Source: Enteractinococcus coprophilus (lineage in GTDB: Bacteria > Actinomycetota > Actinomycetes > Actinomycetales > Micrococcaceae). From it: DNA of 64,000 nt. Of this stretch, positions 1-64,000 are shown piece by piece (the stretch's first letter is position 1; every line of letters begins with the position of its first letter). The notes below the pieces were generated by a model. It was not told the DNA's origin. It worked only from the letters and a program-made list of their open reading frames with translations, and did not search any database. The translations under genes were made by a program, and so were the position numbers. The DNA lies in contig NZ_VFOU01000001.1 in NCBI RefSeq assembly GCF_006716305.1, positions 496,001 to 560,000 of the forward strand, read 5' to 3'.

Positions 1-1
1 T

Positions 2-64
2 TCCGTGGTCAATGGTCCAGCGGAAACGCCCCTGGCGGATAAGAAGGACTTGCTCAACGAGTGA
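2..64 (+). CDS. Possible C-terminal end of a gene running in from the left
   Basis: Twenty sense codons are open from the window edge to a TGA at 62-64. They would end in the residues DKKDLLNE. No family can be assigned from so short a tail. The rightward direction would make it convergent with the acyl-CoA ligase that follows. A small hairpin just after the stop is consistent with a gene end. This is a weak call based only on frame openness and position. Confidence 0.25.
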   Translation, partial: SVVNGPAETPLADKKDLLNE

Positions 65-69
65 GGACG

Positions 70-89
70 CCGTCTCGTTCAGGAGACGG
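70..89. terminator. Small hairpin between convergent genes
   Basis: CCGTCTC (70-76) pairs with GAGACGG (83-89) over a 6-nt loop. No T-run follows directly on either strand, so terminator activity is inferred from its position between two 3' ends. Confidence 0.3.
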
Positions 90-113
90 TCTCTAGCTGC
101 TGGTCCTAACCTT

Positions 114-1631
114 TTATAACGCGAAGACCTCGGCAAACTGTTCGCGCAACTGGGCTTTTTGTACTTTACCCATCACATTGCGCGGCAGCTGCTCGACCAC
201 TCGGTAGGCACGCGGTTGTTTATAACGGGCGAGCTGATCGCTCAGCATGCCGGTCAATTCCGTTGCATCGGGGGCTTGTCCATTGCGTGCTACCACGACC
301 GCGAGCACACCCTCCCCCAAATCAGCATCCGGGACGCCGATCACAGCCGACTCAGCGATCAGTGGGTGTTCATCCAGCAGCTGTTCAACTTCTTTGGGAT
401 AGACGTTGTACCCGCCGGAGATAATCATGTCCTTTGACCGGCCCGAGATGTGTAAATAACCTTCGGTATCATAGAAGCCCTGGTCGCCGGTGATAAAGAA
501 CCCGTTGTCACGCTTTTCTTCGCGAGTCTTTTCTGGATTGCGCCAGTACCGGTCAAACACATTCGGCCCGCGCACTTCAATCGAACCGACCTGCCCGTCA
601 GACAGCGGTTCCCCGGTCGTGGCGTCGACCACGGCGACTTCGATGCCCCGTAAGGGCTGACCAACGCTGCCCGGCCGACGTTCACCCCGACACGGATTGG
701 TCGTGTTGATCCCGGTCTCTGTCATGCCATAGCGCTCTAAAATATGGTGACCGGTGCGCTCGTAGAACGCCTCAAAATCAGCACTGAGTAGCGGTGCCGA
801 CCCAGAAACGAATAACCGCATATTGGCTACCGCCTTCGGGGTCAGTCGGTTGGAAGCCAGAAGCCGGGTATAGAACGTTGGCACACCCATCAACACGGTT
901 GCGTTAGCAAAACGATCTATGATGCCATCAACGTCCAACTCGTTCATCCACAGCATCGTGGCCCCAGCCGTCAGACTCATATTGATTGCCACGAACAGCC
1001 CGTGGATGTGGAAGATTGGCAGCGCGTGGATAAGCCGATCGTCGCCGGTAAATTCCCATGCCTCGAGTAACGCTTGACAGTTGCTGGCCAAGTTGCCGTG
1101 CGTGAGCACCGCACCTTTCGATCGGCCGGTGGTTCCTGAGGTGTAGAGAATCGCGGCCGGGTCTGCAGCAGTCACGGCTACGTGGGCCGTGAGTTTGGTT
1201 TCGCAGGCACTCAAAGTGCCGTTCCCTACGCCATCGAGCGTGAAGATTGCCGCCGACGGGATCATATCGCGCACTCCAGCTGTATCAGCGGGGTCAACCA
1301 CCACGGCGGCAGGTTCGGCGTCGTCGAGAAAATATTGCAGTTCGACACCAGTGTAGGCGGTATTCAGTGGCACGTAGATGCCACCTATTTGCAACACTGC
1401 AAGATATGCGGCTACCGCGCGAACGGACTTTTTGACCTGGCAGACCACTCGATCGCCCGGTTTCACCCCGGCCTGGGTCAGCAGGTGCGCGATGCGCTGG
1501 GCATCGGTCAGCACATCGTGGTAGGTGATGTAGCCGCCATGGGGAAGCTCAACGGCCGGCTTATCGGGATGGTGTTCGACGCGGTCAAGAAAGGCAGCAT
1601 AAATGCTGTCGAATGATGCTGGGGCCAACAC
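114..1631 (-). CDS. Malonyl-CoA synthetase-like acyl-CoA ligase (ANL superfamily)
   Basis: This is an adenylate-forming enzyme of 505 residues that should activate a carboxylate with ATP and CoA. Visible motifs are the phosphate loop YTSGTTGRSKG near residue 163, YGMTETG near residue 300, the hinge region TGDQGF, SGGYNVYPKEVEQ, and the C-terminal catalytic-lysine segment PRNVMGKVQ. The stretch LPIFHIHGLFVAINMSL resembles malonyl-CoA synthetase (MatB), so a small dicarboxylate or short acyl substrate is more likely than a long-chain fatty acid. The start is GTG at 1631 with a GGACGGA-like Shine-Dalgarno. A site resembling the TetR operators of the paa promoters sits immediately upstream (1636-1649), which suggests shared control with phenylacetate catabolism. 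Substrate is inferred and not proven. Confidence 0.85.
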   Translation of the reverse strand: MLAPASFDSIYAAFLDRVEHHPDKPAVELPHGGYITYHDVLTDAQRIAHLLTQAGVKPGDRVVCQVKKSVRAVAAYLAVLQIGGIYVPLNTAYTGVELQYFLDDAEPAAVVVDPADTAGVRDMIPSAAIFTLDGVGNGTLSACETKLTAHVAVTAADPAAILYTSGTTGRSKGAVLTHGNLASNCQALLEAWEFTGDDRLIHALPIFHIHGLFVAINMSLTAGATMLWMNELDVDGIIDRFANATVLMGVPTFYTRLLASNRLTPKAVANMRLFVSGSAPLLSADFEAFYERTGHHILERYGMTETGINTTNPCRGERRPGSVGQPLRGIEVAVVDATTGEPLSDGQVGSIEVRGPNVFDRYWRNPEKTREEKRDNGFFITGDQGFYDTEGYLHISGRSKDMIISGGYNVYPKEVEQLLDEHPLIAESAVIGVPDADLGEGVLAVVVARNGQAPDATELTGMLSDQLARYKQPRAYRVVEQLPRNVMGKVQKAQLREQFAEVFAL

Positions 1632-1635
1632 GTAT

Positions 1636-1649
1636 CCGTCCGTTCAGTT
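1636..1649. promoter_or_regulatory. Candidate third PaaR-type operator
   Basis: On the minus strand this reads AACTGAACGGACGG. The core CTGAACGNNCGG matches the reverse complement of the operator at 8944-8957. It lies 5-18 bp upstream of the ligase GTG, where a bound repressor would block initiation or elongation. The call is by eye only. Confidence 0.45.
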
Positions 1650-1806
1650 ATGAATGTACTGCTTGGTAGCTTACAAATCACCACGAGCAGACACAATGCG
1701 TGGAGTGCCACCCCAAGGGCACAGATCGAGTGTGGGACGCCCCCGGGGATTTCCTCAAAATCGATCGTAGTTAGCCGAGGGGCCGGGTTTCCGGAAGCAA
1801 TTCACT

Positions 1807-1950
1807 TCATGATTTCCGCAATATCTTCTTTGGAAACCACCCATTGATCCGTACAGCTGCACTTTCACCTAAGATCACCGAATAGGTTTCGATCGTGGCT
1901 TCCACGCATGCCCGTGCCGATCTGGCCGAGTCCACCGAGAGCGCGCCGCG
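1807..1950 (-). pseudogene. Possible remnant of a thiolase-like C-terminus
   Basis: The 1632-2018 gap has no intact gene. On the minus strand 47 codons are open between two TGA codons, with no good start. The reading EATIETYSVILGESAAV resembles the TVETYTV-type C-terminal segment of acetyl-CoA acetyltransferase-like proteins. It could be a decayed paralogue left behind the paa operon. The alternative is chance similarity, and the evidence is thin. Confidence 0.25.
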
Positions 1951-1969
1951 TCAACTGTGCTTAACCACA

Positions 1970-1999
1970 CCGGGCACGAACCCTGTGGTCCGTGCCCGG
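1970..1999 (-). terminator. Hairpin at the end of the paa operon
   Basis: CCGGGCACG (1970-1978) pairs perfectly with CGTGCCCGG (1991-1999). An outer ACCACA/TGTGGT pair at 1964-1969 and 2011-2016 could extend the structure. It lies just beyond the paaH stop. There is no strong T-run, so termination is inferred from position. Confidence 0.5.
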
Positions 2000-2018
2000 C
2001 TGTTGCAATGTGTGGTGA

Positions 2019-2876
2019 TTAATCGGTGTAGGTGTAGAAACCTTTACCGGTTTTTCGGCCCAGTTCGCCGCGTTCCACCATGTCACGCATGAGCTGTGGG
2101 GGCGCAAAGCGCGGGCCGAGTTTGTCTTCGAGGTACTCGGCAATGCCCAAGCGCACGTCGAGTCCGACAATATCGGTCAGTGCCAGCGGACCAATCGGGT
2201 GCTTGTAGCCCAGCACCATGGCATTGTCGATATCTTGGGCCGAGGCGACGCCCTCTTCAACCATCCGAATCGCTTCCAACCCCAGGGCAACACCCAGTCG
2301 AGAGGAAGCGAAACCCGGAGCGTCGGTCACAGTGACCGCGGTTTTGCCGATGCCTTCGGTCCATTGCGTCGTCAGAGCTTTGAGGTCTTCGGAGGTCTGT
2401 TTGCCGATGACGACCTCGACCAGCTTCGAAGCCGGCACCGGATTGAAAAAGTGCAGGCCACAGAAGTTGTGGGGGCGCTTGAGCTGTTCGGCCAGCCCAT
2501 CAACGGACATCGATGACGTATTGGTCGCCAGGTAGGCATCCTCGGGCAGGTGTTGTTCGACCGATTGCAGCGAGGCGACCTTCAGGTCAAAATCCTCGGG
2601 CACCGCTTCGATGACCAGCCCGGCGTCGGCAAAGGCTTCCTGTTCGGTGGTCACGGTCAGTTTCGCTTCGTAGTCAGCAACGTTGCCGTCAACCTTGCCT
2701 CGTTCCACGGAACCGGTTACATCGCGCAGGACCCGTTCGCGGGCTGCGGTGGCGGCATCGTCATCACGTTCTACCACGATGACGTTACTGCCGGAGGTGA
2801 GGAAGGCGTGGGCGATGCCGGCGCCCATGCGGCCGCCGCCCAACACGCCAACGGTAGTCGGAAGAGTCTTTGTCAT
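2019..2876 (-). CDS. paaH: 3-hydroxyacyl-CoA dehydrogenase (3-hydroxyadipyl-CoA dehydrogenase)
   Basis: NAD-dependent oxidation of 3-hydroxyadipyl-CoA to 3-oxoadipyl-CoA is the expected step in phenylacetate breakdown. The 285-residue protein has an N-terminal Rossmann fold with GVLGGGRMGAGIA near residue 10, the active-site region TNTSSMSV and GLHFFNPVPASKLVEVV, and the C-terminal helical domain with GYKHPIGPLALTDIVGLD and GRKTGKGFYTY. Length and motifs fit the 3-hydroxybutyryl-CoA dehydrogenase (FadB2/PaaH) family. It is the last gene of the leftward paa operon, 31 bp after the thiolase. The ATG at 2876 has AGGAG four bases upstream. By motif alone it could also act on 3-hydroxybutyryl-CoA; the operon context favours PaaH. 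Confidence 0.93.
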   Translation of the reverse strand: MTKTLPTTVGVLGGGRMGAGIAHAFLTSGSNVIVVERDDDAATAARERVLRDVTGSVERGKVDGNVADYEAKLTVTTEQEAFADAGLVIEAVPEDFDLKVASLQSVEQHLPEDAYLATNTSSMSVDGLAEQLKRPHNFCGLHFFNPVPASKLVEVVIGKQTSEDLKALTTQWTEGIGKTAVTVTDAPGFASSRLGVALGLEAIRMVEEGVASAQDIDNAMVLGYKHPIGPLALTDIVGLDVRLGIAEYLEDKLGPRFAPPQLMRDMVERGELGRKTGKGFYTYTD

Positions 2877-2907
2877 GCTGCTCCTGAAATCTTGTGCGGG
2901 TAGGGTC

Positions 2908-4125
2908 TTAGACGCGTTCGACGAGCATCGCGGCGCCCTGGCCGACGCCGATGCACATCGTGGCCAGACCGCGGGACTGCTGCGCTGCTTCCAGGCGCGA
3001 CAGCAGGGTAATGATGATGCGCGACCCCGAGGAGCCTAGCGGGTGCCCCAGAGCAATCGCGCCACCCCAGGTATTGACGATGTCTGGGTTCAGGCCCAGG
3101 CGGCGGATCGAGGCCAGCGATTGGGTGGCAAAGGCTTCGTTGATTTCGGCGGCGTCGAGGTCATCGACGGTCCAGCCGGCTTTGGCCAGGACCTTTTCGG
3201 TGGCTGGGACCGGTCCCAGACCCATGACTTCGGGTGCTAGTCCGGCTGAGCCACCGGCCACGACACGAGCGCGCGGGGTCAGGTTGTACTTATCGATGGC
3301 CTTCTGCGAGGCGACGATAATGGCCGAGGCGCCGTCGTTGAGACTCGACGAGTTCCCGGCGGTGACAACATCGCCCAGCGAGGTGACCGGGCGCAGTTTC
3401 GCCAGGTTTTCGACAGTAGTGCCGGGGCGGGGGCCTTCATCGGTATCGACCACGGTCACGTTGCCCTTGCGGTCGGTGATTTCCACCGGCACGATTTCAC
3501 TATCAAAGCAGCCGGCCTGTTGTGCGGCAACGGCTTTGGCCTGGGACGCGACAGCGAATTCGTCGGCCTCTTCACGAGTGATGCCGTCAACGTTGGCGAC
3601 TTCTTGGGCGGTTTCGGTCATCGAGTAGGTCATTTTGCCGTCGCGTGACAGGTCGCCGTGTTCAAAGCGCGGGTTGACGAAGCGCCAGCCCAACGCAGAG
3701 TCGAACATCTGCCCGGGTTGACCGAATGCACGGGTGGGTTTTTCTAGGACCCACGGGGCGCGCGACATGGATTCGACTCCGCCGGCGATGACGATGTCGG
3801 CGTCACCGACGGCAATCATGCGAGCAGCAGTTTCAATTGCGGACATGCCCGAAGCACACAGACGGTTCACGGTCATCGCGGGTACGGACTGGTCGCCACC
3901 GGCGAGCAGCCAGGCCATGCGGGCCACGTTGCGGTTTTCTTCACCGGCACCGTTGGCGTTGCCAAGCAGCACCTCATCGACGTCGGCTGGATCAATCCCG
4001 GTGTCTTCCAGGACGGCTTTGATGGTCAAGGCGGCCAGGTCATCGGGACGCACGGAGCTCAAGGCTCCAGAGTGACGGCCCACCGGGGTGCGCTTACCCG
4101 AGACTAAGAATGCTTCTGCTACCAC
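2908..4125 (-). CDS. paaJ: Acetyl-CoA acyltransferase (3-oxoadipyl-CoA thiolase)
   Basis: The enzyme cleaves 3-oxoadipyl-CoA (and possibly other 3-oxoacyl-CoAs) to acetyl-CoA and succinyl-CoA. Thiolase motifs are present: the nucleophilic cysteine in VNRLCASGMSAIE, GGVESMSRAPWV, NEAFATQSLA, GGAIALGHPLGSSGSRI and the C-terminal CIGVGQGAAMLVE. The open frame extends to 4209, but the GTG at 4125 is preferred: it follows AAAGGAG and gives a 405-residue protein starting VVAEAFLVSGKRTPVG, as in the family. The same AGGAG-4nt-start spacing occurs at paaH and paaD. The upstream extension would cross the hairpin at 4188-4218. It lies between paaG and paaH in the paa operon. Confidence 0.92.
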   Translation of the reverse strand: MVAEAFLVSGKRTPVGRHSGALSSVRPDDLAALTIKAVLEDTGIDPADVDEVLLGNANGAGEENRNVARMAWLLAGGDQSVPAMTVNRLCASGMSAIETAARMIAVGDADIVIAGGVESMSRAPWVLEKPTRAFGQPGQMFDSALGWRFVNPRFEHGDLSRDGKMTYSMTETAQEVANVDGITREEADEFAVASQAKAVAAQQAGCFDSEIVPVEITDRKGNVTVVDTDEGPRPGTTVENLAKLRPVTSLGDVVTAGNSSSLNDGASAIIVASQKAIDKYNLTPRARVVAGGSAGLAPEVMGLGPVPATEKVLAKAGWTVDDLDAAEINEAFATQSLASIRRLGLNPDIVNTWGGAIALGHPLGSSGSRIIITLLSRLEAAQQSRGLATMCIGVGQGAAMLVERV

Positions 4126-4187
4126 GTGGCTCCTTTGAGATGGCATGAAATTTGGTTGTGCACGTACTAGGTGACCGCTAACCCACA

Positions 4188-4218
4188 AGCTGGCTGTTGT
4201 GCAAGACAACAGCCAGCT
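4188..4218. repeat. Perfect intercistronic hairpin between paaG and paaJ
   Basis: AGCTGGCTGTTGT (4188-4200) pairs with ACAACAGCCAGCT (4206-4218): 13 bp, 5-nt loop, no mismatch. It sits in the only large gap (131 bp) inside the paa operon. No T-run follows on the minus strand, so it is more likely an mRNA processing or stability element, or a partial attenuator, than a full terminator. Confidence 0.6.
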
Positions 4219-4256
4219 GCAGGTTTTAGGGAGGTTGGGAGCGATCTTCCCAACGA

Positions 4257-5039
4257 TTATCCGGTGATCAGTTCACCGGTGAACTGTGGTTTGCGTTTTT
4301 CTTGGAACGCAGCGAATCCTTCGGCGTAGTCGGCGGTTGAACACAGTTTGCCCTGGGCAATGTTTTCTTGTTCCACCGACTCCCACAGGCCAATGCGTTG
4401 GTCACGAATCTGGGCGACCAGCTCGCGCGAGGCCAAGAAGGCACCGGTTGCGCCCTGGGCGGCTTTTGCGACTTTTTCGCGGGTGAAGTCCAGCAGTTCA
4501 TCGGTTGGAACCCAGCGCGAGAAGAGGCCTTGTTCCACGGCTTCTTTGCCCGACATCAGATCTGCGGTGTAGATCAGATCCAGGGTCCGGTGGGCGCCGA
4601 GGCGTTCGGTGAACAGTGCGTGGCCGCCCGAATCCAGGGTTGCACCCAGGTTGGCAAACGGTGAGCCGATCTTGGCGTTTTCGGCAACATAGACGACGTC
4701 GGTGGCAATGGCCAGGCCCAGGCCAACACCAAGGCAGGCGCCTTGGACGGCGGCGAAGGTGGGTGCCGGGAAGTCGGCCATCTGGCGCAGTACCGGAGTC
4801 ACCAACTTCGACAGGTAGTCGTAGGCGTCGTCGACGGCTGGATCAACATTGGAGATATCGCGTCCAGCACTGAAACCGCGACCTTCACCGCGAAGCAACA
4901 AGGCGCGCACGCCGGCTTCGGCGGCCTCAGTATAGGCCTGACCAAGGTCATTGATCGCGGTCTCGTCGAGCGCGTTCATTTTTTCTGGTGCGTTGAGCGT
5001 GACCTCGGCGATGTTGTCGGTAATCTCAAGATTGATCAT
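4257..5039 (-). CDS. paaG: Enoyl-CoA hydratase/isomerase family protein (PaaG-like)
   Basis: A crotonase-fold protein of about 260 residues. The oxyanion-hole motifs RGEGRGFSAGRDIS (near 50-62) and QGACLGVGLGLAIATDVVY (near 104-122) are visible, followed by the conserved KIGSPFANLGATLDSGG. In the pathway PaaG isomerises the ring-1,2-epoxide to the oxepin, while PaaF hydrates the later enoyl-CoA. This is the only crotonase in the operon, so which step it performs cannot be settled by eye, and it may serve both. Two ATGs (5045 and 5039) compete. The second has AAGGA at a better spacing and starts MINLEITD. The gap to the paaE stop is only a few bases. Confidence 0.85.
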   Translation of the reverse strand: MINLEITDNIAEVTLNAPEKMNALDETAINDLGQAYTEAAEAGVRALLLRGEGRGFSAGRDISNVDPAVDDAYDYLSKLVTPVLRQMADFPAPTFAAVQGACLGVGLGLAIATDVVYVAENAKIGSPFANLGATLDSGGHALFTERLGAHRTLDLIYTADLMSGKEAVEQGLFSRWVPTDELLDFTREKVAKAAQGATGAFLASRELVAQIRDQRIGLWESVEQENIAQGKLCSTADYAEGFAAFQEKRKPQFTGELITG

Positions 5040-5047
5040 GGGCATCC

Positions 5048-6208
5048 TTAGGCATCAAAGTCGACGGTCAGGGAGTCAGAGGTTGGGCGCGTCTGACAGG
5101 TCAGCACATAGCCAGCTTCGACTTCGTCAGATTCCAGTGCGTAGTTTTCGTCCATTTCGAACGTCCCCGTAACCACTTTCGCACGACATGTACCGCACAC
5201 GCCTCCGGCGCAAGCAAACGGGGTGTCCGGGCGAACGCGCAGGGCGGCATTGAGTACCGATTCGTTGGCCGACACCGGGGTCTCAACCGATGACGACAGG
5301 CCGTCGAGCGAAAATTCGATGGTCCGGTTCTTGCCCCTCGGATCAACTTCGACCGGGCGGCCGCGTTGACCGCGCGGACCATCCGACGGGTCGCCGGTGG
5401 TGAACAGTTCATAGCGAACGGCGTCTTCGTCGACTCCGCGTTCTTTGAGCTTGTCGCGGGTCATCTGCACGAGTTCGAAGGGGCCACAGAGGAACCATTC
5501 GACGGCGTTTTCTACCGGGATGATGTTGGTGAGCAGTTCGTCGAGTTTTTCCTCATCGATGCGTCCTGACATCAGCGGGGAGATGCGCTGTTCGCGCGAT
5601 AGCACGTGGTGGATCGACAGACGAGCAGGGTATTTGTCTTTGAGATCCCCGAGTTCCTCGGCGAACATGACATCCATGGCGGACCGGTTGGCATAGATCA
5701 GGTCAATCGTGGTGTTGTCCGTGGATTTCAGCACGGTGGCCACAATCGACATGATCGGGGTAATACCGGAACCGGCGGCTATCGCAACGAAGTGTCCGCC
5801 GTCGTTTTCGTGGGCTTCGACGATCGCTTCGGGATCATTCAGCGCGGTTGAGTGCATGCGCGAGGTGAAGGCTCCCTGCGGGTTCATCACATTGATGGTG
5901 TCGCCAGCTTTGAGCGTTTCGTGTGCCCAGGTCGAAAAGAGGCCGCCAAAGTCGCGTTTGATGGCGACGCGGATTTCGCCGGGTACAGGCTCCGCACAAA
6001 TTGAGTACGAGCGGCGCACTTCTTCGCCGTCGATGGTTGCTCGTAGTGCAACGTACTGACCGGGCACGTAGTTGTAGTCGTCTTGGAGTTCTTCGGGGAT
6101 CGCGAAGGCGACTTCAATAGCGTCGTCGGTCAGCTGGCGAATCTCGGAGACGGTGAGCGAGTTGAACCGTGCGCGTCTCCGGGCGGGTGCCTTCAAGGTT
6201 TCAGTCAT
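5048..6208 (-). CDS. paaE: Phenylacetyl-CoA epoxidase reductase subunit
   Basis: Transfers electrons from NAD(P)H through FAD and a 2Fe-2S cluster to the PaaABC di-iron oxygenase. The 386-residue protein has a ferredoxin-reductase FAD domain (YVPGQYVALRA, RRSYSICAEP), an NAD-binding domain (IAAGSGITPIMSIV, FLCGPFELV) and a C-terminal plant-type ferredoxin domain with CAGGVCGTC followed by a distal Cys in VLTCQTRP. Domain order and length match PaaE. It lies 15 bp after paaD and a few bases before paaG. The ATG at 6208 has only a distant AAGGAA upstream, so translation may depend on coupling. Confidence 0.95.
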   Translation of the reverse strand: MTETLKAPARRRARFNSLTVSEIRQLTDDAIEVAFAIPEELQDDYNYVPGQYVALRATIDGEEVRRSYSICAEPVPGEIRVAIKRDFGGLFSTWAHETLKAGDTINVMNPQGAFTSRMHSTALNDPEAIVEAHENDGGHFVAIAAGSGITPIMSIVATVLKSTDNTTIDLIYANRSAMDVMFAEELGDLKDKYPARLSIHHVLSREQRISPLMSGRIDEEKLDELLTNIIPVENAVEWFLCGPFELVQMTRDKLKERGVDEDAVRYELFTTGDPSDGPRGQRGRPVEVDPRGKNRTIEFSLDGLSSSVETPVSANESVLNAALRVRPDTPFACAGGVCGTCRAKVVTGTFEMDENYALESDEVEAGYVLTCQTRPTSDSLTVDFDA

Positions 6209-6223
6209 TTTTCAGCGAGTTCC

Positions 6224-6745
6224 TTAGTGGACTTTGAAGTAGTCGAATGGTTCCAAACAGTCGTTGCAGGTGTACAGGGCCTTGCACGCGGTGGAGCCAA
6301 AGCGAGTGACTTCGCGGGTGTTCAGGGAGTGGCACTGCGGGCATTTGACGGCCATCTGTATCATGATCGGCCCGTTGACCGCGGCTTTTCCGGTCGGTGG
6401 TGCAATCCCGTATTCTTCAAGTTTGCGTTTCCCGTCGTCGGACATCCAGTCGGTGGTCCAGGCCGGCGTCAACACAAGGTTGACTTCCGAGTCCTGATAA
6501 CCGGCGGCAGCCAGTGCTGCTTGGACGTCGCGGGAGATGGTTTCCATCGCGGGGCAGCCCGAGTAGGTGGGTGTAATGGTGACCACGGCTTTGCCGGCGA
6601 CCAGTTCGACGCCGCGCAAAATGCCGAGGTCTTCGATGGTCACAACCGGAACTTCGGGATCAGGAACGTTGCGAACGGCGTCCCAAAGTTCCTGACCCAC
6701 CTGATCGGTTGGTCGTAGTGTTGTCGATGCGGCGGTCATTACCAC
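6224..6745 (-). CDS. paaD: Phenylacetyl-CoA epoxidase maturation protein PaaD
   Basis: PaaD is a DUF59/MIP18-type protein thought to help assemble the metal or Fe-S centre of the epoxidase. In this 173-residue protein the N-terminal domain carries DPEVPVVTIEDLGILRGV and TPTYSGCPAMETI. A C-terminal zinc-finger-like module has four cysteines in CPQC and CNDC context plus STAC. The gene overlaps the end of paaC. GTG at 6745 has AGGAG at 4 nt, while ATG at 6739 forms a TAATG overlap with the paaC stop. Either may be used and the difference is two residues. It sits in the canonical paaABCDE order. Confidence 0.93.
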   Translation of the reverse strand: MVMTAASTTLRPTDQVGQELWDAVRNVPDPEVPVVTIEDLGILRGVELVAGKAVVTITPTYSGCPAMETISRDVQAALAAAGYQDSEVNLVLTPAWTTDWMSDDGKRKLEEYGIAPPTGKAAVNGPIMIQMAVKCPQCHSLNTREVTRFGSTACKALYTCNDCLEPFDYFKVH

Positions 6746-7572
6746 GTTGCTCCTGGGAATTGACGTGCAAGCACTTGCATCTCTCCCAGAATGTGGCCAC
6801 GGTGTTCGGAGAACCGACCCGAGCGGTCGCCACCGAAGGCGCCGGCCACATCGGGGATCTCAAGCGTTGCTTGTTCGATGATGGGTTGGATGCGCTGGTC
6901 AAAGGACTCGCGCAGGGTCGATGGCAGCACGGCGATGCCGCGGTCGGCGAGATCGCGCAGCAGATCATCGTCGGCGAAGAGTTCATCGACGTATGGCCAC
7001 ATGTAGTAGAGGCCTTCTTGCATACGGCGGTGCGATTCCTCGGTGCCGTCCCCTAGACGCAGGGTCCACTGGGCGGCGTGGTCGAGGTGATACATGACCT
7101 CTTTGAGTGCCTTCGCTGCCACGGCGGCCAGGGTTTCGTCTTTGGAATCGACCAGGCGGGAGAACAGTTCATACTGGTAGGTCGCAAAGATCAACTGGCG
7201 GGCGATGGTTTGCCCGAAGTCGCCGTTTTCTTGTTCGACTAGCCGACACGAGTAGAATTCGTGGGTGTCACGGAAGTAAGCCAGTTCGTCTTCGGTTTTA
7301 CCCCATGCGGATCCCGCGTAGGACAGCAGGAAGCGGGCATGACCCAACTGGTCCTGGGCAATATTTGCCAGGGCGACGTCTTCTTCCATTTCTGGTGCGC
7401 GCGAGATCCAATAGCCCAGACGCTGGGCAAGTATCAGGGCATCGTCGCCGAGATACATCGCGTAGGTGGCCACATCTTCAGGCGCCTTGTTTTCCGAGGC
7501 AATGATATCTTCCGGGGTGATCGCGTTACCAGCGGACTGGCGAGTTGCGGAATCAGAACTTGCGAAACTCAT
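6739..7572 (-). CDS. paaC: Phenylacetyl-CoA epoxidase subunit PaaC
   Basis: Structural, non-catalytic ferritin-like subunit that pairs with PaaA in the ring epoxidase. The 277-residue, mostly helical protein has the family segments YAMYLGDDALILAQRLGYW, IAQDQLGHARFLLSYAG, DFGQTIARQL and YHLDHAAQW. The ATG at 7572 overlaps the paaB stop as ATGA with a GGAG ten bases upstream, which indicates translational coupling. The extended serine/threonine-rich N-terminus before residue 25 is slightly longer than typical. Confidence 0.95.
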   Translation of the reverse strand: MSFASSDSATRQSAGNAITPEDIIASENKAPEDVATYAMYLGDDALILAQRLGYWISRAPEMEEDVALANIAQDQLGHARFLLSYAGSAWGKTEDELAYFRDTHEFYSCRLVEQENGDFGQTIARQLIFATYQYELFSRLVDSKDETLAAVAAKALKEVMYHLDHAAQWTLRLGDGTEESHRRMQEGLYYMWPYVDELFADDDLLRDLADRGIAVLPSTLRESFDQRIQPIIEQATLEIPDVAGAFGGDRSGRFSEHRGHILGEMQVLARQFPGATW

Positions 7573-7868
7573 AGGTGCTTCACTCCTTCAGACTTGGTGT
7601 AGTAGGTCGCGTGACGAAACGCTTTGCCCTGCGAAGACTCAAAGAACCCGCCTTTAGAATCTGGATCCGAGCTTGAGATCGCGTCGGATGGCACAACCCA
7701 CACCGAGGTGCCTTCGTTGCGACGGGTGTACAGGTCGCGGGCGTTGCGGAGTGCCATGGTGGCATCCGGGGCGTGGAGCGAACCGGCGTGTACGTGGGAG
7801 AGCCCGCGGGAGGAGCGGACAAATACTTCGTACAGTGGCCACGATGCGTCAACGTTGTGTTGGGACAT
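7569..7868 (-). CDS. paaB: Phenylacetyl-CoA epoxidase subunit PaaB
   Basis: A small 99-residue subunit needed for epoxidase activity, thought to bridge the PaaAC dimers. It starts with WPLYEVFVRSSRGLSHVHAGS and continues DATMALRNARDLYTRRNEG, both typical of PaaB. It lies 6 bp after paaA and overlaps paaC by four bases. The start is ATG at 7868, with GGAG inside the end of paaA as the likely ribosome site. Confidence 0.96.
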   Translation of the reverse strand: MSQHNVDASWPLYEVFVRSSRGLSHVHAGSLHAPDATMALRNARDLYTRRNEGTSVWVVPSDAISSSDPDSKGGFFESSQGKAFRHATYYTKSEGVKHL

Positions 7869-7874
7869 GGTTTC

Positions 7875-8885
7875 TTAGGCTCCAATCAGGTGGGTATCGG
7901 CAGCATCTTGTTGACGACGCGCCTGTTTCTCGGCGTAGGCGGCTGCTGCTTCGCGGACCCAAGCACCATTTTCGTGGGCTGCACGACGGTGCTGCATGCG
8001 CTGGACGTTGCACGGGCCTTTGCCTTTAATGACGGACATGAATTCATCCCAGTCGAGTTCACCGAAGTCGTAGTGACCGCGCTCTTCATTCCACTTCAGA
8101 TCTGGATCCGGCAGGGTCAGACCCAGGGCCTCGGCTTGTGGAACAATCATGTCCACGAAACGCTGGCGCAGCTCATCGTTGGAGAAACGCTTAATGTTCC
8201 AGGCCATGGACTGTTGGGAGTTCGGGGAGTCATCGTCCGGCGGACCGAACATCTGCAGGGCAGGCCCGTAGAAGCGGTTGACTGCATCCTGGGCCATAGC
8301 TTTTTGCTCTGGGGTGCCGTGGGATAGTTCGTAGAGGATTTCCCAACCCTGGCGCTGGTGGAAGGATTCTTCTTTACAAATCCGAACCATGGCTCGGCCA
8401 TATGGTGCGAAGGAGGCACGGCACAGTGGCACCTGGTTCTGAATGGCCGCCCCATCGACGAGCCAACCGATGGCTCCGACGTCGGCCCAGGTCATAGCTG
8501 GGTAGTTGAAGATTGAGGAGTATTTGGCTTCACCGTCGAGGAGCTGGCGGACCAGTTCTTCGCGTGGCACCCCGAGTGTTTCGGTGGCCGAGTACAGATA
8601 CAGGCCGTGGCCTGCTTCGTCTTGGACCTTGGCCATCAGGATCATTTTGCGCTTCAGTGATGGCGCACGGGTGATCCAGTTGGCTTCTGGCTGCATACCG
8701 ATAATCTCGGAGTGGGCGTGCTGCGACATCTGCCGGACCAGTGTCTTGCGGTAGCCTTCGGGCATCCAGTCGCTGGGCTCAATTCGAGAATCTTCAGCGA
8801 TGATTTGGTCAAAGCGCTCCTGACCTGCCCGTTGCTCGTCGAGATCGGCGACTGGAGCATCGGAGTGTATTGACGTAGTTGACAT
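7875..8885 (-). CDS. paaA: Phenylacetyl-CoA 1,2-epoxidase catalytic subunit PaaA
   Basis: Di-iron oxygenase subunit that epoxidises the aromatic ring of phenylacetyl-CoA. The protein of about 336 residues contains [20 protein letters not shown], the metal-ligand segment [17 protein letters not shown], and a second helical pair around [17 protein letters not shown], whose Glu and His fit iron ligands. The first gene of the leftward operon. ATG at 8885 is preferred over the GTG at 8894 because GAGG stands eight bases before it. The promoter at 8959-8987 overlaps a TetR-type operator, so expression is probably repressed until phenylacetyl-CoA accumulates. Confidence 0.96.
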
Positions 8886-8943
8886 AAGAGACACCTCGCG
8901 ACGGATTACTTTCTGGTTTCTACTACTTCACAAGCGGTGAAAT

Positions 8944-8957
8944 ACCGAACGTTCAGT
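8944..8957. promoter_or_regulatory. TetR-type operator for paaA (PaaR box 1)
   Basis: ACCGAACGTTCAGT is a 14-bp palindrome with one mismatched pair, directly downstream of the paaA -10 box. It shares 13 of 17 aligned positions with the site at 9133-9154 (aligned pattern YGAAYGKTCAGTCARTA). The regulator encoded at 11123-11734 is the obvious candidate. Confidence 0.65.
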
Positions 8958-8958
8958 C

Positions 8959-8987
8959 AGTATAGGCGACCAACGTGAGGTGCGCAA
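8959..8987 (-). promoter_or_regulatory. Predicted paaA promoter
   Basis: On the minus strand TTGCGC (-35, 8982-8987) and TATACT (-10, 8959-8964) are separated by 17 bp. The -10 runs straight into the TetR-type palindrome, the usual layout for repression by steric block. Confidence 0.55.
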
Positions 8988-9132
8988 CTTCACCACTTAC
9001 CCCTACGGTGCCCGTGTCGCCATGGAGGCGCAAGGCTGTCGTGAACAGAAGCGCAAAGCACGCCTTACACTCCACGCTCACAAAAGACCAGGGTCCAGCA
9101 ACTAGCATTTGACGCACGTCACACTTATCGTT

Positions 9133-9154
9133 ACCGTATGAATGGTCAGTCAAT
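9133..9154. promoter_or_regulatory. TetR-type operator for paaI-paaK (PaaR box 2)
   Basis: The segment TGAATGGTCAGTCAATA repeats the pattern at 8944-8961 and lies 30-50 bp upstream of the paaI ATG. An AATAAT at 9152-9157 could be the -10 of the rightward promoter, so the box would cover the core promoter. Confidence 0.55.
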
Positions 9155-9183
9155 AATTATGCAGATCACAGCCGGAGCAGCTT

Positions 9184-9663
9184 ATGTCACATGCGCTTGA
9201 TGTATCGAGCACTGCCCCCGTCACTCCTCCACAAGTGCGCCGGGGTACATTCGGTCCAAACGATCACCCCGCCTGGGGCCACGACAGGACTTCAGAATGG
9301 CTGGGCGTTACGATCACCGAATACGCGCCTGGTTACGCAAAAGGTCATATGCAAGTCCGCGAGGAAATGCTCAATGGCTTTAACATCGCTCACGGCGGCA
9401 TGGTGTTTGCGCTGGCCGACACCATCTTTGCATGGACCTGCAATGACCCCGATGGTGATGGCTCCACCATCACGGTCGCGCAGGGCTCCGACATCAACTT
9501 CGTGTCATCACCACAAATCAACACGACCTTGACGGCAACCGGGTACCTGAGAGCTTCGACAGGACGGTCCGGTCTCTACGACATCACCGTTGTAGATGAC
9601 CAGGGCAACCTGGTCGCGGAATTTCGCGGTCGATCCCGCACGATTCCAAACCCACGCCGATAA
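9184..9663 (+). CDS. paaI: Hydroxyphenylacetyl-CoA thioesterase PaaI
   Basis: A hotdog-fold thioesterase of 159 residues, thought to release CoA from dead-end ring-hydroxylated phenylacetyl-CoA. The active-site helix HGGMVFALADTIFAWTCN (near 70-87) and the preceding GYAKGHMQV strand match PaaI. The distal IVDDQGNLVAEFRGRSRTI strand is also typical. It opens the rightward transcription unit, with GGAG six bases before the ATG, and is followed 36 bp later by paaK. Control probably comes from the operator at 9133-9154. Confidence 0.92.
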   Translation: MSHALDVSSTAPVTPPQVRRGTFGPNDHPAWGHDRTSEWLGVTITEYAPGYAKGHMQVREEMLNGFNIAHGGMVFALADTIFAWTCNDPDGDGSTITVAQGSDINFVSSPQINTTLTATGYLRASTGRSGLYDITVVDDQGNLVAEFRGRSRTIPNPRR

Positions 9664-9699
9664 AAGTTCCAGATCAAGATTAACTAAAGGACAATCCAC

Positions 9700-11064
9700 A
9701 TGACGAGCAACAGCGTCGCACCCATCGCTCACAACATCCCCCAGCCATGGACCCCGCCTGCCCCACCGGCAGATCGCAACCAGCTAGACGCCGAGGAACT
9801 CTACAGCCGTCAAGAAATCGAGCGCCTGCAGTTCGAACGTCTGCGCTGGACGCTGCACCATGCTTATAACAACGTTCCGGCATACCGGGAGCTCTACGAT
9901 GAGCACGGCGTGCACCCCAACGACTTCCAAAAACTTGATGACCTGCAGCTGTTCCCCTATATCGACAAAGAATTCTTGCGCGAGAACTATCCTTTTAAGG
10001 CCCTAGCTGTGCCCATGGATGAGATCCGCCGCATTCACGCATCTTCGGGCACCACCGGCCAGCCAACCGTGGTTGCTTACACCGAAAACGATATCGAGAT
10101 GTGGGCATCGCTGGTCGCTCGCTCAATGCGCGCTGCAGGTGTCAAAGCCGGATACAAAGTCCACAACGCCTACGGCTACGGCCTGTTCACCGGTGGGCTC
10201 GGCGCACACTACGGTGCTGAACGCCTCGGCTGTGCAGTCGTCCCGATGTCCGGCGGTCAGACCGACAAACAGGTCCAGATCATCACCGACTTCCAACCAG
10301 AAGTCATCCTGTGCACCCCCACTTACCTGCTCGCACTGGCTGACGGTTTCGCCAAAGCTGGCATCAACCCGCGCGATACGTCCCTGAAGGTCGCCGTCTT
10401 GGGTGCCGAACCTTGGACCGAGGGAATGCGCAAGGAAATCGAAGAGCTCTACGACCTCAAAGCGTGCGATATTTATGGCCTGTCCGAACTCATGGGTCCT
10501 GGTGTCGCCGGAGAAGCTGTCGAGACTCAAGACGGTTGCCACATTTGGGAAGACCACTTCCGCCCGGAGATTATTGACCCGATCAGCGGAAACGTCCTGG
10601 CCGACGGCGAATCCGGCGAGCTAGTGTTCACTACTTTGACCCGTGAAGCCCTGCCGATCATTCGCTTCCGCACCCACGACCTGACCAGCCTGTCGGAAGG
10701 CACCGCTCGCCCAGGCCACCGCCGCATGAACCGCATCACCGGCCGATCCGACGACATGATTATCCTGCGCGGTGTCAACATTTTCCCGACCCAGATCGAA
10801 GAGATTGCTCTGGAGATTGAGACCCTGTCCCCGCACTTCACACTGGAGATCACCCGTCCACATCGCATGGATGAGCTCACCATCAAGATCGAACGTCGCG
10901 AAAACGCCACCACAGAAGCAGCCGAAGCAGGCGGTCGTGAACTGTTGGCCCAGATCAAGACCCGCATTGGCTGCTCCTGTAAGATCGAGATCGCAGAGCC
11001 CAATACCCTGGCCCGCTCGTCAGGTAAACTCCGTCGCATCTACGACCTCCGCGAGCAGAGCTAG
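9700..11064 (+). CDS. paaK: Phenylacetate-CoA ligase
   Basis: Activates phenylacetate with ATP and CoA, the entry step of the pathway. The 454-residue protein has the motifs SSGTTGQPTVVAYT (near 111-124), YGLSELMGPGVAGE, the C-terminal domain GRSDDMIILRGVNIFPTQIEE and a final SSGKLRRIYDLR. Length and motifs fit the PaaK family. AAAGGA stands eight to ten bases before the ATG. It lies between paaI and the TetR gene on the same strand. Confidence 0.96.
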   Translation: MTSNSVAPIAHNIPQPWTPPAPPADRNQLDAEELYSRQEIERLQFERLRWTLHHAYNNVPAYRELYDEHGVHPNDFQKLDDLQLFPYIDKEFLRENYPFKALAVPMDEIRRIHASSGTTGQPTVVAYTENDIEMWASLVARSMRAAGVKAGYKVHNAYGYGLFTGGLGAHYGAERLGCAVVPMSGGQTDKQVQIITDFQPEVILCTPTYLLALADGFAKAGINPRDTSLKVAVLGAEPWTEGMRKEIEELYDLKACDIYGLSELMGPGVAGEAVETQDGCHIWEDHFRPEIIDPISGNVLADGESGELVFTTLTREALPIIRFRTHDLTSLSEGTARPGHRRMNRITGRSDDMIILRGVNIFPTQIEEIALEIETLSPHFTLEITRPHRMDELTIKIERRENATTEAAEAGGRELLAQIKTRIGCSCKIEIAEPNTLARSSGKLRRIYDLREQS

Positions 11065-11122
11065 CCAGTAGGCTCATGACTTTTGACGTGCTAACCGCAT
11101 CCTTCGCCCCTCAGGAGCTCGA

Positions 11123-11734
11123 ATGACGACAACCCAACCTTCGACTACCCGCGCGCGACGTGGACGTCCCGGATACGATCGCCAAACCTTGGTTGATCTA
11201 TGCGTAAAAGTCTTCAATCGCCACGGGTACGAAGCCACCAGCATGGGAATGTTGGCCGATGAGCTCGGCATTTCAAAGTCTGCGATCTATCACCACGTCA
11301 AGACCAAAGAAGAGATCTTAGAAAGTGCGCTGAACGAAGCACTCGATGGCCTCGAAGCCGCGATGGATGAGGCCGAACAGACTGACGGCTCGGCCCAAAC
11401 ACAGATCGAAGCCGTCATCGCCGGTGCGGTGCGGGTACTGGTTGAAAAACAGTCCTCCGTGACACTGCTGCTCCGCCTGCGTGGCAACTCCGAGGTCGAG
11501 GCTGAAGCGCTGATACGACGTCGTAGTCTGACCACTCGTCTGGCCAGCCTCATTGCAGAGGCACAGGATCAAGGCTCAGTTCGTGATACTGCAAGCCCGA
11601 AGATTTTGGCGCGGCTACTGTTCGGTACGATCAACTCGCTGGTGGACTGGTATGCCGCTGAGAAGTCAGCCGGTGCAGAACAAACCGCTGCAGCGCTAAT
11701 TGATCTGATCTTCAACGGCATCAGGAAGCCCTAG
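11123..11734 (+). CDS. paaR: TetR/AcrR-family regulator, probably PaaR
   Basis: A 203-residue protein with an N-terminal helix-turn-helix: GYEATSMGMLADELGISKS followed by AIYHHVKTKEEIL, preceded by a basic arm rich in Arg (TTRARRGRPGYDR). The C-terminal ligand domain ends with LLFGTINSLVDWY and is not specific by eye. It follows paaK by 58 bp and ends at a strong terminator, so it is probably co-transcribed and autoregulated. In other actinobacteria and Thermus the paa genes are repressed by a TetR protein that responds to phenylacetyl-CoA. The operators at 8944 and 9133 fit that role. Regulator identity is inference from context. Confidence 0.82.
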   Translation: MTTTQPSTTRARRGRPGYDRQTLVDLCVKVFNRHGYEATSMGMLADELGISKSAIYHHVKTKEEILESALNEALDGLEAAMDEAEQTDGSAQTQIEAVIAGAVRVLVEKQSSVTLLLRLRGNSEVEAEALIRRRSLTTRLASLIAEAQDQGSVRDTASPKILARLLFGTINSLVDWYAAEKSAGAEQTAAALIDLIFNGIRKP

Positions 11735-11762
11735 ACATAGCCACCTCCTAAACAACCCTTGA

Positions 11763-11814
11763 AACACCACACTCCCGGTAGCACCGAGAAGGTACCTACC
11801 GGGAGTGTGGTGTT
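11763..11814. terminator. Strong bidirectional terminator
   Basis: A perfect 19-bp inverted repeat (11763-11781 with 11796-11814, loop 14 nt) is followed by TTTATT on the plus strand, and the arms begin with AA so that a T-pair closes on the other strand. It separates the convergent TetR and peptidase C26 genes. Confidence 0.92.
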
Positions 11815-11852
11815 TTATTGGCGAACGGCGCCGTTAGGCCCCGATGCCGGAG

Positions 11853-12689
11853 TTATTGTTGCAGCGCTGGTTCCTGAAATGCTCGTTTAACAGCTTGTTG
11901 TTTGGCCTGGGTAATCAGCGAGCCGAAGATTTTCCGACGGTGCTCCTCATTGGCCGAAGCCTCTTCGGGGTGCCACTGCAGCCCGATCACCCATTGTTTA
12001 CCGGTGTGCTCAATCGCTTCGATGCTGTTGTCATGTGCATAAGCAGTTACGGTCATGCTGTCACCGGGGGTATCAACCGTCTGGTGATGTGAACTGCGAA
12101 CGCCGATGGTTCCGGCGTCGCCTAAGATTTTTGCGATCTTGGACTCCGGGACAAGTTCAACCTTTTCATCCATGAAGCCCATGTTGCCGTCGCCCAGATC
12201 GACCCGGTGCCCGTCGATGTGTTCTACAAGCGTGCCGCCCTGGGATACATTCAAAAGCTGCGAGCCGCGGCAAATGCCTAAGAGCGGCCGATCTTCTTCA
12301 ACTGCACGGTTAATAGAATCTAGGCAGAACTTGTCAGCTTTCGCATCGATCCACGGGATTTCTTGGGCCAGGTCTACATCGGAATAGAATCCTGGATGCA
12401 CATCGGCTCCACCTAAGAAGACGAAAGCATCGACGTTGTCCTGCCAGCTCGTTCCGCGCTCTTGCAGAGTGGGCGCAGAGCTATCGATAACCAGGGGCCT
12501 ACCGCCCTGTTCCCGAATGGTGTTGACCGCTTGCATTGTCAGGTCGTGGATAAATTGCGCCGTGACATAGCTCAATTCAGGCGACCATAAGGCAACGACG
12601 ACGGCGACGACGGGGCGGCCATCGTTGTCAAAATCTTCTTTCTGCTGGAAGTAACGCACCGAAAATCCAGGATGGATCCCATTAGTCAA
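11853..12689 (-). CDS. Class-I glutamine amidotransferase-like hydrolase (peptidase C26)
   Basis: Related to gamma-glutamyl-gamma-aminobutyrate hydrolases (PuuD-like), which hydrolyse gamma-glutamyl amide bonds in the cytoplasm. The 278-residue protein shows FVFLGGADVHPGFY near 90-103, the nucleophile elbow GICRGSQLLNV with Cys140, and the catalytic His/Glu in GLQWHPEEAS. The start is TTG at 12689: AAGGGGGA precedes it at four bases, and the nearby ATG is out of frame. Its divergent partner is a CitE-like lyase, with no puu genes nearby, so the substrate is unknown. It could process a gamma-glutamylated amine or amino acid. Confidence 0.87.
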   Translation of the reverse strand: MTNGIHPGFSVRYFQQKEDFDNDGRPVVAVVVALWSPELSYVTAQFIHDLTMQAVNTIREQGGRPLVIDSSAPTLQERGTSWQDNVDAFVFLGGADVHPGFYSDVDLAQEIPWIDAKADKFCLDSINRAVEEDRPLLGICRGSQLLNVSQGGTLVEHIDGHRVDLGDGNMGFMDEKVELVPESKIAKILGDAGTIGVRSSHHQTVDTPGDSMTVTAYAHDNSIEAIEHTGKQWVIGLQWHPEEASANEEHRRKIFGSLITQAKQQAVKRAFQEPALQQ

Positions 12690-13142
12690 TATGTCCCCCT
12701 TATGGTTGAAACGCTAAGCAATTGGCAAGAGTGGTTCAGCCTACCTGGCATGATGCCGGCAGTACTAGTGGAACGTCACCCGTTCGGAGATAATTCCTGG
12801 CCCGACAACCTACAACGTGTGGTTTTTCTCACCGCTAAGGCTTCGGGCTATTACAACACCAAAGCCAGCTAGAAGCTGGCCGCCTAGGTCACCGGGAGCG
12901 GATATTTTCGTCTTCCGACAGGACCTCCCACCCTTGTGAGATAGCAAGGGGTGGTTCGTTAAACAACATACACTCCCTCGCTAAAAGCGGTCGCGCTCAC
13001 AGCCGGTGCCCTAGCAGCTTGATTCGTTGGTCTGCAACATCTTCCGCAGGTACTGTTGTAGCAGGAATAATTCTGCCGGGCTTCAAGGTTTTCAATACAT
13101 TGCGTAGTAGCTGCCCCCGGCGCAGTTGCTAGAGGAGATCTG
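12690..13142. other. Divergent intergenic region, no gene seen
   Basis: It separates the leftward hydrolase from the rightward lyase. Two weak hairpins are visible: GCCAGCT/AGCTGGC at 12864-12880 and CCACCCTTG/CAAGGGGTGG at 12928-12954 (one bulged base). No credible coding frame or clear promoter consensus was found. Confidence 0.5.
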
Positions 13143-14093
13143 GTGTCCAACAGTTCGATCATGACCACATACGTTTCCCCCTCCCCGGGACAAAAAGTTC
13201 AGGCGGATCTTGCGCGGTCGTGGTTGTTAGTCAACGCTGTTCAGCCCGCTCGTTTCCAACCGGCAGAAGACTCTGCGGCCGACGTCGTCGTCTATGACAT
13301 TGAAGACTCGGTGGCACCCAAAGATAAGGACGCCGCACGACAGCATGTTGTGGACCAGTTTGCCAACGGTCACACCGGCTGGGTTCGGATTAACGGATAT
13401 GGCACCCCATATTGGGAACAGGATGTCGCCCAGCTGGCAGAATACATCAGCCACGAATTGGATGGCTCGCATCATAACGGCGGGTTACTGGGCATCATGC
13501 TAGCTATGGTCGAATCCAGTGACCACGTCAACGAAACTGCTGCACGCTTCCCAGGAGTGCCGATCGTGGCCCTGGTGGAAACGGCCCGTGGCCTCCAGCG
13601 CATCAACTCAATTGCTGCAGCACGCGGCACCTTCCGGTTAGCATTTGGGGTCGGTGACTTCCGTCGTGACACCGGTTTTGGGAGTTCTCCTCGAGCATTG
13701 GCATATGCGCGCAGCCAGTTCACCATCGCGTCCAAAGCCGCGATGCTGCCCGCCCCGATCGATGGCCCGACCCAGGGTACGATCAGTAAGAACCTCATCC
13801 AGGGTGCTTCTATCGCTGCCGAATTCGGGTTCCGCGGCAAACTCTGCTTGTTGCCGGAACAAACCGCCACGATCAATGCTGGATTGAGCCCATCGCAAGA
13901 AGAACTCACCTGGGCGCATGACTTCCTAGCAGAATTCCAAAAGGATGGTGGCCAGATCCGCAACGGCTCCGATTTGCCTCGTTTAGCCCGCGCCAACGGC
14001 ACCATCGAACTGGCCGAGGCACTAGGTATCGAGTGGATCCGCCCGGACTCCGATGATTACGGTTCAGCACCCACGGACACTTACCATTACTAA
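13143..14093 (+). CDS. CitE/HpcH-type CoA ester lyase (HpcH/HpaI aldolase family)
   Basis: A TIM-barrel lyase of 316 residues in the citrate-lyase beta/malyl-CoA lyase group. These magnesium enzymes cleave or form 3-hydroxyacyl-CoA C-C bonds. Family motifs are VVYDIEDSVAPKDKDAAR, VRINGYGTPYWEQD, the metal-ligand Glu in VALVETARGLQRI, and AFGVGDFRRDTG with the second acidic ligand. The GTG at 13143 follows GAGGAG by five bases, while the next ATG would lose the segment between. It is not next to other citrate-lyase subunits, so it is a stand-alone CitE-like enzyme of unknown acyl-CoA substrate. Confidence 0.86.
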   Translation: MSNSSIMTTYVSPSPGQKVQADLARSWLLVNAVQPARFQPAEDSAADVVVYDIEDSVAPKDKDAARQHVVDQFANGHTGWVRINGYGTPYWEQDVAQLAEYISHELDGSHHNGGLLGIMLAMVESSDHVNETAARFPGVPIVALVETARGLQRINSIAAARGTFRLAFGVGDFRRDTGFGSSPRALAYARSQFTIASKAAMLPAPIDGPTQGTISKNLIQGASIAAEFGFRGKLCLLPEQTATINAGLSPSQEELTWAHDFLAEFQKDGGQIRNGSDLPRLARANGTIELAEALGIEWIRPDSDDYGSAPTDTYHY

Positions 14094-14121
14094 TCCGTGA
14101 GTGCTGGGTGGCGCAAGGGTT

Positions 14122-15162
14122 CTACTGGAGGGACGTCCACTCTTGTGCCCGTTTGCGAAGCGACTCGTGGGTGCCACCGAAAGCCCTGAGCGCGGCTTCG
14201 CCCAGGAGCTTCTTGGGAACTTTACAGACCATGGTGTACACGGTATCGACGACATTCGCGGCTGGACTCAGGCTGGTTTGTGATACCAGCTGATATGCAT
14301 CCATCTGGCTGATTTCCAAAAGCTCTGAAACCCAGTTGACCATCTCCACATTGGCGATACGAAACGCGTCTTCCAACGGTTTTACGGAGCCTGTGGTCAT
14401 AAGGTATTCATCACTTTCGATGCGCGGCCAGGCTGGACCGCCGCCTTTAATGACTTCGAGAATAAACACCGTGTTCATGGCAGTCTCAACGGCAACACCG
14501 CAGACCTCTCCCTCGCCTTGGCGGGCGTGGCCATCACCAAGACTGAACATCGCGCCAGGTACATTGACTCGGAAGTAGGCAGTAGTTTGTGCACGCATTT
14601 CAGGTGAATCCATGTTGCCACCCCAATCTCCCGGGGCCAGCGACGAGCGTGCTTCACCTGCTGCCGGAGCCACCCCAACGGTCCCGTGCATGGGATCCAA
14701 CGGCAGCGGCAGCCGGAGGTCGCTGTCATTGGCTTGGTACCAGACGGTGTTCTTTTCGACGTCAAAGTCATAGAACCAGGCCTGCTCTGGGAGCGGCGCA
14801 TTCAGCGTGGCAGTGGTGCCCGTTCCGGTCAGTGCACCGAAGAACGGCAGCATCATGCTCACTCCCCAATCAAACCGTGGTTCAATGCTTACAAAATGCA
14901 CGGCCAAGGTGTCACCAGGCTCAGCACCTTCGACATAAAATGGACCGGTCTGGGGATTGAGATAACGAAAATCTAACTGCTCAGAGGGAGTGCCTTTGCC
15001 GTCTTTTGTCAGACGGCCGGCGAAACAATCCAGAGTCGAAGTCGAGATCACGGTACCTGGTTTGACCTGAGCCTGTGCTTCGACCCCGCCGAATGTATAG
15101 GTCAACTTCGCAGGATCAATATCCGGAGCGACCTCAAATGTCATGGTTTCCAGGGTTCTCAT
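14122..15162 (-). CDS. fmdA: Acetamidase/formamidase family amidohydrolase
   Basis: Hydrolyses small amides such as formamide or acetamide to ammonia and the acid. The 346-residue protein shows the FmdA/AmdA signatures DPMHGTVGVAP, APGDWGGNMDSPEM and SLGDGHARQGEGEVCGVAVE. Its ATG overlaps the stop of the livM-like permease (ATGA), making it the last gene of the transporter operon. This directly links uptake and hydrolysis. Known fmd clusters of methylotrophs pair a Liv-type transporter with formamidase in the same way. Exact substrate cannot be read from sequence. Confidence 0.92.
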   Translation of the reverse strand: MRTLETMTFEVAPDIDPAKLTYTFGGVEAQAQVKPGTVISTSTLDCFAGRLTKDGKGTPSEQLDFRYLNPQTGPFYVEGAEPGDTLAVHFVSIEPRFDWGVSMMLPFFGALTGTGTTATLNAPLPEQAWFYDFDVEKNTVWYQANDSDLRLPLPLDPMHGTVGVAPAAGEARSSLAPGDWGGNMDSPEMRAQTTAYFRVNVPGAMFSLGDGHARQGEGEVCGVAVETAMNTVFILEVIKGGGPAWPRIESDEYLMTTGSVKPLEDAFRIANVEMVNWVSELLEISQMDAYQLVSQTSLSPAANVVDTVYTMVCKVPKKLLGEAALRAFGGTHESLRKRAQEWTSLQ

Positions 15163-16232
15163 CGTCTTGTACCTTTCTGTGAGGATGCGGAAGTCTGTAG
15201 TTCACGGCGACGTCCCACTCCCCCACCCAATTCAACGGTGTGGATAATGCCACCGGGTCTCAACGCCAACATGATAATGAGTACCACGGCGAGCACGATT
15301 TCAGTCATGCCAACTGTTTTGAAGGGCAGCGCCCCGCTGAGGGCCAGATTATTTTCAATCGATCGTAATCCTTCATTGACAACAGTCACAATGATGACAC
15401 CCAGCGTGGCTCCGGTAATAGTGTGCGGTCCACCGACGACGAGCATCATCAACACCAGGAAGGTCATCTCAAAATAGAGTGCATCTGGCTGGAATGAGGT
15501 GATAAAGTGTGCCCACAAACCTCCGGCAAGCCCGGCAATGAAGGCCGAGAAGACAAACGATATCCATCGGGTTCGCGTCACGTTGATGCCAATGGCGTCT
15601 GCTGCGTGCAGGTTATCCCGAGACGCCCGAAGCTTCATGCCTAGCGAGGATTCCTTGAAGAGGAATGCCACGATCACCCCGATGGCTGCCCACCCAAATG
15701 CGGTCCACATGTCGGTATATTTCAAAATCCCCGATAAGGTGCGCGGGCCGTTTGTGACTTCGTTCCACTGCGACAACACGACGTTGATGATTACAAGCAA
15801 CGCGAAAGACGAGATTGCGGCTGCAGTGTCTGATAGGCGCATCAGTGCCACTCCCGTGATTGCGGCAAACAGCCCAGCAGTCGCCGCTCCGACGAGGATA
15901 GCAGGCAGAAAACCGAGCTCAACTCCCATCAACGGTTCGTAGAGGTTGGGTAATGACCTGCTTTTATTCTCCGCAGGAATTGACATCAGCGCTGAACCAT
16001 AGGCTCCGATTGCCATAAAGCCCACGTGTGCGAACGACAGGATTCCCGAGTTGCCCATGAACAGCTGCAGTCCTAGCACCAGAACCACGTGTACAAACAT
16101 CACTGTGACGATGCGGTTGGTCACCGTCGAACCGAACAAGGACACCCCCACCGCGATGACCACAAGTGCTCCGAGGGTGATAATGACAGGAAGGGTCTTA
16201 CGAGCCAAGGGTAACCGTGATAGCTGCGTCAT
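15159..16232 (-). CDS. livM: ABC transporter permease, LivM/UrtC/FmdF type
   Basis: One of two inner-membrane permeases of a branched-chain-amino-acid-type ABC importer. The 357-residue protein has about nine hydrophobic segments, and the LivM signatures FMGNSGILSFAHVGFMAIGAYG (near 58-79) and GITVTRT-like loop AIGINVTRTRWISFVFSAFIAGLAG are visible. Its ATG begins directly after the livH TAG, and its stop overlaps the amidase start, so the operon is fully coupled. Given the amidase downstream, the imported solute is probably an amide or urea-like compound and not leucine. Confidence 0.9.
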   Translation of the reverse strand: MTQLSRLPLARKTLPVIITLGALVVIAVGVSLFGSTVTNRIVTVMFVHVVLVLGLQLFMGNSGILSFAHVGFMAIGAYGSALMSIPAENKSRSLPNLYEPLMGVELGFLPAILVGAATAGLFAAITGVALMRLSDTAAAISSFALLVIINVVLSQWNEVTNGPRTLSGILKYTDMWTAFGWAAIGVIVAFLFKESSLGMKLRASRDNLHAADAIGINVTRTRWISFVFSAFIAGLAGGLWAHFITSFQPDALYFEMTFLVLMMLVVGGPHTITGATLGVIIVTVVNEGLRSIENNLALSGALPFKTVGMTEIVLAVVLIIMLALRPGGIIHTVELGGGVGRRRELQTSASSQKGTRR

Positions 16233-17126
16233 CTAGCCGATCCTTTCTGTCTGGAAGCGACCTTTAACGATGCCCTCGGGACGGAAAACCAAGACCAGGA
16301 TGACCACTCCGAAAATAAAGGCATCAAGGAAGGCGAGTAGATTCTGCGGGAGGAACGTTTGCATGATGATATGGAGGGCTCCCATGAAGAACCCCCCGAC
16401 AATCGCACCTTTCAAGCTGTTCATTCCGCCGACAACAATCGCAATGATTGCAATAAGCAGCGGGGTCATACCAATCGTGGGCCACACCATCCCAATGCGG
16501 CTGACCCACAGTACCCCGGCGATACCGGCAAGCAGGCCACTGATAACAAAGGCCGTAGCAATGACTTGATCAGCACGGATCCCTAGCAGTTGTAGCATAC
16601 GGAAATCATCGGCAGCTGCCCGAAGCGTGATCCCGAGTCGTGTTTTTTGCATAACCAGCATCAAGCCCAACAGCGTCACGATGCTGACCGCGAAGATGAC
16701 GAGATTCAGGACAGAGATTTGTGCCGGACCGACACTGATGTACGAGGTCAGGCCTCGCGGGACATTAATAACACTTGGTCGAGGTGAGACAAAGATCAAC
16801 GCGGAAGACTGCAGGATGGTACTGACCGCAAATGAGGTGATGAGCATAGCGTTCATAGAACCCGAACGCAGCGGCCGAAATGCGATCCGCTCTGTGGCGA
16901 CACTGGTAATTACCACGGCGACGATAGCCACGAGCATGATGAGTATTAACGGTACCCAGCTAGGCTGCAGCACGAACCAGGTATATCCGGCAACCATGAT
17001 GAGCTCACCGTAGGCGAAGTTCACCAGCTTCAAAATCCCAAATACCATCACCAGTCCCAGTGCCAGCAGTGCATGCAGACTCCCCAGGCTGAGTGCGTTC
17101 ACCACGACCTGTAAAACCTCGTTCAC
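16233..17126 (-). CDS. livH: ABC transporter permease, LivH/UrtB/FmdE type
   Basis: Second membrane permease of the importer, 297 residues with about eight membrane segments. Family motifs include SLHALLALGLVMVFGILKLVNFAYGE near 16-41 and RAAADDFRMLQLLGIRADQV near 185, plus IVVGGMNSLKGAIVGGFFMG. The GTG at 17126 overlaps the livF TGA as GTGA, with GAGGAGAAACC upstream acting as ribosome site. Confidence 0.9.
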   Translation of the reverse strand: MNEVLQVVVNALSLGSLHALLALGLVMVFGILKLVNFAYGELIMVAGYTWFVLQPSWVPLILIMLVAIVAVVITSVATERIAFRPLRSGSMNAMLITSFAVSTILQSSALIFVSPRPSVINVPRGLTSYISVGPAQISVLNLVIFAVSIVTLLGLMLVMQKTRLGITLRAAADDFRMLQLLGIRADQVIATAFVISGLLAGIAGVLWVSRIGMVWPTIGMTPLLIAIIAIVVGGMNSLKGAIVGGFFMGALHIIMQTFLPQNLLAFLDAFIFGVVILVLVFRPEGIVKGRFQTERIG

Positions 17127-17863
17127 GGTTTCTCCTCAGAATTGGCCGACTGCACGCCACCCAAATACGCCGACTCAATGTCGACTGAAGCACGGATCTG
17201 GTCAGTAGTACCACTGGCTGTCATCACCCCGGTGGTGAGAACATACGCCCGGTCAGCAAGATCCAGTGCCCGCGTGGCATTTTGTTCCACAAGCAAGATC
17301 GTCACGCCTTCGCGATGTAGATCTTCGATGACCTCGAAGACACGATCCACTAAGGCTGGTGACAACCCCAGTGAGGGCTCATCAAGCATCAAGAGACGCG
17401 GTTTAGTCAGCAGCGCGCGAGCAATCGCAAGCTGTTGTTGTTCGCCTCCCGACAGCGTTCCTGCCCCTTGATCTGCGCGCTGTTCAAGAATTGGAAAGCG
17501 TTCAAAAATCTGCGAGCGCATGCGAGTGACTTCTGTGGCGTCATGCACCAAATAGGATCCGAGGCGTAGATTTTCATCAACCGTCAGGCTGGGGAAAATC
17601 CCGCGGTCTTCGGGCACTAATGCAATACCTCGGCGGGCAATGTCGGCGCTGCGTCTGCGTTGGATCTCCTGACCGTCTAAGATGATTTTGCCCCCGGACG
17701 CGCGGTGGGCACCGGCGATAGCAGCTAGCGTTGTGGTTTTTCCGGCGCCGTTGGCCCCGACAACTGCTACAAGTTCGCCTTCCTCGACGCGAAGGTCAAT
17801 ACCTTTCAGCGCGGGAATTGCCCCGTATCTCACGTGGAGATCCGTTACTTCAAGAAGACTCAA
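17123..17863 (-). CDS. livF: ABC transporter ATP-binding protein, LivF type
   Basis: One of two ATPases powering the amide-type importer. The 246-residue protein has Walker A GANGAGKTT (near 36-44), the LSGGEQQQLAIARALL signature, Walker B LLMLDEPSLGLSP and the H-loop replaced, as usual in LivF, around TILLVEQNA. It starts at TTG 17863 with GGAG ten bases upstream, 26 bp after livG. Confidence 0.93.
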   Translation of the reverse strand: MSLLEVTDLHVRYGAIPALKGIDLRVEEGELVAVVGANGAGKTTTLAAIAGAHRASGGKIILDGQEIQRRRSADIARRGIALVPEDRGIFPSLTVDENLRLGSYLVHDATEVTRMRSQIFERFPILEQRADQGAGTLSGGEQQQLAIARALLTKPRLLMLDEPSLGLSPALVDRVFEVIEDLHREGVTILLVEQNATRALDLADRAYVLTTGVMTASGTTDQIRASVDIESAYLGGVQSANSEEKP

Positions 17864-17889
17864 TACCTACTCCGTTTAGATGTGGCGCT

Positions 17890-18648
17890 CTAGGATGCGC
17901 CGGCCTCTGGCGCGGCTTGACTTCCCAAATAGGCTTCAACAACCGTCGGGTTTGCACGCACCTGTTCAGGAGTGCCCTCAGCGATTGTCTTGCCCTGGTT
18001 CAGTACGTGAAGTCGTTGGCACAGCCGCATGATGAGATTCATGTCGTGGTCAATGATGAGGATGCCACAGCCGAACTGGTCCGGAATATTCGAAAGCTGC
18101 CCCAATAACCGGTCGCTTTCTTCCTCGTTGAGTCCCGCTGCCGGTTCATCTAGCAACAGGTAGTTGCAGTCGGTAGCAATAGCTCGCAAGATCTCTACAA
18201 TCCGCTTTTGTCCATACGACAAGGAGTCACCAAGGACATCACGCAGGTGATCAATGCCGAACAGTTCAAGAAGTTCATGAGCCTTAGCTGCAGCTTGGGA
18301 TCGACGTATACCCGCTCCGAGTGCACCTAGCTGGACGTTTTCATAGACACTCAGTGTCCCAAAAAGTCGAACTGTTTGGAAAGTTCGTACCAGACCGGCA
18401 TGGGAGATCTTGCGTGGAGCAAGACCTGTGACCTTCTCACCGTCAATCGTCACCGTCCCTGCTGTCGGCGCCAGGGCTCCAGAAAGCACATTAACCAGGG
18501 TGGTTTTGCCTGACCCGTTGGGCCCAATCAATCCAACGATCTCGTGTTGACCAAGTGAAAGGCTCACATCATCCAGGGCCCGGAGGCCGGCGAAGTCCAT
18601 GACGACGCCACTGGCAGTGAGCCTTTCACGGTTCGAAAGGTCGTGCAT
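17890..18648 (-). CDS. livG: ABC transporter ATP-binding protein, LivG type
   Basis: Partner ATPase of the importer. Walker A is GPNGSGKTT, the signature is LSYGQKRIVEILRAI, Walker B is LLLDEPAAGLN, and the C-terminal LivG extension around ILIIDHDMNLIMRLCQRLHVLNQGK is typical. The frame is open further upstream, but ATG at 18648 overlaps the livK stop as TAATG and gives a protein of about 252 residues starting MHDLSNRERL, which fits the family. Upstream codons would lie inside livK. Confidence 0.92.
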   Translation of the reverse strand: MHDLSNRERLTASGVVMDFAGLRALDDVSLSLGQHEIVGLIGPNGSGKTTLVNVLSGALAPTAGTVTIDGEKVTGLAPRKISHAGLVRTFQTVRLFGTLSVYENVQLGALGAGIRRSQAAAKAHELLELFGIDHLRDVLGDSLSYGQKRIVEILRAIATDCNYLLLDEPAAGLNEEESDRLLGQLSNIPDQFGCGILIIDHDMNLIMRLCQRLHVLNQGKTIAEGTPEQVRANPTVVEAYLGSQAAPEAGAS

Positions 18649-19862
18649 TACGGTTCCGGAGTCCATTCCGGCTTGAACCACTTGTCGAATACCGGCTGGC
18701 CTTCGTCGAGGTAAACGATTGCCGTTTCCTTGTGTGGCTCATGACCGTCCTCAGCCGAAGCCCAAGTGAGTTTCCCGCTGAGTAGATCAAACTCCATGTC
18801 GGTCATCTGCTGCGCGAGTGTTTCGCCATCGGTCGTACCTGCTGCTTCGATCGCTTGGATGAGGGCAGTCGCGGTGTCGTAGCCCAACGCTTCAAGAATC
18901 GAAAGCGGTTCTGCGCCTTGGTGTTCGGTGAAGGTTTCGATGAACGTTGGGATCTCCGGGTTGGCGTCTTCGCTCAGGAAGGCGTGTGTAACGTAGTAAA
19001 TGTTGTTGCCGAACTCTTCCCCGAGGCTCTCGCTGAGTTCTGGTCCGTCATATCCGTCACCGCCCAGGATCATCGTGTCGATCCCGGATGCGCGAATCTC
19101 GCGAATGAACTGTGCAAGGTCAGGGTTGTACACCGAGATGTAAATAACGTCGACTTCATCAATGACCCCACGGAGTCGTTGCAGTTGGGCGCTGAAATCG
19201 CCGCCGCCGCTATAGATATCTTCAGCTACAATATTTCCGCCAGCGTTCTCCCATGATTCGATGAAGTACCGGCTGAGGGATTCGGTGTAGTCCAGGCCGT
19301 CATAGGTCACGACATAAGCATTCCGGAAGTCTTGCTCGTTATATGCCCACTCCGCTGCTGCGGCACCCATGGCAGTGTTCCAATAGCCGATGGTGAATTG
19401 CTTGTCCCCCAGCATGTCTGAGCCATAGCTTGGCGATGTTGCTCCCGGGGAAATACCAACGATGCCGGCGTCCTGCGCTGCGCGTGCAGCTGGGCTCCCG
19501 TAGTCAAAGTCAGCCGGAGCGATAAAGGCTTCTGCGCCGCGCTCGATAAGAGTCTCGGTGTTATTGGCGATCGTGGTAGTGTCGCTTGCTCCGTTGAGAT
19601 TTTCCCACACGATTTGTTTGCCAAGTACTCCGCCATTTTCGTTGGCTTCAGCAAAGGCAACTTCAATTCCTTCAAGAATTAATGCATCATAGGCAGACTG
19701 TTCTCCATCGAGATTCAGTGACCCGCCGATCACAATTTCTGATTCATTTGCCCCGTTCTGCGCTGCTGCAGTGTCTTCTTGAGCGGTTGGATCGGCCCCG
19801 CATGCTGATAAACCCAGCGTGAGCGCTGCCAATGCCGCGACTCCCATTAATGCTTTTTTCAT
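18648..19862 (-). CDS. livK: Substrate-binding lipoprotein of Liv/Urt/Fmd-type importer
   Basis: Captures the solute outside the membrane for the importer. The precursor of about 404 residues has a lipoprotein signal: MKKALMGVAALAALTLG then LSAC, with the lipidated Cys near residue 20. The mature part follows the type-I periplasmic-binding fold (GGSLNLDGEQSAYDALILEGIEVAF near the start). ATG at 19862 is chosen because GAGGGA precedes it by three bases; the frame extends seven codons further upstream. First gene of livKGFHM-fmdA. The ligand is probably an amide, inferred from the downstream amidase. Confidence 0.92.
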   Translation of the reverse strand: MKKALMGVAALAALTLGLSACGADPTAQEDTAAAQNGANESEIVIGGSLNLDGEQSAYDALILEGIEVAFAEANENGGVLGKQIVWENLNGASDTTTIANNTETLIERGAEAFIAPADFDYGSPAARAAQDAGIVGISPGATSPSYGSDMLGDKQFTIGYWNTAMGAAAAEWAYNEQDFRNAYVVTYDGLDYTESLSRYFIESWENAGGNIVAEDIYSGGGDFSAQLQRLRGVIDEVDVIYISVYNPDLAQFIREIRASGIDTMILGGDGYDGPELSESLGEEFGNNIYYVTHAFLSEDANPEIPTFIETFTEHQGAEPLSILEALGYDTATALIQAIEAAGTTDGETLAQQMTDMEFDLLSGKLTWASAEDGHEPHKETAIVYLDEGQPVFDKWFKPEWTPEP

Positions 19863-20274
19863 GGTTCCCTCTTCAAGTTCCAAACACAGATGGAAGGCTT
19901 AAATGTTCAGCCCTGATTTTGTTATGTGAGTAACAATCTTGTCATGAAGCACCTTGCCAGAGGTCATAGTTTATGTCAATCATTGCCTGACTCAATGAGA
20001 GATATCGTTCAGGCAGGAATAATATTCCGAAGGATTCTTTATACATGTGGTGTAGGGAAAAGTAGTTTTTACCAGGAACACCAGTTCTTCGCTTTCTAGA
20101 CGCGACGCTGCAGTGCGTCCGGACACAAGCTAGCACGGGACCTCATCCCAGGCGCGCTCTGCTATAACAGAATCTGGGTAGCGCACCGTATAGGCGTTGA
20201 AGCCGTGGAGTGTTGCAACCCGATCACGCTTTTCGACAGCAGCAGGCTGCTGTCTGCCACGGTAGTTAGGGTTC
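19863..20274. promoter_or_regulatory. Divergent regulatory region between livK and the first MFS gene
   Basis: About 410 bp with no credible gene. A palindrome TGTTA-N6-TAACA lies at 19920-19935, 58 bp upstream of livK. A TTGACA is present on the minus strand at 19974-19979, but no good -10 at the right spacing was seen. A perfect hairpin at 20235-20254 precedes the MFS gene. Confidence 0.45.
20235..20254. repeat. Palindrome/hairpin just upstream of the first MFS gene
   Basis: GACAGCAG (20235-20242) pairs with CTGCTGTC (20247-20254) over a 4-nt loop, ending 20 bp before the start codon. It could be an operator or a translation-modulating leader hairpin. Confidence 0.5.
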
Positions 20275-21471
20275 ATGTCGTCATCATCCGAGCAACGTCT
20301 TTGGACGCTAAATTATTTACGAGCGTTCGTCGTGATGCTCGGCATCAGCCTGGTGTTCATTACCCTGATGTCCTATATGGCGCTGTATGCCGCCAGTCGG
20401 TTTAGCGTCAACGACACTGCAGCCGGTTTCGCGGCCAGTTCATTCGTCGCCGGTGGGGCACTATCGCGCATCTTGATCGGCAAATACTTAGACTTTATCG
20501 GACGCAAGCGCACGTTGATCATCACCCTGGCGATGTTCGTCTTGTCGTGTCTGTGCTATCCGATCCTGGGCAATTATGTGTTGTTGGTGCTTGTCCGGTT
20601 TCTCCACGGGGCCGCCTTCGGGATCGCCTCGACGACCATCAGTTCGACCGTCATCACGCTGATCCCGCTGGGTCAACTCAGCGAAGGACTGGGATATATT
20701 TCCCTGGCCGGCACGATAGCCAACGCGGTGGGACCGCTGGCGGCAATTCAGCTCAGCGAACGCGCGTCCAGTCTGTGGGTTTTTGGTTTCACGACGATCT
20801 GTGCAGTCGTAGCACTGCTTGCAGTTCTACCGATGACGATCACAGAACGCACCCCGACCCGGGACGAGTATAAACGCCGTTGGCGCATTCGCGGCTCGGA
20901 TCTGGTGGATTTCAACATCCTGGCGATCGCCGTCGTCGGGCTACTCACCACCATGGGGTTCTCGGTGGTCATGACCTATCTGCCCGCTTACCTGGTGGGA
21001 TTGGAGATGACCAGTACCGCCTCAATCTTCTTTTTTGTCTGGGCATTCGCGATGTTGGTGGTCAGGCTCTTCGCCGGCCGCATGCACGACCGCTACGGTG
21101 AAAACTCCGTGCTGCCCGGAGCGCTGATATCACTCGCGCTGGGACTGGCGGTGATCGCAGTTGCAGACAGTCTGGGGCACTTCATCATCGCCGCTGTGTT
21201 GGGCGGATTCGGCCACGGGGCCGCGCTACCAAGTCTGCAGGCCGTGGGGATCAGCCGGACGACGACGGATCGCATCCCGATTGCAACCTCTACCCACTAT
21301 TTAGCGCTGGACTCGGGATTGGCTATCGGCCCGGTGATGTTGGGATTCTTGATTGGTCTGACCGGCTACACCGGCCTGTATCTCGCCGGGGCGAGCATCG
21401 TGCTGGTCGGCGTCGTGGTCTACTGGTTTGCCCACGGACGGCATGCCAAAGGTACCATCGCCACCAGATAG
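20275..21471 (+). CDS. MFS transporter (paralogue 1)
   Basis: A 398-residue major facilitator protein with about twelve membrane segments. The MFS signature GKYLDFIGRKRTL lies in the loop after the second helix near residue 68, and the mirrored FAGRMHDRYGENS occurs in the second half. The family is that of drug/arabinose-efflux type permeases (MFS_1); the substrate is unknown. It is closely related to the second MFS gene at 23359, sharing for example WRIRGSDL, LPSLQAVGISRTT and STHYLALD. ATG at 20275 has a modest AGGG before it. It is convergent with the epimerase-fusion gene. Confidence 0.9.
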   Translation: MSSSSEQRLWTLNYLRAFVVMLGISLVFITLMSYMALYAASRFSVNDTAAGFAASSFVAGGALSRILIGKYLDFIGRKRTLIITLAMFVLSCLCYPILGNYVLLVLVRFLHGAAFGIASTTISSTVITLIPLGQLSEGLGYISLAGTIANAVGPLAAIQLSERASSLWVFGFTTICAVVALLAVLPMTITERTPTRDEYKRRWRIRGSDLVDFNILAIAVVGLLTTMGFSVVMTYLPAYLVGLEMTSTASIFFFVWAFAMLVVRLFAGRMHDRYGENSVLPGALISLALGLAVIAVADSLGHFIIAAVLGGFGHGAALPSLQAVGISRTTTDRIPIATSTHYLALDSGLAIGPVMLGFLIGLTGYTGLYLAGASIVLVGVVVYWFAHGRHAKGTIATR

Positions 21472-21520
21472 GAGGAGTCCAGCCGCTGAGCCATTTTCGA
21501 GTTAGTCGCCGACGCTGTGC

Positions 21521-23098
21521 TCAAAAGGCTTTCTTGAAGGCCCGTTCCCGGGCGTATTCGTGAGCTTTCTGCAGACGCTCATACTGGCGCAGAGTATCAT
21601 CGATGAGCTGTTCAAAGACGCTTGCCGGAACCCCCAGTGCATCGGCGTTGTTTATCAGGGTCTTCCAGCCGTGGAGTTTGCCGGTCACGGCGGACAACAT
21701 CAGCTCGGTTTCCAGCACCAAAACCGACGGGACGTCTTTGACCTCTTTCGGAAAATACGATTTCACGCGCGCGACGCGTTCACCAACCCACAGTCCCGGG
21801 GCGAGGAGGCCGGGACGTGGGAAGCCTTGGCTATTCATCAGTTTTTGTAAAAACTTCTGCTCGATCCGGACCTCTTCGGCTACGGTGGCAACATCACCAT
21901 AGAACGGAGTATTCAGATAGGCTTGCGCCAGCCGTTGCATCCGGTTGTACCCCGCTGCTGCTCCGGCCAAGTGGTCTGCCATGTACTGCCGCAGTGCTAA
22001 TGCGTCAATGTCGTCGGGGAGCCGGTGGCCTTTCGGCGGCAGGGTAAATGGCGCAACCGAGCGCTGTTCGCGCGGGCGCATCGGCGCAGAACGTTTGCCT
22101 TGGCCTGCTGCCATGCCCTCGATCAGCTCTGCTAACGCCTCCGCACCAGTTTTGGTTGGCTGCCACCCAAGTTCCTGCTTTGCTCGGGTATTGTCCATGA
22201 GCGGTGCATGGACCGCCATGTCCAACCATCCCTCATCGGCCGGCAGCAATCCCGAGCGGTGGGCCGCTTTGACCAACGGACGCAAGGCTTTACTCGGTAT
22301 CGGGAGCACCCGGCCGTATTTCGTGTTGCCCGTCAGCACTCCCCCAATAATCTGCGGTGTCAAAATATCGTCGGCGCAGATATTGAAGGCCCCGTCGGCC
22401 CCCTTGAGCGCGGCCAAGACGTATGCTTGTGCGACGTCGTCGGTATGAACCGCCTGGGCGCGGGCTTCTTTCGGAAAAGGGATGATCGGTGGGCGCCCGG
22501 CACGCAAGAACTGCACCGGCACCCACTCGCCGAGAAAGTACCGCTGAATCTCAGAACCGGCGCTGCCCTGGAATTTTAACGCCGGACGGAGTCGGGCCAC
22601 CGTGACCTCGGGGTGCTTGACCTGAAATTCATCCATGACGCGTTCTTGAGCCGCTTTATCTACGCTGTAGTGCGAACTCGCGATCCCAACGGTCGACCAG
22701 GACTCATCACGCAGCTGGTCGTCGTTGACGCCAGAATATGCGCCGACCGAGGACGCCACGACAATATGTTTGACCCCGGCGGCAGCCGCTGCTTCTAGGA
22801 CGTGGCGGGTGCCGTCGACATTGACCCGGCGCAACAATTCGCGCTCTTTATTGGGCTGGATGAGCCAGGAGAGGTGGATGACGGCATCGTATCCAGTCAA
22901 CGCTTCGATCAATTCGGCGCGCGAATCTTCGAACTGGACGTCGATGCTGCGCCAGTCAGCATGGTTATACGGCTCTAACTCTTGATTTGGAAGCCGGCGA
23001 GCAATACCAAGAATCGATTCGACGCCGTCCTGGCGAGCTAACTCGCGCAACACCGCGGTTCCGGCATTACCGGTCGCTCCAACGACTGCAATTCGCAT
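21521..23098 (-). CDS. NAD-dependent epimerase/dehydratase fused to a helical C-terminal domain
   Basis: A 525-residue protein. Residues 1 to about 320 are an extended short-chain dehydrogenase: VVGATGNAGTAVLREL at the N-terminus, catalytic YSVDKAAQE (YxxxK) near residue 144, and the substrate-domain end LGWQPTKTGAEALAELIEGM. Residues from about 350 to 525 are alpha-helical with no recognised family: they include YMADHLAGAAAGYNRM, EEVRIEQKFLQKLMNSQGF and FEQLIDDTLRQYERLQKAHEY. The extension almost doubles the usual length. It lies between two paralogous MFS genes. Function of the fusion is unknown. Confidence 0.82.
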   Translation of the reverse strand: MRIAVVGATGNAGTAVLRELARQDGVESILGIARRLPNQELEPYNHADWRSIDVQFEDSRAELIEALTGYDAVIHLSWLIQPNKERELLRRVNVDGTRHVLEAAAAAGVKHIVVASSVGAYSGVNDDQLRDESWSTVGIASSHYSVDKAAQERVMDEFQVKHPEVTVARLRPALKFQGSAGSEIQRYFLGEWVPVQFLRAGRPPIIPFPKEARAQAVHTDDVAQAYVLAALKGADGAFNICADDILTPQIIGGVLTGNTKYGRVLPIPSKALRPLVKAAHRSGLLPADEGWLDMAVHAPLMDNTRAKQELGWQPTKTGAEALAELIEGMAAGQGKRSAPMRPREQRSVAPFTLPPKGHRLPDDIDALALRQYMADHLAGAAAGYNRMQRLAQAYLNTPFYGDVATVAEEVRIEQKFLQKLMNSQGFPRPGLLAPGLWVGERVARVKSYFPKEVKDVPSVLVLETELMLSAVTGKLHGWKTLINNADALGVPASVFEQLIDDTLRQYERLQKAHEYARERAFKKAF

Positions 23099-23358
23099 GA
23101 AAAACTCCTGTGTCGTTTAGTTGAGCTTCGAAATGTGCGATGAGATATCCCTATAAAAGCACGCGAGTCCCGCTTGAAACAATGGCTCGCTCACGAAGAA
23201 GCACCCTGACCTCGACTTCGGAGGCGGTTGTGGTCTGCCGGTGTGGTCAACAGTGTTGAGCATCACCCCGAGAGTAGTATCGTGACTAGAATCGTTGCGT
23301 TGGTTAACTATTTGTTCATGAAATGGATCCGGAGGATGCGAATGCTTGGTGTGGGGAC

Positions 23359-24573
23359 ATGACTGCTACGACCAAGAATGCGCTTTTTACCCGCGACTAT
23401 TTCCTAGCTTTCACGGTGCTTTTAGGCGCCTACATTGTGTTCGTTGCACTCATGACGTTCATGGCTTTATATGCCGCAGATCGTTTTCAGGTCGGTGACA
23501 CCGCTGCGGGCTTTGCCGCCAGCTCATTCGTGCTCGGCGCCGGTCTGGTGCGCCTGGTGATCGGCAAGTATCTGGACTTCATTGGCCGCAAGCGTACCCT
23601 GATCTTTTCCCTGATCGCTTTCACGGTGAGCTCCCTGCTCTATCCGCTGGTGGATCACTACAGCGTGCTCATCATCCTGCGCATCCTCCAAGGCACGGCG
23701 TTCGGGATCATCTCCACGGCCATCACCTCGGTCGTGATTGACATTATTCCGATCAGCCGGCGCAGCGAAGGCTTAGGATATTACGCGCTGGCGGCCACCC
23801 TGGGCATGGCTATCGGGCCATTTGCTGCCGTACAAATCAGTGCGGTGACCTCCGATGTGTGGGTCTTCAACTTCACGGCGCTATGCGCTGCCATCTCGCT
23901 CCTCGTCGTGTTGCCGATGCGCATTCAAGAACACCCACCCAGCGCAGCAGAGCACGCCCAACGCTGGCGCATCCGCGGCTCTGACCTCATCGATATCAAG
24001 GTTTTGCCGGTCGCCATTGTCGCGTTCCTCAGCGCTATCGGGTACGCGTTGATCACCACCTACCTACCACCGTTTCTAGTAGGCCAAGGGATGGCCGAGG
24101 CCGCGTCTTTATTCTTTATCGTGTTTGCGTTGACGATGCTCGGCGTCCGGCTCTTTGCAGGCCGCATTCATGACCAACGCGGCGAAAACGCCGTCATCCC
24201 GCTGGCACTGCTGGCGTTTGCGCTGAGTCTGGGATTACTCGCGGTGACCGATAGCCTCTGGCAGGTCATCGTCGCGGCCATTCTGGGCGGGATAGGCCAG
24301 GGCGGTGCTGTCCCAAGCTTGCAGGCGGTAGGCATCAGTCGGACGACGCACGACCGAGTTCCCATTGCGACGTCGACACACTATCTGGCATTGGACGCGG
24401 GCATTGCTGTGGGGCCGGTCGCATTGGGTTTCACAATCGGAGTTAGCGGTTACTTCGGGCTCTACCTTGCCGGGGCGGCGGTGCTACTGGCGTCGATCGG
24501 GGTGTACTGGTTGACACACGGGCGCCATACCGTTGTCGCGGATACTGCCCAGGACCGACACCACGATAGCTAA
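23359..24573 (+). CDS. MFS transporter (paralogue 2)
   Basis: A twelve-helix major facilitator permease of about 404 residues. It carries GKYLDFIGRKRTLI after helix 2 and FAGRIHDQRGENA in the second half, nearly the same loops as the first MFS protein. Over half of the residues appear identical between the two by eye. The frame opens at an ATG at 23323, but the ATG at 23359 aligns with the start of the paralogue (MTATTKNALFTRDYF) and follows GGGGAC. It is convergent with the first alcohol dehydrogenase gene. Substrate unknown. Confidence 0.88.
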   Translation: MTATTKNALFTRDYFLAFTVLLGAYIVFVALMTFMALYAADRFQVGDTAAGFAASSFVLGAGLVRLVIGKYLDFIGRKRTLIFSLIAFTVSSLLYPLVDHYSVLIILRILQGTAFGIISTAITSVVIDIIPISRRSEGLGYYALAATLGMAIGPFAAVQISAVTSDVWVFNFTALCAAISLLVVLPMRIQEHPPSAAEHAQRWRIRGSDLIDIKVLPVAIVAFLSAIGYALITTYLPPFLVGQGMAEAASLFFIVFALTMLGVRLFAGRIHDQRGENAVIPLALLAFALSLGLLAVTDSLWQVIVAAILGGIGQGGAVPSLQAVGISRTTHDRVPIATSTHYLALDAGIAVGPVALGFTIGVSGYFGLYLAGAAVLLASIGVYWLTHGRHTVVADTAQDRHHDS

Positions 24574-24641
24574 TCCGGGCGCTGGTCCGAAACTTCCAAC
24601 AGGCATGCTCGTGGTGGTTCTGCAGGTGGTGCAACTCTGCT

Positions 24642-25817
24642 TTAGGGTTGCAGCACGACTTTAATGCAGCCGTCGTCTTTTTTCTGAAACATCTCATACG
24701 CCTCGGGCGCTTGTTCCAGCGGGACACGGTGCGTGACCAAATCAGTGACGCCCAGTGGGTCGGCGGGGTCCTCAACATAGGGCAGCAGATCTTGATCCCA
24801 GTTGCGCACATTGCACTGACCGGCCGTGATGGTCAGCTGTTTGTCGAAAATCGTGAGCATCGGCAGTGGCGTGGCCGCCCCACCGTACACCCCACTGAGC
24901 GACACGGTGCCGCCGCGGCCAGCCAGTTCCAACGCCGACGTCAGGGCCGCGGTGCGATCAAGCCCCACGGTCTCCATAGCTTTTTGTCCCAGCGCGTCGG
25001 GCAGCAGACCCACTGCGCGTTGCAAGGTCGCAGTAATTGGGTTCCCATGCGCTTCCATACCGACGGCGTCGACCACCCCGTCGGCTCCGCGCCCGCGGGT
25101 GCGTTCATTGACCAGCTCGGTAGCTTCCTCATGATTCGCTGCCACGACTACGCCGTGGCGAGCCGCCATATCGCGACGTTCCACCACCGGGTCAACTGCG
25201 ACGACGTCGTAGCCCAGGTGAACCCCGATGCGGGCCACGAATTGCCCCACCGGACCAAGTCCCAGCACCGCCAGCACGCCGTCATCAGGCATGTGCGCGT
25301 ACTTTACGGCTTGCCATGCGGTGGGGAGGATATCGGATAGGAAGAGGTAGTGTTCATCGGATAATTCGGTCCCGACTTTGATTGGCCCGTAGTCGGCGTG
25401 CGGTACCCGCAGGTACTCTGCTTGACCACCGGGCAGTTGGCCATAAAGTTTCGAATATCCCAGCAGGGTCGCACCGGTGCCGTACTCAGTCACCTGGGTG
25501 GTCTCACACTGCGACTGCAGTCCACGCCAGCAGTAATAACACGTGCCACAAGCAACATTGAAGGGAATGACCACACGGTCGCCGGGTTTCAAATTATTGA
25601 CGGCGGCGCCGACTTCTTCCACGATCCCCATCGGTTCGTGGCCGATGATATCGCCTTCGGTCATAAACGGCGTCAACACTTCGTAAAGGTGCAGATCGGA
25701 ACCACAGATGGCCGTGGAGGTGATCCGGATGATCGCATCGGTTGGATCTTGAATTTTCGGGTCGGGAACTTCTTCGACGGAGACCTTGCGTCGGCCTTGC
25801 CAGGTGACTGCTCGCAT
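24642..25817 (-). CDS. Zinc-dependent alcohol dehydrogenase (copy 1 of a tandem pair)
   Basis: A medium-chain dehydrogenase of 391 residues in the formaldehyde-dehydrogenase-like group. Catalytic zinc ligands are Cys38 (ICGSDLH) and His60-Glu61 (GHEP); structural zinc ligands are Cys90, 93, 96 and 104. The NAD site is GLGPVGQFVARIG, followed by an acidic VAVDPV that points to NAD. The family includes glutathione-independent formaldehyde dehydrogenases and threonine-dehydrogenase-like enzymes; the natural substrate is not evident. It is about 85% identical by eye to the next gene leftward-transcribed upstream at 26063, with equal length. Even the region before the start codon is shared, marking a recent duplication. 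Confidence 0.9.
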   Translation of the reverse strand: MRAVTWQGRRKVSVEEVPDPKIQDPTDAIIRITSTAICGSDLHLYEVLTPFMTEGDIIGHEPMGIVEEVGAAVNNLKPGDRVVIPFNVACGTCYYCWRGLQSQCETTQVTEYGTGATLLGYSKLYGQLPGGQAEYLRVPHADYGPIKVGTELSDEHYLFLSDILPTAWQAVKYAHMPDDGVLAVLGLGPVGQFVARIGVHLGYDVVAVDPVVERRDMAARHGVVVAANHEEATELVNERTRGRGADGVVDAVGMEAHGNPITATLQRAVGLLPDALGQKAMETVGLDRTAALTSALELAGRGGTVSLSGVYGGAATPLPMLTIFDKQLTITAGQCNVRNWDQDLLPYVEDPADPLGVTDLVTHRVPLEQAPEAYEMFQKKDDGCIKVVLQP

Positions 25818-26062
25818 GAACCTTCCTCGCTCTACTGGATCGCGGGGCGTACGTTTTGCTGTGTTGCGAGTCTAAAGGCTTGATTTTGAGGCGTCTACGC
25901 CGAGCAATACATTAGATTGAGATCTCGAGTAACTGCCCGGCGCGCTTCCCGTCCCCTCACGTGCATACGGGTAATGCTGTGGAGGTAGTGAACACGAGCA
26001 GTATTGTTGAGCACCCCGAACGAGATGCCGCGCGCTAGAGCTCAGACCACGCCCGCTCTGAA

Positions 26063-27238
26063 TCAGGGACGCAAGACGACTTTGATGCAGCCGTCTTGTT
26101 TCTTTTGGAACATCTCATAGGCTTCCGGTGCCTCATCCAAAGACATACGGTGGGTGACCAGATCAGTAACACCCAGCGGATCAGCCGAATCCTCTACGAA
26201 GGGAACTAATTCTTGGTCCCAGTTCCGGACGTTGCACTGGCCACCGGTAATGGTCAGCTGTTTGTCAAAGATCGTCAACATCGGCAGCGGTGTGGCAGCC
26301 CCACCGTAGACGCCACTGAGTGACACGGTGCCACCGCGGGCAGCAAGATCGAACGCGGAATTCAGTGCTGAGGTCCGGTCAATCCCGACGTTCTCCATAG
26401 CCTTTTGCCCAAGGGCGTTTGGAAGCACTCCTGCAGCCCGTTGAATTGCCGAAGCGACAGGGTTCCCGTGGGCTTCCATGCCCACCGCATCGACCACGCC
26501 ATCGGCGCCGCGACCATTCGTGCGTTCATTGACCAACTGGACCGCTTCCTCGTGTTCAGCAGCCACAGCCACACCGTATCGAGCTGCCATCTCGCGGCGC
26601 TCTGAGACCGGGTCGACCGCGACGACGTCGTAACCCAAGTGCGCGCCGATGCGGGCGACGAATTGGCCAACGGGTCCAAGACCCAGTACCGCCATGACGC
26701 CGTCATCGGGCATCTGCGCGTATTTCACACCCTGCCAGGCGGTAGGCAAAATATCCGAAAGGAAGAGATAGTGTTCGTCCGATAGTTCGGAACCGACTTT
26801 GATGGCCCCATAATCGGCGTGTGGCACCCGAAGGTACTCGGCCTGGCCGCCTGCCAGTTGACCGTAGAGCTTCGAGAACCCAAGCAGTGTGGCACCGGTG
26901 CCGTATTCAGTTACCTGCGTGGTTTCGCATTGCGACTGCAAACCCCGCTGGCAGTAATAACAGTAACCGCACGAGACGTTGAATGGGATGACGACGCGGT
27001 CGCCAGCTTTCAAGTTGGTGACCCCTGAGCCGACTTCTTGGACGATGCCCATCGGTTCGTGCCCGATGATGTCGCCTTCGGTCATGTATGGGGTGAGGAC
27101 TTCATATAGGTGTAAATCGGAACCACAAATTGCGGTCGAGGTGACACGAATAATTGCGTCGGTGGGCTCTTGGATCGTTGGGTCGGGAACTTCTTCGACG
27201 GAGACGTTGCGTCGGCCTTGCCAGGTGACTGCTCGCAT
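26063..27238 (-). CDS. Zinc-dependent alcohol dehydrogenase (copy 2 of a tandem pair)
   Basis: Paralogue of the gene at 24642, also 391 residues. All zinc ligands and the GLGPVGQFVARIG nucleotide site are conserved. Differences are conservative and scattered, for example QRGLQSQC for WRGLQSQC and VSERREMAARYG for VVERRDMAARHG, so both copies look functional. The 130 bp upstream (27239-27370) match the upstream region of copy 1 in many short blocks (TCCTCGCTCTA, GGGGCGTAC, GCTTGATT, GAGATCT), so each copy probably has its own promoter. Likely NAD(H) oxidoreductase acting on an alcohol or aldehyde adduct. Confidence 0.9.
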   Translation of the reverse strand: MRAVTWQGRRNVSVEEVPDPTIQEPTDAIIRVTSTAICGSDLHLYEVLTPYMTEGDIIGHEPMGIVQEVGSGVTNLKAGDRVVIPFNVSCGYCYYCQRGLQSQCETTQVTEYGTGATLLGFSKLYGQLAGGQAEYLRVPHADYGAIKVGSELSDEHYLFLSDILPTAWQGVKYAQMPDDGVMAVLGLGPVGQFVARIGAHLGYDVVAVDPVSERREMAARYGVAVAAEHEEAVQLVNERTNGRGADGVVDAVGMEAHGNPVASAIQRAAGVLPNALGQKAMENVGIDRTSALNSAFDLAARGGTVSLSGVYGGAATPLPMLTIFDKQLTITGGQCNVRNWDQELVPFVEDSADPLGVTDLVTHRMSLDEAPEAYEMFQKKQDGCIKVVLRP

Positions 27239-27502
27239 GAATTTTCCTCGCTCTAAGCACTTGTGGGGCGTACATTTAACTTTGGAGCGAGCTTAAGAGC
27301 TTGATTCTGACGCGTCAATGGTGAGCAGCCGATTTGTTGAGATCTTGAGTATCTGCTCAGCGCACTCACAGGGGTATCACATGGCAGCGGATTAAACTGG
27401 CAGCGGACACGATGATGGTTATGGTTTCGACCGACAAGTACATACCCTCATTGTCTCTGGCGATGCTTGATTAGTGCTAGCAAATGTAGGACATTGTCTC
27501 TC

Positions 27503-28603
27503 CTAGGTGTTCATGCCTCGTGCGCCAACCTGCCACGTCGAAACTCGCTGCTCACCATCGATCACGAATACCTCGTCCACGAGGTTCACCGCAACGCACA
27601 CGTGATTCGGGATGACGCGCAACCGGGTCCCGATGGCCGGCAGCTCGCCGTCGTCCCAGATGATTGTGCCGTGGTGTTCAGACACCGCAGTTATTCGAGC
27701 ATCTGGGTGGCCCAGTACCCGACCGTGACCGGTAGCCCACGGCGCCCTGTCGGTGGCCAGAATTTTCGAGCCGGCGTCGATGATAATTCGGGCCGGGGCA
27801 TCTGCATGGGCGTCGTGTCGCGAAACAACCGTCGTCACTACGGTCAAGGCGATGTCGTCATAATCGATTCTGCCAAGTTCCAGCTGTTGAGTATCACCAA
27901 ACACATAGACCCCGGGGCGGATTTCGGTGGCTGCGTTGGCAACGGTTGCGGTGGCCGTCGGCGAGGACCCGCCAGAGCGTACGGCGACATCAAAACCCGC
28001 TGCAGCAAGTTCGTGTTGAGCAGCATGCAACGTTTCGGCTTCATCGGCGGCGGCAGTATCGTGCTCCCCCGGCGCATAACTGTGGCCCGGGAAAGTAAAG
28101 ACCCCGCGCAGCGTCATGTTGCGCTGCGCAATCGTCTGAGCGATGGGCACAACTTGATCCGAGAAGACGCCGGAGCGGTGGTGCCCGGAGTTCAGCTCGA
28201 TCATCCACTCGATGCCGGGATGTTCGCCGGTGATATCGGCCAGGCAGTGTACGGCTTCCACCGAGTCGGTGCCGACGGCCAGGGTGCCGTCGGTCGCCAG
28301 ACGGGCCAGGAGTTCGGCGTCGTCGGCGGTAGCCCACACAGGGTAGGCGATGAACAGATCGGTGACGCCGGCGGCGATAAAGTACTGGGCTTCACCCAGG
28401 GTGGCAACAGCTAACCCGGGACTGCCGGCGGCGAGTTGCTTGTGAGCGATCGCGGCAATCTTATGCGTTTTCGCGTGAGGCCGGAGCGTCAGGTGATTGG
28501 CGGCCGCGAAGTCTGCCATGGCTGCGATATTGGCATCGAGGATGGTTTCGTCGATGACGATGGCAGGCGTATACGGTATCCGGTCTAGATCAAACTCCCG
28601 CAT
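27503..28603 (-). CDS. PLP enzyme, D-threonine aldolase / D-serine dehydratase-like
   Basis: A fold-type-III alanine-racemase-like enzyme of 366 residues. The PLP lysine is expected in LRPHAKTHKIAAIAH near residue 43-47. The C-terminal domain contains the metal-site segments EHHGTIIWDD and IPNHVCVAVNL (His and Cys, as in DSD1-type D-serine dehydratases and D-threonine aldolases). These enzymes break down D-3-hydroxy amino acids. Substrate cannot be decided from sequence. The ATG at 28603 has a weak AAGAG. It lies just downstream of a small membrane protein gene. Confidence 0.88.
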   Translation of the reverse strand: MREFDLDRIPYTPAIVIDETILDANIAAMADFAAANHLTLRPHAKTHKIAAIAHKQLAAGSPGLAVATLGEAQYFIAAGVTDLFIAYPVWATADDAELLARLATDGTLAVGTDSVEAVHCLADITGEHPGIEWMIELNSGHHRSGVFSDQVVPIAQTIAQRNMTLRGVFTFPGHSYAPGEHDTAAADEAETLHAAQHELAAAGFDVAVRSGGSSPTATATVANAATEIRPGVYVFGDTQQLELGRIDYDDIALTVVTTVVSRHDAHADAPARIIIDAGSKILATDRAPWATGHGRVLGHPDARITAVSEHHGTIIWDDGELPAIGTRLRVIPNHVCVAVNLVDEVFVIDGEQRVSTWQVGARGMNT

Positions 28604-28620
28604 GCTGCTCTTGAAAAAAT

Positions 28621-29034
28621 TTAGCGGGCGTCGTCGGTATTGCTGTCAGCGGCGTCGTCGGGCTGCTGTGTGGTGGGACCGTGGCCTTCGGCTTCTTCGC
28701 GTTCGCGGCGCATGCGTTCCCGGGCGCGGGCGACGGCGGCGCGGTGGAGTTCTTCAGAGGAACGGTGGATGCCGGAACCTTCGGACAGGTGTTCTGGGTT
28801 TTCGCGGCCGGTCAGTTGGAGCAGGGCAACCACGACCAGGGTGGCGGCGAAGGCGATGCCAAAGGAGATGAGGCCGATGTCGATGCGCAACGGGTGGTCC
28901 GGGTTGTTCAGGCCACCGGTTGACGTCAGGGTGGCCACGACGAAGGCGATGATCCCTACGACGAAGGAAAAGACCAATGGACCCTTGATGCCGCCCTTGA
29001 AGCCGCCGCGTGGTTTTTTAGGTGAGTCTGACAT
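28621..29034 (-). CDS. Small membrane protein with two helices and a charged tail
   Basis: I do not recognise the family. The 137-residue protein has a short basic N-terminus (KKPRGGFKGGIKG), two hydrophobic segments near 18-40 and 53-72, and a long Arg/Glu-rich helical tail with RARERMRREREEAEG, ending in an acidic disordered stretch. It lies 17 bp upstream of the PLP-enzyme gene and may be co-transcribed. Codon use looks like its neighbours. Confidence 0.72.
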   Translation of the reverse strand: MSDSPKKPRGGFKGGIKGPLVFSFVVGIIAFVVATLTSTGGLNNPDHPLRIDIGLISFGIAFAATLVVVALLQLTGRENPEHLSEGSGIHRSSEELHRAAVARARERMRREREEAEGHGPTTQQPDDAADSNTDDAR

Positions 29035-29138
29035 GGTGTTCCGGGTGTCCCAGTTGCTCCTTTGAAATCTCGAATCAGATGTATTCTAGTCGGTGTTTTA
29101 CTCAACGTAGAACTGGCGGGCTCAGGGCGAAATTCAGG

Positions 29139-29729
29139 TTACGGAGCGGGTGGCACAAACCCGTCTTCTTGGATGGCTTTGCGGGTGTCTAACCAGTAGC
29201 CGAGTCCGGTGATGCCTAACAGGACTCCGGTGATCAGGGCGTAGGTTCCGGTGATGCCGAAGATCCGGTGGTAGTCCACGTCCATGGTGATGAGCAGGAT
29301 GGCCATGACCACCCCGGCGATGCCGGCGATGAGGTGATCGCGGGCCGGGGTGAAGGCTTTCCGCCAGCTCGATGCCCACAGTTCGGCCAGCCCGGACAGA
29401 CCGAGGCCCGCAGCGATGGTTACCCAGGTGACGGTTTCCGACAACCCGCCCAGTTGCACTCCGACCAGCGTCAGTGCGGCGAGCATCCAGATAGCTGCGG
29501 TCAGCGACAGCGGGGTGCGCATGCCTTCGGGCACTGGCTCGCGGCGCAGGTATTCCCACATCGCGGACCCGGAGAAGACAAAGAAGATCGCGGCACCGTA
29601 GTTGACGATGGCGTCGGTGGGTTCTTGGATGAAAAATGTGGCGATACCGAAAATCAGGGCGATACCGGCGCGGATCAGGACCGGGCGGTACATGACGGCG
29701 GTAATCTCGGGGGCTATTTTTTGGTTCAT
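29139..29729 (-). CDS. HdeD-like (DUF308) membrane protein
   Basis: A 196-residue integral membrane protein with about six hydrophobic helices, for example LIRAGIALIFGIATFF, WVTIAAGLGLSGLAELWA and HLIAGIAGVVMAILLI. Size and repeated helical hairpins resemble the DUF308/HdeD family, whose members are linked to acid stress in enterobacteria. The role in actinobacteria is unknown. The family call is by pattern only. Confidence 0.7.
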   Translation of the reverse strand: MNQKIAPEITAVMYRPVLIRAGIALIFGIATFFIQEPTDAIVNYGAAIFFVFSGSAMWEYLRREPVPEGMRTPLSLTAAIWMLAALTLVGVQLGGLSETVTWVTIAAGLGLSGLAELWASSWRKAFTPARDHLIAGIAGVVMAILLITMDVDYHRIFGITGTYALITGVLLGITGLGYWLDTRKAIQEDGFVPPAP

Positions 29730-29757
29730 GGCCGTTCCATTCTACTCACGAGGATTG

Positions 29758-31089
29758 TCAATGCGCGCCGAGCCGAATCCAGGTGTCTGTGCGGATGCGC
29801 AACCACAGGCCCACGGCGCGTGCGGCCAGGTAGATGCCGGCGAAGCCAATCCATACCAAGGCCACCGCGCCGATGTGGGTGGCGTTGGCCGCGAGCGCCG
29901 CCAGCCCGTACAGGGCGGGTAGGTAGATCACGATGTTGGCGATGCCGATCAGGCCGAGGTATTTGGCATCGCCGGCGCCCATGAGGATCCCGTCAAGCAC
30001 GAACACGTACCCTGACAGCGGTTGCGAGACGGCCAGGACGAGTAGTCCGGCGGTGGTGGCTTCAATGACGACGGGGTCCGTGGTGAAGATGTAGGGCAGC
30101 CAGAGTGCGGTGGCGCCGAGCAACAGCCCGGTGATCGCGCCGAAGCCGAATGACCAGCGGATCATCGTGGAGGTGAGGGCCCGGACGGTTGGCACGTTGG
30201 CGGCGCCGAGTTCTTTGCCGATCAGGGCTTGGGCGGCGATCGCCAGCGCGTCGAGGGCAAAGGCCATGGTCGAGTACACGTTGAACACGATCTGGTGGGC
30301 GGCCAGCACTTCGGTGCCCAGGGAAGTGGCGGTCAGCACCGTGGCCAGGACGGCCACGCGCAGCGATGCGGAGCGCACTAACAACCAGGAGCCGACCTGG
30401 GCGGTCGCGCGCAGGCCCGCCGTCGTCGGGGCAAATCCGACGTCGTTTTTACGCATGCGCGGGATCAGGATAGCCACGTAGACGGCGAACATCAGCCACT
30501 GGACGACCGAGGTGCCTAGGGCCGAGCCGATCACGCCGAGCTCCAGGACGTAGATCAGCAGGTAGTTGCCCAGGATGTTCAGCCCGAAGCCGGCGCCGGC
30601 GACCTTCAGCGGGGTTTTGGCGTCTTGGAGGCCACGTAGTACCCCCGTGGCGGCCAGCACTGCGAGCATCGCGGGTAGGCCGAACATCGAGTACTGCATG
30701 TAATTGATCGCGTGGGGTGCGGCGTCGGGGGTAGCGATGTGCACTAGGAACGGGGCGGTGAACCACCCGATGACGGCGAGCAGTGCGCCCAGGCCCAGAC
30801 CCAGCCAGATGCCGTCGCGGCCGCGGGCCAGGGCGTTGCCGATCTGGCCGGCGCCCAGGAATCGGGCGACGGCCGGGGTGGTCGAATAGGCCAGGAAGAT
30901 TAGCAGGCCGGTGGCGGTTTGGACGATGGCTGCGGCCAGGCCGACGCCGGCAAGTTCTGCGGCTCCGAGGCGTCCGATCATCGCGGTATCGGCAAGCAAG
31001 AAGAGCGGTTCGGCGATCAGCGCGCCGAAGGCCGGTACGGCGATGGATAGGATCTGGCGGGATAACGGCCGGTGCGACGTCGTCGTCAT
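29758..31089 (-). CDS. MATE-family efflux transporter (DinF-like)
   Basis: A cation-coupled multidrug/organic-cation exporter of 443 residues with about twelve membrane helices. Family features are IAVPAFGALIAEPLFLLADTAMIGRLG at the N-terminus, FLGAGQIGNALARG, the second-half repeat IAAQALIGKELGAA, and PLSGYVFVLDGILMGAGD. The N-terminal LADTAMIGRLG is typical of the DinF branch. It begins one base after the end of the CPBP gene and probably belongs to the same leftward operon as the ABC exporter. Substrate unknown. Confidence 0.92.
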   Translation of the reverse strand: MTTTSHRPLSRQILSIAVPAFGALIAEPLFLLADTAMIGRLGAAELAGVGLAAAIVQTATGLLIFLAYSTTPAVARFLGAGQIGNALARGRDGIWLGLGLGALLAVIGWFTAPFLVHIATPDAAPHAINYMQYSMFGLPAMLAVLAATGVLRGLQDAKTPLKVAGAGFGLNILGNYLLIYVLELGVIGSALGTSVVQWLMFAVYVAILIPRMRKNDVGFAPTTAGLRATAQVGSWLLVRSASLRVAVLATVLTATSLGTEVLAAHQIVFNVYSTMAFALDALAIAAQALIGKELGAANVPTVRALTSTMIRWSFGFGAITGLLLGATALWLPYIFTTDPVVIEATTAGLLVLAVSQPLSGYVFVLDGILMGAGDAKYLGLIGIANIVIYLPALYGLAALAANATHIGAVALVWIGFAGIYLAARAVGLWLRIRTDTWIRLGAH

Positions 31090-31090
31090 A

Positions 31091-32005
31091 TCAGATGACG
31101 ACGGCCATTTCTGCGAACTGGAATTCCATCAGGATCACCGACATCACGTTGTTGAACGCGTGGGACAGCCAGGCGTAGGCAAACGATTTTTTTGAGATCA
31201 GGTAGACGGCGGTGAAAGCGATGGCCATCGAGAGGTAGGGCAGCACGCTGGCAAATGTCGTGTTCGGGTCCGACAGGAAGTGCAGCAGCGTGAAGGCCAC
31301 AATCGAGATCGGAACGGTGATCCACAGCGAGATGTACCGGGAGAGTTTGCCGATCAGGATGTGGCGGAAGATATATTCCTCGACGAACGGACCGACCAGT
31401 CCCAAAATAAGAATCGAGACCCACAGCGAGGACTCCCCTGCGGCTTCTTGCACGGCTTGTTGGTTAGCCGAGATGTCGGGTTCTTGCCCGGAGACCGTCA
31501 GCATGATCGTGGTGAACAGCAATGTCGACAGCCAGATGACGGGCAGCAACAGGACTTTGACCCACCACCAGGTCGCAAACCAGCGGAAGGAGTGGAGAAA
31601 CGCCCGCCAAGAGACCGCCATGAGGATGACGCCGATGAGCCCGTAGAGCACGACGTTGGAGTACATCATAAACCAGCCGGGCATTTCGTCTGCGGCTAGG
31701 ACTTCGTTGAAGCTGACTGGGTCATAGCCGTAGATATCGGCGCCGAACTCCGTCACGCCGGGAATTGTAAACAGCAGCAGCATCCCGCCGAAGATAAACC
31801 CGCCGATATACACGAAGAGCCCGAAGGCATCGCCCCAGTGGAATTTGCCAGGATTTGAAGCCGTGGGGTCGGCCGGATCGACTTGGCCACGTGGGCGCTT
31901 CGTCGGCCCGGGCGAAGCGTTGGGCCAGCCTGTCGAATATTTCCCCGGCCAGCCAACCGGATACGGATTGTCGGGCGGATTGTTCCCGTACGTCTGGTAA
32001 CTCAC
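31091..32005 (-). CDS. CPBP family intramembrane glutamic endopeptidase
   Basis: A membrane protease of the CAAX-processing/bacteriocin-processing family, 304 residues, with about eight hydrophobic segments. The catalytic motif EEYIFR appears in VGPFVEEYIFRHILIGKLSRY, and the second His motif is in AWLSHAFNNV. A proline-rich cytoplasmic N-terminus of about 60 residues precedes the first helix. The GTG start overlaps the ABC exporter stop (GTGA) and uses the AAGGAGG inside that gene, so the protease is translationally coupled to the exporter. It could process or protect against an exported peptide; this is inference. Confidence 0.88.
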   Translation of the reverse strand: MSYQTYGNNPPDNPYPVGWPGKYSTGWPNASPGPTKRPRGQVDPADPTASNPGKFHWGDAFGLFVYIGGFIFGGMLLLFTIPGVTEFGADIYGYDPVSFNEVLAADEMPGWFMMYSNVVLYGLIGVILMAVSWRAFLHSFRWFATWWWVKVLLLPVIWLSTLLFTTIMLTVSGQEPDISANQQAVQEAAGESSLWVSILILGLVGPFVEEYIFRHILIGKLSRYISLWITVPISIVAFTLLHFLSDPNTTFASVLPYLSMAIAFTAVYLISKKSFAYAWLSHAFNNVMSVILMEFQFAEMAVVI

Positions 32006-33807
32006 CGGCCTCCTTCAATGTGCTGTTGGGTTTGGGCAGTGTATAGGTCATGGTACATTCCACGTGCTGCCAACAATTCGGCGTGACTGCCAAGCTCGAC
32101 GACGTCGCCGTGGTCCATCACAACGATGACATCGGCTGCGCGAATGGTCGACAACCGGTGGGCGATCACAAACGACGTCCGACCTTTTTGGAGTCGGGCC
32201 AGGGCTTCTTGGATGAGCGCCTCGGTGCGGGTGTCGACCGAGGACGTCGCCTCATCGAGAATCAGCAGGCGTGGATCGGAGAGAAATGCCCGGGCAATGG
32301 TCAGCAGCTGACGCTCGCCGGCCGAAATCGCATCCGAATCCAGGGTCACTTGCGTTTCATAACCGTTGGGCAGTTGGTTGATGAAGTAATCTGCGCGGGC
32401 AGCCTGGGCCGCAGCAACGATTTGGTCGTCGGTTGCGTCGGGGTTGCCGTAGGCGATGTTGTGCTTAATGGTCCCGGAGAACAGCACCGCATCCTGAAGC
32501 ACCATACCGATCGGTTCGCGCAGCTGGGAGCGGGAGAGCGTGGAAATATCGGTCCCGTCAAGCAGGATCTGTCCGGCGTCGACCTCGTAGAAACGCATCA
32601 GCAAATTCACCAACGTGGTTTTGCCTGCCCCGGTGGGGCCCACGATTGCCACGAGCTGGCCCGGTTCAACCCGCAGGTTCAGGTTCGTGATCAGCGGGGC
32701 GCCGTCGTCATAACCAAAACGCACATTCCGGAACTCCACGGCTCCGGTGACCTCTGGCAGCTGACCGTCGGTTTCGGTTTCTTCATCGGCGTCGAGGAAT
32801 TCGAACACCCGCTCGGCCGAAGCGACCGCCGAAATGATCATATTGGCCAGGCCCGCCAGCTGACCCAGCGGCTGGTTGAATTCGCGCGAGTACTGGATGA
32901 ACGCGGTGACCGAGCCCAGCGGCAGGGCGCCCGCTGCCACGCGCAGCGCCCCCACCACCGCAATGCCAACGTAGCCCAGGTACGTCACCCACTGCATGAT
33001 CGGGTGAATCATCCCCGAGGCGAACTGGGCCTTATAGCTGGCCTGGTAGACGTCGTCGTTGCGGGTATCGAATTCGGCGATCATCGCGTCCTGGCGGTTG
33101 AACACGGTGACGACGTCGTGGCCGGTGAAGGCCTCTTCGATGTGGCCGTTGAGTTTGCCGGTGTTGGCCCACTGGGCGGAGAACAGTTTTTGGGCGCGCT
33201 GACCGATCACCCCGACCACAACGCCGGCAATAGGCACCGCAATCAGCGCGATCAAGGCCAGCTGCCAGGAGATCGCAAACATCATGATCGTAATACCGAT
33301 GATCGTCAACACGCCGTTGAGAATCGACGACACGGTTTGTTGCAGCGCGGTTTGGATATTGTCGACGTCGTTGGTGGTTCGAGATAGCAGGTCGCCGCGT
33401 TGGGTTCCATCAAACCAGTTGGTGGGGACCCGGTGCAGCTTGTTTTCCACATCCTGGCGCAGCAGGTAGGTGATTTCCACACCGATGATGATCAGGATTC
33501 GTCCCTGCCACCACATCAGGCCCATCGCGACCACGTACATGGCCAGCACGCGAGTGATGAGCTCGCCCAGCAGAACAAAATCGATACCCTCGGCGTGGAA
33601 GAGCACGTTGACCGCCTCGCCTAATACCAGTGGCGCCCACACCTGTAACCCCACCGAAATCACCGTGAGAACGACGGCGACAATCAGCTTGGTTTTATAG
33701 GGCGCAAACACCGCGGCCAAGCGTTTCAGGGCAGGCCAGAACGCTTTGGGCTTACGGCCCGGATCGGCGCCTTCCTTGACCTCGGTATTCTCAGCGGTTT
33801 CAGTCAT
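32002..33807 (-). CDS. Heterodimeric ABC exporter, subunit B
   Basis: A permease-ATPase half-transporter of about 601 residues: six-helix membrane domain followed by a nucleotide-binding domain. Walker A is GPTGAGKTT, Walker B is LLILDEATSSVD with the catalytic Glu present, and the H-loop is VIAHRLSTI. The signature loop reads DAISAGERQ, so it departs from the usual LSGGQ. The ATG at 33807 overlaps the stop of subunit A and follows AGGTGGG; the frame is open 20 codons further, inside subunit A. Together the two subunits would form one standard and one degenerate ATP site. Confidence 0.9.
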   Translation of the reverse strand: MTETAENTEVKEGADPGRKPKAFWPALKRLAAVFAPYKTKLIVAVVLTVISVGLQVWAPLVLGEAVNVLFHAEGIDFVLLGELITRVLAMYVVAMGLMWWQGRILIIIGVEITYLLRQDVENKLHRVPTNWFDGTQRGDLLSRTTNDVDNIQTALQQTVSSILNGVLTIIGITIMMFAISWQLALIALIAVPIAGVVVGVIGQRAQKLFSAQWANTGKLNGHIEEAFTGHDVVTVFNRQDAMIAEFDTRNDDVYQASYKAQFASGMIHPIMQWVTYLGYVGIAVVGALRVAAGALPLGSVTAFIQYSREFNQPLGQLAGLANMIISAVASAERVFEFLDADEETETDGQLPEVTGAVEFRNVRFGYDDGAPLITNLNLRVEPGQLVAIVGPTGAGKTTLVNLLMRFYEVDAGQILLDGTDISTLSRSQLREPIGMVLQDAVLFSGTIKHNIAYGNPDATDDQIVAAAQAARADYFINQLPNGYETQVTLDSDAISAGERQLLTIARAFLSDPRLLILDEATSSVDTRTEALIQEALARLQKGRTSFVIAHRLSTIRAADVIVVMDHGDVVELGSHAELLAARGMYHDLYTAQTQQHIEGGR

Positions 33808-35527
33808 GGCCCACCTGCGATTCGACAATTTGTTGGTAGACGCCGTTGGATTCAAGCAGTTCGTCATGGGTGCCGTCGCCGACGATGCGACCGTGTTCTA
33901 ACACCAAAATGCGGTCGGCTTGCTGAATCGTAGCCACGCGTTGGGCCACGATCAGAATGGTCGCCTCGGTGAGTTGATCGGACAGCGCGGCCCGCAGTTT
34001 GGCATCGGTGGTCGCATCCAGTGCTGAAAACGAGTCGTCAAATAGGTAAATCTTCGGTCTGGCGGCTAAGGCCCGGCCGATTGCCAGGCGTTGGCGTTGG
34101 CCCCCGGAGACATCCGTACCCCCTTGGGCAACCGAAGAGGCCAGTCCGACGGCGTCCTTTGTTTCACGCACTGACACAAAATCGGCGGCCTGAGCCGTTT
34201 CTAGGGCGGCCCAGACGTCGTCGTCGGTGGCATCCGGTGCCCCGAAACGCAGGTTGGAGGCGACCGTGCCCGAAAACAGGTAGGCCTTTTGCGGCACCAT
34301 TCCCACAATCTTGGCCAGCGCCTCACGCGAGTAGGCGCTTACGGGCACGCCGTCGATCAGCACGTCGCCGTCGGTCGTGTCAGTCAGGCGCGGGATGAGG
34401 TTCAGCAGCGTGGTCTTGCCCGAACCGGTGGACCCGATAATCCCGACGGTCTGGCCCGGGGCCGCACTAAAGCTGATGTCTTCTAACACCGGCACGTCCG
34501 CGCCGGGATACGCATAGGTGACGTTGCGAAATTCTAGGTGCCCGGTCACATCATCGGGTGCAAAGTCGCCTTCGGTCAGTTCGGGTTCGGTGGCCAACAC
34601 CTCGTTGATACGCTTGGCCGAGACCATCGCGCGGGGGATCATAATAAAGATCATCGTGGCCATCATCACGGCCATCAAAATCTGTAGCAGGTATTGCATA
34701 AAGGCGGTCAGCGAGCCGACCTCGACCAGTCCGGCGTCTACACGCAACCCGCCGAACCATAGCACCGCAGCCGTCGCCCCGTGCAACACCAGGGAAATGA
34801 GTGGGAACAGCAACACGAAGATCTTACCGACACCGATCGCCAGGTCGGTCAGGTGCTGATTCGCCTTGGTAAACCGAGTCGTTTCATAGTCTTCGCGCAC
34901 AAATGCTCGGACCACGCGCATCCCGGTGATCTGTTCGCGCAGGGTGTGGTTCACGTCGTCGATGGCTTCCTGCATTTGCCGGAACAGCGGCATCATTTTC
35001 AACGCGGCGAGGATCATGATGGCAATCACCACGGGCGCGGCAATCCACACGAGCCAGGACAGTCCGGCGTCCTCGCGCATCGCCATGACCACCCCACCGA
35101 TCCCCATGATCGGGGCCAACACGAGCAGGCTCATGCCCATCAGTGTGACCATTTGTAACTGTTGGACGTCGTTGGTTGCACGCGTGATCAGGGTGGCGGG
35201 CCCGAACTGGGACATTTGGTAACTGGAAAACCGCGAGACCTTGCGGAAGATTGCCGCGCGCAGGTCGCGGCCGATCGACATCGCCGAAATTGCCGCGAAC
35301 CACACCGATGCGATCGAGGCGACCAATTGAATCAGTGCGACGGCGAGCATAACCCCGCCGAGCCGCCAAATGATGTCGGTGTTGCCGGTGGCGATCCCAT
35401 CGTCGATAATCTGGGCGTTCAGCGCGGGCAGGAACAGGATGGCTCCGACCGTTGCGAGTTGCAGAATGACAACGGCCGTCAGTTGGCCTATATATGGGCG
35501 TGCGAAACGCGCCAGGAGTTTGAGCAA
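33800..35527 (-). CDS. Heterodimeric ABC exporter, subunit A (degenerate ATPase site)
   Basis: The 575-residue partner half-transporter. Walker A is GSTGSGKTT and the signature is DVSGGQRQRLAIGRAL. Walker B ends in IYLFDDSFSALD, so the catalytic glutamate is replaced by Asp, and the H-loop position reads IVAQRVATI with Gln for His. This matches the non-hydrolysing member of heterodimeric exporters such as TM287/288 and BmrCD. The start is TTG at 35527 with AGGA five bases upstream. Substrates of the group include drugs and lipids. Confidence 0.9.
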   Translation of the reverse strand: MLKLLARFARPYIGQLTAVVILQLATVGAILFLPALNAQIIDDGIATGNTDIIWRLGGVMLAVALIQLVASIASVWFAAISAMSIGRDLRAAIFRKVSRFSSYQMSQFGPATLITRATNDVQQLQMVTLMGMSLLVLAPIMGIGGVVMAMREDAGLSWLVWIAAPVVIAIMILAALKMMPLFRQMQEAIDDVNHTLREQITGMRVVRAFVREDYETTRFTKANQHLTDLAIGVGKIFVLLFPLISLVLHGATAAVLWFGGLRVDAGLVEVGSLTAFMQYLLQILMAVMMATMIFIMIPRAMVSAKRINEVLATEPELTEGDFAPDDVTGHLEFRNVTYAYPGADVPVLEDISFSAAPGQTVGIIGSTGSGKTTLLNLIPRLTDTTDGDVLIDGVPVSAYSREALAKIVGMVPQKAYLFSGTVASNLRFGAPDATDDDVWAALETAQAADFVSVRETKDAVGLASSVAQGGTDVSGGQRQRLAIGRALAARPKIYLFDDSFSALDATTDAKLRAALSDQLTEATILIVAQRVATIQQADRILVLEHGRIVGDGTHDELLESNGVYQQIVESQVGHD

Positions 35528-35542
35528 GATGTTCCTACCCGG

Positions 35543-36502
35543 TCAGGGCACTTCTACCGTCGACCACTCATAAACGTTCTTATTGCGCATCGATACTAAT
35601 TCGATCGTGCGGTGTTGCAGTTGCTTTTCCGCCTCGGTGGCCGGATGCCAGCTGGGCACCGGCTCGGCTTTGCCCTCTTCGGCCACGACCATAATCGCAA
35701 TCGATTGGGCCACCGGGCGCAGGTCACGTTGTTCTGGTTTGCCACTCCAGGCGCGCACCACCAGATACATTGAGCGCTCCGTGGTGTGTACAATACGGGC
35801 TTCGATTTCCACGACGTCGCCAACGTACACGCCGTGATAGAACTGCACCCCGCCCGCAAACACGGCGACGGCAGGTTTGCCTGCCCAGCGTGAAGCACAC
35901 ACAAACGCGGCCTCATCCAGCCAACTCATCAGCGTCCCGCCCTGGAGTCGGAACCCGGGGGTTACCTGGGCTGCGTGGGCGATAAAGCACAGCAGCACGA
36001 CTTCGGCGGTGGTTTCGGCTGGGTCCGGAAAAGACACTTGACCCAGCGCGTCTTCACCGCGGGCGTGTTCAATCGAGCGGGCCTTGGCGACCTCGCGGCG
36101 CTTATGGCCAGCCTCGGTACGCGGTTCCCAGGGCTTGACCTGTTTGGGGTGACCTTTGGCATCCACGGCCTCGTACACCATGACCACCCAGGTGGCCACG
36201 GTCGGCTCGCCGTCGTCATCCAACACTTCTGGCAGGGTCAGCCTGCCTTGGACGTGCACTTGCGTATTTTCAGTGTAAATCAGACGCGCCTGCGCAGTGA
36301 TCTGCGTATCCACAGGCACCGGGTGCCCGAATTTCATGTTGCCTATATAGGTGGCCTGCACATTCGAGCCTGCCCAAGTGGCGGCGGCAGCATAACCGAC
36401 CTTATCCAGCCAGCTCATGACCGTACCGGCGTCCACGTATCCTGAGGGATGATCATACGCTTCAGCCCGGAAGTGGAGGGTAATCGAACTTCGCGAGCGC
36501 AT
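35543..36502 (-). CDS. Double-hotdog acyl-CoA thioesterase
   Basis: A protein of about 319 residues made of two hotdog domains of the acyl-CoA hydrolase (YciA/BACH) type. Domain 1 shows DAGTVMSWLDKVGYAAAATWAG and NMKFGHPVPV; domain 2 repeats GGTLMSWLDEAAFVCASRWAG and GVQFYHGVYVGDVVEI. Such enzymes hydrolyse acyl-CoAs to free acids. ATG at 36502 is preferred (AGGG three bases upstream). The frame is open to 36559, but the added residues are not conserved-looking and would overlap the divergent gene. It is followed 15 bp later by the ABC exporter genes. Confidence 0.87.
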   Translation of the reverse strand: MRSRSSITLHFRAEAYDHPSGYVDAGTVMSWLDKVGYAAAATWAGSNVQATYIGNMKFGHPVPVDTQITAQARLIYTENTQVHVQGRLTLPEVLDDDGEPTVATWVVMVYEAVDAKGHPKQVKPWEPRTEAGHKRREVAKARSIEHARGEDALGQVSFPDPAETTAEVVLLCFIAHAAQVTPGFRLQGGTLMSWLDEAAFVCASRWAGKPAVAVFAGGVQFYHGVYVGDVVEIEARIVHTTERSMYLVVRAWSGKPEQRDLRPVAQSIAIMVVAEEGKAEPVPSWHPATEAEKQLQHRTIELVSMRNKNVYEWSTVEVP

Positions 36503-36543
36503 AATCCCTAAACTACCACCTGCGATGTGTGCACAATAGAGAC

Positions 36544-37125
36544 ATGTCCTATTCTGCATCGCCTTCAGCTAACCGCCCAGATCACTTTTCCACAGCCGTC
36601 ACGACACGCGTTGCCACGGCCGTAGAAACCTTGGGCTATCCGACCCTCGTCGACTGGGCCATGCGCCTGTTATCGCAGGAAACTCCGCCCAACGCCGAAC
36701 ACGATCCCGACATTAAACTCCTCGGCGGCATGGAAGCCATTGAGCCCTACATGGCGCGCGTGTGGGCCGGCCAAGCGCTGCTGCACGCGTGGCACCACAA
36801 AGCCGAGGACGCCGTCGTCGTAGCACTTGATGACGACGACTGGCAGGTTCGCGAAATCGCCGCCCAACTCGTCGCCCGCCATGAACTCAAGCACGTCGAT
36901 AAACTCGTGGAACTCCTCACCGACGATGCCTACCCGCACGTGCGCATTGCCGCCGCCCGCGCCATTGGTGTGACGGCGACACCGCAGCACGACGTGGCCA
37001 TCGATCGGTTGCAGCGGCTCGTCATGGACCCCAATTCCTTCTTATCCGCCGCCGCCGAAGATGCCCTGGGTGAGATTGCCAAACGCCACAACCGGCCGGA
37101 TCTGGCGACCGCTCCGCGATACTGA
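36544..37125 (+). CDS. HEAT-repeat protein
   Basis: A soluble helical protein of about 193 residues. The pattern DDDWQVREIAAQLVARHEL, then DDAYPHVRIAAARAIG and SFLSAAAEDALGEIAKRHN shows two to three HEAT-like repeats, which usually mediate protein contacts. A specific function cannot be given. A GTG at 36529 would add five residues; neither start has a good Shine-Dalgarno. It is divergent from the thioesterase, with about 40 bp between the starts. Confidence 0.75.
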   Translation: MSYSASPSANRPDHFSTAVTTRVATAVETLGYPTLVDWAMRLLSQETPPNAEHDPDIKLLGGMEAIEPYMARVWAGQALLHAWHHKAEDAVVVALDDDDWQVREIAAQLVARHELKHVDKLVELLTDDAYPHVRIAAARAIGVTATPQHDVAIDRLQRLVMDPNSFLSAAAEDALGEIAKRHNRPDLATAPRY

Positions 37126-37290
37126 GGTGCCACCGCTCAAAGCCTCGTGAAGGTGTAACCCGCCAGCACCGTTCGCCGTGGCTGTTTCCCATGGTGACGC
37201 TGAAGCAATAGGGCTACAATAGAGGCCACGCCATTATTTTGAAGAGCCGACCGCAAAACACGTTCTATGTAGATTTTGGAGGCGAACCTG

Positions 37291-37779
37291 ATGGCGAAGA
37301 AACACACTAACTCACCCGTAAAACCGAGAACCACCTTCACGGTGCAGAAAACGAGCTCCCCTAGCTCCCCTAATGCAAGCAAACATCCGTTAGTCCACGA
37401 GGCGATTATTGGGAACAGACGACGCTGGGCAGCATGGCAGGATTGGCTCAGCGTTGGACTCGGTCTCTACTTAGCCTCAGCGCCACTCTGGATCCCAGGC
37501 GTACCTGCCGTGCTGTTCGTGACGCTCGGCGTTTTGGTCATCGTGGCAAGCGTGTGGGCAGGGACTACCGCATCCTCCACGTTGGCTGAGTTCGTGAAAA
37601 TGGTGCTCGGCGCCGTGGTCATCGTCTCGGCCCTCTTTAACGCACACGTCGAGGAACGCACCGCGATGATGACTTCCTGGATGGTTGGCGCAGCACTGAT
37701 TATCCTGTCAGTGATTGCTGCGTATCGAAACCGCTCAGGCAGATCAACGACCAATCCACACGAATATCAGTATGTATAA
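37291..37779 (+). CDS. SPW-repeat-like membrane protein
   Basis: A protein of about 162 residues with a basic, Ser/Thr-rich N-terminus of some 35 residues, then WQDWLSVGLGLYLASAPLW and four hydrophobic helices. The W-D and SAPLW placement resembles the SPW family of actinobacterial membrane proteins, whose function is unknown. GGAGG stands eight bases before the ATG at 37291, which favours this over the TTG at 37276. A clear terminator follows. Confidence 0.72.
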   Translation: MAKKHTNSPVKPRTTFTVQKTSSPSSPNASKHPLVHEAIIGNRRRWAAWQDWLSVGLGLYLASAPLWIPGVPAVLFVTLGVLVIVASVWAGTTASSTLAEFVKMVLGAVVIVSALFNAHVEERTAMMTSWMVGAALIILSVIAAYRNRSGRSTTNPHEYQYV

Positions 37780-37809
37780 AAAACCCGGCGCTATTATTAT
37801 CCGCTAGAC

Positions 37810-37837
37810 AAGTGGTACCCACCAATGGGTACCACTT
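37810..37837 (+). terminator. Rho-independent terminator
   Basis: AAGTGGTACCCA (37810-37821) pairs perfectly with TGGGTACCACTT (37826-37837) over a 4-nt loop, followed by CTTTTAT. It ends the SPW-like transcript. Confidence 0.85.
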
Positions 37838-38017
37838 CTTTTATGCCTGAACGAATCAGGGGCCATTAATACGCTGAAACCGAGCACACCTACCTGCATG
37901 TGCGCATCGCAGCCGGCCCGGTCAGGTGCGTGACACTTAGCTCATGTAAAAAATGCCTGCGACCGTGTCTTCCAAACCTGCGGGAAATTATTAAAAGCTG
38001 ATAGATATCCACAATAG

Positions 38018-38155
38018 AAAGAACACACCGGTCAGACATTAGCAAAAGATGTTATCAATCTGCTTCTTAATCGCCAAAGTGTTAAACAAAATGCATCGCC
38101 ACCATTGCCTGTGGAGGACTTTTTGGATAGAATGGATCAGAACAAGAATTCTTAA
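38018..38155 (+). pseudogene. Possible remnant of a PIN-domain toxin C-terminus
   Basis: Within the 470-bp gap 37780-38251, which has no intact gene, one frame is open from a TAG to a TAA and reads AKDVINLLLNRQSVKQNAS then PPLPVEDFLDRM. The spacing of NRQS...N.PPL..E.FLDR resembles the C-terminal tail of VapC50-like PIN proteins (RQA..L.NPPLT.DELLD). There is no start codon or upstream domain, so if real it is a decayed fragment. The AT-rich composition of the gap also differs from its surroundings. Confidence 0.3.
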
Positions 38156-38251
38156 CAGTCACTGATTCGAACTGACTGATTGCTACAGATGCGGTCGAGG
38201 AACACCGTTACCTCAAACTCATAAGCTGTTGTTCGCTGAGAGGACCATGTC

Positions 38252-40318
38252 ATGGACGCCACCGCATTATTACCCGATGTCGGTACCGAGGTGCCGCTGC
38301 CGGATCACGCGGATCTGTCATTTATTGACGATCTAAGCTTCACGCAGTTGGCCTATGTGACGTTAATTTTCAAAAAACGACTCGCCGCGCGTGCTGCAGA
38401 TCCTGCGACTTTCGATGAATTCGCCCAGTACACCTTGGCTGCGGGCGAGGATTGGTCAGGCTTCGTTCCCAGCTCCACTTCACCCATAGGCCCTACGGTC
38501 AGTGATGCCCAGGTAGTTGAAGATGATCCAGATAAATCAGTCGCAGATCACAAGATAGACAACGAACAGGGTTCCCCTGTCCCGAACCCACCGATTCCAA
38601 AAAGTCCGGAAAATGTTTGGGATACTATCCCGGTCTTTGCTGAAATCACTCGGCAAATGGAGAGCTCACAGGAAGCTGTCGTCACCCATTTCTGTCGCCA
38701 AATTCAGCCGGCATTTTCTGCTCAGCCCGAGTATTTCGGCAGCCCTATAGGCGTCGTGGCCTATAAAAACAGCACAGAATACTTCAAAGAAGTCCTGCGA
38801 TTCTCCCGAAACAAAACTAAGCAGCTACATGCTCGCCAAGAGTATGTGACGTGGAAACCCGGCATCAATCCTTCCGCAGAGGAGAACCAGCCGAAGCTTC
38901 CGAAGCTCGCTGAAGCTTTCAAGGATGGGCAGATCTCGGCAGAAAATTTAGATCGCATCATTCGGATGGATGAGGATCTCACCAGATACACCAATAAGAT
39001 CGGTGCTGACTTAGGCTACAAAGATGCGGCGCTGGTAGCGTTTGAATCGACGCTCGTGGAAGCGGCGGAGACTTCAAATCCTGATGCATTCAATACTGCG
39101 CGGAAGCGCTGGGCCGACACTATTGCCCATCACATCTGTTCTGACGGTCCACCGCTGGCAGAAGCTTTGCGTAAAGAAGGCGACAACGTTCTCCGGGATG
39201 AAGCCTATTCCGATGGTTCCGGGAAAGTCTGGATGCACTTAACACCACCAGCGTTTGCTGAATATAAGAGCTTCGCCATTGAGCAACTCAGCAATAATGG
39301 CGCACCCGTAAAAATCGACGAGAACCTCAAAGCGTTTCTGTTTCGCCAAGGAAAAGAGCAAGCAAAACCACAAAGTGACTCCTCAGCTTCGCAGAATCCC
39401 ACGGCAAATAATGCATCGTCAGCATCCGCACAGGAGTCAAGCACCGGAGAATTCGACGTCGATCCACTCTATGATCCAGATGCACCGAACTTAGAAGACC
39501 TACAAATCGATCAAGATCCAGCTGACGTCGTTGCTGAAGACTCGAATGGCAATCCCGTCACTCAAGAAGAGCTCAACGATCTGGAGGAGCTAACTCCGGG
39601 ACAACGACTCGGAGCAATATTTCTTGGACTATTCAATGCCATACGCAAGATCCCTCCCGAAGAACTGGCGCTCAAGCGAGCACACGGCGCTGCATCAACA
39701 CTGCATATTGTGCAAGATATCGAAACGGCCTACGAGACACTAGAGATCGGGGCACTCCCCGAAAAAGTCCGCAGGCCCCGAGGTCCCAACGGAATTGACC
39801 CACCACTGATTAGATGCCCGAATCCTGGCAGTTCGAAGCAGGGAACCTGCAACGACCCCACGCATCAAAGTGGCCAGAGTCCGCCCCCATGGACAGGGTT
39901 CATCTCTGAGGCCATCAATTTCGGTTCCGTCCGGCCTCAGGACATAAGGATTCTGACCTGCGACTCCGAAATAGTCGGACAGATCTGGAACAAACATCAC
40001 AGCATTTTGGACCAGCGGCGTACCAAACGATTCTTCACCAGAGCACAGCGACAAGCAATCCTCGCACGCGATCGCGGGTGCCAAGCTCCAGGATGCACTA
40101 TCGTGGCAGCCCTGTGCGATATCCACCACCTTGAACCCTGGGAGTTTGGCGGTCAAACAGATATCGACAACGCTATTTCTCTTTGCACCTACCACCACGG
40201 GCAGGTGCACAACGGCAAATGGACGATCCGCACCATTGAGGGCACCCACTACTTCCAACCCGCACCGTGGTTAGATCCCTATCAACCGCTGCTTCGCAAC
40301 ATCCAATGGGCACTCTGA
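38252..40318 (+). CDS. DUF222 and HNH nuclease domain protein
   Basis: A 688-residue member of the actinobacterial 13E12-type family: an N-terminal DUF222 helical domain and a C-terminal HNH nuclease-like domain. The nuclease motif is visible as RDRGCQAPGC, then CDIHHLEPWEFGG and NAISLCTYHHGQVHNG. An acidic, low-complexity linker (Asp/Glu/Ser-rich, about residues 370-450) separates the two. The family occurs in many copies in some actinobacteria and behaves like a mobile or selfish element, but its function is unproven. Codon use is more AT-rich than its neighbours, consistent with acquisition. The ATG follows GAGAGGACC. Confidence 0.85.
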   Translation: MDATALLPDVGTEVPLPDHADLSFIDDLSFTQLAYVTLIFKKRLAARAADPATFDEFAQYTLAAGEDWSGFVPSSTSPIGPTVSDAQVVEDDPDKSVADHKIDNEQGSPVPNPPIPKSPENVWDTIPVFAEITRQMESSQEAVVTHFCRQIQPAFSAQPEYFGSPIGVVAYKNSTEYFKEVLRFSRNKTKQLHARQEYVTWKPGINPSAEENQPKLPKLAEAFKDGQISAENLDRIIRMDEDLTRYTNKIGADLGYKDAALVAFESTLVEAAETSNPDAFNTARKRWADTIAHHICSDGPPLAEALRKEGDNVLRDEAYSDGSGKVWMHLTPPAFAEYKSFAIEQLSNNGAPVKIDENLKAFLFRQGKEQAKPQSDSSASQNPTANNASSASAQESSTGEFDVDPLYDPDAPNLEDLQIDQDPADVVAEDSNGNPVTQEELNDLEELTPGQRLGAIFLGLFNAIRKIPPEELALKRAHGAASTLHIVQDIETAYETLEIGALPEKVRRPRGPNGIDPPLIRCPNPGSSKQGTCNDPTHQSGQSPPPWTGFISEAINFGSVRPQDIRILTCDSEIVGQIWNKHHSILDQRRTKRFFTRAQRQAILARDRGCQAPGCTIVAALCDIHHLEPWEFGGQTDIDNAISLCTYHHGQVHNGKWTIRTIEGTHYFQPAPWLDPYQPLLRNIQWAL

Positions 40319-40341
40319 AACCAGTACCCACATGCACATAC

Positions 40342-40803
40342 CTATCGTTGTGGACGGCCCTGGGGCATTTCATTGGGGGCAACAGCGGGGAAGGGTTTGC
40401 CGTCGTTGTATTTATCCTCGACGCGCTGGACTTCTTTCATGACCGCACGAATAATGAACTGGCTCAGCGAGCGGTGACCTTCGGCAACCATCGTATGCAG
40501 GACGGCACCGCGTAGGCGAGCCGTGTCCTCGGGTTCCTGATAAAAACTCACCTTATTGGGGTGTCTACGAGGCGATGTCTCCGGGTGCTGCAGCACCTCT
40601 TCATTGACCTCTTCTGCCTCGGCTTCAACTTCTTCATCAACTTCCGGCTCAGTAAACGGCGTTGGAATAGCGATACCAATGTCGAGCGCACCTTGGCCGG
40701 CTGCATCTTCGTCCTGCGCCACGACGGTCTGCTCTACCGGTTTTTCGGCCGTTTGGGTAGGCTCCAGATCGAACAGCATTGCGTGTTCAAGCGGCTCAGA
40801 CAT
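40342..40803 (-). CDS. Ribbon-helix-helix protein with acidic N-terminus
   Basis: A 153-residue protein. The first 75 residues are acidic and probably disordered (VDEEVEAEAEEVNEEV). From residue 80 a compact domain follows: HPNKVSFYQEPEDTARLRGAV as strand and first helix, and HRSLSQFIIRAVMKEVQRVE as second helix, a layout like ribbon-helix-helix DNA-binding proteins and ParB-like centromere-binding proteins of actinobacteria. It ends in a basic tail. DNA binding is inferred. It is convergent with the HNH gene. Confidence 0.72.
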   Translation of the reverse strand: MSEPLEHAMLFDLEPTQTAEKPVEQTVVAQDEDAAGQGALDIGIAIPTPFTEPEVDEEVEAEAEEVNEEVLQHPETSPRRHPNKVSFYQEPEDTARLRGAVLHTMVAEGHRSLSQFIIRAVMKEVQRVEDKYNDGKPFPAVAPNEMPQGRPQR

Positions 40804-40945
40804 AATTCACCTATTGAAAAATCGACGACGGGCGGGGTCGCTTAACACTCTAGAGCCAGAACCGATGCAAATCTGTCAACCTCGGCTGGTGTGGTGAGCA
40901 TACCAACCCTATTACCGGCCAGTAATCTGCTTTACATTGGACACC

Positions 40946-42100
40946 ATGCTCGAATGCGAGTACTTCACCTCAGGTCTCTGCAACGCGTGTTTGTGGATCG
41001 ATTCTGCCTACTCAGAGCAGATGATCCTAAAAATTCACGCGACCAAAGAGCTCCTGCACCCCGCCTTCCGCACCGAGCATCCCGACCAGCTGTGGCTCGA
41101 CCCCGTTACCTCACCCCGATGGCGATATAAGAATAAAGCCACCATGACCGTGTCGGGCACCTCGGATATTCCGATCCTCGGGGTACTGCCCGAGGGCGAC
41201 GACGTCGGCGTCGACATCACCGGGTGTCCGCAATTCCCCCAAGACATGGAATTCGTATTCGCTGCGATTCAAAACATGGTGGCCGCCGCCGAAATTCAGC
41301 CCTACCAGGCATCGACCAGCACCGGCGAACTCAAGACGATCGAGGTAACGATCTCCCCCGCCAATGAACTGATGTTACGGTTCGTGGTGCGCACCGGCGC
41401 GGCACTCACCCCGCTGCGCACATACTTACCAATTCTGTTAAAACCACTGACCAAGCAACGGCTCCCGGCGCGAGTAGTGAGTGTGTGCATCGAAGACGAC
41501 GACGAATACGCCCTGCACGGCAAATACTTAACCCTGCAATTTGATGACGTGCCACTGCAGGTCACTGCGACGTCGCATTTCAGCACGAACCCGCACGTGA
41601 CCAAATACCTCTACCAGCAGGCCCGGGCATGGGCCGATGGGGTGGGCGCCAATACCGTCTGGGACCTCTTCAGTGGCGTAGGCGGCCTGGGGTTGTCGAT
41701 GGTGCGACGTAATACGCCGGACCCCCTTACGCTGCGGGCGGTCTGGGGCGTTGATGCGTGCGAGGACTCAGTGCGTGCGGCAAATATCACCGCCCATGAA
41801 ATGGGCTACCGGGACCTAGCGCGATTTGTGCCCGGTGATGCGGCCCGGCTCGATCGCTACGACGTAGCAGATCTCGCCGTCGTCACACCGCCGACAGCCG
41901 AAGGATTGTGCGCGCTGGTGCCGCAACTAAATACGACCGGACCCAAACACCTGATGTATCGCTCATCCCACCCGGTGCAATTGGCCGAAGATCTGGTGAA
42001 ATTGAACAATTACGTACCTGTTTCTGCCAGACTTTTTGACATGTATCCCAACACTCCCTATGCCGAAACCGCCGTGTTACTTCAGCGCAGTGAGCGCTAG
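40946..42100 (+). CDS. RlmC/RumB-like 23S rRNA methyltransferase homologue, catalytic Cys missing
   Basis: Resembles RlmC, which makes 5-methyluridine in 23S rRNA with SAM. Of about 384 residues, the N-terminus has Cys spacing for a 4Fe-4S cluster (CEYFTSGLCNAC, then GCPQFPQD), and the SAM motif VWDLFSGVGGLGLSM is near residue 235. The usual active-site motifs are altered: the DPPR-like motif reads VVTPPTAEG, and the usual YSSCN with the nucleophilic Cys reads YRSSHP. The enzyme may therefore be inactive as a uridine C5 methyltransferase or use another chemistry. ATG at 40946 is chosen; a TTG lies three codons upstream and no clear Shine-Dalgarno is seen. Confidence 0.8.
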   Translation: MLECEYFTSGLCNACLWIDSAYSEQMILKIHATKELLHPAFRTEHPDQLWLDPVTSPRWRYKNKATMTVSGTSDIPILGVLPEGDDVGVDITGCPQFPQDMEFVFAAIQNMVAAAEIQPYQASTSTGELKTIEVTISPANELMLRFVVRTGAALTPLRTYLPILLKPLTKQRLPARVVSVCIEDDDEYALHGKYLTLQFDDVPLQVTATSHFSTNPHVTKYLYQQARAWADGVGANTVWDLFSGVGGLGLSMVRRNTPDPLTLRAVWGVDACEDSVRAANITAHEMGYRDLARFVPGDAARLDRYDVADLAVVTPPTAEGLCALVPQLNTTGPKHLMYRSSHPVQLAEDLVKLNNYVPVSARLFDMYPNTPYAETAVLLQRSER

Positions 42101-42172
42101 GAGCTCTTCGGTCCGCGCCGGGATCGGCCTAGAGTGGAACAGTCCAGCCAACTGACAGCAAGGGGTTCGTTC

Positions 42173-43204
42173 ATGGAATTTCATCACCCAATCGTGGCAG
42201 CGCCAATGGCCGGCGGACCGTCGTCAACCGCACTGGCTCGAGCGGTTGCCTCCACGGGCGCGATGGGATTTCTGGGAGGCGGCGGCAAGAGTGCAGCCCA
42301 ACTGGTTGAGGACTATCGGTCTGTGGCTGACGCCGGCCGAGTTGGCGTGAACCTCTTTGTTCCGGATGCGGCCAATACGGCGGTGGATCCGGTGGCCAGC
42401 CGCGCACAGCGCACCGAAAAGCTGGCGGCGTTTCGCGAAAAGCTCCTCCCGTTTGCCCAACGGCTCGGTGTGGAGCTCCCCACGCTCGAGGAGGCCGGGG
42501 CGAATGTCTTGGGCGATTGGGACGCGAAGATCAAAGCCGCGAGCCAATGGCCGATCGTGTCGTTTACTTTCGGTCTACCGGGACCGGCAGTCTTTGAGGG
42601 GCTGCAGGAGTCTGGTTCGCAAGTTGGTGTGACAGTGACTTCGGTAGTTGAGGCACGCAATGCGGTCGATCACGGCGCGGACTTTCTGGTCGTGCAAGGC
42701 CCGGAAGCCGGCGGGCACCGCTCGGTGCATGATCCGCTGGCTGTGCCAGAAGACATCCCGCTGCTGGAGTTGTTAGCTGCGGTGGACGACGTCGTCGATG
42801 TTCCCTTTGTGGCCGCTGGTGGGATCGTTACGCCCGAGCAGGTGCATGAGGTGCAGGAATATGGGGCTGCTGCGGCGTCGGTTGGGACGGCGCTACTGCT
42901 GTCGGATGAGGCCGGAACGAATCCGGTACACCGGCACATGTTGCAAGAAGACCGCTCTGGGACGACGCGGTTGACGCGCGTGTTCTCGGGTCGGGTGTCG
43001 CGATCGTTGGTCAACGAGCTGATGGAGCTCGATGCGCCCGCGGCATACCCGGAGGTCAACGCACTAACGGTGCCGATCAAACGGGCCGCAGCCCAGCTTA
43101 TGGACCCGCGCTCGACCCACCTGTTTGCCGGAACCGGGTATCTGCACGCGCGGACCGGGCCGGCCGCTGATATCGTGCGCTGGTTGGCGGGCGAGGAAGC
43201 CTAA
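42173..43204 (+). CDS. Nitronate monooxygenase / 2-nitropropane dioxygenase family
   Basis: An FMN-dependent TIM-barrel oxidase of about 343 residues. It oxidises alkyl nitronates; family members also include enoyl-ACP reductase-like FabK. Motifs: HPIVAAPMAGGPSS at the N-terminus, VNLFVPDA, FTFGLPGP, the flavin-site VQGPEAGGHRSVHD and PFVAAGGIVTPEQV with ASVGTALLLSDEAG. AAGGGG precedes the ATG at 42173; the frame starts further upstream at a GTG that lacks a ribosome site. It is followed about 100 bp later by the two-component genes. Confidence 0.88.
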   Translation: MEFHHPIVAAPMAGGPSSTALARAVASTGAMGFLGGGGKSAAQLVEDYRSVADAGRVGVNLFVPDAANTAVDPVASRAQRTEKLAAFREKLLPFAQRLGVELPTLEEAGANVLGDWDAKIKAASQWPIVSFTFGLPGPAVFEGLQESGSQVGVTVTSVVEARNAVDHGADFLVVQGPEAGGHRSVHDPLAVPEDIPLLELLAAVDDVVDVPFVAAGGIVTPEQVHEVQEYGAAAASVGTALLLSDEAGTNPVHRHMLQEDRSGTTRLTRVFSGRVSRSLVNELMELDAPAAYPEVNALTVPIKRAAAQLMDPRSTHLFAGTGYLHARTGPAADIVRWLAGEEA

Positions 43205-43302
43205 CTCAATGCTCGCTGCACCGCTGGCCGAGGTACGTGGACGCACAAAATCGTCTTCGAGGATGACGCGCGAGCAGCAACCCCGCCCTAAGATGAGGCT
43301 TC

Positions 43303-44568
43303 GTGAAGTTCTTTGACCGGATCACCTACCTGTGGCGCACCTACCCGCGCACCGCTGACGGCCTGTTCATCCTGCCGCTGCTGGGGCTAACGCTGCTAAC
43401 GTCGGCCAGTACGCTAGCCTCAACGACGTTTCCGATCTACCTGCACCACTGGCCGGACTGGATGCTGCAGACCATCGTCGTCGTTATCATGGTGTTCCAC
43501 ATGGCACCGTGGGTCATTCGTCGCACCAATCCGGTGGCCTCCGCGGCACTTGTGGTGGTCGGCTCGCTCATTCACCTGGTTCTTGGCCCGGAGCTGGTGC
43601 CGACGATGTTCATGGTGCTGCTCACGGTGCAGAATTTAGCGCATATCGGCCCGCGGTGGGCCTCGATTGCTGGGTTACTCACGGGCCTGGCCGGGGGACT
43701 GTTATTCGGCGCCGCGATAGCCTTTATCCCCCACGTCATGGGGCCCGGCGGGCAGAACGCCGGTGACATCTTGGAGCCGATTGGGTGGGAAGTCGGGGTG
43801 GTCATGAGCATCCCGTCCATCGCGCTGGTAGTCCTGGCCTGGGCGATCGGCAATATTCAACGCACCCGCAGGGTCCGCCTGGAAACCCTCCAGGCTCGCG
43901 CACAACAGTTAGCCGTGGAAGCCCGACAAGAACGCGAACTGGCCGCCGCCGATGAACGCAACCGGATCGCCCGCGAGCTCCACGACATCGTCGCTCACTC
44001 GCTGCAGGTTGTGATTTCGCAGGCCGACGGCGGACGGTACGCGGCCAAAACCCAGCCCGAGATTGCCGGGCAAACCCTGGCAACCATCGCAGACACCGGC
44101 CGCGATGCGCTCAACCAAATGCGCCGACTGCTGGGCGTGCTGCGCGATACCGACGACGCCGATACCGCACCCCAGCCGGGCCTGGCAGAGCTACCCGAAC
44201 TCATCGAAACCGTGCGCCTGTCCGGGCTGCACGTCGAGCTAAACGTGACCGGTCAACCGACCGAGCACCTGCCCGATGGCGCCGAGCTTGTGCTCTATCG
44301 CGTCATCCAAGAGGCCCTGACCAACGTAGCTCGGCACGCCGGACCGCACGCGAGCGCGACCGTGACCCTGCACTGGCGCACCTCGGGGGTCGCGGTGACC
44401 ATCGACGACGACGGCGTGGGCGCCACCGAAACCGATCAAGCCGGCCAGGGCCTGGTGGGCATGCGCGAACGGGTCGCCCTGTACGAGGGCATACTGGAGG
44501 CCGGACCAAAGGCCGGCGGCGGGTTTCGCGTGCACGCCCATCTGCCGTTTCACGGCGCGAACGGATAA
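43303..44568 (+). CDS. Sensor histidine kinase, DesK/NarX type
   Basis: The 421-residue kinase has an N-terminal membrane domain with about five helices (residues 15-190), a HisKA_3 dimerisation domain with phospho-acceptor His in RIARELHDIVAHSLQVVISQ, and a HATPase domain with N-box VIQEALTNVARHAG and G-box DDDGVG...GQGLVGMRERV. There is no evident extracellular sensor domain, so the signal is probably sensed in or at the membrane. GTG start at 43303. The response regulator follows after 17 bp. Confidence 0.93.
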   Translation: MKFFDRITYLWRTYPRTADGLFILPLLGLTLLTSASTLASTTFPIYLHHWPDWMLQTIVVVIMVFHMAPWVIRRTNPVASAALVVVGSLIHLVLGPELVPTMFMVLLTVQNLAHIGPRWASIAGLLTGLAGGLLFGAAIAFIPHVMGPGGQNAGDILEPIGWEVGVVMSIPSIALVVLAWAIGNIQRTRRVRLETLQARAQQLAVEARQERELAAADERNRIARELHDIVAHSLQVVISQADGGRYAAKTQPEIAGQTLATIADTGRDALNQMRRLLGVLRDTDDADTAPQPGLAELPELIETVRLSGLHVELNVTGQPTEHLPDGAELVLYRVIQEALTNVARHAGPHASATVTLHWRTSGVAVTIDDDGVGATETDQAGQGLVGMRERVALYEGILEAGPKAGGGFRVHAHLPFHGANG

Positions 44569-44585
44569 CGAGGACAATAGAATCC

Positions 44586-45263
44586 ATGCAATGTGCTCAC
44601 CAACCCATTAATGTGGCGATCGTCGACGACCAAGCGCTGATCCGCTCGGGGCTGTCGATGCTGATCACCTCGCGCGAGAACCTGCGGGTCACCGGCGAAG
44701 CCGCCAACGGTCAGGACGCCGTCACCTCCGCGCACGTGTTGGCCGCCGACGTCGTCCTCATGGACGTGCGCATGCCGGTCCTGGACGGGATCGCCGCCAC
44801 CCGGGGGTTGCTGGAACGCAACGACGCGCTGAAAATCATCGTGTTGACCACGTTTGACCTCGACGAATACGCCCTGGATGCCATTGACGCCGGAGCCAGT
44901 GGGTTTTTACTCAAAGACGCTCCGCCCGAGCAACTGCTGGCCGCCATTGAATCGGTGTATCACGGGGATGCGGTCATCGCGCCCTCGACCACCAAACGCC
45001 TACTCGAACACCTGGTCAAGCCCAAACGCGCGACGTCGTCGTCGAACCACGACGACGAACTGGCGGCTCTGGAGAGCTTGACGGCCCGCGAGCGCGAGGT
45101 GTTGGAAGCCATGGCCGATGGACTGTCCAACGCCGAGATCGCGGACAAGCTGTTTGTCTCTGCGACGACGGTCAAAACTCACGTTGGTCGGGTGCTGACC
45201 AAACTTGGGGCACGCGACCGGGTGCAGGCCGTCGTGTTCGCCTACCGCACCGGGATTGTGTAG
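44586..45263 (+). CDS. NarL/LuxR-family response regulator
   Basis: Cognate regulator of the kinase. Of 225 residues, the receiver domain has the acidic pair in VAIVDDQALIRSGL, the phospho-Asp in VVLMDVRMPVLDGI and the Lys in FLLKDAPPEQLL. The C-terminal HTH is LTAREREVLEAMADGLSNAE then VSATTVKTHVGRVLTKLG. Targets are not apparent; a small membrane-protein gene lies 30 bp downstream. ATG at 44586. Confidence 0.94.
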   Translation: MQCAHQPINVAIVDDQALIRSGLSMLITSRENLRVTGEAANGQDAVTSAHVLAADVVLMDVRMPVLDGIAATRGLLERNDALKIIVLTTFDLDEYALDAIDAGASGFLLKDAPPEQLLAAIESVYHGDAVIAPSTTKRLLEHLVKPKRATSSSNHDDELAALESLTAREREVLEAMADGLSNAEIADKLFVSATTVKTHVGRVLTKLGARDRVQAVVFAYRTGIV

Positions 45264-45292
45264 CGCCGCGGCGGCTGGGCGATAATGATCGC

Positions 45293-45538
45293 ATGGAACC
45301 ACGCAAAGGATTAAACGATAAAGACTTAGCAAACCCACGCCGTGCCAAGCCGGCCACCGTGGGGATGACGCTGATGTTGATCATCGGCGCGATAGTTATG
45401 GGAACCTCGCTGGCGCTGAACTTTTTCACCGGCAACTTCTATGTGGGCATCTTTGTGGTCGGCGTCGCGCTGATCGGTATCGCCGTGGCCTACCTGGTGG
45501 TCAATGCATTTAAGGACGACGCCGGAAAGACTGAGTAA
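45293..45538 (+). CDS. Small two-helix membrane protein
   Basis: An 81-residue protein with two hydrophobic helices (GMTLMLIIGAIVMGTSLALNFF and VGIFVVGVALIGIAVAYLVV) between charged ends. The family is not recognised. It is 30 bp downstream of the response regulator on the same strand and could be part of that operon. Confidence 0.65.
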   Translation: MEPRKGLNDKDLANPRRAKPATVGMTLMLIIGAIVMGTSLALNFFTGNFYVGIFVVGVALIGIAVAYLVVNAFKDDAGKTE

Positions 45539-45645
45539 TTCGCCTCAGCGGCATAGCCCTAGCCCCTCACACTGGGTAATGTGAATCACAGTACCGATCA
45601 CGAGTGGTCATCCAAGCCAATCGGCTCACGTAAGGGAGCAGAACG

Positions 45646-46071
45646 GTGTTTGACGGTGAGGAAATTTTCGTTAGTACAGCGACAACCTTAGTCCTGCTGT
45701 GCCTGTATCTGTTGCTGACCAATCTCACGGCGCCCCTTATATACTTCAGTCTGAAACCGCATAAGCCGCGCACGTTTTCCCAGCGTCTGGCCGATCAAAG
45801 CACGTATCAATCCATCATTGTGCCGGCATTCGGTGCACTCGTCACGGGCCTACTCGTGAGCCTATCAGCATCCTTTTTCTATACGGGCATCAGTAATGAC
45901 CTCAATTGGCAGCTGGTCGTGGGAAGTTGGTTATTCTTTTTCGCGGCGATGACGTTTCTTTTGACGGCTGTTTATATTCTCCGAATCCAACCGTTGAAAA
46001 AATCTCACCCAATACCCGCAAGGGACAGTGCTACATTGGGGCGCCGCTGCTTTCCGACGACGCTGATATGA
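45646..46071 (+). CDS. Hypothetical membrane protein
   Basis: Unrecognised 141-residue protein with three hydrophobic helices: VLLCLYLLLTNLTAPLIYF, GALVTGLLVSLSASFFY and LVVGSWLFFFAAMTFLLTAVY. GTG start with GGGAG upstream. It lies between the two-component locus and the convergent lactate permease. Codon use is a little more AT-rich than its neighbours. Confidence 0.6.
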   Translation: MFDGEEIFVSTATTLVLLCLYLLLTNLTAPLIYFSLKPHKPRTFSQRLADQSTYQSIIVPAFGALVTGLLVSLSASFFYTGISNDLNWQLVVGSWLFFFAAMTFLLTAVYILRIQPLKKSHPIPARDSATLGRRCFPTTLI

Positions 46072-46096
46072 CCGGGGAGCGTAAGACCTCTGCGCA

Positions 46097-47536
46097 TTAC
46101 AGTGGGGTAAGCCCGGGCAGCAGGAAGTACGCCATGATGCCCCAGATGAGAGTGCTGAACGCCAGAACCGGTAGGGTCACGGCGAGTAGGCGGCCGCGGG
46201 TCACCTCGGGTCCGGCGTCCTGCATTGAAGTGCCGCGCGAGAGTTGATAAGCCAGTTCGATACGTGCCGGTGAGGCGATGGTCCCCCAGCAGCCGGCCGC
46301 GTTATTCATCGCCATCGACCACTGCGGGTGGATGTCGAGTTGGTTTCCGACGGCGACCTGGGTTGGGCCGAACATCGCGTTGGTGCCGGTGCCCGACGCC
46401 GTCATATACCCGCCCAGCGCACCGACCACCGGCATCAGGAACATGTAGCCCGCGCCTAGCGAGGCGAGGGATTGGGCCAGGGTTTCAGCGATGTGGCCGC
46501 CCTGCATGACGACGCCGAACAAAATGTACAGCGCGGTCGGGATGCCGGTGTTGAGCCAGAGTTTGAACGAGCTGGCGGCGAATCCTGGGGCGGGTTGTTT
46601 GTATTGCAGCAGGGCGACGGCGACTCCGGCGAATGCGTAGACGGCGGGGCTGGCGATGACTTCGGTCCACCAGGTGGTTTCGAAGGGCGACGAGACCACC
46701 TGACCGGCGATGGTGCCCAAGACCAATACCGCATAGGGCACGATCGAGCCGCCGGGTCCGGGGAGCAGTTTGCCTTTGCGGACCACCAACAACCACAGGA
46801 TGGTCATGACAGCGGAGGCCACGGCACCGGCCACCGGGGTACCTAATAGCAGGTTCGAAACCAGTACAAGCATTGCCAGCCCGAGGCCCGATGCCGCACC
46901 AACGGCGAGATAGCCGATAAGTTTTGGCCCGCGGACTTTTGCGTGCCGGGCGGCGATGAATGCGGTGACGATCCTGGAAATGATGACGGCCGGAATATTC
47001 ACGACGGCGGTGGCTAAACCGAATTCGGTCAGTGGCTGACCGGCCAGTTCGGCACCGAGCAAGGTGCCCGGGCCCATGGATCCCCACGGGCCGATGACGA
47101 TGCCCATGAGCGTGATGAGCGCGGCCCGGTAGGCGGTGAAACCGAACGCCAATGTGAGCGGGAGGCCGATCAGTAGTGAGACCCCAAAACCGGTCACCGA
47201 TTCCATAAACGGCACCACGCCATTGGCCATCATCAAGGCAGAACCTAGCGTGGCTCCCCCGGCCGATAGCCAGTCGGCAAGTTGTTTTTGGGCTCCGGTG
47301 AAATCCATCACCCGGGCAAGGGTCACGCCTCCGCCAATGATGGCGAGGACTTTGAGCATCGTCGTCATGGATCCGCCGACCGCGTCGGTGATTTCGGTGG
47401 TGTGGGCATTTAGCACCCACAGGCCAACGGCTATTGCGGTCAATACTCCGGCAACCGGGGGAACCCAGGCGGGCAGGCGGGTCAGCAACAGTCCGATCAC
47501 CACGAGGATAGGGACGGCTGCCAGCACAACGGTCAC
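46097..47536 (-). CDS. lctP: L-lactate permease family transporter
   Basis: A 479-residue permease with about twelve membrane helices, of the LctP family that imports lactate or glycolate with protons. Typical segments are GGGVTLARVMDFTGAQKQLADWL, NGVVPFMESVTGFGVSLLIGLP and GGYMTASGTGTNAMFGPTQV, followed by WSMAMNNAAGCWGTIASPARI. GTG start at 47536. No lactate dehydrogenase gene is adjacent, so the substrate may be another short hydroxyacid. Confidence 0.88.
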   Translation of the reverse strand: MTVVLAAVPILVVIGLLLTRLPAWVPPVAGVLTAIAVGLWVLNAHTTEITDAVGGSMTTMLKVLAIIGGGVTLARVMDFTGAQKQLADWLSAGGATLGSALMMANGVVPFMESVTGFGVSLLIGLPLTLAFGFTAYRAALITLMGIVIGPWGSMGPGTLLGAELAGQPLTEFGLATAVVNIPAVIISRIVTAFIAARHAKVRGPKLIGYLAVGAASGLGLAMLVLVSNLLLGTPVAGAVASAVMTILWLLVVRKGKLLPGPGGSIVPYAVLVLGTIAGQVVSSPFETTWWTEVIASPAVYAFAGVAVALLQYKQPAPGFAASSFKLWLNTGIPTALYILFGVVMQGGHIAETLAQSLASLGAGYMFLMPVVGALGGYMTASGTGTNAMFGPTQVAVGNQLDIHPQWSMAMNNAAGCWGTIASPARIELAYQLSRGTSMQDAGPEVTRGRLLAVTLPVLAFSTLIWGIMAYFLLPGLTPL

Positions 47537-47769
47537 AAGGGCCTACCTTTCACGAAACACTCAGCACACCATCCTACGCGTACCAATGACAGGTTGATGT
47601 GCGATAACCGGGTGATGGCGCGGTGGCGGTTTAGATGAATAAATATGACGCCCCGTGAAGATTCTGGTCAGAACGTTTGGAGCCGAGGCCGCAGGGCCCT
47701 AGGCTCGAGCACTACAACATTTGACTAATAAGTTTCGCCTCACTGAAACACTTTGAAGGTTGGTCTCTT

Positions 47770-49212
47770 ATGATTCTGACAGGTTTAGCCGTCGGCGCCG
47801 TACTGGGGATTGTCATGCAGCGTGGCAGGTTCTGTGTCACCGCCATGATGCGTGACATCTTTATGCAACGCACCTGGCGCACGTTCGTGGCGCTGCTGGT
47901 GGTCATTTCCGTCCACGCGGTGGGCATCGCGGCCCTGACCTCAACGGGTGTGATCGCCCCGGGCCAGAGCACGTTTGCCCCGGCAGCCGTCGTCGTCGGT
48001 GGGTTTTTATTTGGCTTGGGCATCATTCTGGCCGGTGGTTGTGCTTCGGGAACCTGGTTCCGTTCGGCCGAGGGCCTCGTGGGCTCCTGGATTGCGCTGG
48101 CCATGTATGCGGTGTCGGCTGCGGCGATGAAATATGGTGCCCTGGCTGGTTTTGATGGCTGGATGAAGAGCTGGGATTCCGGGTTGACCACCATCCCCGA
48201 ACTGCTGGGTGTCTCACCGTGGTGGTTCGCGATCGCCCTGTCGGTTCTGACCTTCTTTTTGGTGCGGTGCTTCCGCGCCCAGGACGCCAAGCGCCCCAAA
48301 CCGGCACGACTGACCAACCAACCGGCGTGGAAACGTCCCCTGAACCTCTACACCGCCGGTGCACTCATTGGGCTCATCGGCGTGATTGCCTGGCCACTGT
48401 CGGCGGCGACCGGTCGCAACAGCGGGCTGGGGATCACGACCCCAACCGCCAACACCCTGCAATACACGGTCACCGGTGACGAAGGTTTCATTGACTGGGG
48501 CGTGCTGTTAGTACTCGGACTGCTCGTGGGCGCGTTTATCGCCGCCAAGGCAACCGGTGAATTCCGGGTCCGGATCCCGGATGCGACAACCGCCGTCCGT
48601 TCTGTTGGTGGTGGCCTGTTGATGGGTGTGGGTGCCACGCTGGCCGGTGGCTGCACCGTAGGTAACGGTATGGTCCAGACCAGTTTGTTTAGCTTCCAGG
48701 GGTGGATTGCCCTGCTGTTCATCGCCGTCGGGATCGGCGTGGGCGCCAAGTTCTGGCTCAAGCCAGCCACCGCGAAACCCGCCAAGACCCCCCAGACCTA
48801 CACCACCGACGACAGCGTGGGCGGCACGGCTGGTACCCCGGACGCCGTTGCCCTGAACACGGCGCCCGCAGCCAACACCGCCGTCGCCACCAACTCCGGA
48901 CTATCTGGAATGTCGATGGCGACCGGACTGATCACCCTGCAAGCGCCCGAAGAAAAAGCCCGGCATCTGGGTAATGGATATTTCGCACTGGATTCACTCG
49001 GTGCGGTCTGCCCGTTCCCGCTGATCGAAGCCAAGGACGTCATGGCTGATTTGGACGCCGGACAACACCTGGTGATTGACTTCGACTGCACCCAGGGCAC
49101 CGAAACCATCCCGCAGTGGGCCGTGGACGACGGCCACGAAGTCACCGATTTCCGCGAAACCGGCGAAGCATCCTGGCAGATCACCATCAAAAAGGGTGAC
49201 CTGACCGGCTAA
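47770..49212 (+). CDS. YedE/TsuA-type sulfur transporter fused to a TusA domain
   Basis: The 480-residue protein joins a membrane YeeE/YedE domain (residues 1 to about 335) to a C-terminal TusA/SirA domain (about 395-480). The membrane part has the Cys motifs GGCASGTWFR and GGCTVGNGMVQT, which in TsuA carry thiosulfate through the pore. The TusA part has the active-site CPxP in LGAVCPFPLIEAKDVM, a sulfur-relay cysteine. A Pro/Ala/Thr-rich linker connects them. Likely role: uptake of thiosulfate or another sulfur or selenium species with direct hand-over to the relay domain. YedE is often linked to selenium, so that remains an alternative. ATG at 47770. Confidence 0.9.
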   Translation: MILTGLAVGAVLGIVMQRGRFCVTAMMRDIFMQRTWRTFVALLVVISVHAVGIAALTSTGVIAPGQSTFAPAAVVVGGFLFGLGIILAGGCASGTWFRSAEGLVGSWIALAMYAVSAAAMKYGALAGFDGWMKSWDSGLTTIPELLGVSPWWFAIALSVLTFFLVRCFRAQDAKRPKPARLTNQPAWKRPLNLYTAGALIGLIGVIAWPLSAATGRNSGLGITTPTANTLQYTVTGDEGFIDWGVLLVLGLLVGAFIAAKATGEFRVRIPDATTAVRSVGGGLLMGVGATLAGGCTVGNGMVQTSLFSFQGWIALLFIAVGIGVGAKFWLKPATAKPAKTPQTYTTDDSVGGTAGTPDAVALNTAPAANTAVATNSGLSGMSMATGLITLQAPEEKARHLGNGYFALDSLGAVCPFPLIEAKDVMADLDAGQHLVIDFDCTQGTETIPQWAVDDGHEVTDFRETGEASWQITIKKGDLTG

Positions 49213-49226
49213 CCAACCAGGTCACC
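49195..49226. terminator. Hairpin between convergent genes
   Basis: GGTGACCTG (49195-49203) pairs with CAGGTCACC (49218-49226), spanning the stop codon of the YedE-TusA gene. There is no T-run. Terminator role is inferred from the convergent arrangement. Confidence 0.4.
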
Positions 49227-49256
49227 TCGCCCTTCAAGACGTGCGTGCAGTGCTGT

Positions 49257-49997
49257 TCAGTTGGTTCGAGAAGCCGCCGATTGAATGAGGTCGGCGAGCT
49301 CTCGGGGCCGACTCCACATCGGCCAATGCCCCGTCGGGAGGTCGATGACGTCGAGGTGCTTGAGGTTCGCGACTTCGGCAAACATAGGATGGTCGGCTTC
49401 GGCTAGCTCCAACATCTGCGCGCTCGGCATCGAGCAGCACACCAGGGTGGTGGGGACTTCGTGTCGGGCCTCGTTCGTGAGTTCGACGGGCTGACGCAGC
49501 ACGGGGCCAGGCTCAGGGACTGCTCGAGCGCGAAAACGCTCAAGGGCCTCGGTGCTCAAACCTTCGAGACTTACCTGCTGGGCCAGGGCGTCGAAGGATG
49601 GCAGCGGAAGCTCCTCCACCTCCTCCGGAAGGTCTGGTGCGAAAATGGTTCCAGTCGCCATGGGGCCGGAGTCGACCCACACTACTCGTTGGATGAGCTC
49701 AGGGTGCCGATCCAGGACGATGCTGACAGGGGCATTGGCCCCACTATGCGCGACGAGCGTGACGGGGTGAGCCTCGGAGCCCTCGAGTTCAGTGATGACG
49801 TCCAGAACCGCTGCAGCTTGATCGTCGAGGGTCTTGGTCGCCCGCTCGGGATCGTTGGCATCTAGACCAGGCAGGGTCATCGCATATGCACGAACGTGGT
49901 CGGCGATGAGATGTTCACGGACTTCCTCCCACGCCCAAGCGCCCAGCCAGTGGCCGGCAATGAGGATGATGGTCGGCTTGCTTGTAGTATCTGTCAT
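49257..49997 (-). CDS. Alpha/beta-fold hydrolase
   Basis: A 246-residue esterase-like protein. The oxyanion region is ILIAGHWLGAWAWEEV near the N-terminus; the nucleophile elbow is LVAHSGANAPVSIV with Ser near residue 105; a catalytic Asp candidate lies before the last helices and the His is in DLPTGHWPMWSRP. The substrate is unknown. It is transcribed divergently from a WYL regulator gene 73 bp away, which probably controls it. Confidence 0.85.
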   Translation of the reverse strand: MTDTTSKPTIILIAGHWLGAWAWEEVREHLIADHVRAYAMTLPGLDANDPERATKTLDDQAAAVLDVITELEGSEAHPVTLVAHSGANAPVSIVLDRHPELIQRVVWVDSGPMATGTIFAPDLPEEVEELPLPSFDALAQQVSLEGLSTEALERFRARAVPEPGPVLRQPVELTNEARHEVPTTLVCCSMPSAQMLELAEADHPMFAEVANLKHLDVIDLPTGHWPMWSRPRELADLIQSAASRTN

Positions 49998-50070
49998 AGC
50001 ACCATCCTCGCAGGCACTTCGGACAAGGGTATGTCATCATTTATGTCATGAATTTGACGGAGTCTGAACT

Positions 50071-50766
50071 GTGAAACGACTCGAACGGCTCCATGCGCTC
50101 TCCGAGATGTTACGCCGCAGCGGCGCGCGCGGAATAACTGCTGAACGGATGGCAAAAGCATTCGAGGTATCCATTCGCACCATTAAGCGAGACCTCGATG
50201 CGTTAGAGAACAGTGGTGCGCCGATATGGTCTCGCCCAGGACCGGGCGGTGGCTATGGATTAATAGGCGGCTCCCTGCCACCTGTCAGTCTGTCGCCAGC
50301 GGAAGCAATGGCGCTCATGGCAGCCGTGTCCGCTGCACCTGATGCCCCCTACGCCGATCTGGCAGCAGCGGGTATCCAAAAGATCTTCAACGTCCTCGAT
50401 CCCACAACCCGAGCACGCGCTGACGAGCTAGCCCACCGTGTCTGGGTCAACACCCCTCCCTCCGCTTCGCGCGCCATCAAGTCGGCGCTAGAGGAGGCGA
50501 TGTCCGAGCAGCGAGTGATCCGCATCCGTTACACCTCGAAAGACGACACCACGACCACCCGGGACGTTGAGCCTGTACTGTTCGCCTCCACGAGCGGGCA
50601 GTGGTACCTCGTCGGGTGGTGCCGTCTGCGCAATGACATGCGTTGGTTCGCGGTGTCGCGCATTGCGCGCGCCAACGTCACCAAAACCGCTTGTAGTGGT
50701 CATACCATCGACGAGGTCGGAGAACCCCCGGCCAACGCCAGACCGGTTCACGGTCGGGACGCTTGA
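50071..50766 (+). CDS. YafY/PafB-type HTH and WYL domain regulator
   Basis: A 231-residue DeoR-type winged-helix protein: the HTH is RSGARGITAERMAKAFEV then SIRTIKRDLDALENSGAP, and the WYL domain with its WYLVGWCRLRNDMRWF core is near residues 180-195. WYL domains sense nucleic-acid or small ligands. It is divergent from the hydrolase at 49257, the likely target. GTG start at 50071. Confidence 0.9.
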   Translation: MKRLERLHALSEMLRRSGARGITAERMAKAFEVSIRTIKRDLDALENSGAPIWSRPGPGGGYGLIGGSLPPVSLSPAEAMALMAAVSAAPDAPYADLAAAGIQKIFNVLDPTTRARADELAHRVWVNTPPSASRAIKSALEEAMSEQRVIRIRYTSKDDTTTTRDVEPVLFASTSGQWYLVGWCRLRNDMRWFAVSRIARANVTKTACSGHTIDEVGEPPANARPVHGRDA

Positions 50767-50895
50767 GTCACGCAACCTCCCTCCGCGGGCTACTGGAAGT
50801 AGGAGGATGTCCTCATCCTTGAGGATGACGGTACCGCCTCAAGATCGTCATGGCTGGTGATGTGCTCAACGCCAGCTCAACGCAGACTAGAAACC

Positions 50896-51642
50896 ATGAC
50901 GACACACACCATCACCGCACCCTCTGCGGTTGCAGCCCAATCCATTACCAAAACCTATGGCACCGATGACACCCAAGTGACCGCCCTCGACGACGTTTCC
51001 GTGGCCTTTCACCCCGGAGACTTCACCGCAATCATGGGACCGTCCGGCTCCGGGAAATCGACCCTGATGCACTGTCTCGCCGGGCTTGACACCGTGGATT
51101 CCGGGCAGGTGGCCATCGGCAAAACCGTCATCACCGGGATGAGCGACCACCAGCTGACCATCCTGCGGCGCAAACACGTCGGATTTATCTTCCAGGCATT
51201 CAATCTGGTGCCAACGCTGTCCGCGCGTGACAACATCCTACTGCCCCTGGATCTGGCGGGTACGAAGGTCGATCAGGCGTGGTTCGACCAGATCATTGAG
51301 GTCCTGGGATTAGGCGACCGCCTGGCGCATCACCCCCACGAATTATCCGGCGGGCAACAACAACGCGTCGCCGTCGCGCGGGCCCTGCTGACTCGACCGG
51401 ACGTTGTCTTCGCAGATGAACCCACCGGCGCCCTGGACTCGGCAACCGGGACCGAAGTGCTGCAATTGCTGGCACGTTCGGCTCGCGACATGGGCCAGAC
51501 CATCATCATGGTCACCCACGACCCGCATGCTGCCGCCTATGCTGACAACGTCGTCCTGCTCAAAGACGGTGCCATCGTGGGCCGGGTCGAGGACCCCACT
51601 GCCGACACCGTGCTGGCCGCTCTGGCAGAACTGGGGGCCTAA
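50896..51642 (+). CDS. ABC transporter ATPase, MacB/LolD type
   Basis: A 248-residue ATPase for an FtsX-type permease. Walker A is GPSGSGKST, the signature is [16 protein letters not shown], Walker B is [13 protein letters not shown] and the H-loop is VTHDPH. The frame opens at 50857, but the ATG at 50896 gives the usual N-terminus before AQSITKTYG. Stop to next start is 2 bp, so it is an operon with the permease. Confidence 0.94.
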
Positions 51643-51644
51643 GC

Positions 51645-54179
51645 ATGTGGAAACTTGCCATCAGCCAGTTGAAATCCCACCCGCGCCGCTATGTTGCGGT
51701 CCTGCTGGCGATCACGCTGGGCACGATGTTTCTGGCCGGCTCGCTGCTGGTCACATCCTCAGCCAAAGAAACCACCAAGCAAATGCTGGGTGCAACCTAC
51801 GCCAACGCTGACCTGCTCATCACCGCAGAGCAAGACGCGTATCTCGATCCCGAATCGGCGTTCTATGATCAGGTCGGCTGGCTGGAGCATCCCGGCGACT
51901 TAGAAACAATCAGCGGCGTGGCGGAAGTGTATCCACTGCTGCAGGTCGGAACCGGACTGGTCCTGCCCGAAGATTCTGCCCGGCGCGGTAGCTTCGACGC
52001 CGACGCCGACTTCCTACTGGCAACCAATACCCCGGATGACACTTCACTGCTGTCCACCCCCATCACCGCCGGCACGCTACCGAGAGGCGACACCGAAATC
52101 GCCGTCGACACCACCGCCGCAGAACGCCATGAGCTAACCGTCGGCGATACGGTCACCCTACGAGGCCTGATCGAGGACGACGAAACCGAGTTCACCGTCT
52201 CGGGGATCGTAGACACCTCGGGCGACCCAACCGCGATCGGTGCCATGGCTGCCTACCTGACCCCATCGGCGCTTGCAGCATTCACCGGCGATGACCCGAT
52301 CTACACCATGGGGCTGGTGCGTGTCGACGGCGACCTTGACGCCGTCCTGCAGCAGATCACGACCGCCCTGTCCGGGGTGGCCACGGTCAACACCCCGGAA
52401 GTCCAGATTTCCGAATCCCTGATCAACAAGCTCGGGTTCGACGCGATCACCGTGGTGCTGGGCAGCTTTGCAGCTATTGCGCTATTGGTCATGATGCTGG
52501 TCATCAACAACACCTTCTCGGTGCTCGTCGCCCAGCGCACGCGCCAGTATGCGCTCCAACGGGTCCTGGGTGCTACGCGCGCACAAATTCGCAAATCCGT
52601 GCTGGCCGAGACCCTATTGATCGGGATCATCGGTTCGGTCATCGGGATTGTCGCAGCGATCGGGCTGATCTTCGGGCTTATCATTCTGGCCCAGCGCTGG
52701 GTTGCCCGAGCGACCTTCGCGATCGATGCCACCCTACTGTGGGTGTTGCTGGCCGGAGTGCTGATTACCGTGGTCGCAGCCTGGGCGCCCGCGTCCAAAG
52801 CCATGCGAGTCTCCCCGCTTGCAGCCATGCGTCCGGTGCCAGCAGTGACCGTGGGGTCACAAGCCGGGATCGTTCGACTCGTCCTCGGCGCGCTCGCGCT
52901 CATCGGTGGGACCGCCGTCATGCTGCTCTTCGCGTTCCACGGCGACATTGGGATGGCCATCCTCGGCGGTGCGATCTCCTTCTTGGGCGCACTGCTCTTA
53001 GGCGTACTCTTCGTACCGGCTGTCGTCTACGGCCTGGGCTGGGCGCTGCGCCCGATCGGCGTCCCCGGCAAGATGGCGCAGTTGAATTCGGTGCGTAATC
53101 GATCGCGTACCGCCGCCACCGCCACGGCCTTGATTATCGGTACCACACTGGTCGCCATGATTCTCACGGGCGGCCGAACCGTGCAGGAAAACACCGACCA
53201 GCTCCTAGCCACCAGCTTCCCGGTGGATGTCTATGCTGAACTGTCCGACATCGACCCGGCAGATAGCCAGCGGCTCGAGGAAACCACGCGCGCCGTCGCC
53301 ACCACTCCGGGCGTCGCCGCCGCTGTCCCACTCACCCCGGTTGCTACAACCGTTGACCAAGGAGAACACGTCATGGCCGGTGATCCGAAACGTATCGCGC
53401 AGATCTCGGCAGCACTCACTGAACAGGACGCCGCAGCACTGGCTGATCCTGGAACCGTGCTGGTCTCAAATCGCTATGACTACGAGACGCTGACGGCCCA
53501 GACTTCCCAAGGTCCGGTCGAATTAGACGCCGTGCAATCTGAACTGTCGTCGGTCACCGCCATCGTCTCCACGGCAACCGCTGCAGCGTGGGACGCCGAA
53601 CCCCTCGGCCCCGCAGTGGCGTGGATAGCAGTCGATGACCCCGAAATGTCCGCCACGGACATGCAGGACCTGATCACCTCGATGGCTTCCAACGCCGAAG
53701 TCTCTGCCGGAAACTTTGAATCGCCACTGATCATCCGGGCTACCTACCAGCAGATCATCGGCACCGTCATGCTTACCGTGGTCGGTCTGTTGGCGATCTC
53801 CGTGCTCATCGCCTTCGTGGGCGTTGCCAATACGCTGGCCCTATCCGCCCTTGAACGTACCCGCGAAAACTCGCTCCTCCGAGCGCTCGGACTGACCAAA
53901 CGCGGCCTGCGAGCCATGCTCAGCTGGGAGGCCGTACTCATTTGTGCGGTCGGCGCCATCCTGGGTTGCGCGCTGGGGATGTTTTACGGCTGGGTCGGTT
54001 CAGTGGCGATCTTTACCCCGATCCTTGAAGACCAGGCAGATACTTTGGCCGTCTCCTTACCGTGGGCCGCAATCATCGGCATCATCGGCACCGCAGTGCT
54101 GGCCGGGCTCATCGCTTCGGTTGCACCCTCGCATCGAGCCGCCAAGCTCTCTCCCGTAGAAGGGCTGGCCACCGCCTAA
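51645..54179 (+). CDS. FtsX-like ABC permease (MacB/ABC3 family)
   Basis: A large 844-residue permease with ten predicted helices: one at the N-terminus, then a long extracellular domain (about 45-270), three helices (near 275-400), further helices near 415-470, a second extracellular domain (about 500-690) and the last three helices. The FtsX domains read ALLVMMLVINNTFSVLV and ISVLIAFVGVANTLALS with LRALGLTKRGLRAMLSWEA. This type exports or extrudes lipoproteins, peptides or drugs. It is coupled to the ATPase gene two bases upstream. No regulator is adjacent on the same strand. Confidence 0.93.
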   Translation: MWKLAISQLKSHPRRYVAVLLAITLGTMFLAGSLLVTSSAKETTKQMLGATYANADLLITAEQDAYLDPESAFYDQVGWLEHPGDLETISGVAEVYPLLQVGTGLVLPEDSARRGSFDADADFLLATNTPDDTSLLSTPITAGTLPRGDTEIAVDTTAAERHELTVGDTVTLRGLIEDDETEFTVSGIVDTSGDPTAIGAMAAYLTPSALAAFTGDDPIYTMGLVRVDGDLDAVLQQITTALSGVATVNTPEVQISESLINKLGFDAITVVLGSFAAIALLVMMLVINNTFSVLVAQRTRQYALQRVLGATRAQIRKSVLAETLLIGIIGSVIGIVAAIGLIFGLIILAQRWVARATFAIDATLLWVLLAGVLITVVAAWAPASKAMRVSPLAAMRPVPAVTVGSQAGIVRLVLGALALIGGTAVMLLFAFHGDIGMAILGGAISFLGALLLGVLFVPAVVYGLGWALRPIGVPGKMAQLNSVRNRSRTAATATALIIGTTLVAMILTGGRTVQENTDQLLATSFPVDVYAELSDIDPADSQRLEETTRAVATTPGVAAAVPLTPVATTVDQGEHVMAGDPKRIAQISAALTEQDAAALADPGTVLVSNRYDYETLTAQTSQGPVELDAVQSELSSVTAIVSTATAAAWDAEPLGPAVAWIAVDDPEMSATDMQDLITSMASNAEVSAGNFESPLIIRATYQQIIGTVMLTVVGLLAISVLIAFVGVANTLALSALERTRENSLLRALGLTKRGLRAMLSWEAVLICAVGAILGCALGMFYGWVGSVAIFTPILEDQADTLAVSLPWAAIIGIIGTAVLAGLIASVAPSHRAAKLSPVEGLATA

Positions 54180-54208
54180 GCAGTCTTTGTAGACATTTTT
54201 GGTCACAA

Positions 54209-54253
54209 CATCCCATCGGCCTGGACCTCGAAACTCGGGGCGCCGATGGGGTG
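54209..54253. terminator. Hairpin between convergent genes
   Basis: CATCCCATCGGC (54209-54220) pairs with GCCGATGGGGTG (54242-54253) with one G-T pair. No T-run is present. It separates the permease and thioesterase 3' ends. Confidence 0.5.
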
Positions 54254-54262
54254 TTGCACTGC

Positions 54263-54682
54263 TTAAGATGATGCTAAAACGGTTTCGAAAGCAGCCCGAA
54301 CCGGAGCCGGAATGGGCATTGCGGCCTGTTCTTTACTATCAAATACGACGACGACCGCCTCGACGTTGACACAGACTTCACCGTGTTGCACCAGCTCGTG
54401 CTGGAGCACATACGAGGTATTTCCGATCCGGGAAATCCACACGTTGACGGTCACACTGTCCTCATACATGACAGGACGTAAAAATTCGGTGTGTGCCGTT
54501 CGCAGCACCATATCCAACGGGCCGTCCCACTGTGTCTGCTCTTGCAACTGGTAGAGCGCTCGAATACGCGCTTCCTCAACCAGCGTCATGATCGTGGCGT
54601 TGTTAACGTGGGCCAGTAAATCTTGATCTGACCAGCGAAGTTGGATTTCGATGGACAGCGAATGCTTTGGTGCATTGGACAC
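54263..54682 (-). CDS. Acyl-CoA thioesterase, 4HBT (YbgC) type
   Basis: A single hotdog-domain thioesterase of 139 residues. The catalytic segment is LRWSDQDLLAHVNNATIMTLVEEAR near residues 16-40, with the Asp expected in the YbgC/4HBT active site. The exact acyl-CoA is unknown. It is divergent from the large LuxR-type regulator, across a 440-bp intergenic region. Confidence 0.88.
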   Translation of the reverse strand: MSNAPKHSLSIEIQLRWSDQDLLAHVNNATIMTLVEEARIRALYQLQEQTQWDGPLDMVLRTAHTEFLRPVMYEDSVTVNVWISRIGNTSYVLQHELVQHGEVCVNVEAVVVVFDSKEQAAMPIPAPVRAAFETVLASS

Positions 54683-55121
54683 AGCGGCTCCTGAAATTCG
54701 ACAAGAAAATTTGTGGCTGACACTACACTAACCCGATCGCGCTGCCGAGTCGTCAAACCCCGTATCCGACACCTCCAAAATGTCTAGACACGCAGTAATA
54801 GTTACTCCAAAGTAACGACATTCAACTAACCATCAACATGCCCAGCAAAACAGCGCGGTTGAATCATCAACTTTCGCAGGATCATGCCTTAGTTGAATCT
54901 TTTATCGTTAAAATCTTTCATCGAACCATTCCACTATTACTGGATCACCGCTAGTCTTGACATATGAACGCGGAGAGTCCTCGCAAAATATGACAGCATG
55001 CCCCTCCGAGCGATGTGTTCTCTACCTCAGGCTGCTTTCAGCTGCCTGGGTTGCAGTACGATCCGCGTTTTTATAAAACACTCTTCACCGACGCTTACAC
55101 CTTGAAGGAAGGGGAAGAATA
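54683..55121. promoter_or_regulatory. AT-rich divergent region with several inverted repeats
   Basis: No coding frame is supported. Palindromes visible are TGTCTAGACA (54781-54790), GTTACT-N4-AGTAAC (54801-54816) and GTTGA-N4-TCAAC (54858-54871). ATTCAACTAA (54820-54829) recurs inverted as TTAGTTGAAT (54889-54898). These are plausible operator sites for the regulator encoded next to it. Confidence 0.5.
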
Positions 55122-56795
55122 TTGTCAGGTAACCCAATCACTGTTCGACGTCTAGCGGCTTCGGACGTGCTCGACAATGTTCTCTCGCAGGGTGGCGGCA
55201 CCGTCCTGGTGGATGGCCTGGCAGGAATGGGCAAAACCTATTTCTTGCGCGAACTCGCCCAACAAGCCAGACATCGCGAGCTCTGGCCGGTGACATTTCT
55301 GGCTGCGGATCGGATCGAACGCGGCGAGCCTTATAGCTTCATCGAACGCTTCCTCGCGGCCGGGTTCGACCCGGACTGGGATTTTGAAACCGAAAGTAAA
55401 AAACAACCGCTCTCCGTGGCACGGTCCTGTGTGCGACATTTACTCGACGCGACCGGCCCGCAACAGGGGCACATCATTCTCATCGACGACGCCCACTGGA
55501 TCGACGACGAATCCACTCGTGTGCTGCGCCATTTGATTCCGCGGGTGAACCGACGCAATATTGCGTTTGTCTTGAGTGCCCGGACACCCCACGAACCCTC
55601 ATCAATCGGGCAGTTTTTAGCCGAGTCAGCTGCCGCCAATCCGCAAGATCTGCACATTGAGATTGGCCCGCTTCAAGAAACTGAGATTCGCGCATTGGCC
55701 ATGGATCGATTTGGCATGATGATTTCACCGAACAACGCCGCCGAGCTACAGCGAGCCACCGGTGGTGCTTTTATCGGTGTTGATAGTATTTTCAGCCAGG
55801 TCACGCCCGAAGAGGTTAAGCAGCTACACCGCACCTGGGAATTTCCAATCCGCGATGTCGCAGTTCAAAATCCGTTGCTGAGTTCCTTCTACGAGCTGGA
55901 TCTGCAAGCTCAAACCGCAGCCCAAATTGTATGCCTGGCGCAGCACGAACTACCCCGTGAGATGCTCTTGGCAGCACTAGAACAACTCGGCCTGCCCAAT
56001 AAGATCCGCGGTGCCATCCAGGCCGGGGTGATTCGGGAATCCGGATTTGGCAGGTCCATCGTGCCCAAACACGATCTCATCGCGTCTGCGGTGCGTTCCA
56101 CCGTCGAACCACCGTTTCGGCGCAGAGTGCATCGGGTGTTAGCTGAGTTGACCGACGGGTACCGGTCGGTGCGCCACATGTTTATGGGGGCTGAGTCGTG
56201 GAATGAAACCCTTGAAGCGCGCGTCGAAGACTACGTCACGGAAGCCACTGAATTAGGCCAATTTGACCATGCAACCGAGATTCTGCGGATGGGATTAGAT
56301 CTCGCGGAGAACTTTACCGTGCGCCAACGGTTGATCACCGACCTCGTGTTGATCAGTATTCGAGCAAAGTCAGGCTATCGGTGCCTTGATCTCTTATCCG
56401 AGATTGAGAGCTTCCCGCACAGTATGCTGCGAGAATTCTTAGCACTGCTGCTGCGGATATATCTCATCGATGAGCCCTACCCCGAAGACCGGGCCAAACA
56501 GGTGCTGGAATCGCCAAGCGAAACCCCTGATGAAACCGCGCTGCAAGGGTATCTGTCATTCACTCTCATTGTGATGATGATGCGCAGCCCTGATCGTCGT
56601 GCCGTGTTGGATATGATTCCAATGGCCCGAGACTTCATCGCCAAGGGCCCCCAAGACCCCGAAGAACTGTTGGATCGCCGCTTCGCCTGGATGGTTGCAC
56701 CAGAAGATTTCCTCGTCCACCTGGACTGTCTGGAACTCATTCAGTGGAATCTGGATGGGCGGCATCAGGATGTCCGCAGAAATTACCCGACATGA
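55122..56795 (+). CDS. LAL-type LuxR regulator, N-terminal (ATPase) part of a split gene
   Basis: Large ATP-binding LuxR regulators (MalT/LAL type) couple an AAA-like ATPase to a C-terminal DNA-binding domain. This 557-residue open frame has Walker A GLAGMGKT near residue 30 and Walker B IILIDDAHWID near residue 120, followed by helical domains. The start is TTG at 55122 with AAGGGG seven bases upstream. The frame ends at TGA 56793-56795 where homologues would continue; the missing C-terminal part follows at once in another frame. The TGA overlaps an ATG (ATGA), so the second part could be made by coupling. Sequencing error or a 1-nt deletion near AAA at 56780-56782 is also possible. Confidence 0.82.
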   Translation: MSGNPITVRRLAASDVLDNVLSQGGGTVLVDGLAGMGKTYFLRELAQQARHRELWPVTFLAADRIERGEPYSFIERFLAAGFDPDWDFETESKKQPLSVARSCVRHLLDATGPQQGHIILIDDAHWIDDESTRVLRHLIPRVNRRNIAFVLSARTPHEPSSIGQFLAESAAANPQDLHIEIGPLQETEIRALAMDRFGMMISPNNAAELQRATGGAFIGVDSIFSQVTPEEVKQLHRTWEFPIRDVAVQNPLLSSFYELDLQAQTAAQIVCLAQHELPREMLLAALEQLGLPNKIRGAIQAGVIRESGFGRSIVPKHDLIASAVRSTVEPPFRRRVHRVLAELTDGYRSVRHMFMGAESWNETLEARVEDYVTEATELGQFDHATEILRMGLDLAENFTVRQRLITDLVLISIRAKSGYRCLDLLSEIESFPHSMLREFLALLLRIYLIDEPYPEDRAKQVLESPSETPDETALQGYLSFTLIVMMMRSPDRRAVLDMIPMARDFIAKGPQDPEELLDRRFAWMVAPEDFLVHLDCLELIQWNLDGRHQDVRRNYPT

Positions 56796-57934
56796 TGCAA
56801 CGAGTGGCAATCCTGCCACCCAACGGCACCAAGATTGACTGTCTCACCATGCTCGCGGGACTCGCCATGGCGCTAGGCCAAACGGTCCGGGCCCATGACA
56901 TGGCCAATCAAGCCATTGAGCTGTTAGATCGCGGCACCTTGGAGTCATGGTCCAACGCGACGCCACGCATCATTCAAGCGCACTGCTTCTTATTATTCGG
57001 CAAATATAACGAAGCATCCAAAGCCCTGGACCATTTCGAAGAAATCAGCCACCACACTCTTGATCTCGAAGCGCGCCTGACCGGTGCAGCACTTCGCGCC
57101 AAGATCATGACCATAACCCAGCAAAGCGATCCCGAACCCTATATCAGCCAAGCGATGCGTATCTGGGATTTCGCGTGGGAACACTACGGCCGCGATCTGT
57201 CCGTTATGGCAAAACTTGAATATGCTCGGGCTACCGGCGACGATCAAGCCATTCTAGAGATCACTTCGCGCCCCGAGGTGCGAAATATTGGGACGACGAT
57301 ACACGGCTTTTTGACCTTCCGAGTCCACTGCCTCATTGACGCTGGTGAACTAGATGAAGCCGAACAGCTCATTGACGAGTTGTCGCAGCGTCGCGGCACC
57401 ACCTGGTTCGAACACTGGGGCACCCTGGACTGGCTCAAGGCTCGTCTGGCACAGGCCCACGGCCGACTTGATGTCGCCCAGCAACACTATAAAGCAGCAC
57501 TGAAGCACCAAACATATCCGCTGACCTGGGCGCTGACGAACCGTGACTACGGGGTCTTCCTGTTTGAACAACATGATTTCGAAAAAGCCGAAACCATGCT
57601 GCGCCAGGCCGTCACCACGCTCGAAGACATCGGCGCTACGGCCTATCTGCCAGCAGCGCGCAAGGAATTGGATACTGCAATTGAACAAAACCGTCAATCA
57701 CGTAAAGACGTCTTGACGAGTATGACCCAACGCGAGCGGGAAGTCGCCGAGTTGTTAGCAGATGGCCACTCGAACCGGTCGATTGCCGAGCGGTTAGTGG
57801 TCTCACAGTCCACCGCGCGCTTCCACGTGTCGAATATCTTGCGCAAACTGCAACTGACCTCCCGTGCGGAGGTCGCCACGCTCTTCCACGAGTCGCAGCG
57901 TGCCCGCGCGTCCGAGGAATCCGCGACAGACTAA
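56744..57934 (+). CDS. LAL-type LuxR regulator, C-terminal (TPR and HTH) part of a split gene
   Basis: Continuation of the split regulator in a different frame. It has helical, TPR-like repeats (for example AMALGQTVRAHDMANQAIELL and TWALTNRDYGVFLFEQHDFEKAETML) and a LuxR HTH at the end: MTQREREVAELLADGHSNRS then VSQSTARFHVSNILRKLQL. The frame is open from a GTG at 56744, but real translation more likely begins at ATG 56792, overlapping the upstream TGA, giving about 380 residues. The two parts sum to about 940 residues, the usual LAL length. It ends at a strong terminator before the surface-protein locus. Confidence 0.8.
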   Translation: MESGWAASGCPQKLPDMMQRVAILPPNGTKIDCLTMLAGLAMALGQTVRAHDMANQAIELLDRGTLESWSNATPRIIQAHCFLLFGKYNEASKALDHFEEISHHTLDLEARLTGAALRAKIMTITQQSDPEPYISQAMRIWDFAWEHYGRDLSVMAKLEYARATGDDQAILEITSRPEVRNIGTTIHGFLTFRVHCLIDAGELDEAEQLIDELSQRRGTTWFEHWGTLDWLKARLAQAHGRLDVAQQHYKAALKHQTYPLTWALTNRDYGVFLFEQHDFEKAETMLRQAVTTLEDIGATAYLPAARKELDTAIEQNRQSRKDVLTSMTQREREVAELLADGHSNRSIAERLVVSQSTARFHVSNILRKLQLTSRAEVATLFHESQRARASEESATD

Positions 57935-57944
57935 GCGCACCCCC

Positions 57945-57976
57945 AAACTGGCCCACCGATGGTGGGCCAGTTTTTT
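57945..57976 (+). terminator. Rho-independent terminator after the regulator
   Basis: AAACTGGCCCACC (57945-57957) pairs perfectly with GGTGGGCCAGTTT (57961-57973) over three bases, with six Ts at 57971-57976. Confidence 0.92.
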
Positions 57977-58248
57977 GTGTCTTCAACAGACCTGTGCGAC
58001 GTCCTCACGCTTTCCTGTTCAAAACCTAGCCACGCGCCCCACGAGCCGTCGCGGAGAACAAACAGCGGACTGGTCATAGCGCTAGTGTTCTGTCCGCTCG
58101 CGGCTCATAGTCTGTGAGTCAGCTGAGGTTCCAGTCGATACTCACTTATCGCTCAATGCGCGCAGACTGCGAATCTCCAGTGCTCGTCATCATTCATCAC
58201 CAAACGGAGAGGTGGCTCCGCGTGCGACGACCTGCGAGGGACACTGGG

Positions 58249-60075
58249 GTGTGCAACAACCGGAAACCGTTCCGGAAATCGGTTGCCACCCTCTTTAGTG
58301 CAGCCCTGGTTTTCACCGGGCTGACAGGTGGCACCGTGTTTGCTTCCGCATCGGAGTCCGAGTCGACCACGGTTGAACAGACACCACGTCAAACCTCCAT
58401 GGTGCCTGTCACTCCAGGCACGGATGATGCCGACGACGCACCAGCAGAGGCCCCGCAGTCTGCTGCGCCACAGCAGGAACCGCGTCAGGGCTCGACGACC
58501 GCGTCTCCGAAGAAGAAGGACCCTACGACCAGCGCTTCTCCATCTGCTTCGGCTGCAGAATCCGAAACGCCCGACGAAGAAACCGAAGTCGAACCCGAAG
58601 AAACTGAAGCAACCATCACGGTACAGGTCGGTGGCAATCAGTCGGGTCTGGCGGGAGTCTCGCTGCGTCTCTATACCGGTGGCGCGTCCGGTCCGGCGGC
58701 CGCTGTTTCGGGCGCCTGGGCCCAATGTACTTCGAATGCTTCGGGGAAATGCTCCTTTACTATCCCGGACACCCACCCGGCCACGGATGATTATGAGCAG
58801 GGCGACAACTACGATCAACGCTTCTGGGTAGTTCAAGAGTCCGCCCCCTCCGGTTGGTACGCCAACGCAAAACTGGGGCTGCGTTCCGAGACACCGTACC
58901 GGTTCCGCACCGGGCCCGCCTTGCGCGCTGGTGAAACCTATAGTTCCGGCAGCGACTTTATGCGCACCGACGGTTCATCGGGCACCTGGCAAAATTCGCG
59001 AGCCAATCCGTCCGCGTCGCTGAGTTGCCGCCCCGGGGCCGACATCGCCTTGGTCTTGGACCGCTCCGGCCCGGTTGGCAACGCGGCAGTCCAGGCCATG
59101 AAAAAACGCCTGGCGGGCAGCAACTCCACGGTCACCGTCATCGACGGTGGTCTGGGACAAGCTGCCAAGGGCTCGTACGACTTGGCAATTGTGGTCGGGG
59201 CCGGGGCCAAAGCCAACAGCTTTGCCGACATTGAGCACACGATCCGTTCGGCCAATGCGGTCAAAGCCCAGGGCACGCGCATCTTGGCGGTGGGGATCGG
59301 CTCGACCAGTGCGGCCAATCTACGCGCCATCGCAGGCACGCAGACGTCGAACTCGGCGTCCTACACCGGGGCAGATGTTCATACCATCGGCATCGGCCGG
59401 CTGCCCATGCTGCTGGACTCCGTCGCCGATCAGGTCGCCTGTGAGACCACCGTGCAGATCACCCAGCAACGGACCGCTTACGGCGAAGAGGCCGAAACGG
59501 CCGGTTCCGGTTGGGCGTTCACCGCACAGGCAGCCAATGCGACAGTGTCTCCGGAGGCCACCCAGCAGACCGGTGACCAGGGCACCGTGTCCTATACGGT
59601 CGATCTCGATTCGGCGAAATCCACCAGTCTCACCCTGCGTTCCGTGTTGACCGACCAGCAGCAAGCCAACGGGTGGGCCGCCAAGGACGCCACCTGTGAG
59701 ATCAACGGTGACCCAGTCACCACCGGCAAGGCCGCAGCTGAGCTGACCCTGACGCCCGGCGACCGTGTTGAATGCACCTTCCACGCCGCACAGACCCTGG
59801 ATTCTGGACTGAAGATCTCCAAACAGGCCTGGGGTAGCGAAAATATTGGCGGATTAGCTGATGCACCCGAGATTCCTCGTGGCAGCTCGGTACCCGCCGG
59901 CACAACTGTCACCTGGACCTACCTGGTGACGAATACGGGGGAAACTCCGCTGGACGACGTCGTCGTCACAGATAGTCAGTTGCCCGATGACGACATTGAC
60001 TGCCCAACCGACATGTTGGAAGTGGGCGAGTCGATGACGTGCACTGCCTCGGGGGCGGTGACGGCCGATCACTAA
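58249..60075 (+). CDS. Secreted adhesin-like protein with degenerate VWA domain, truncated
   Basis: A surface protein of about 608 residues. An N-terminal signal peptide (RKPFRKSVATLFSAALVF, Ala-rich cut after FASA) precedes a Pro/Ala/Glu-rich linker, a prealbumin-like domain (near 58610-58960 in DNA: TITVQVGGNQSGLAGVSLRL), a VWA-like domain (DIALVLDRSGPVGNAAVQ) and a partial DUF11 domain. The MIDAS motif DxSxS is lost (DRSGP) and the ITDG strand reads VVGAGA. The end is abrupt, TCTASGAVTADH, with no LPXTG motif or membrane anchor. GTG at 58249 follows GAGGG by eight bases; GTG 58222 and an upstream GTG at 58114 are alternatives. Confidence 0.78.
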   Translation: MCNNRKPFRKSVATLFSAALVFTGLTGGTVFASASESESTTVEQTPRQTSMVPVTPGTDDADDAPAEAPQSAAPQQEPRQGSTTASPKKKDPTTSASPSASAAESETPDEETEVEPEETEATITVQVGGNQSGLAGVSLRLYTGGASGPAAAVSGAWAQCTSNASGKCSFTIPDTHPATDDYEQGDNYDQRFWVVQESAPSGWYANAKLGLRSETPYRFRTGPALRAGETYSSGSDFMRTDGSSGTWQNSRANPSASLSCRPGADIALVLDRSGPVGNAAVQAMKKRLAGSNSTVTVIDGGLGQAAKGSYDLAIVVGAGAKANSFADIEHTIRSANAVKAQGTRILAVGIGSTSAANLRAIAGTQTSNSASYTGADVHTIGIGRLPMLLDSVADQVACETTVQITQQRTAYGEEAETAGSGWAFTAQAANATVSPEATQQTGDQGTVSYTVDLDSAKSTSLTLRSVLTDQQQANGWAAKDATCEINGDPVTTGKAAAELTLTPGDRVECTFHAAQTLDSGLKISKQAWGSENIGGLADAPEIPRGSSVPAGTTVTWTYLVTNTGETPLDDVVVTDSQLPDDDIDCPTDMLEVGESMTCTASGAVTADH

Positions 60076-60198
60076 GTGCTTCACGTTGGCTCTTATGTGT
60101 CGTGCTCGCGGGCAACAAACGTATCCGTAGCACTTTTCTCATCAAACACCCAATCACTACCCCCGGCTTGACGTCGGGTCACACTACAAGGAGAGAAC

Positions 60199-60870
60199 AT
60201 GAAGAAAACAACTCAGGGCTTCCTCGCCGGCGCTGCCGGCCTGGGATTGCTACTCGGTGGGTCAACGTTTGCGCTATGGAGCGACAGCGCTGACCTCAAC
60301 GATCAGCGGATCGCTTCCGGTAACCTCGAGGTCCAGGTCAGTGAGGTCAACTGGCGCGATATTTCGCCAGACCGCACCGATAAGGGCAAACACGGTCACG
60401 AGATCAACCTGGAACGCTTCCGCATCATTCCGGGAGATAAGATCCAGGCTCGCTACCCAATCAAAGTGGCCCTGGAAGGCGAGAACATGGTTGCCAAGCT
60501 GAAACTTGCCGAAGCAGGCAAGAAGCAAGCTGTTGGGGAACTGGCTGCGGGTCTAGAGGTCGAATACGAAGTCAAAGATCGCTGGGGTAGAACCGTAGAC
60601 ACCAGTGGTAGAGACGGTTCGACCATCTACCTGGCGTCCAAGGATAACGGCAACCCAGGCAACCTGCCACGGGTTGACGCCGACGGCCAAGGCCGAGCTG
60701 AATTCACCGTCACTGTCACCGTGACCTTCAAAGAAGGCACCTCAAACCGTGACCTGACCCAGGCGCAAGCCCTGCTGAAAGATTCGGAACTCGAATTGCA
60801 GCAGGTTCGTTCGGGCGCTCACGGTTATAAAGGTGGCGGCCACGGCGGTGGACCTGGCGGCCCTCGCTAA
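60199..60870 (+). CDS. SipW/TasA-type exported protein A
   Basis: A 223-residue protein with the alternate signal peptide of SipW-dependent proteins: MKKTTQGFLAGAAGLG then LLLGGSTFALWSDSA, where FALWSD marks the usual class. The body is beta-rich (SGNLEVQVSEVNWRDISP, then VALEGENMVAKLKLAEAG) and fits TasA/CalY-type fibre subunits, which assemble into extracellular biofilm fibres in Bacillus. The C-terminus is Gly/His-rich (HGYKGGGHGGGPGGPR). AAGGAG stands before the ATG. It is first in the cluster before the dedicated peptidase. Fibre formation is inferred. Confidence 0.82.
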   Translation: MKKTTQGFLAGAAGLGLLLGGSTFALWSDSADLNDQRIASGNLEVQVSEVNWRDISPDRTDKGKHGHEINLERFRIIPGDKIQARYPIKVALEGENMVAKLKLAEAGKKQAVGELAAGLEVEYEVKDRWGRTVDTSGRDGSTIYLASKDNGNPGNLPRVDADGQGRAEFTVTVTVTFKEGTSNRDLTQAQALLKDSELELQQVRSGAHGYKGGGHGGGPGGPR

Positions 60871-60931
60871 CCCCCAACCCACTACTCACCCATAACTTGC
60901 AGGACCCACCAGCACAACAAAGGAACACACC

Positions 60932-61549
60932 ATGGAAACCAGGTCAGACACTCGTCACTCACAAAGGGAAGCTGACCGCGCCGCCAGGGCCGAAGACCCC
61001 GGCGTGCTGCGTGGTGTGATCTCTGGTGTAACAGCCACTGTGCTGGTGGGTTTACTGCTCATTGTGGGTGCGGTCGCTATCGTGCCCAAACTCATGGGCG
61101 GGGCGGGATTGACCGTATTGTCCGGGTCAATGGAACCAACCTATTCACCCGGCGATATGGTCGTCTCAGTCCCCCAGGAGTCTTATGCGATTGGCGACGT
61201 CGTCACCTTCCAACCGGTCTCCGGTGATCCCACCCTGGTCACGCACCGCATTATCGCCCACCGCGCGGGTGACGAAGGTGTCAGCTATGTGACCCGCGGC
61301 GATGCCAACGGCCAGGATGACGACCCCATTATTGAAGAACAAGTCATGGGCAAGGTGATCTATCACGTGCCCTACGTCGGTCACGTTTCGATGCTCTTTG
61401 GCCAACACCGCACCATGATCGTGGTGATCGCGGCACTCGGCCTCTTCGGATACGCGATATACGCAATTTCATCGGGCGTGATCTCGTCACGCAGGCAGAA
61501 ACGCTCTGAACAATCGCAACGATCGGAGGGCCATGACCTCATCGCCTAA
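60932..61549 (+). CDS. sipW: SipW-type signal peptidase I
   Basis: Membrane signal peptidase of 205 residues that should release the alternate-signal proteins around it. Catalytic Ser66 lies in LSGSMEPTYSPGDMVV, and the second residue is a His (His105, in LVTHRII) instead of the bacterial Lys, giving the Ser-His dyad of SipW and archaeal/ER signal peptidases. One helix near residues 27-54 precedes it and a C-terminal helix near 155-180 follows. ATG at 60932 with AAAGGA upstream. The stop overlaps the start of the next exported protein by 17 bases, so the peptidase and substrates are co-translated. Confidence 0.9.
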   Translation: METRSDTRHSQREADRAARAEDPGVLRGVISGVTATVLVGLLLIVGAVAIVPKLMGGAGLTVLSGSMEPTYSPGDMVVSVPQESYAIGDVVTFQPVSGDPTLVTHRIIAHRAGDEGVSYVTRGDANGQDDDPIIEEQVMGKVIYHVPYVGHVSMLFGQHRTMIVVIAALGLFGYAIYAISSGVISSRRQKRSEQSQRSEGHDLIA

Positions 61550-62135
61550 CGACGACACCGCCCAGCGCGGCTGGTTACTCCCGATTGGCGTAGCAGTCCT
61601 TGCTGGACTCGGTGCAGCCGGTGGCACCTTTGCGCTGTGGAGCGATCAGGACACCACCGAGGCTCGCATGGTCTCCTCGGGCGAATTGAACGTGACCAGC
61701 CGAGGAGTCCCAACCTGGCAAGAAACCTCCACCGATGTGGCTGACGCCCCGCAAGAGATTGACCCCGCAACATTTTTGGTTCGCCCCGGAGACTCCGTTG
61801 CGGTGGCCATCCCATTTGCAACCAGCCTTCGCGGCGACAATTTAGACACCGAACTCAGCGTTGATTGGTCCACCGAGTCAGCTGTACCCGACGGGGTGAC
61901 CGGCACCTACACGCTGGTGGATGCCCAGGGCAACCCGCTGCAGGAGAAACCACTCGAACTCGGCCAGGCCATGGAATTTGCTGCCGTGCACGACGGGCAG
62001 TACACCGTTGAGGTGGATTTAGACTTTGCCGGCCTTGAGAACCGCTTCGGAGCTGAGACCGCGGATCCGGTCAGGGAACTGGGCAATTTTGATATTGCAG
62101 TTCATCAAGTTCGACCAGGAGGTGGGGCATCGTGA
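61533..62135 (+). CDS. SipW/TasA-type exported protein B
   Basis: A 200-residue secreted protein with the alternate signal GWLLPIGVAVLAGLG then AAGGTFALWSDQDTTE. The mature part is beta-rich and acidic, with no cysteines and SVAVAIPFATSLRGDNLDTELSVDW. CGGAGG precedes the ATG at 61533. Start overlaps the peptidase stop; stop overlaps the next gene as GTGA. Likely a matrix or fibre component. Confidence 0.8.
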   Translation: MTSSPNDDTAQRGWLLPIGVAVLAGLGAAGGTFALWSDQDTTEARMVSSGELNVTSRGVPTWQETSTDVADAPQEIDPATFLVRPGDSVAVAIPFATSLRGDNLDTELSVDWSTESAVPDGVTGTYTLVDAQGNPLQEKPLELGQAMEFAAVHDGQYTVEVDLDFAGLENRFGAETADPVRELGNFDIAVHQVRPGGGAS

Positions 62136-62839
62136 AACACCGTAAAACGCCACCGTCTTGGCAGCGCACCCTGAAACTCTCGGCCGTGGGCATTGCTGCG
62201 GGTGTATTCGTCGGTGCAGGGGGTACCACCCTGGCACTCTGGAACACCGAATTAGATTTCGCCGCCCAAACACACAGTGGCTATGAATACTTTGCCGCGG
62301 GCACCCCTGGTGCGACCAAGGCTGCGGTCGACGGACAGGTCACCGTGCCCATCAATGCCGAGACAGCCGCGACCCTCAAAGAACAGCGTGCTGTGGCGAT
62401 CGCCTTCGAAACCCAATCAATCAGCCAGGGCAACCTGGGCCTGCGCTATGAAATCGAACAACCCGACTGGGGCGACAACATCTTCGGCGCCGCAGACACC
62501 ACACTCTTCCGGGTGGGCGCCGAGAACGAATGCACCGTCGATGCCGCCCCAAACGCCGATGCTAAACCCACCTCGACTCCCGTGGGTGCCGAGTACTCGG
62601 CCACGGATGAACCGGTCGTTGAGCACTGGTGCCTGATCGCCGTGGTCGATGAATTCCCGGATGAGGGTGGCTATGCCAATGCGGCCAAGGTGACCGCCGA
62701 AGACCCCGCCGATATCAGCGTTGAGGCCACCGATGAGTGGCAGGCTGAAGTCACCACCGTCCTGGACCCGGCCGAGGAGCCGCGCCATGAGTTGACCGTG
62801 CGCTATGAAACCTTCCGGCCGTCAGTAGCTGATTCGTGA
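62132..62839 (+). CDS. SipW/TasA-type exported protein C
   Basis: A 235-residue exported protein. The signal reads LKLSAVGIAAGVFVGAGGTTLALWNTELD, the LALW core matching the SipW class. Unlike A and B it has two cysteines (NECTVDAA and EHWCLIAVV), which could form a disulfide outside the cell. It is coupled at both ends by GTGA overlaps. Confidence 0.78.
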   Translation: MKHRKTPPSWQRTLKLSAVGIAAGVFVGAGGTTLALWNTELDFAAQTHSGYEYFAAGTPGATKAAVDGQVTVPINAETAATLKEQRAVAIAFETQSISQGNLGLRYEIEQPDWGDNIFGAADTTLFRVGAENECTVDAAPNADAKPTSTPVGAEYSATDEPVVEHWCLIAVVDEFPDEGGYANAAKVTAEDPADISVEATDEWQAEVTTVLDPAEEPRHELTVRYETFRPSVADS

Positions 62840-63381
62840 AACAACGTTCACGTTCCGTGTTGCAACAACTTGCGGCTATCGCCGGCGGCGGCCTGGTGCT
62901 TGCTGCCCTTGGGATGTCTGCGGCCTCGATAACCCAGGGGCACAATGAGGCCATCCAATTATCGTGGGACGGCGAGCAGTACAGTTCGGCAACCTCGGAA
63001 GCGTTTTTCGGGACCCCGGTTGTGGTGCCCGGCGATTCGGTCCGGCGCACGCTGTTCGTGCGCAATGCTGGCCCATCGGATGCGATCCTGCGCGCCACCA
63101 TTACCAACGTGGAGCTCACGCGGGATCGCGCCGATGGCTTCTACGACAACCTGCTCATTGACTGGAACACGGGACAAACCACGATGCGTCAGCTGGCCGC
63201 CAACGAGGAAACGACCATCGTGGATATGCAGCTGGCCCAGGGCGCTGAAACCCAGATCACCATTGGGTATCACCTCCCCCTCGATACGACCCAGGGCAAT
63301 CGTGGTGGCGGACCACCTCGCATGGCCGGTTTCGATGTCGAGTTAGACCTGGCAGGCGCCTCAGCTCCGGGCGACAACTAG
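62836..63381 (+). CDS. Exported protein D, last gene of the SipW cluster
   Basis: A 181-residue protein with an N-terminal hydrophobic segment (RSVLQQLAAIAGGGLVLAALGMSAAS) but no FALWSD motif, so it may use a different signal peptidase. The body resembles an immunoglobulin-like fold, with VVVPGDSVRRTLFVRNAGPSDAILRATI. GTG start overlaps the previous stop. It has a Gly-rich C-terminal loop (GNRGGGPPRM). It could be an anchor or chaperone of the fibre; this is a guess. Confidence 0.72.
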   Translation: MKQRSRSVLQQLAAIAGGGLVLAALGMSAASITQGHNEAIQLSWDGEQYSSATSEAFFGTPVVVPGDSVRRTLFVRNAGPSDAILRATITNVELTRDRADGFYDNLLIDWNTGQTTMRQLAANEETTIVDMQLAQGAETQITIGYHLPLDTTQGNRGGGPPRMAGFDVELDLAGASAPGDN

Positions 63382-63608
63382 CATGGCGTGGTCCTGCGTC
63401 AGCGGCGAAATTTTTCAAGGATTCCTGGGCTGACATGCCGGTGCGCCGCGAACACCACTATCGCGACGTCGCAGGGGTTGTGCTGGGAAGTTGCAGCGAA
63501 AACCGTTGAGACCGTAGCCCTAACCACGCAATGCGGATGTGAAACCGGTAAACTTCAGGGAGGCACAAATATAGCCACAAGCACCCGGATCACGATATAG
63601 GTGGGTTC

Positions 63609-64000
63609 ATGACCTTGAGAAAATTTGGGTTGGCACTGGTCACGGTGTCCCTGTTCATTATCGGTTTCCTCTCACCAGCTCAAGCGGCTGACCCGGTAAC
63701 CATTCCGCCGGGAACGTTTGTCGTGGACGAATCCGATGTGCTGTCTTCAAGCCAAGAAGATGAACTTGAGCAGCAGGTGCGCCAGCTGCAATCCGAACAC
63801 GGCGCCAGCTTGTTTATCATTTATGTTCCAAGCTTTGAAAACCCCGCAGAACCCGAGCAGTGGGTCCAGGCGGTCGCCGATCAAAAACAGTTGGGGACTA
63901 ACGATAATATTCTGGCGATTGCCACTGACGATCGGTACTATAACTTTGTCGCGAATTCCGCCGGCCCGTTCCGGCAATACCAATCCGATATTGACCGCCA
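63609..64000 (+). CDS. TPM-domain membrane protein, 5' part (runs off the window)
   Basis: Starts at ATG 63609 after AGGTGGG and is open to the window end. The signal peptide is KFGLALVTVSLFIIGFLSPAQAA. The TPM domain then starts: TFVVDESDVLSSSQEDELEQQ and GASLFIIYVPSFENP. TPM proteins are membrane-associated, with suggested phosphatase or photosystem repair roles in other organisms. The C-terminal part is not visible. The 227 bp before it (63382-63608) hold no supported gene. Confidence 0.85.
   Translation, partial: MTLRKFGLALVTVSLFIIGFLSPAQAADPVTIPPGTFVVDESDVLSSSQEDELEQQVRQLQSEHGASLFIIYVPSFENPAEPEQWVQAVADQKQLGTNDNILAIATDDRYYNFVANSAGPFRQYQSDIDR

Follow-up and report, generated by a model that had tools for sequence, protein, structure and literature searches.

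LAL (MalT-type) LuxR regulators activate transcription in an ATP-dependent manner. Bacterial genomes commonly contain broken genes. For comparison with the LAL group we used the definition given in PMC3282765. LuxR-domain genes of an actinobacterium that have become pseudogenes through frameshift-causing indels are represented by mclx (Mycobacterium cyclase/LuxR-like), as described in PMC4452763.

Here we describe a regulator gene of Enteractinococcus coprophilus, contained in a stretch of 64,000 nucleotides of contig NZ_VFOU01000001.1 (hereafter the window, in which all positions are counted unless stated otherwise). Like the LAL regulators, it encodes an N-terminal P-loop ATPase, TPR-like repeats, and a C-terminal LuxR-type helix-turn-helix (HTH), amounting to ~940 residues in intact relatives; it differs from them in that the chain in this genome is broken into two open reading frames (ORFs) by a one-base loss. 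The likeness to mclx (PMC4452763) lies in a LuxR-domain gene of an actinobacterium being broken by a frameshift indel, while in mclx the LuxR domain is joined with a cyclase domain and strain-level variation has been shown. Judged by the LAL definition, the window gene has both the N-terminal ATP-binding domain with Walker A and the C-terminal LuxR-type HTH. The single large polypeptide, found in all four homologues described below, is divided between two frames in the window, and we therefore call the gene a broken member of the LAL group, not a working one.

Two ORFs at the regulator locus

The 5′ ORF starts with a TTG codon behind a strong Shine-Dalgarno (SD) sequence (duplex −12.0 kcal/mol) and encodes 557 amino acids up to the TGA at 56793-56795. 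Its product carries a Walker A motif (GLAGMGKT) and matches the Pfam families AAA_16 (6.2e-13, residues 15-150), NACHT (2.2e-7), and AAA_22. These NTPase matches stop by about residue 200 and are followed by ~350 residues without a Pfam match. The 3′ ORF lies in the −1 frame relative to the 5′ ORF and encodes 380 amino acids from ATG 56792, or 396 if counted from GTG 56744; TPR-family matches of Pfam fall inside it, and the break is likely positioned within a longer helical-repeat domain. NCBIfam matches of the ORFs, including those to the LAL-like models IniR and MalT, are all far under the curated cut-offs. The two ORFs sum to 937 amino acids. ORFs and domains thus agree with a first-pass annotation of this DNA, which had described an ATPase half and an HTH half lying in different frames and comprising ~940 residues together; the ATGA in which ATG 56792 overlaps the TGA, and which joins the two ORFs, is likewise seen in the ORF list. 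A chance pair of ORFs was ruled out: one uninterrupted homologous protein aligns first with one half and then, further along, with the other. Coordinates are collected in Table 1.

Table 1. Features of the regulator locus and its surroundings, with one riboswitch pair from a compared stretch
Feature	Position	Strand	Evidence
5′ fragment of LAL-type regulator gene (STAND/AAA-type NTPase)	55122..56795	+	ORF, translation, Pfam, SD, orthologue identity
Walker A (GLAGMGKT)	55215..55238	+	Translation of 5′ ORF
One-base loss relative to intact relatives	56776..56782	+	Pairwise alignment with orthologue; multiple alignment with three further homologues
3′ fragment (TPR-like repeats, C-terminal LuxR/GerE HTH)	56792..57934	+	ORF, Pfam, orthologue identity, SD
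GerE (LuxR-type) helix-turn-helix	57719..57883	+	PF00196, 8.1e-17, residues 310-364 of 3′ ORF
Intrinsic-terminator-like hairpin after regulator gene	57945..57973	+	Pattern scan; alignment of three intergenic regions
Surface-protein locus (DUF7507 protein, SipW-dependent-type [TasA-like] proteins, SipW-type signal peptidase)	58114..63381	+	Domain matches, synteny
SAM / TPP riboswitch pair	15435-15535 / 15708-15801 of a compared stretch (L101)	− / +	

Intact homologues in Enteractinococcus

The source genome (2.88 Mb in 6 contigs) was compared with eight other genomes of the genus. The regulator is present in three of them, Enteractinococcus helveticum (G005, two copies), G006, and G003, and was not found in the remaining five (G001, G002, G004, G007, and G008), of which G002 is 88% and G007 71% complete. 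Four homologues, namely the E. helveticum orthologue, its paralogue (G005b), and one each from G006 and G003, share at least 50% identity with both halves. Each is a single open frame from stop to stop (943, 969, 936, and 960 codons), with one stop only, the terminal one, and the split form is conserved in none. A more distant homologue from G060 (26 to 29% identity) is also one frame, of 987 codons. The first-pass annotation had named intact single-gene orthologues as one of the findings that would refute it; all four homologues are unbroken, and on this point the two-gene form finds no support.

A search of the genome contigs of close relatives returned seven loci, one from E. helveticum at 87% identity and six others at 24 to 30%. 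The closest relative is E. helveticum UASWS1574 (contig NZ_LXEY01000004.1), whose genome was sequenced with Illumina technology at 114x and reported to contain 163 pseudogenes beside 3,201 coding genes (PMC4966478). One of its two copies is the syntenic orthologue: window DNA from 28650 to 64000 is collinear with its contig, apart from gaps, and the encoded proteins are 87% identical in the N half and 84% in the C half. The second E. helveticum LAL gene (G005:C4:25449-28172), also intact and 52 to 55% identical, sits in a stretch of ~10 kb without a window DNA match, between window positions 40319 and 40343.

A single lost base and constraint on both halves

In the pairwise DNA alignment with the E. 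helveticum orthologue, 2256 of 2828 positions are identical (80%), and the window shows exactly one single-base gap, at ~56778; the sole other internal gap, of three bases (one codon), is in frame. Because neighbouring bases differ, the lesion is placed only to ~56776-56782 and not to an exact base, a range that includes the AAA run at 56780-56782 where a single-base deletion had been suggested from the sequence. Further stops or frame-changing gaps were looked for along the 2.8-kb regulator gene, and none were found. The TGA that ends the 5′ fragment lies about five codons past the lost base. At the aligned position of ATG 56792, three of the four relatives have a Leu codon and one an Arg codon; none has ATG.

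Both halves are under strong purifying selection, with dN/dS between the window gene and the E. helveticum orthologue of 0.064 in the N half (552 codons) and 0.080 in the C half (383 codons), at a high synonymous divergence of ~1.2 per site. In the N half, changes unique to the window outnumbered those unique to the E. helveticum orthologue by 24:9 when G006 served as the outgroup (χ2 6.8) and by 21:10 with G003 (χ2 3.9), whereas no excess was seen with the E. helveticum paralogue (18:16, χ2 0.1). In the C half they were even, at 13:12 (G006), 13:12 (G003), and 7:11 (paralogue). A gene dead for long should accelerate in both halves, and the C half does not. Since both halves are constrained and no other lesions are present, the break is either recent on this scale or a sequence error.

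Frame breaks elsewhere in the assembly

To gauge how prone the assembly is to indels, 300 kb of the source genome (the window and 12 further stretches) were compared with 300 kb of G006 and with one E. helveticum contig of 67.8 kb, in a census that registers a break only when each of the two fragments has a match at E 1e-5. Five of 158 matched G006 genes were flagged for a frame break in the source genome, the regulator among them. One of the other flagged stretches is a SAM riboswitch and non-coding; another is the seam between two adjacent genes, and a weak N-terminal stretch of 41% identity was read as non-coding, which is a judgement and not proof. A C-terminal tail at C1 ~610,650, where several indels add up to a change of frame, was counted as possibly real. 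After inspection, the comparison with G006 thus accepts two frame changes, and the regulator alone has a clear internal break. Flags among the E. helveticum genes numbered 3 of 43; two were the regulator, with the orthologue and the paralogue as queries, and the third, an N-terminal stretch at ~564,600, was read as a shadow frame. In the reverse direction, raw flags came to 5 of 154 (G006) and 1 of 46 (E. helveticum, the second ORF of the regulator). With one other accepted frame change among 158 genes, widespread indel error is unlikely, and the assembly shows no visible tendency to indels. The surface gene 58114-60075 ends abruptly and matches DUF7507 only in part, which had raised the suspicion of a second frameshift there. 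This was rejected: the last residues of the product are the same in E. helveticum, and the G006 match reaches residue 650 of 653.

Two minor observations came from the compared stretches. At C1 ~610,500-610,660, several small indels put the C-terminal tail into another frame than in G006; its gene resembles that of a flavin-dependent monooxygenase. At C1 ~615.4-615.8 kb, SAM and TPP riboswitches lie back to back on opposite strands, and the SAM leader stands before an ABC-transporter ATPase gene.

The ATGA overlap and translation signals

After a one-base deletion, reading is displaced by +1 from the old codons, and a new-frame TGA therefore always overlaps an old-frame NTG. When each base of the four intact homologues was removed in turn, excluding the first and last 300 bases (9,036 cases), 10% (5 to 19% by gene) ran into ATGA as the first new stop, 30% into TGA preceded by A, G, or T, and 51% into any TGA. 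The overlap is therefore weak evidence of design at best, and it is probably an incidental by-product of the deletion. A clear SD sequence was looked for before ATG 56792 and ATG 56795 and not found (−2.3 kcal/mol, compared with a median of −2.7 kcal/mol for 87 internal ATG/GTG codons). Further downstream, the gene at 62836, with relatives in E. helveticum and G003, also begins with a start-stop overlap and has the same SD score of −2.3 kcal/mol. Since this conserved gene has an equally weak SD, a weak SD does not exclude translation at 56792, and the lack of a clear SD before the second ATG decides little if taken alone.

Explanations of the frame break

We consider it likely that the locus reflects a recent one-base frameshift in a MalT/LAL-type (STAND/LuxR) regulator gene. 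The gene, whose product is one continuous chain in relatives, would have lost one base recently in this genome. As read here, its frame is interrupted after the NTPase domain and ahead of the TPR/HTH part, and reading from the gene's own start gives a 557-residue fragment that lacks the DNA-binding domain. At the sequence level, an isolated error of sequencing or assembly fits just as well, in which case the gene would be intact in the organism and one base missing from the assembly: both halves evolve like an intact gene, no other frame-changing lesion or decay accompanies the one base, and the missing base coincides with, or adjoins, a short A run. However, this run is only three long, which is not typical of homopolymer errors, and the single further frame change accepted among the 158 genes compared with G006 indicates that bases are not visibly lost often. 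An error is thus a possible but rather unlikely source of the break.

The first-pass annotation had also offered a true two-gene form and −1 frameshifting, and neither finds support. Translation can be coupled through an ATGA overlap even where no SD is present, as would be needed for a working two-protein regulator whose HTH half is made by translational coupling, and both the constraint on the two halves and the neighbouring gene 62836 are compatible with it. Against it, all four homologues are fused single frames, none with an ATG aligned to 56792, ATG 56792 and 56795 have SD scores no different from ordinary internal codons, and about one in ten simulated deletions creates an ATGA. We regard such a regulator as very unlikely, and equally so a lineage-specific split in which an ATPase subunit and a separately translated HTH subunit, coupled via the ATGA, would have freed the surface locus from ATP-dependent control. 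No two-gene LAL regulator appears in the titles and abstract beginnings of the literature matches listed, and PMC3466318 has no occurrence of "frameshift," "split," or "pseudogene" and a single one of "LAL," in its references. Our analysis as a whole removes the claim of an unusual two-protein LAL regulator. Programmed −1 ribosomal frameshifting, which would restore the full-length protein, agrees with the second frame being −1 relative to the first and with a hairpin just downstream (−13.6 kcal/mol over 60 nt, z −1.7, 8 of 200 shuffles as good), but the downstream fold is weak and does not stand out when 90 nt are considered (z −0.3, 71 of 200 shuffles as good). The canonical slippery heptamer called for by the rule for −1 frameshifting is absent at the site, and we agree with the earlier remark that A-AAT-TAC is not one. 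Moreover, the relatives need no shift, so that no conserved frameshift signal is expected, and we hold this explanation to be highly improbable.

The adjacent surface-protein locus

The regulator had been noted to adjoin a surface-protein locus, and the genes that follow it fit that description (Table 1). In each of the four genomes that carry the regulator, it is followed in the same direction by genes for a DUF7507-type surface protein, a TasA-like protein (TIGR04089), a SipW-type signal peptidase, and other small proteins, of which one or more have a SipW-dependent-type signal. The gene order after the regulator is the same in G003, E. helveticum, and G006, with the last gene (62836-63381) unmatched in G006; the upstream ABC-transporter pair is kept in E. 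helveticum and G006 and not in G003. Both the TasA-like protein and a close SipW homologue (62 to 100% identity) occur in the same four of nine genus genomes as the regulator, while distant signal-peptidase matches reach only 33% in two other genomes and 30 to 35% in second copies of E. helveticum and G006. On the grounds of adjacency and co-occurrence, the surface locus is the probable target of the regulator, and the co-occurrence provides a surface-protein locus of an actinobacterium with a candidate regulator.

A 557-residue product that keeps the ATPase and lacks DNA binding leads one to expect loss of control if the deletion is real; in MalT, by analogy, both parts are needed in one chain. 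Under a recent one-base frameshift, the regulator would be inactive in this strain and the SipW/TasA-like locus deprived of dedicated control, and re-initiation at the ATGA could make some HTH fragment. The strain would then be a natural mutant of the candidate surface-locus regulator.

Between the regulator gene and the surface locus stands a terminator-like hairpin that is present in three species, with a similar hairpin and T run at the same place in E. helveticum and G006; the pattern scan, with 2 found and 3.8 expected in shuffles, proves nothing alone. Upstream of the surface-protein gene, ~50 bases (58067-58117) show strong conservation with E. helveticum and partial conservation with G006, and this block may contain a promoter or a regulator-binding site. 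GTG 58114 stands at the edge of the block and homology with G006 begins only at residue 77, so the true start of the surface-protein gene probably lies downstream of 58114.
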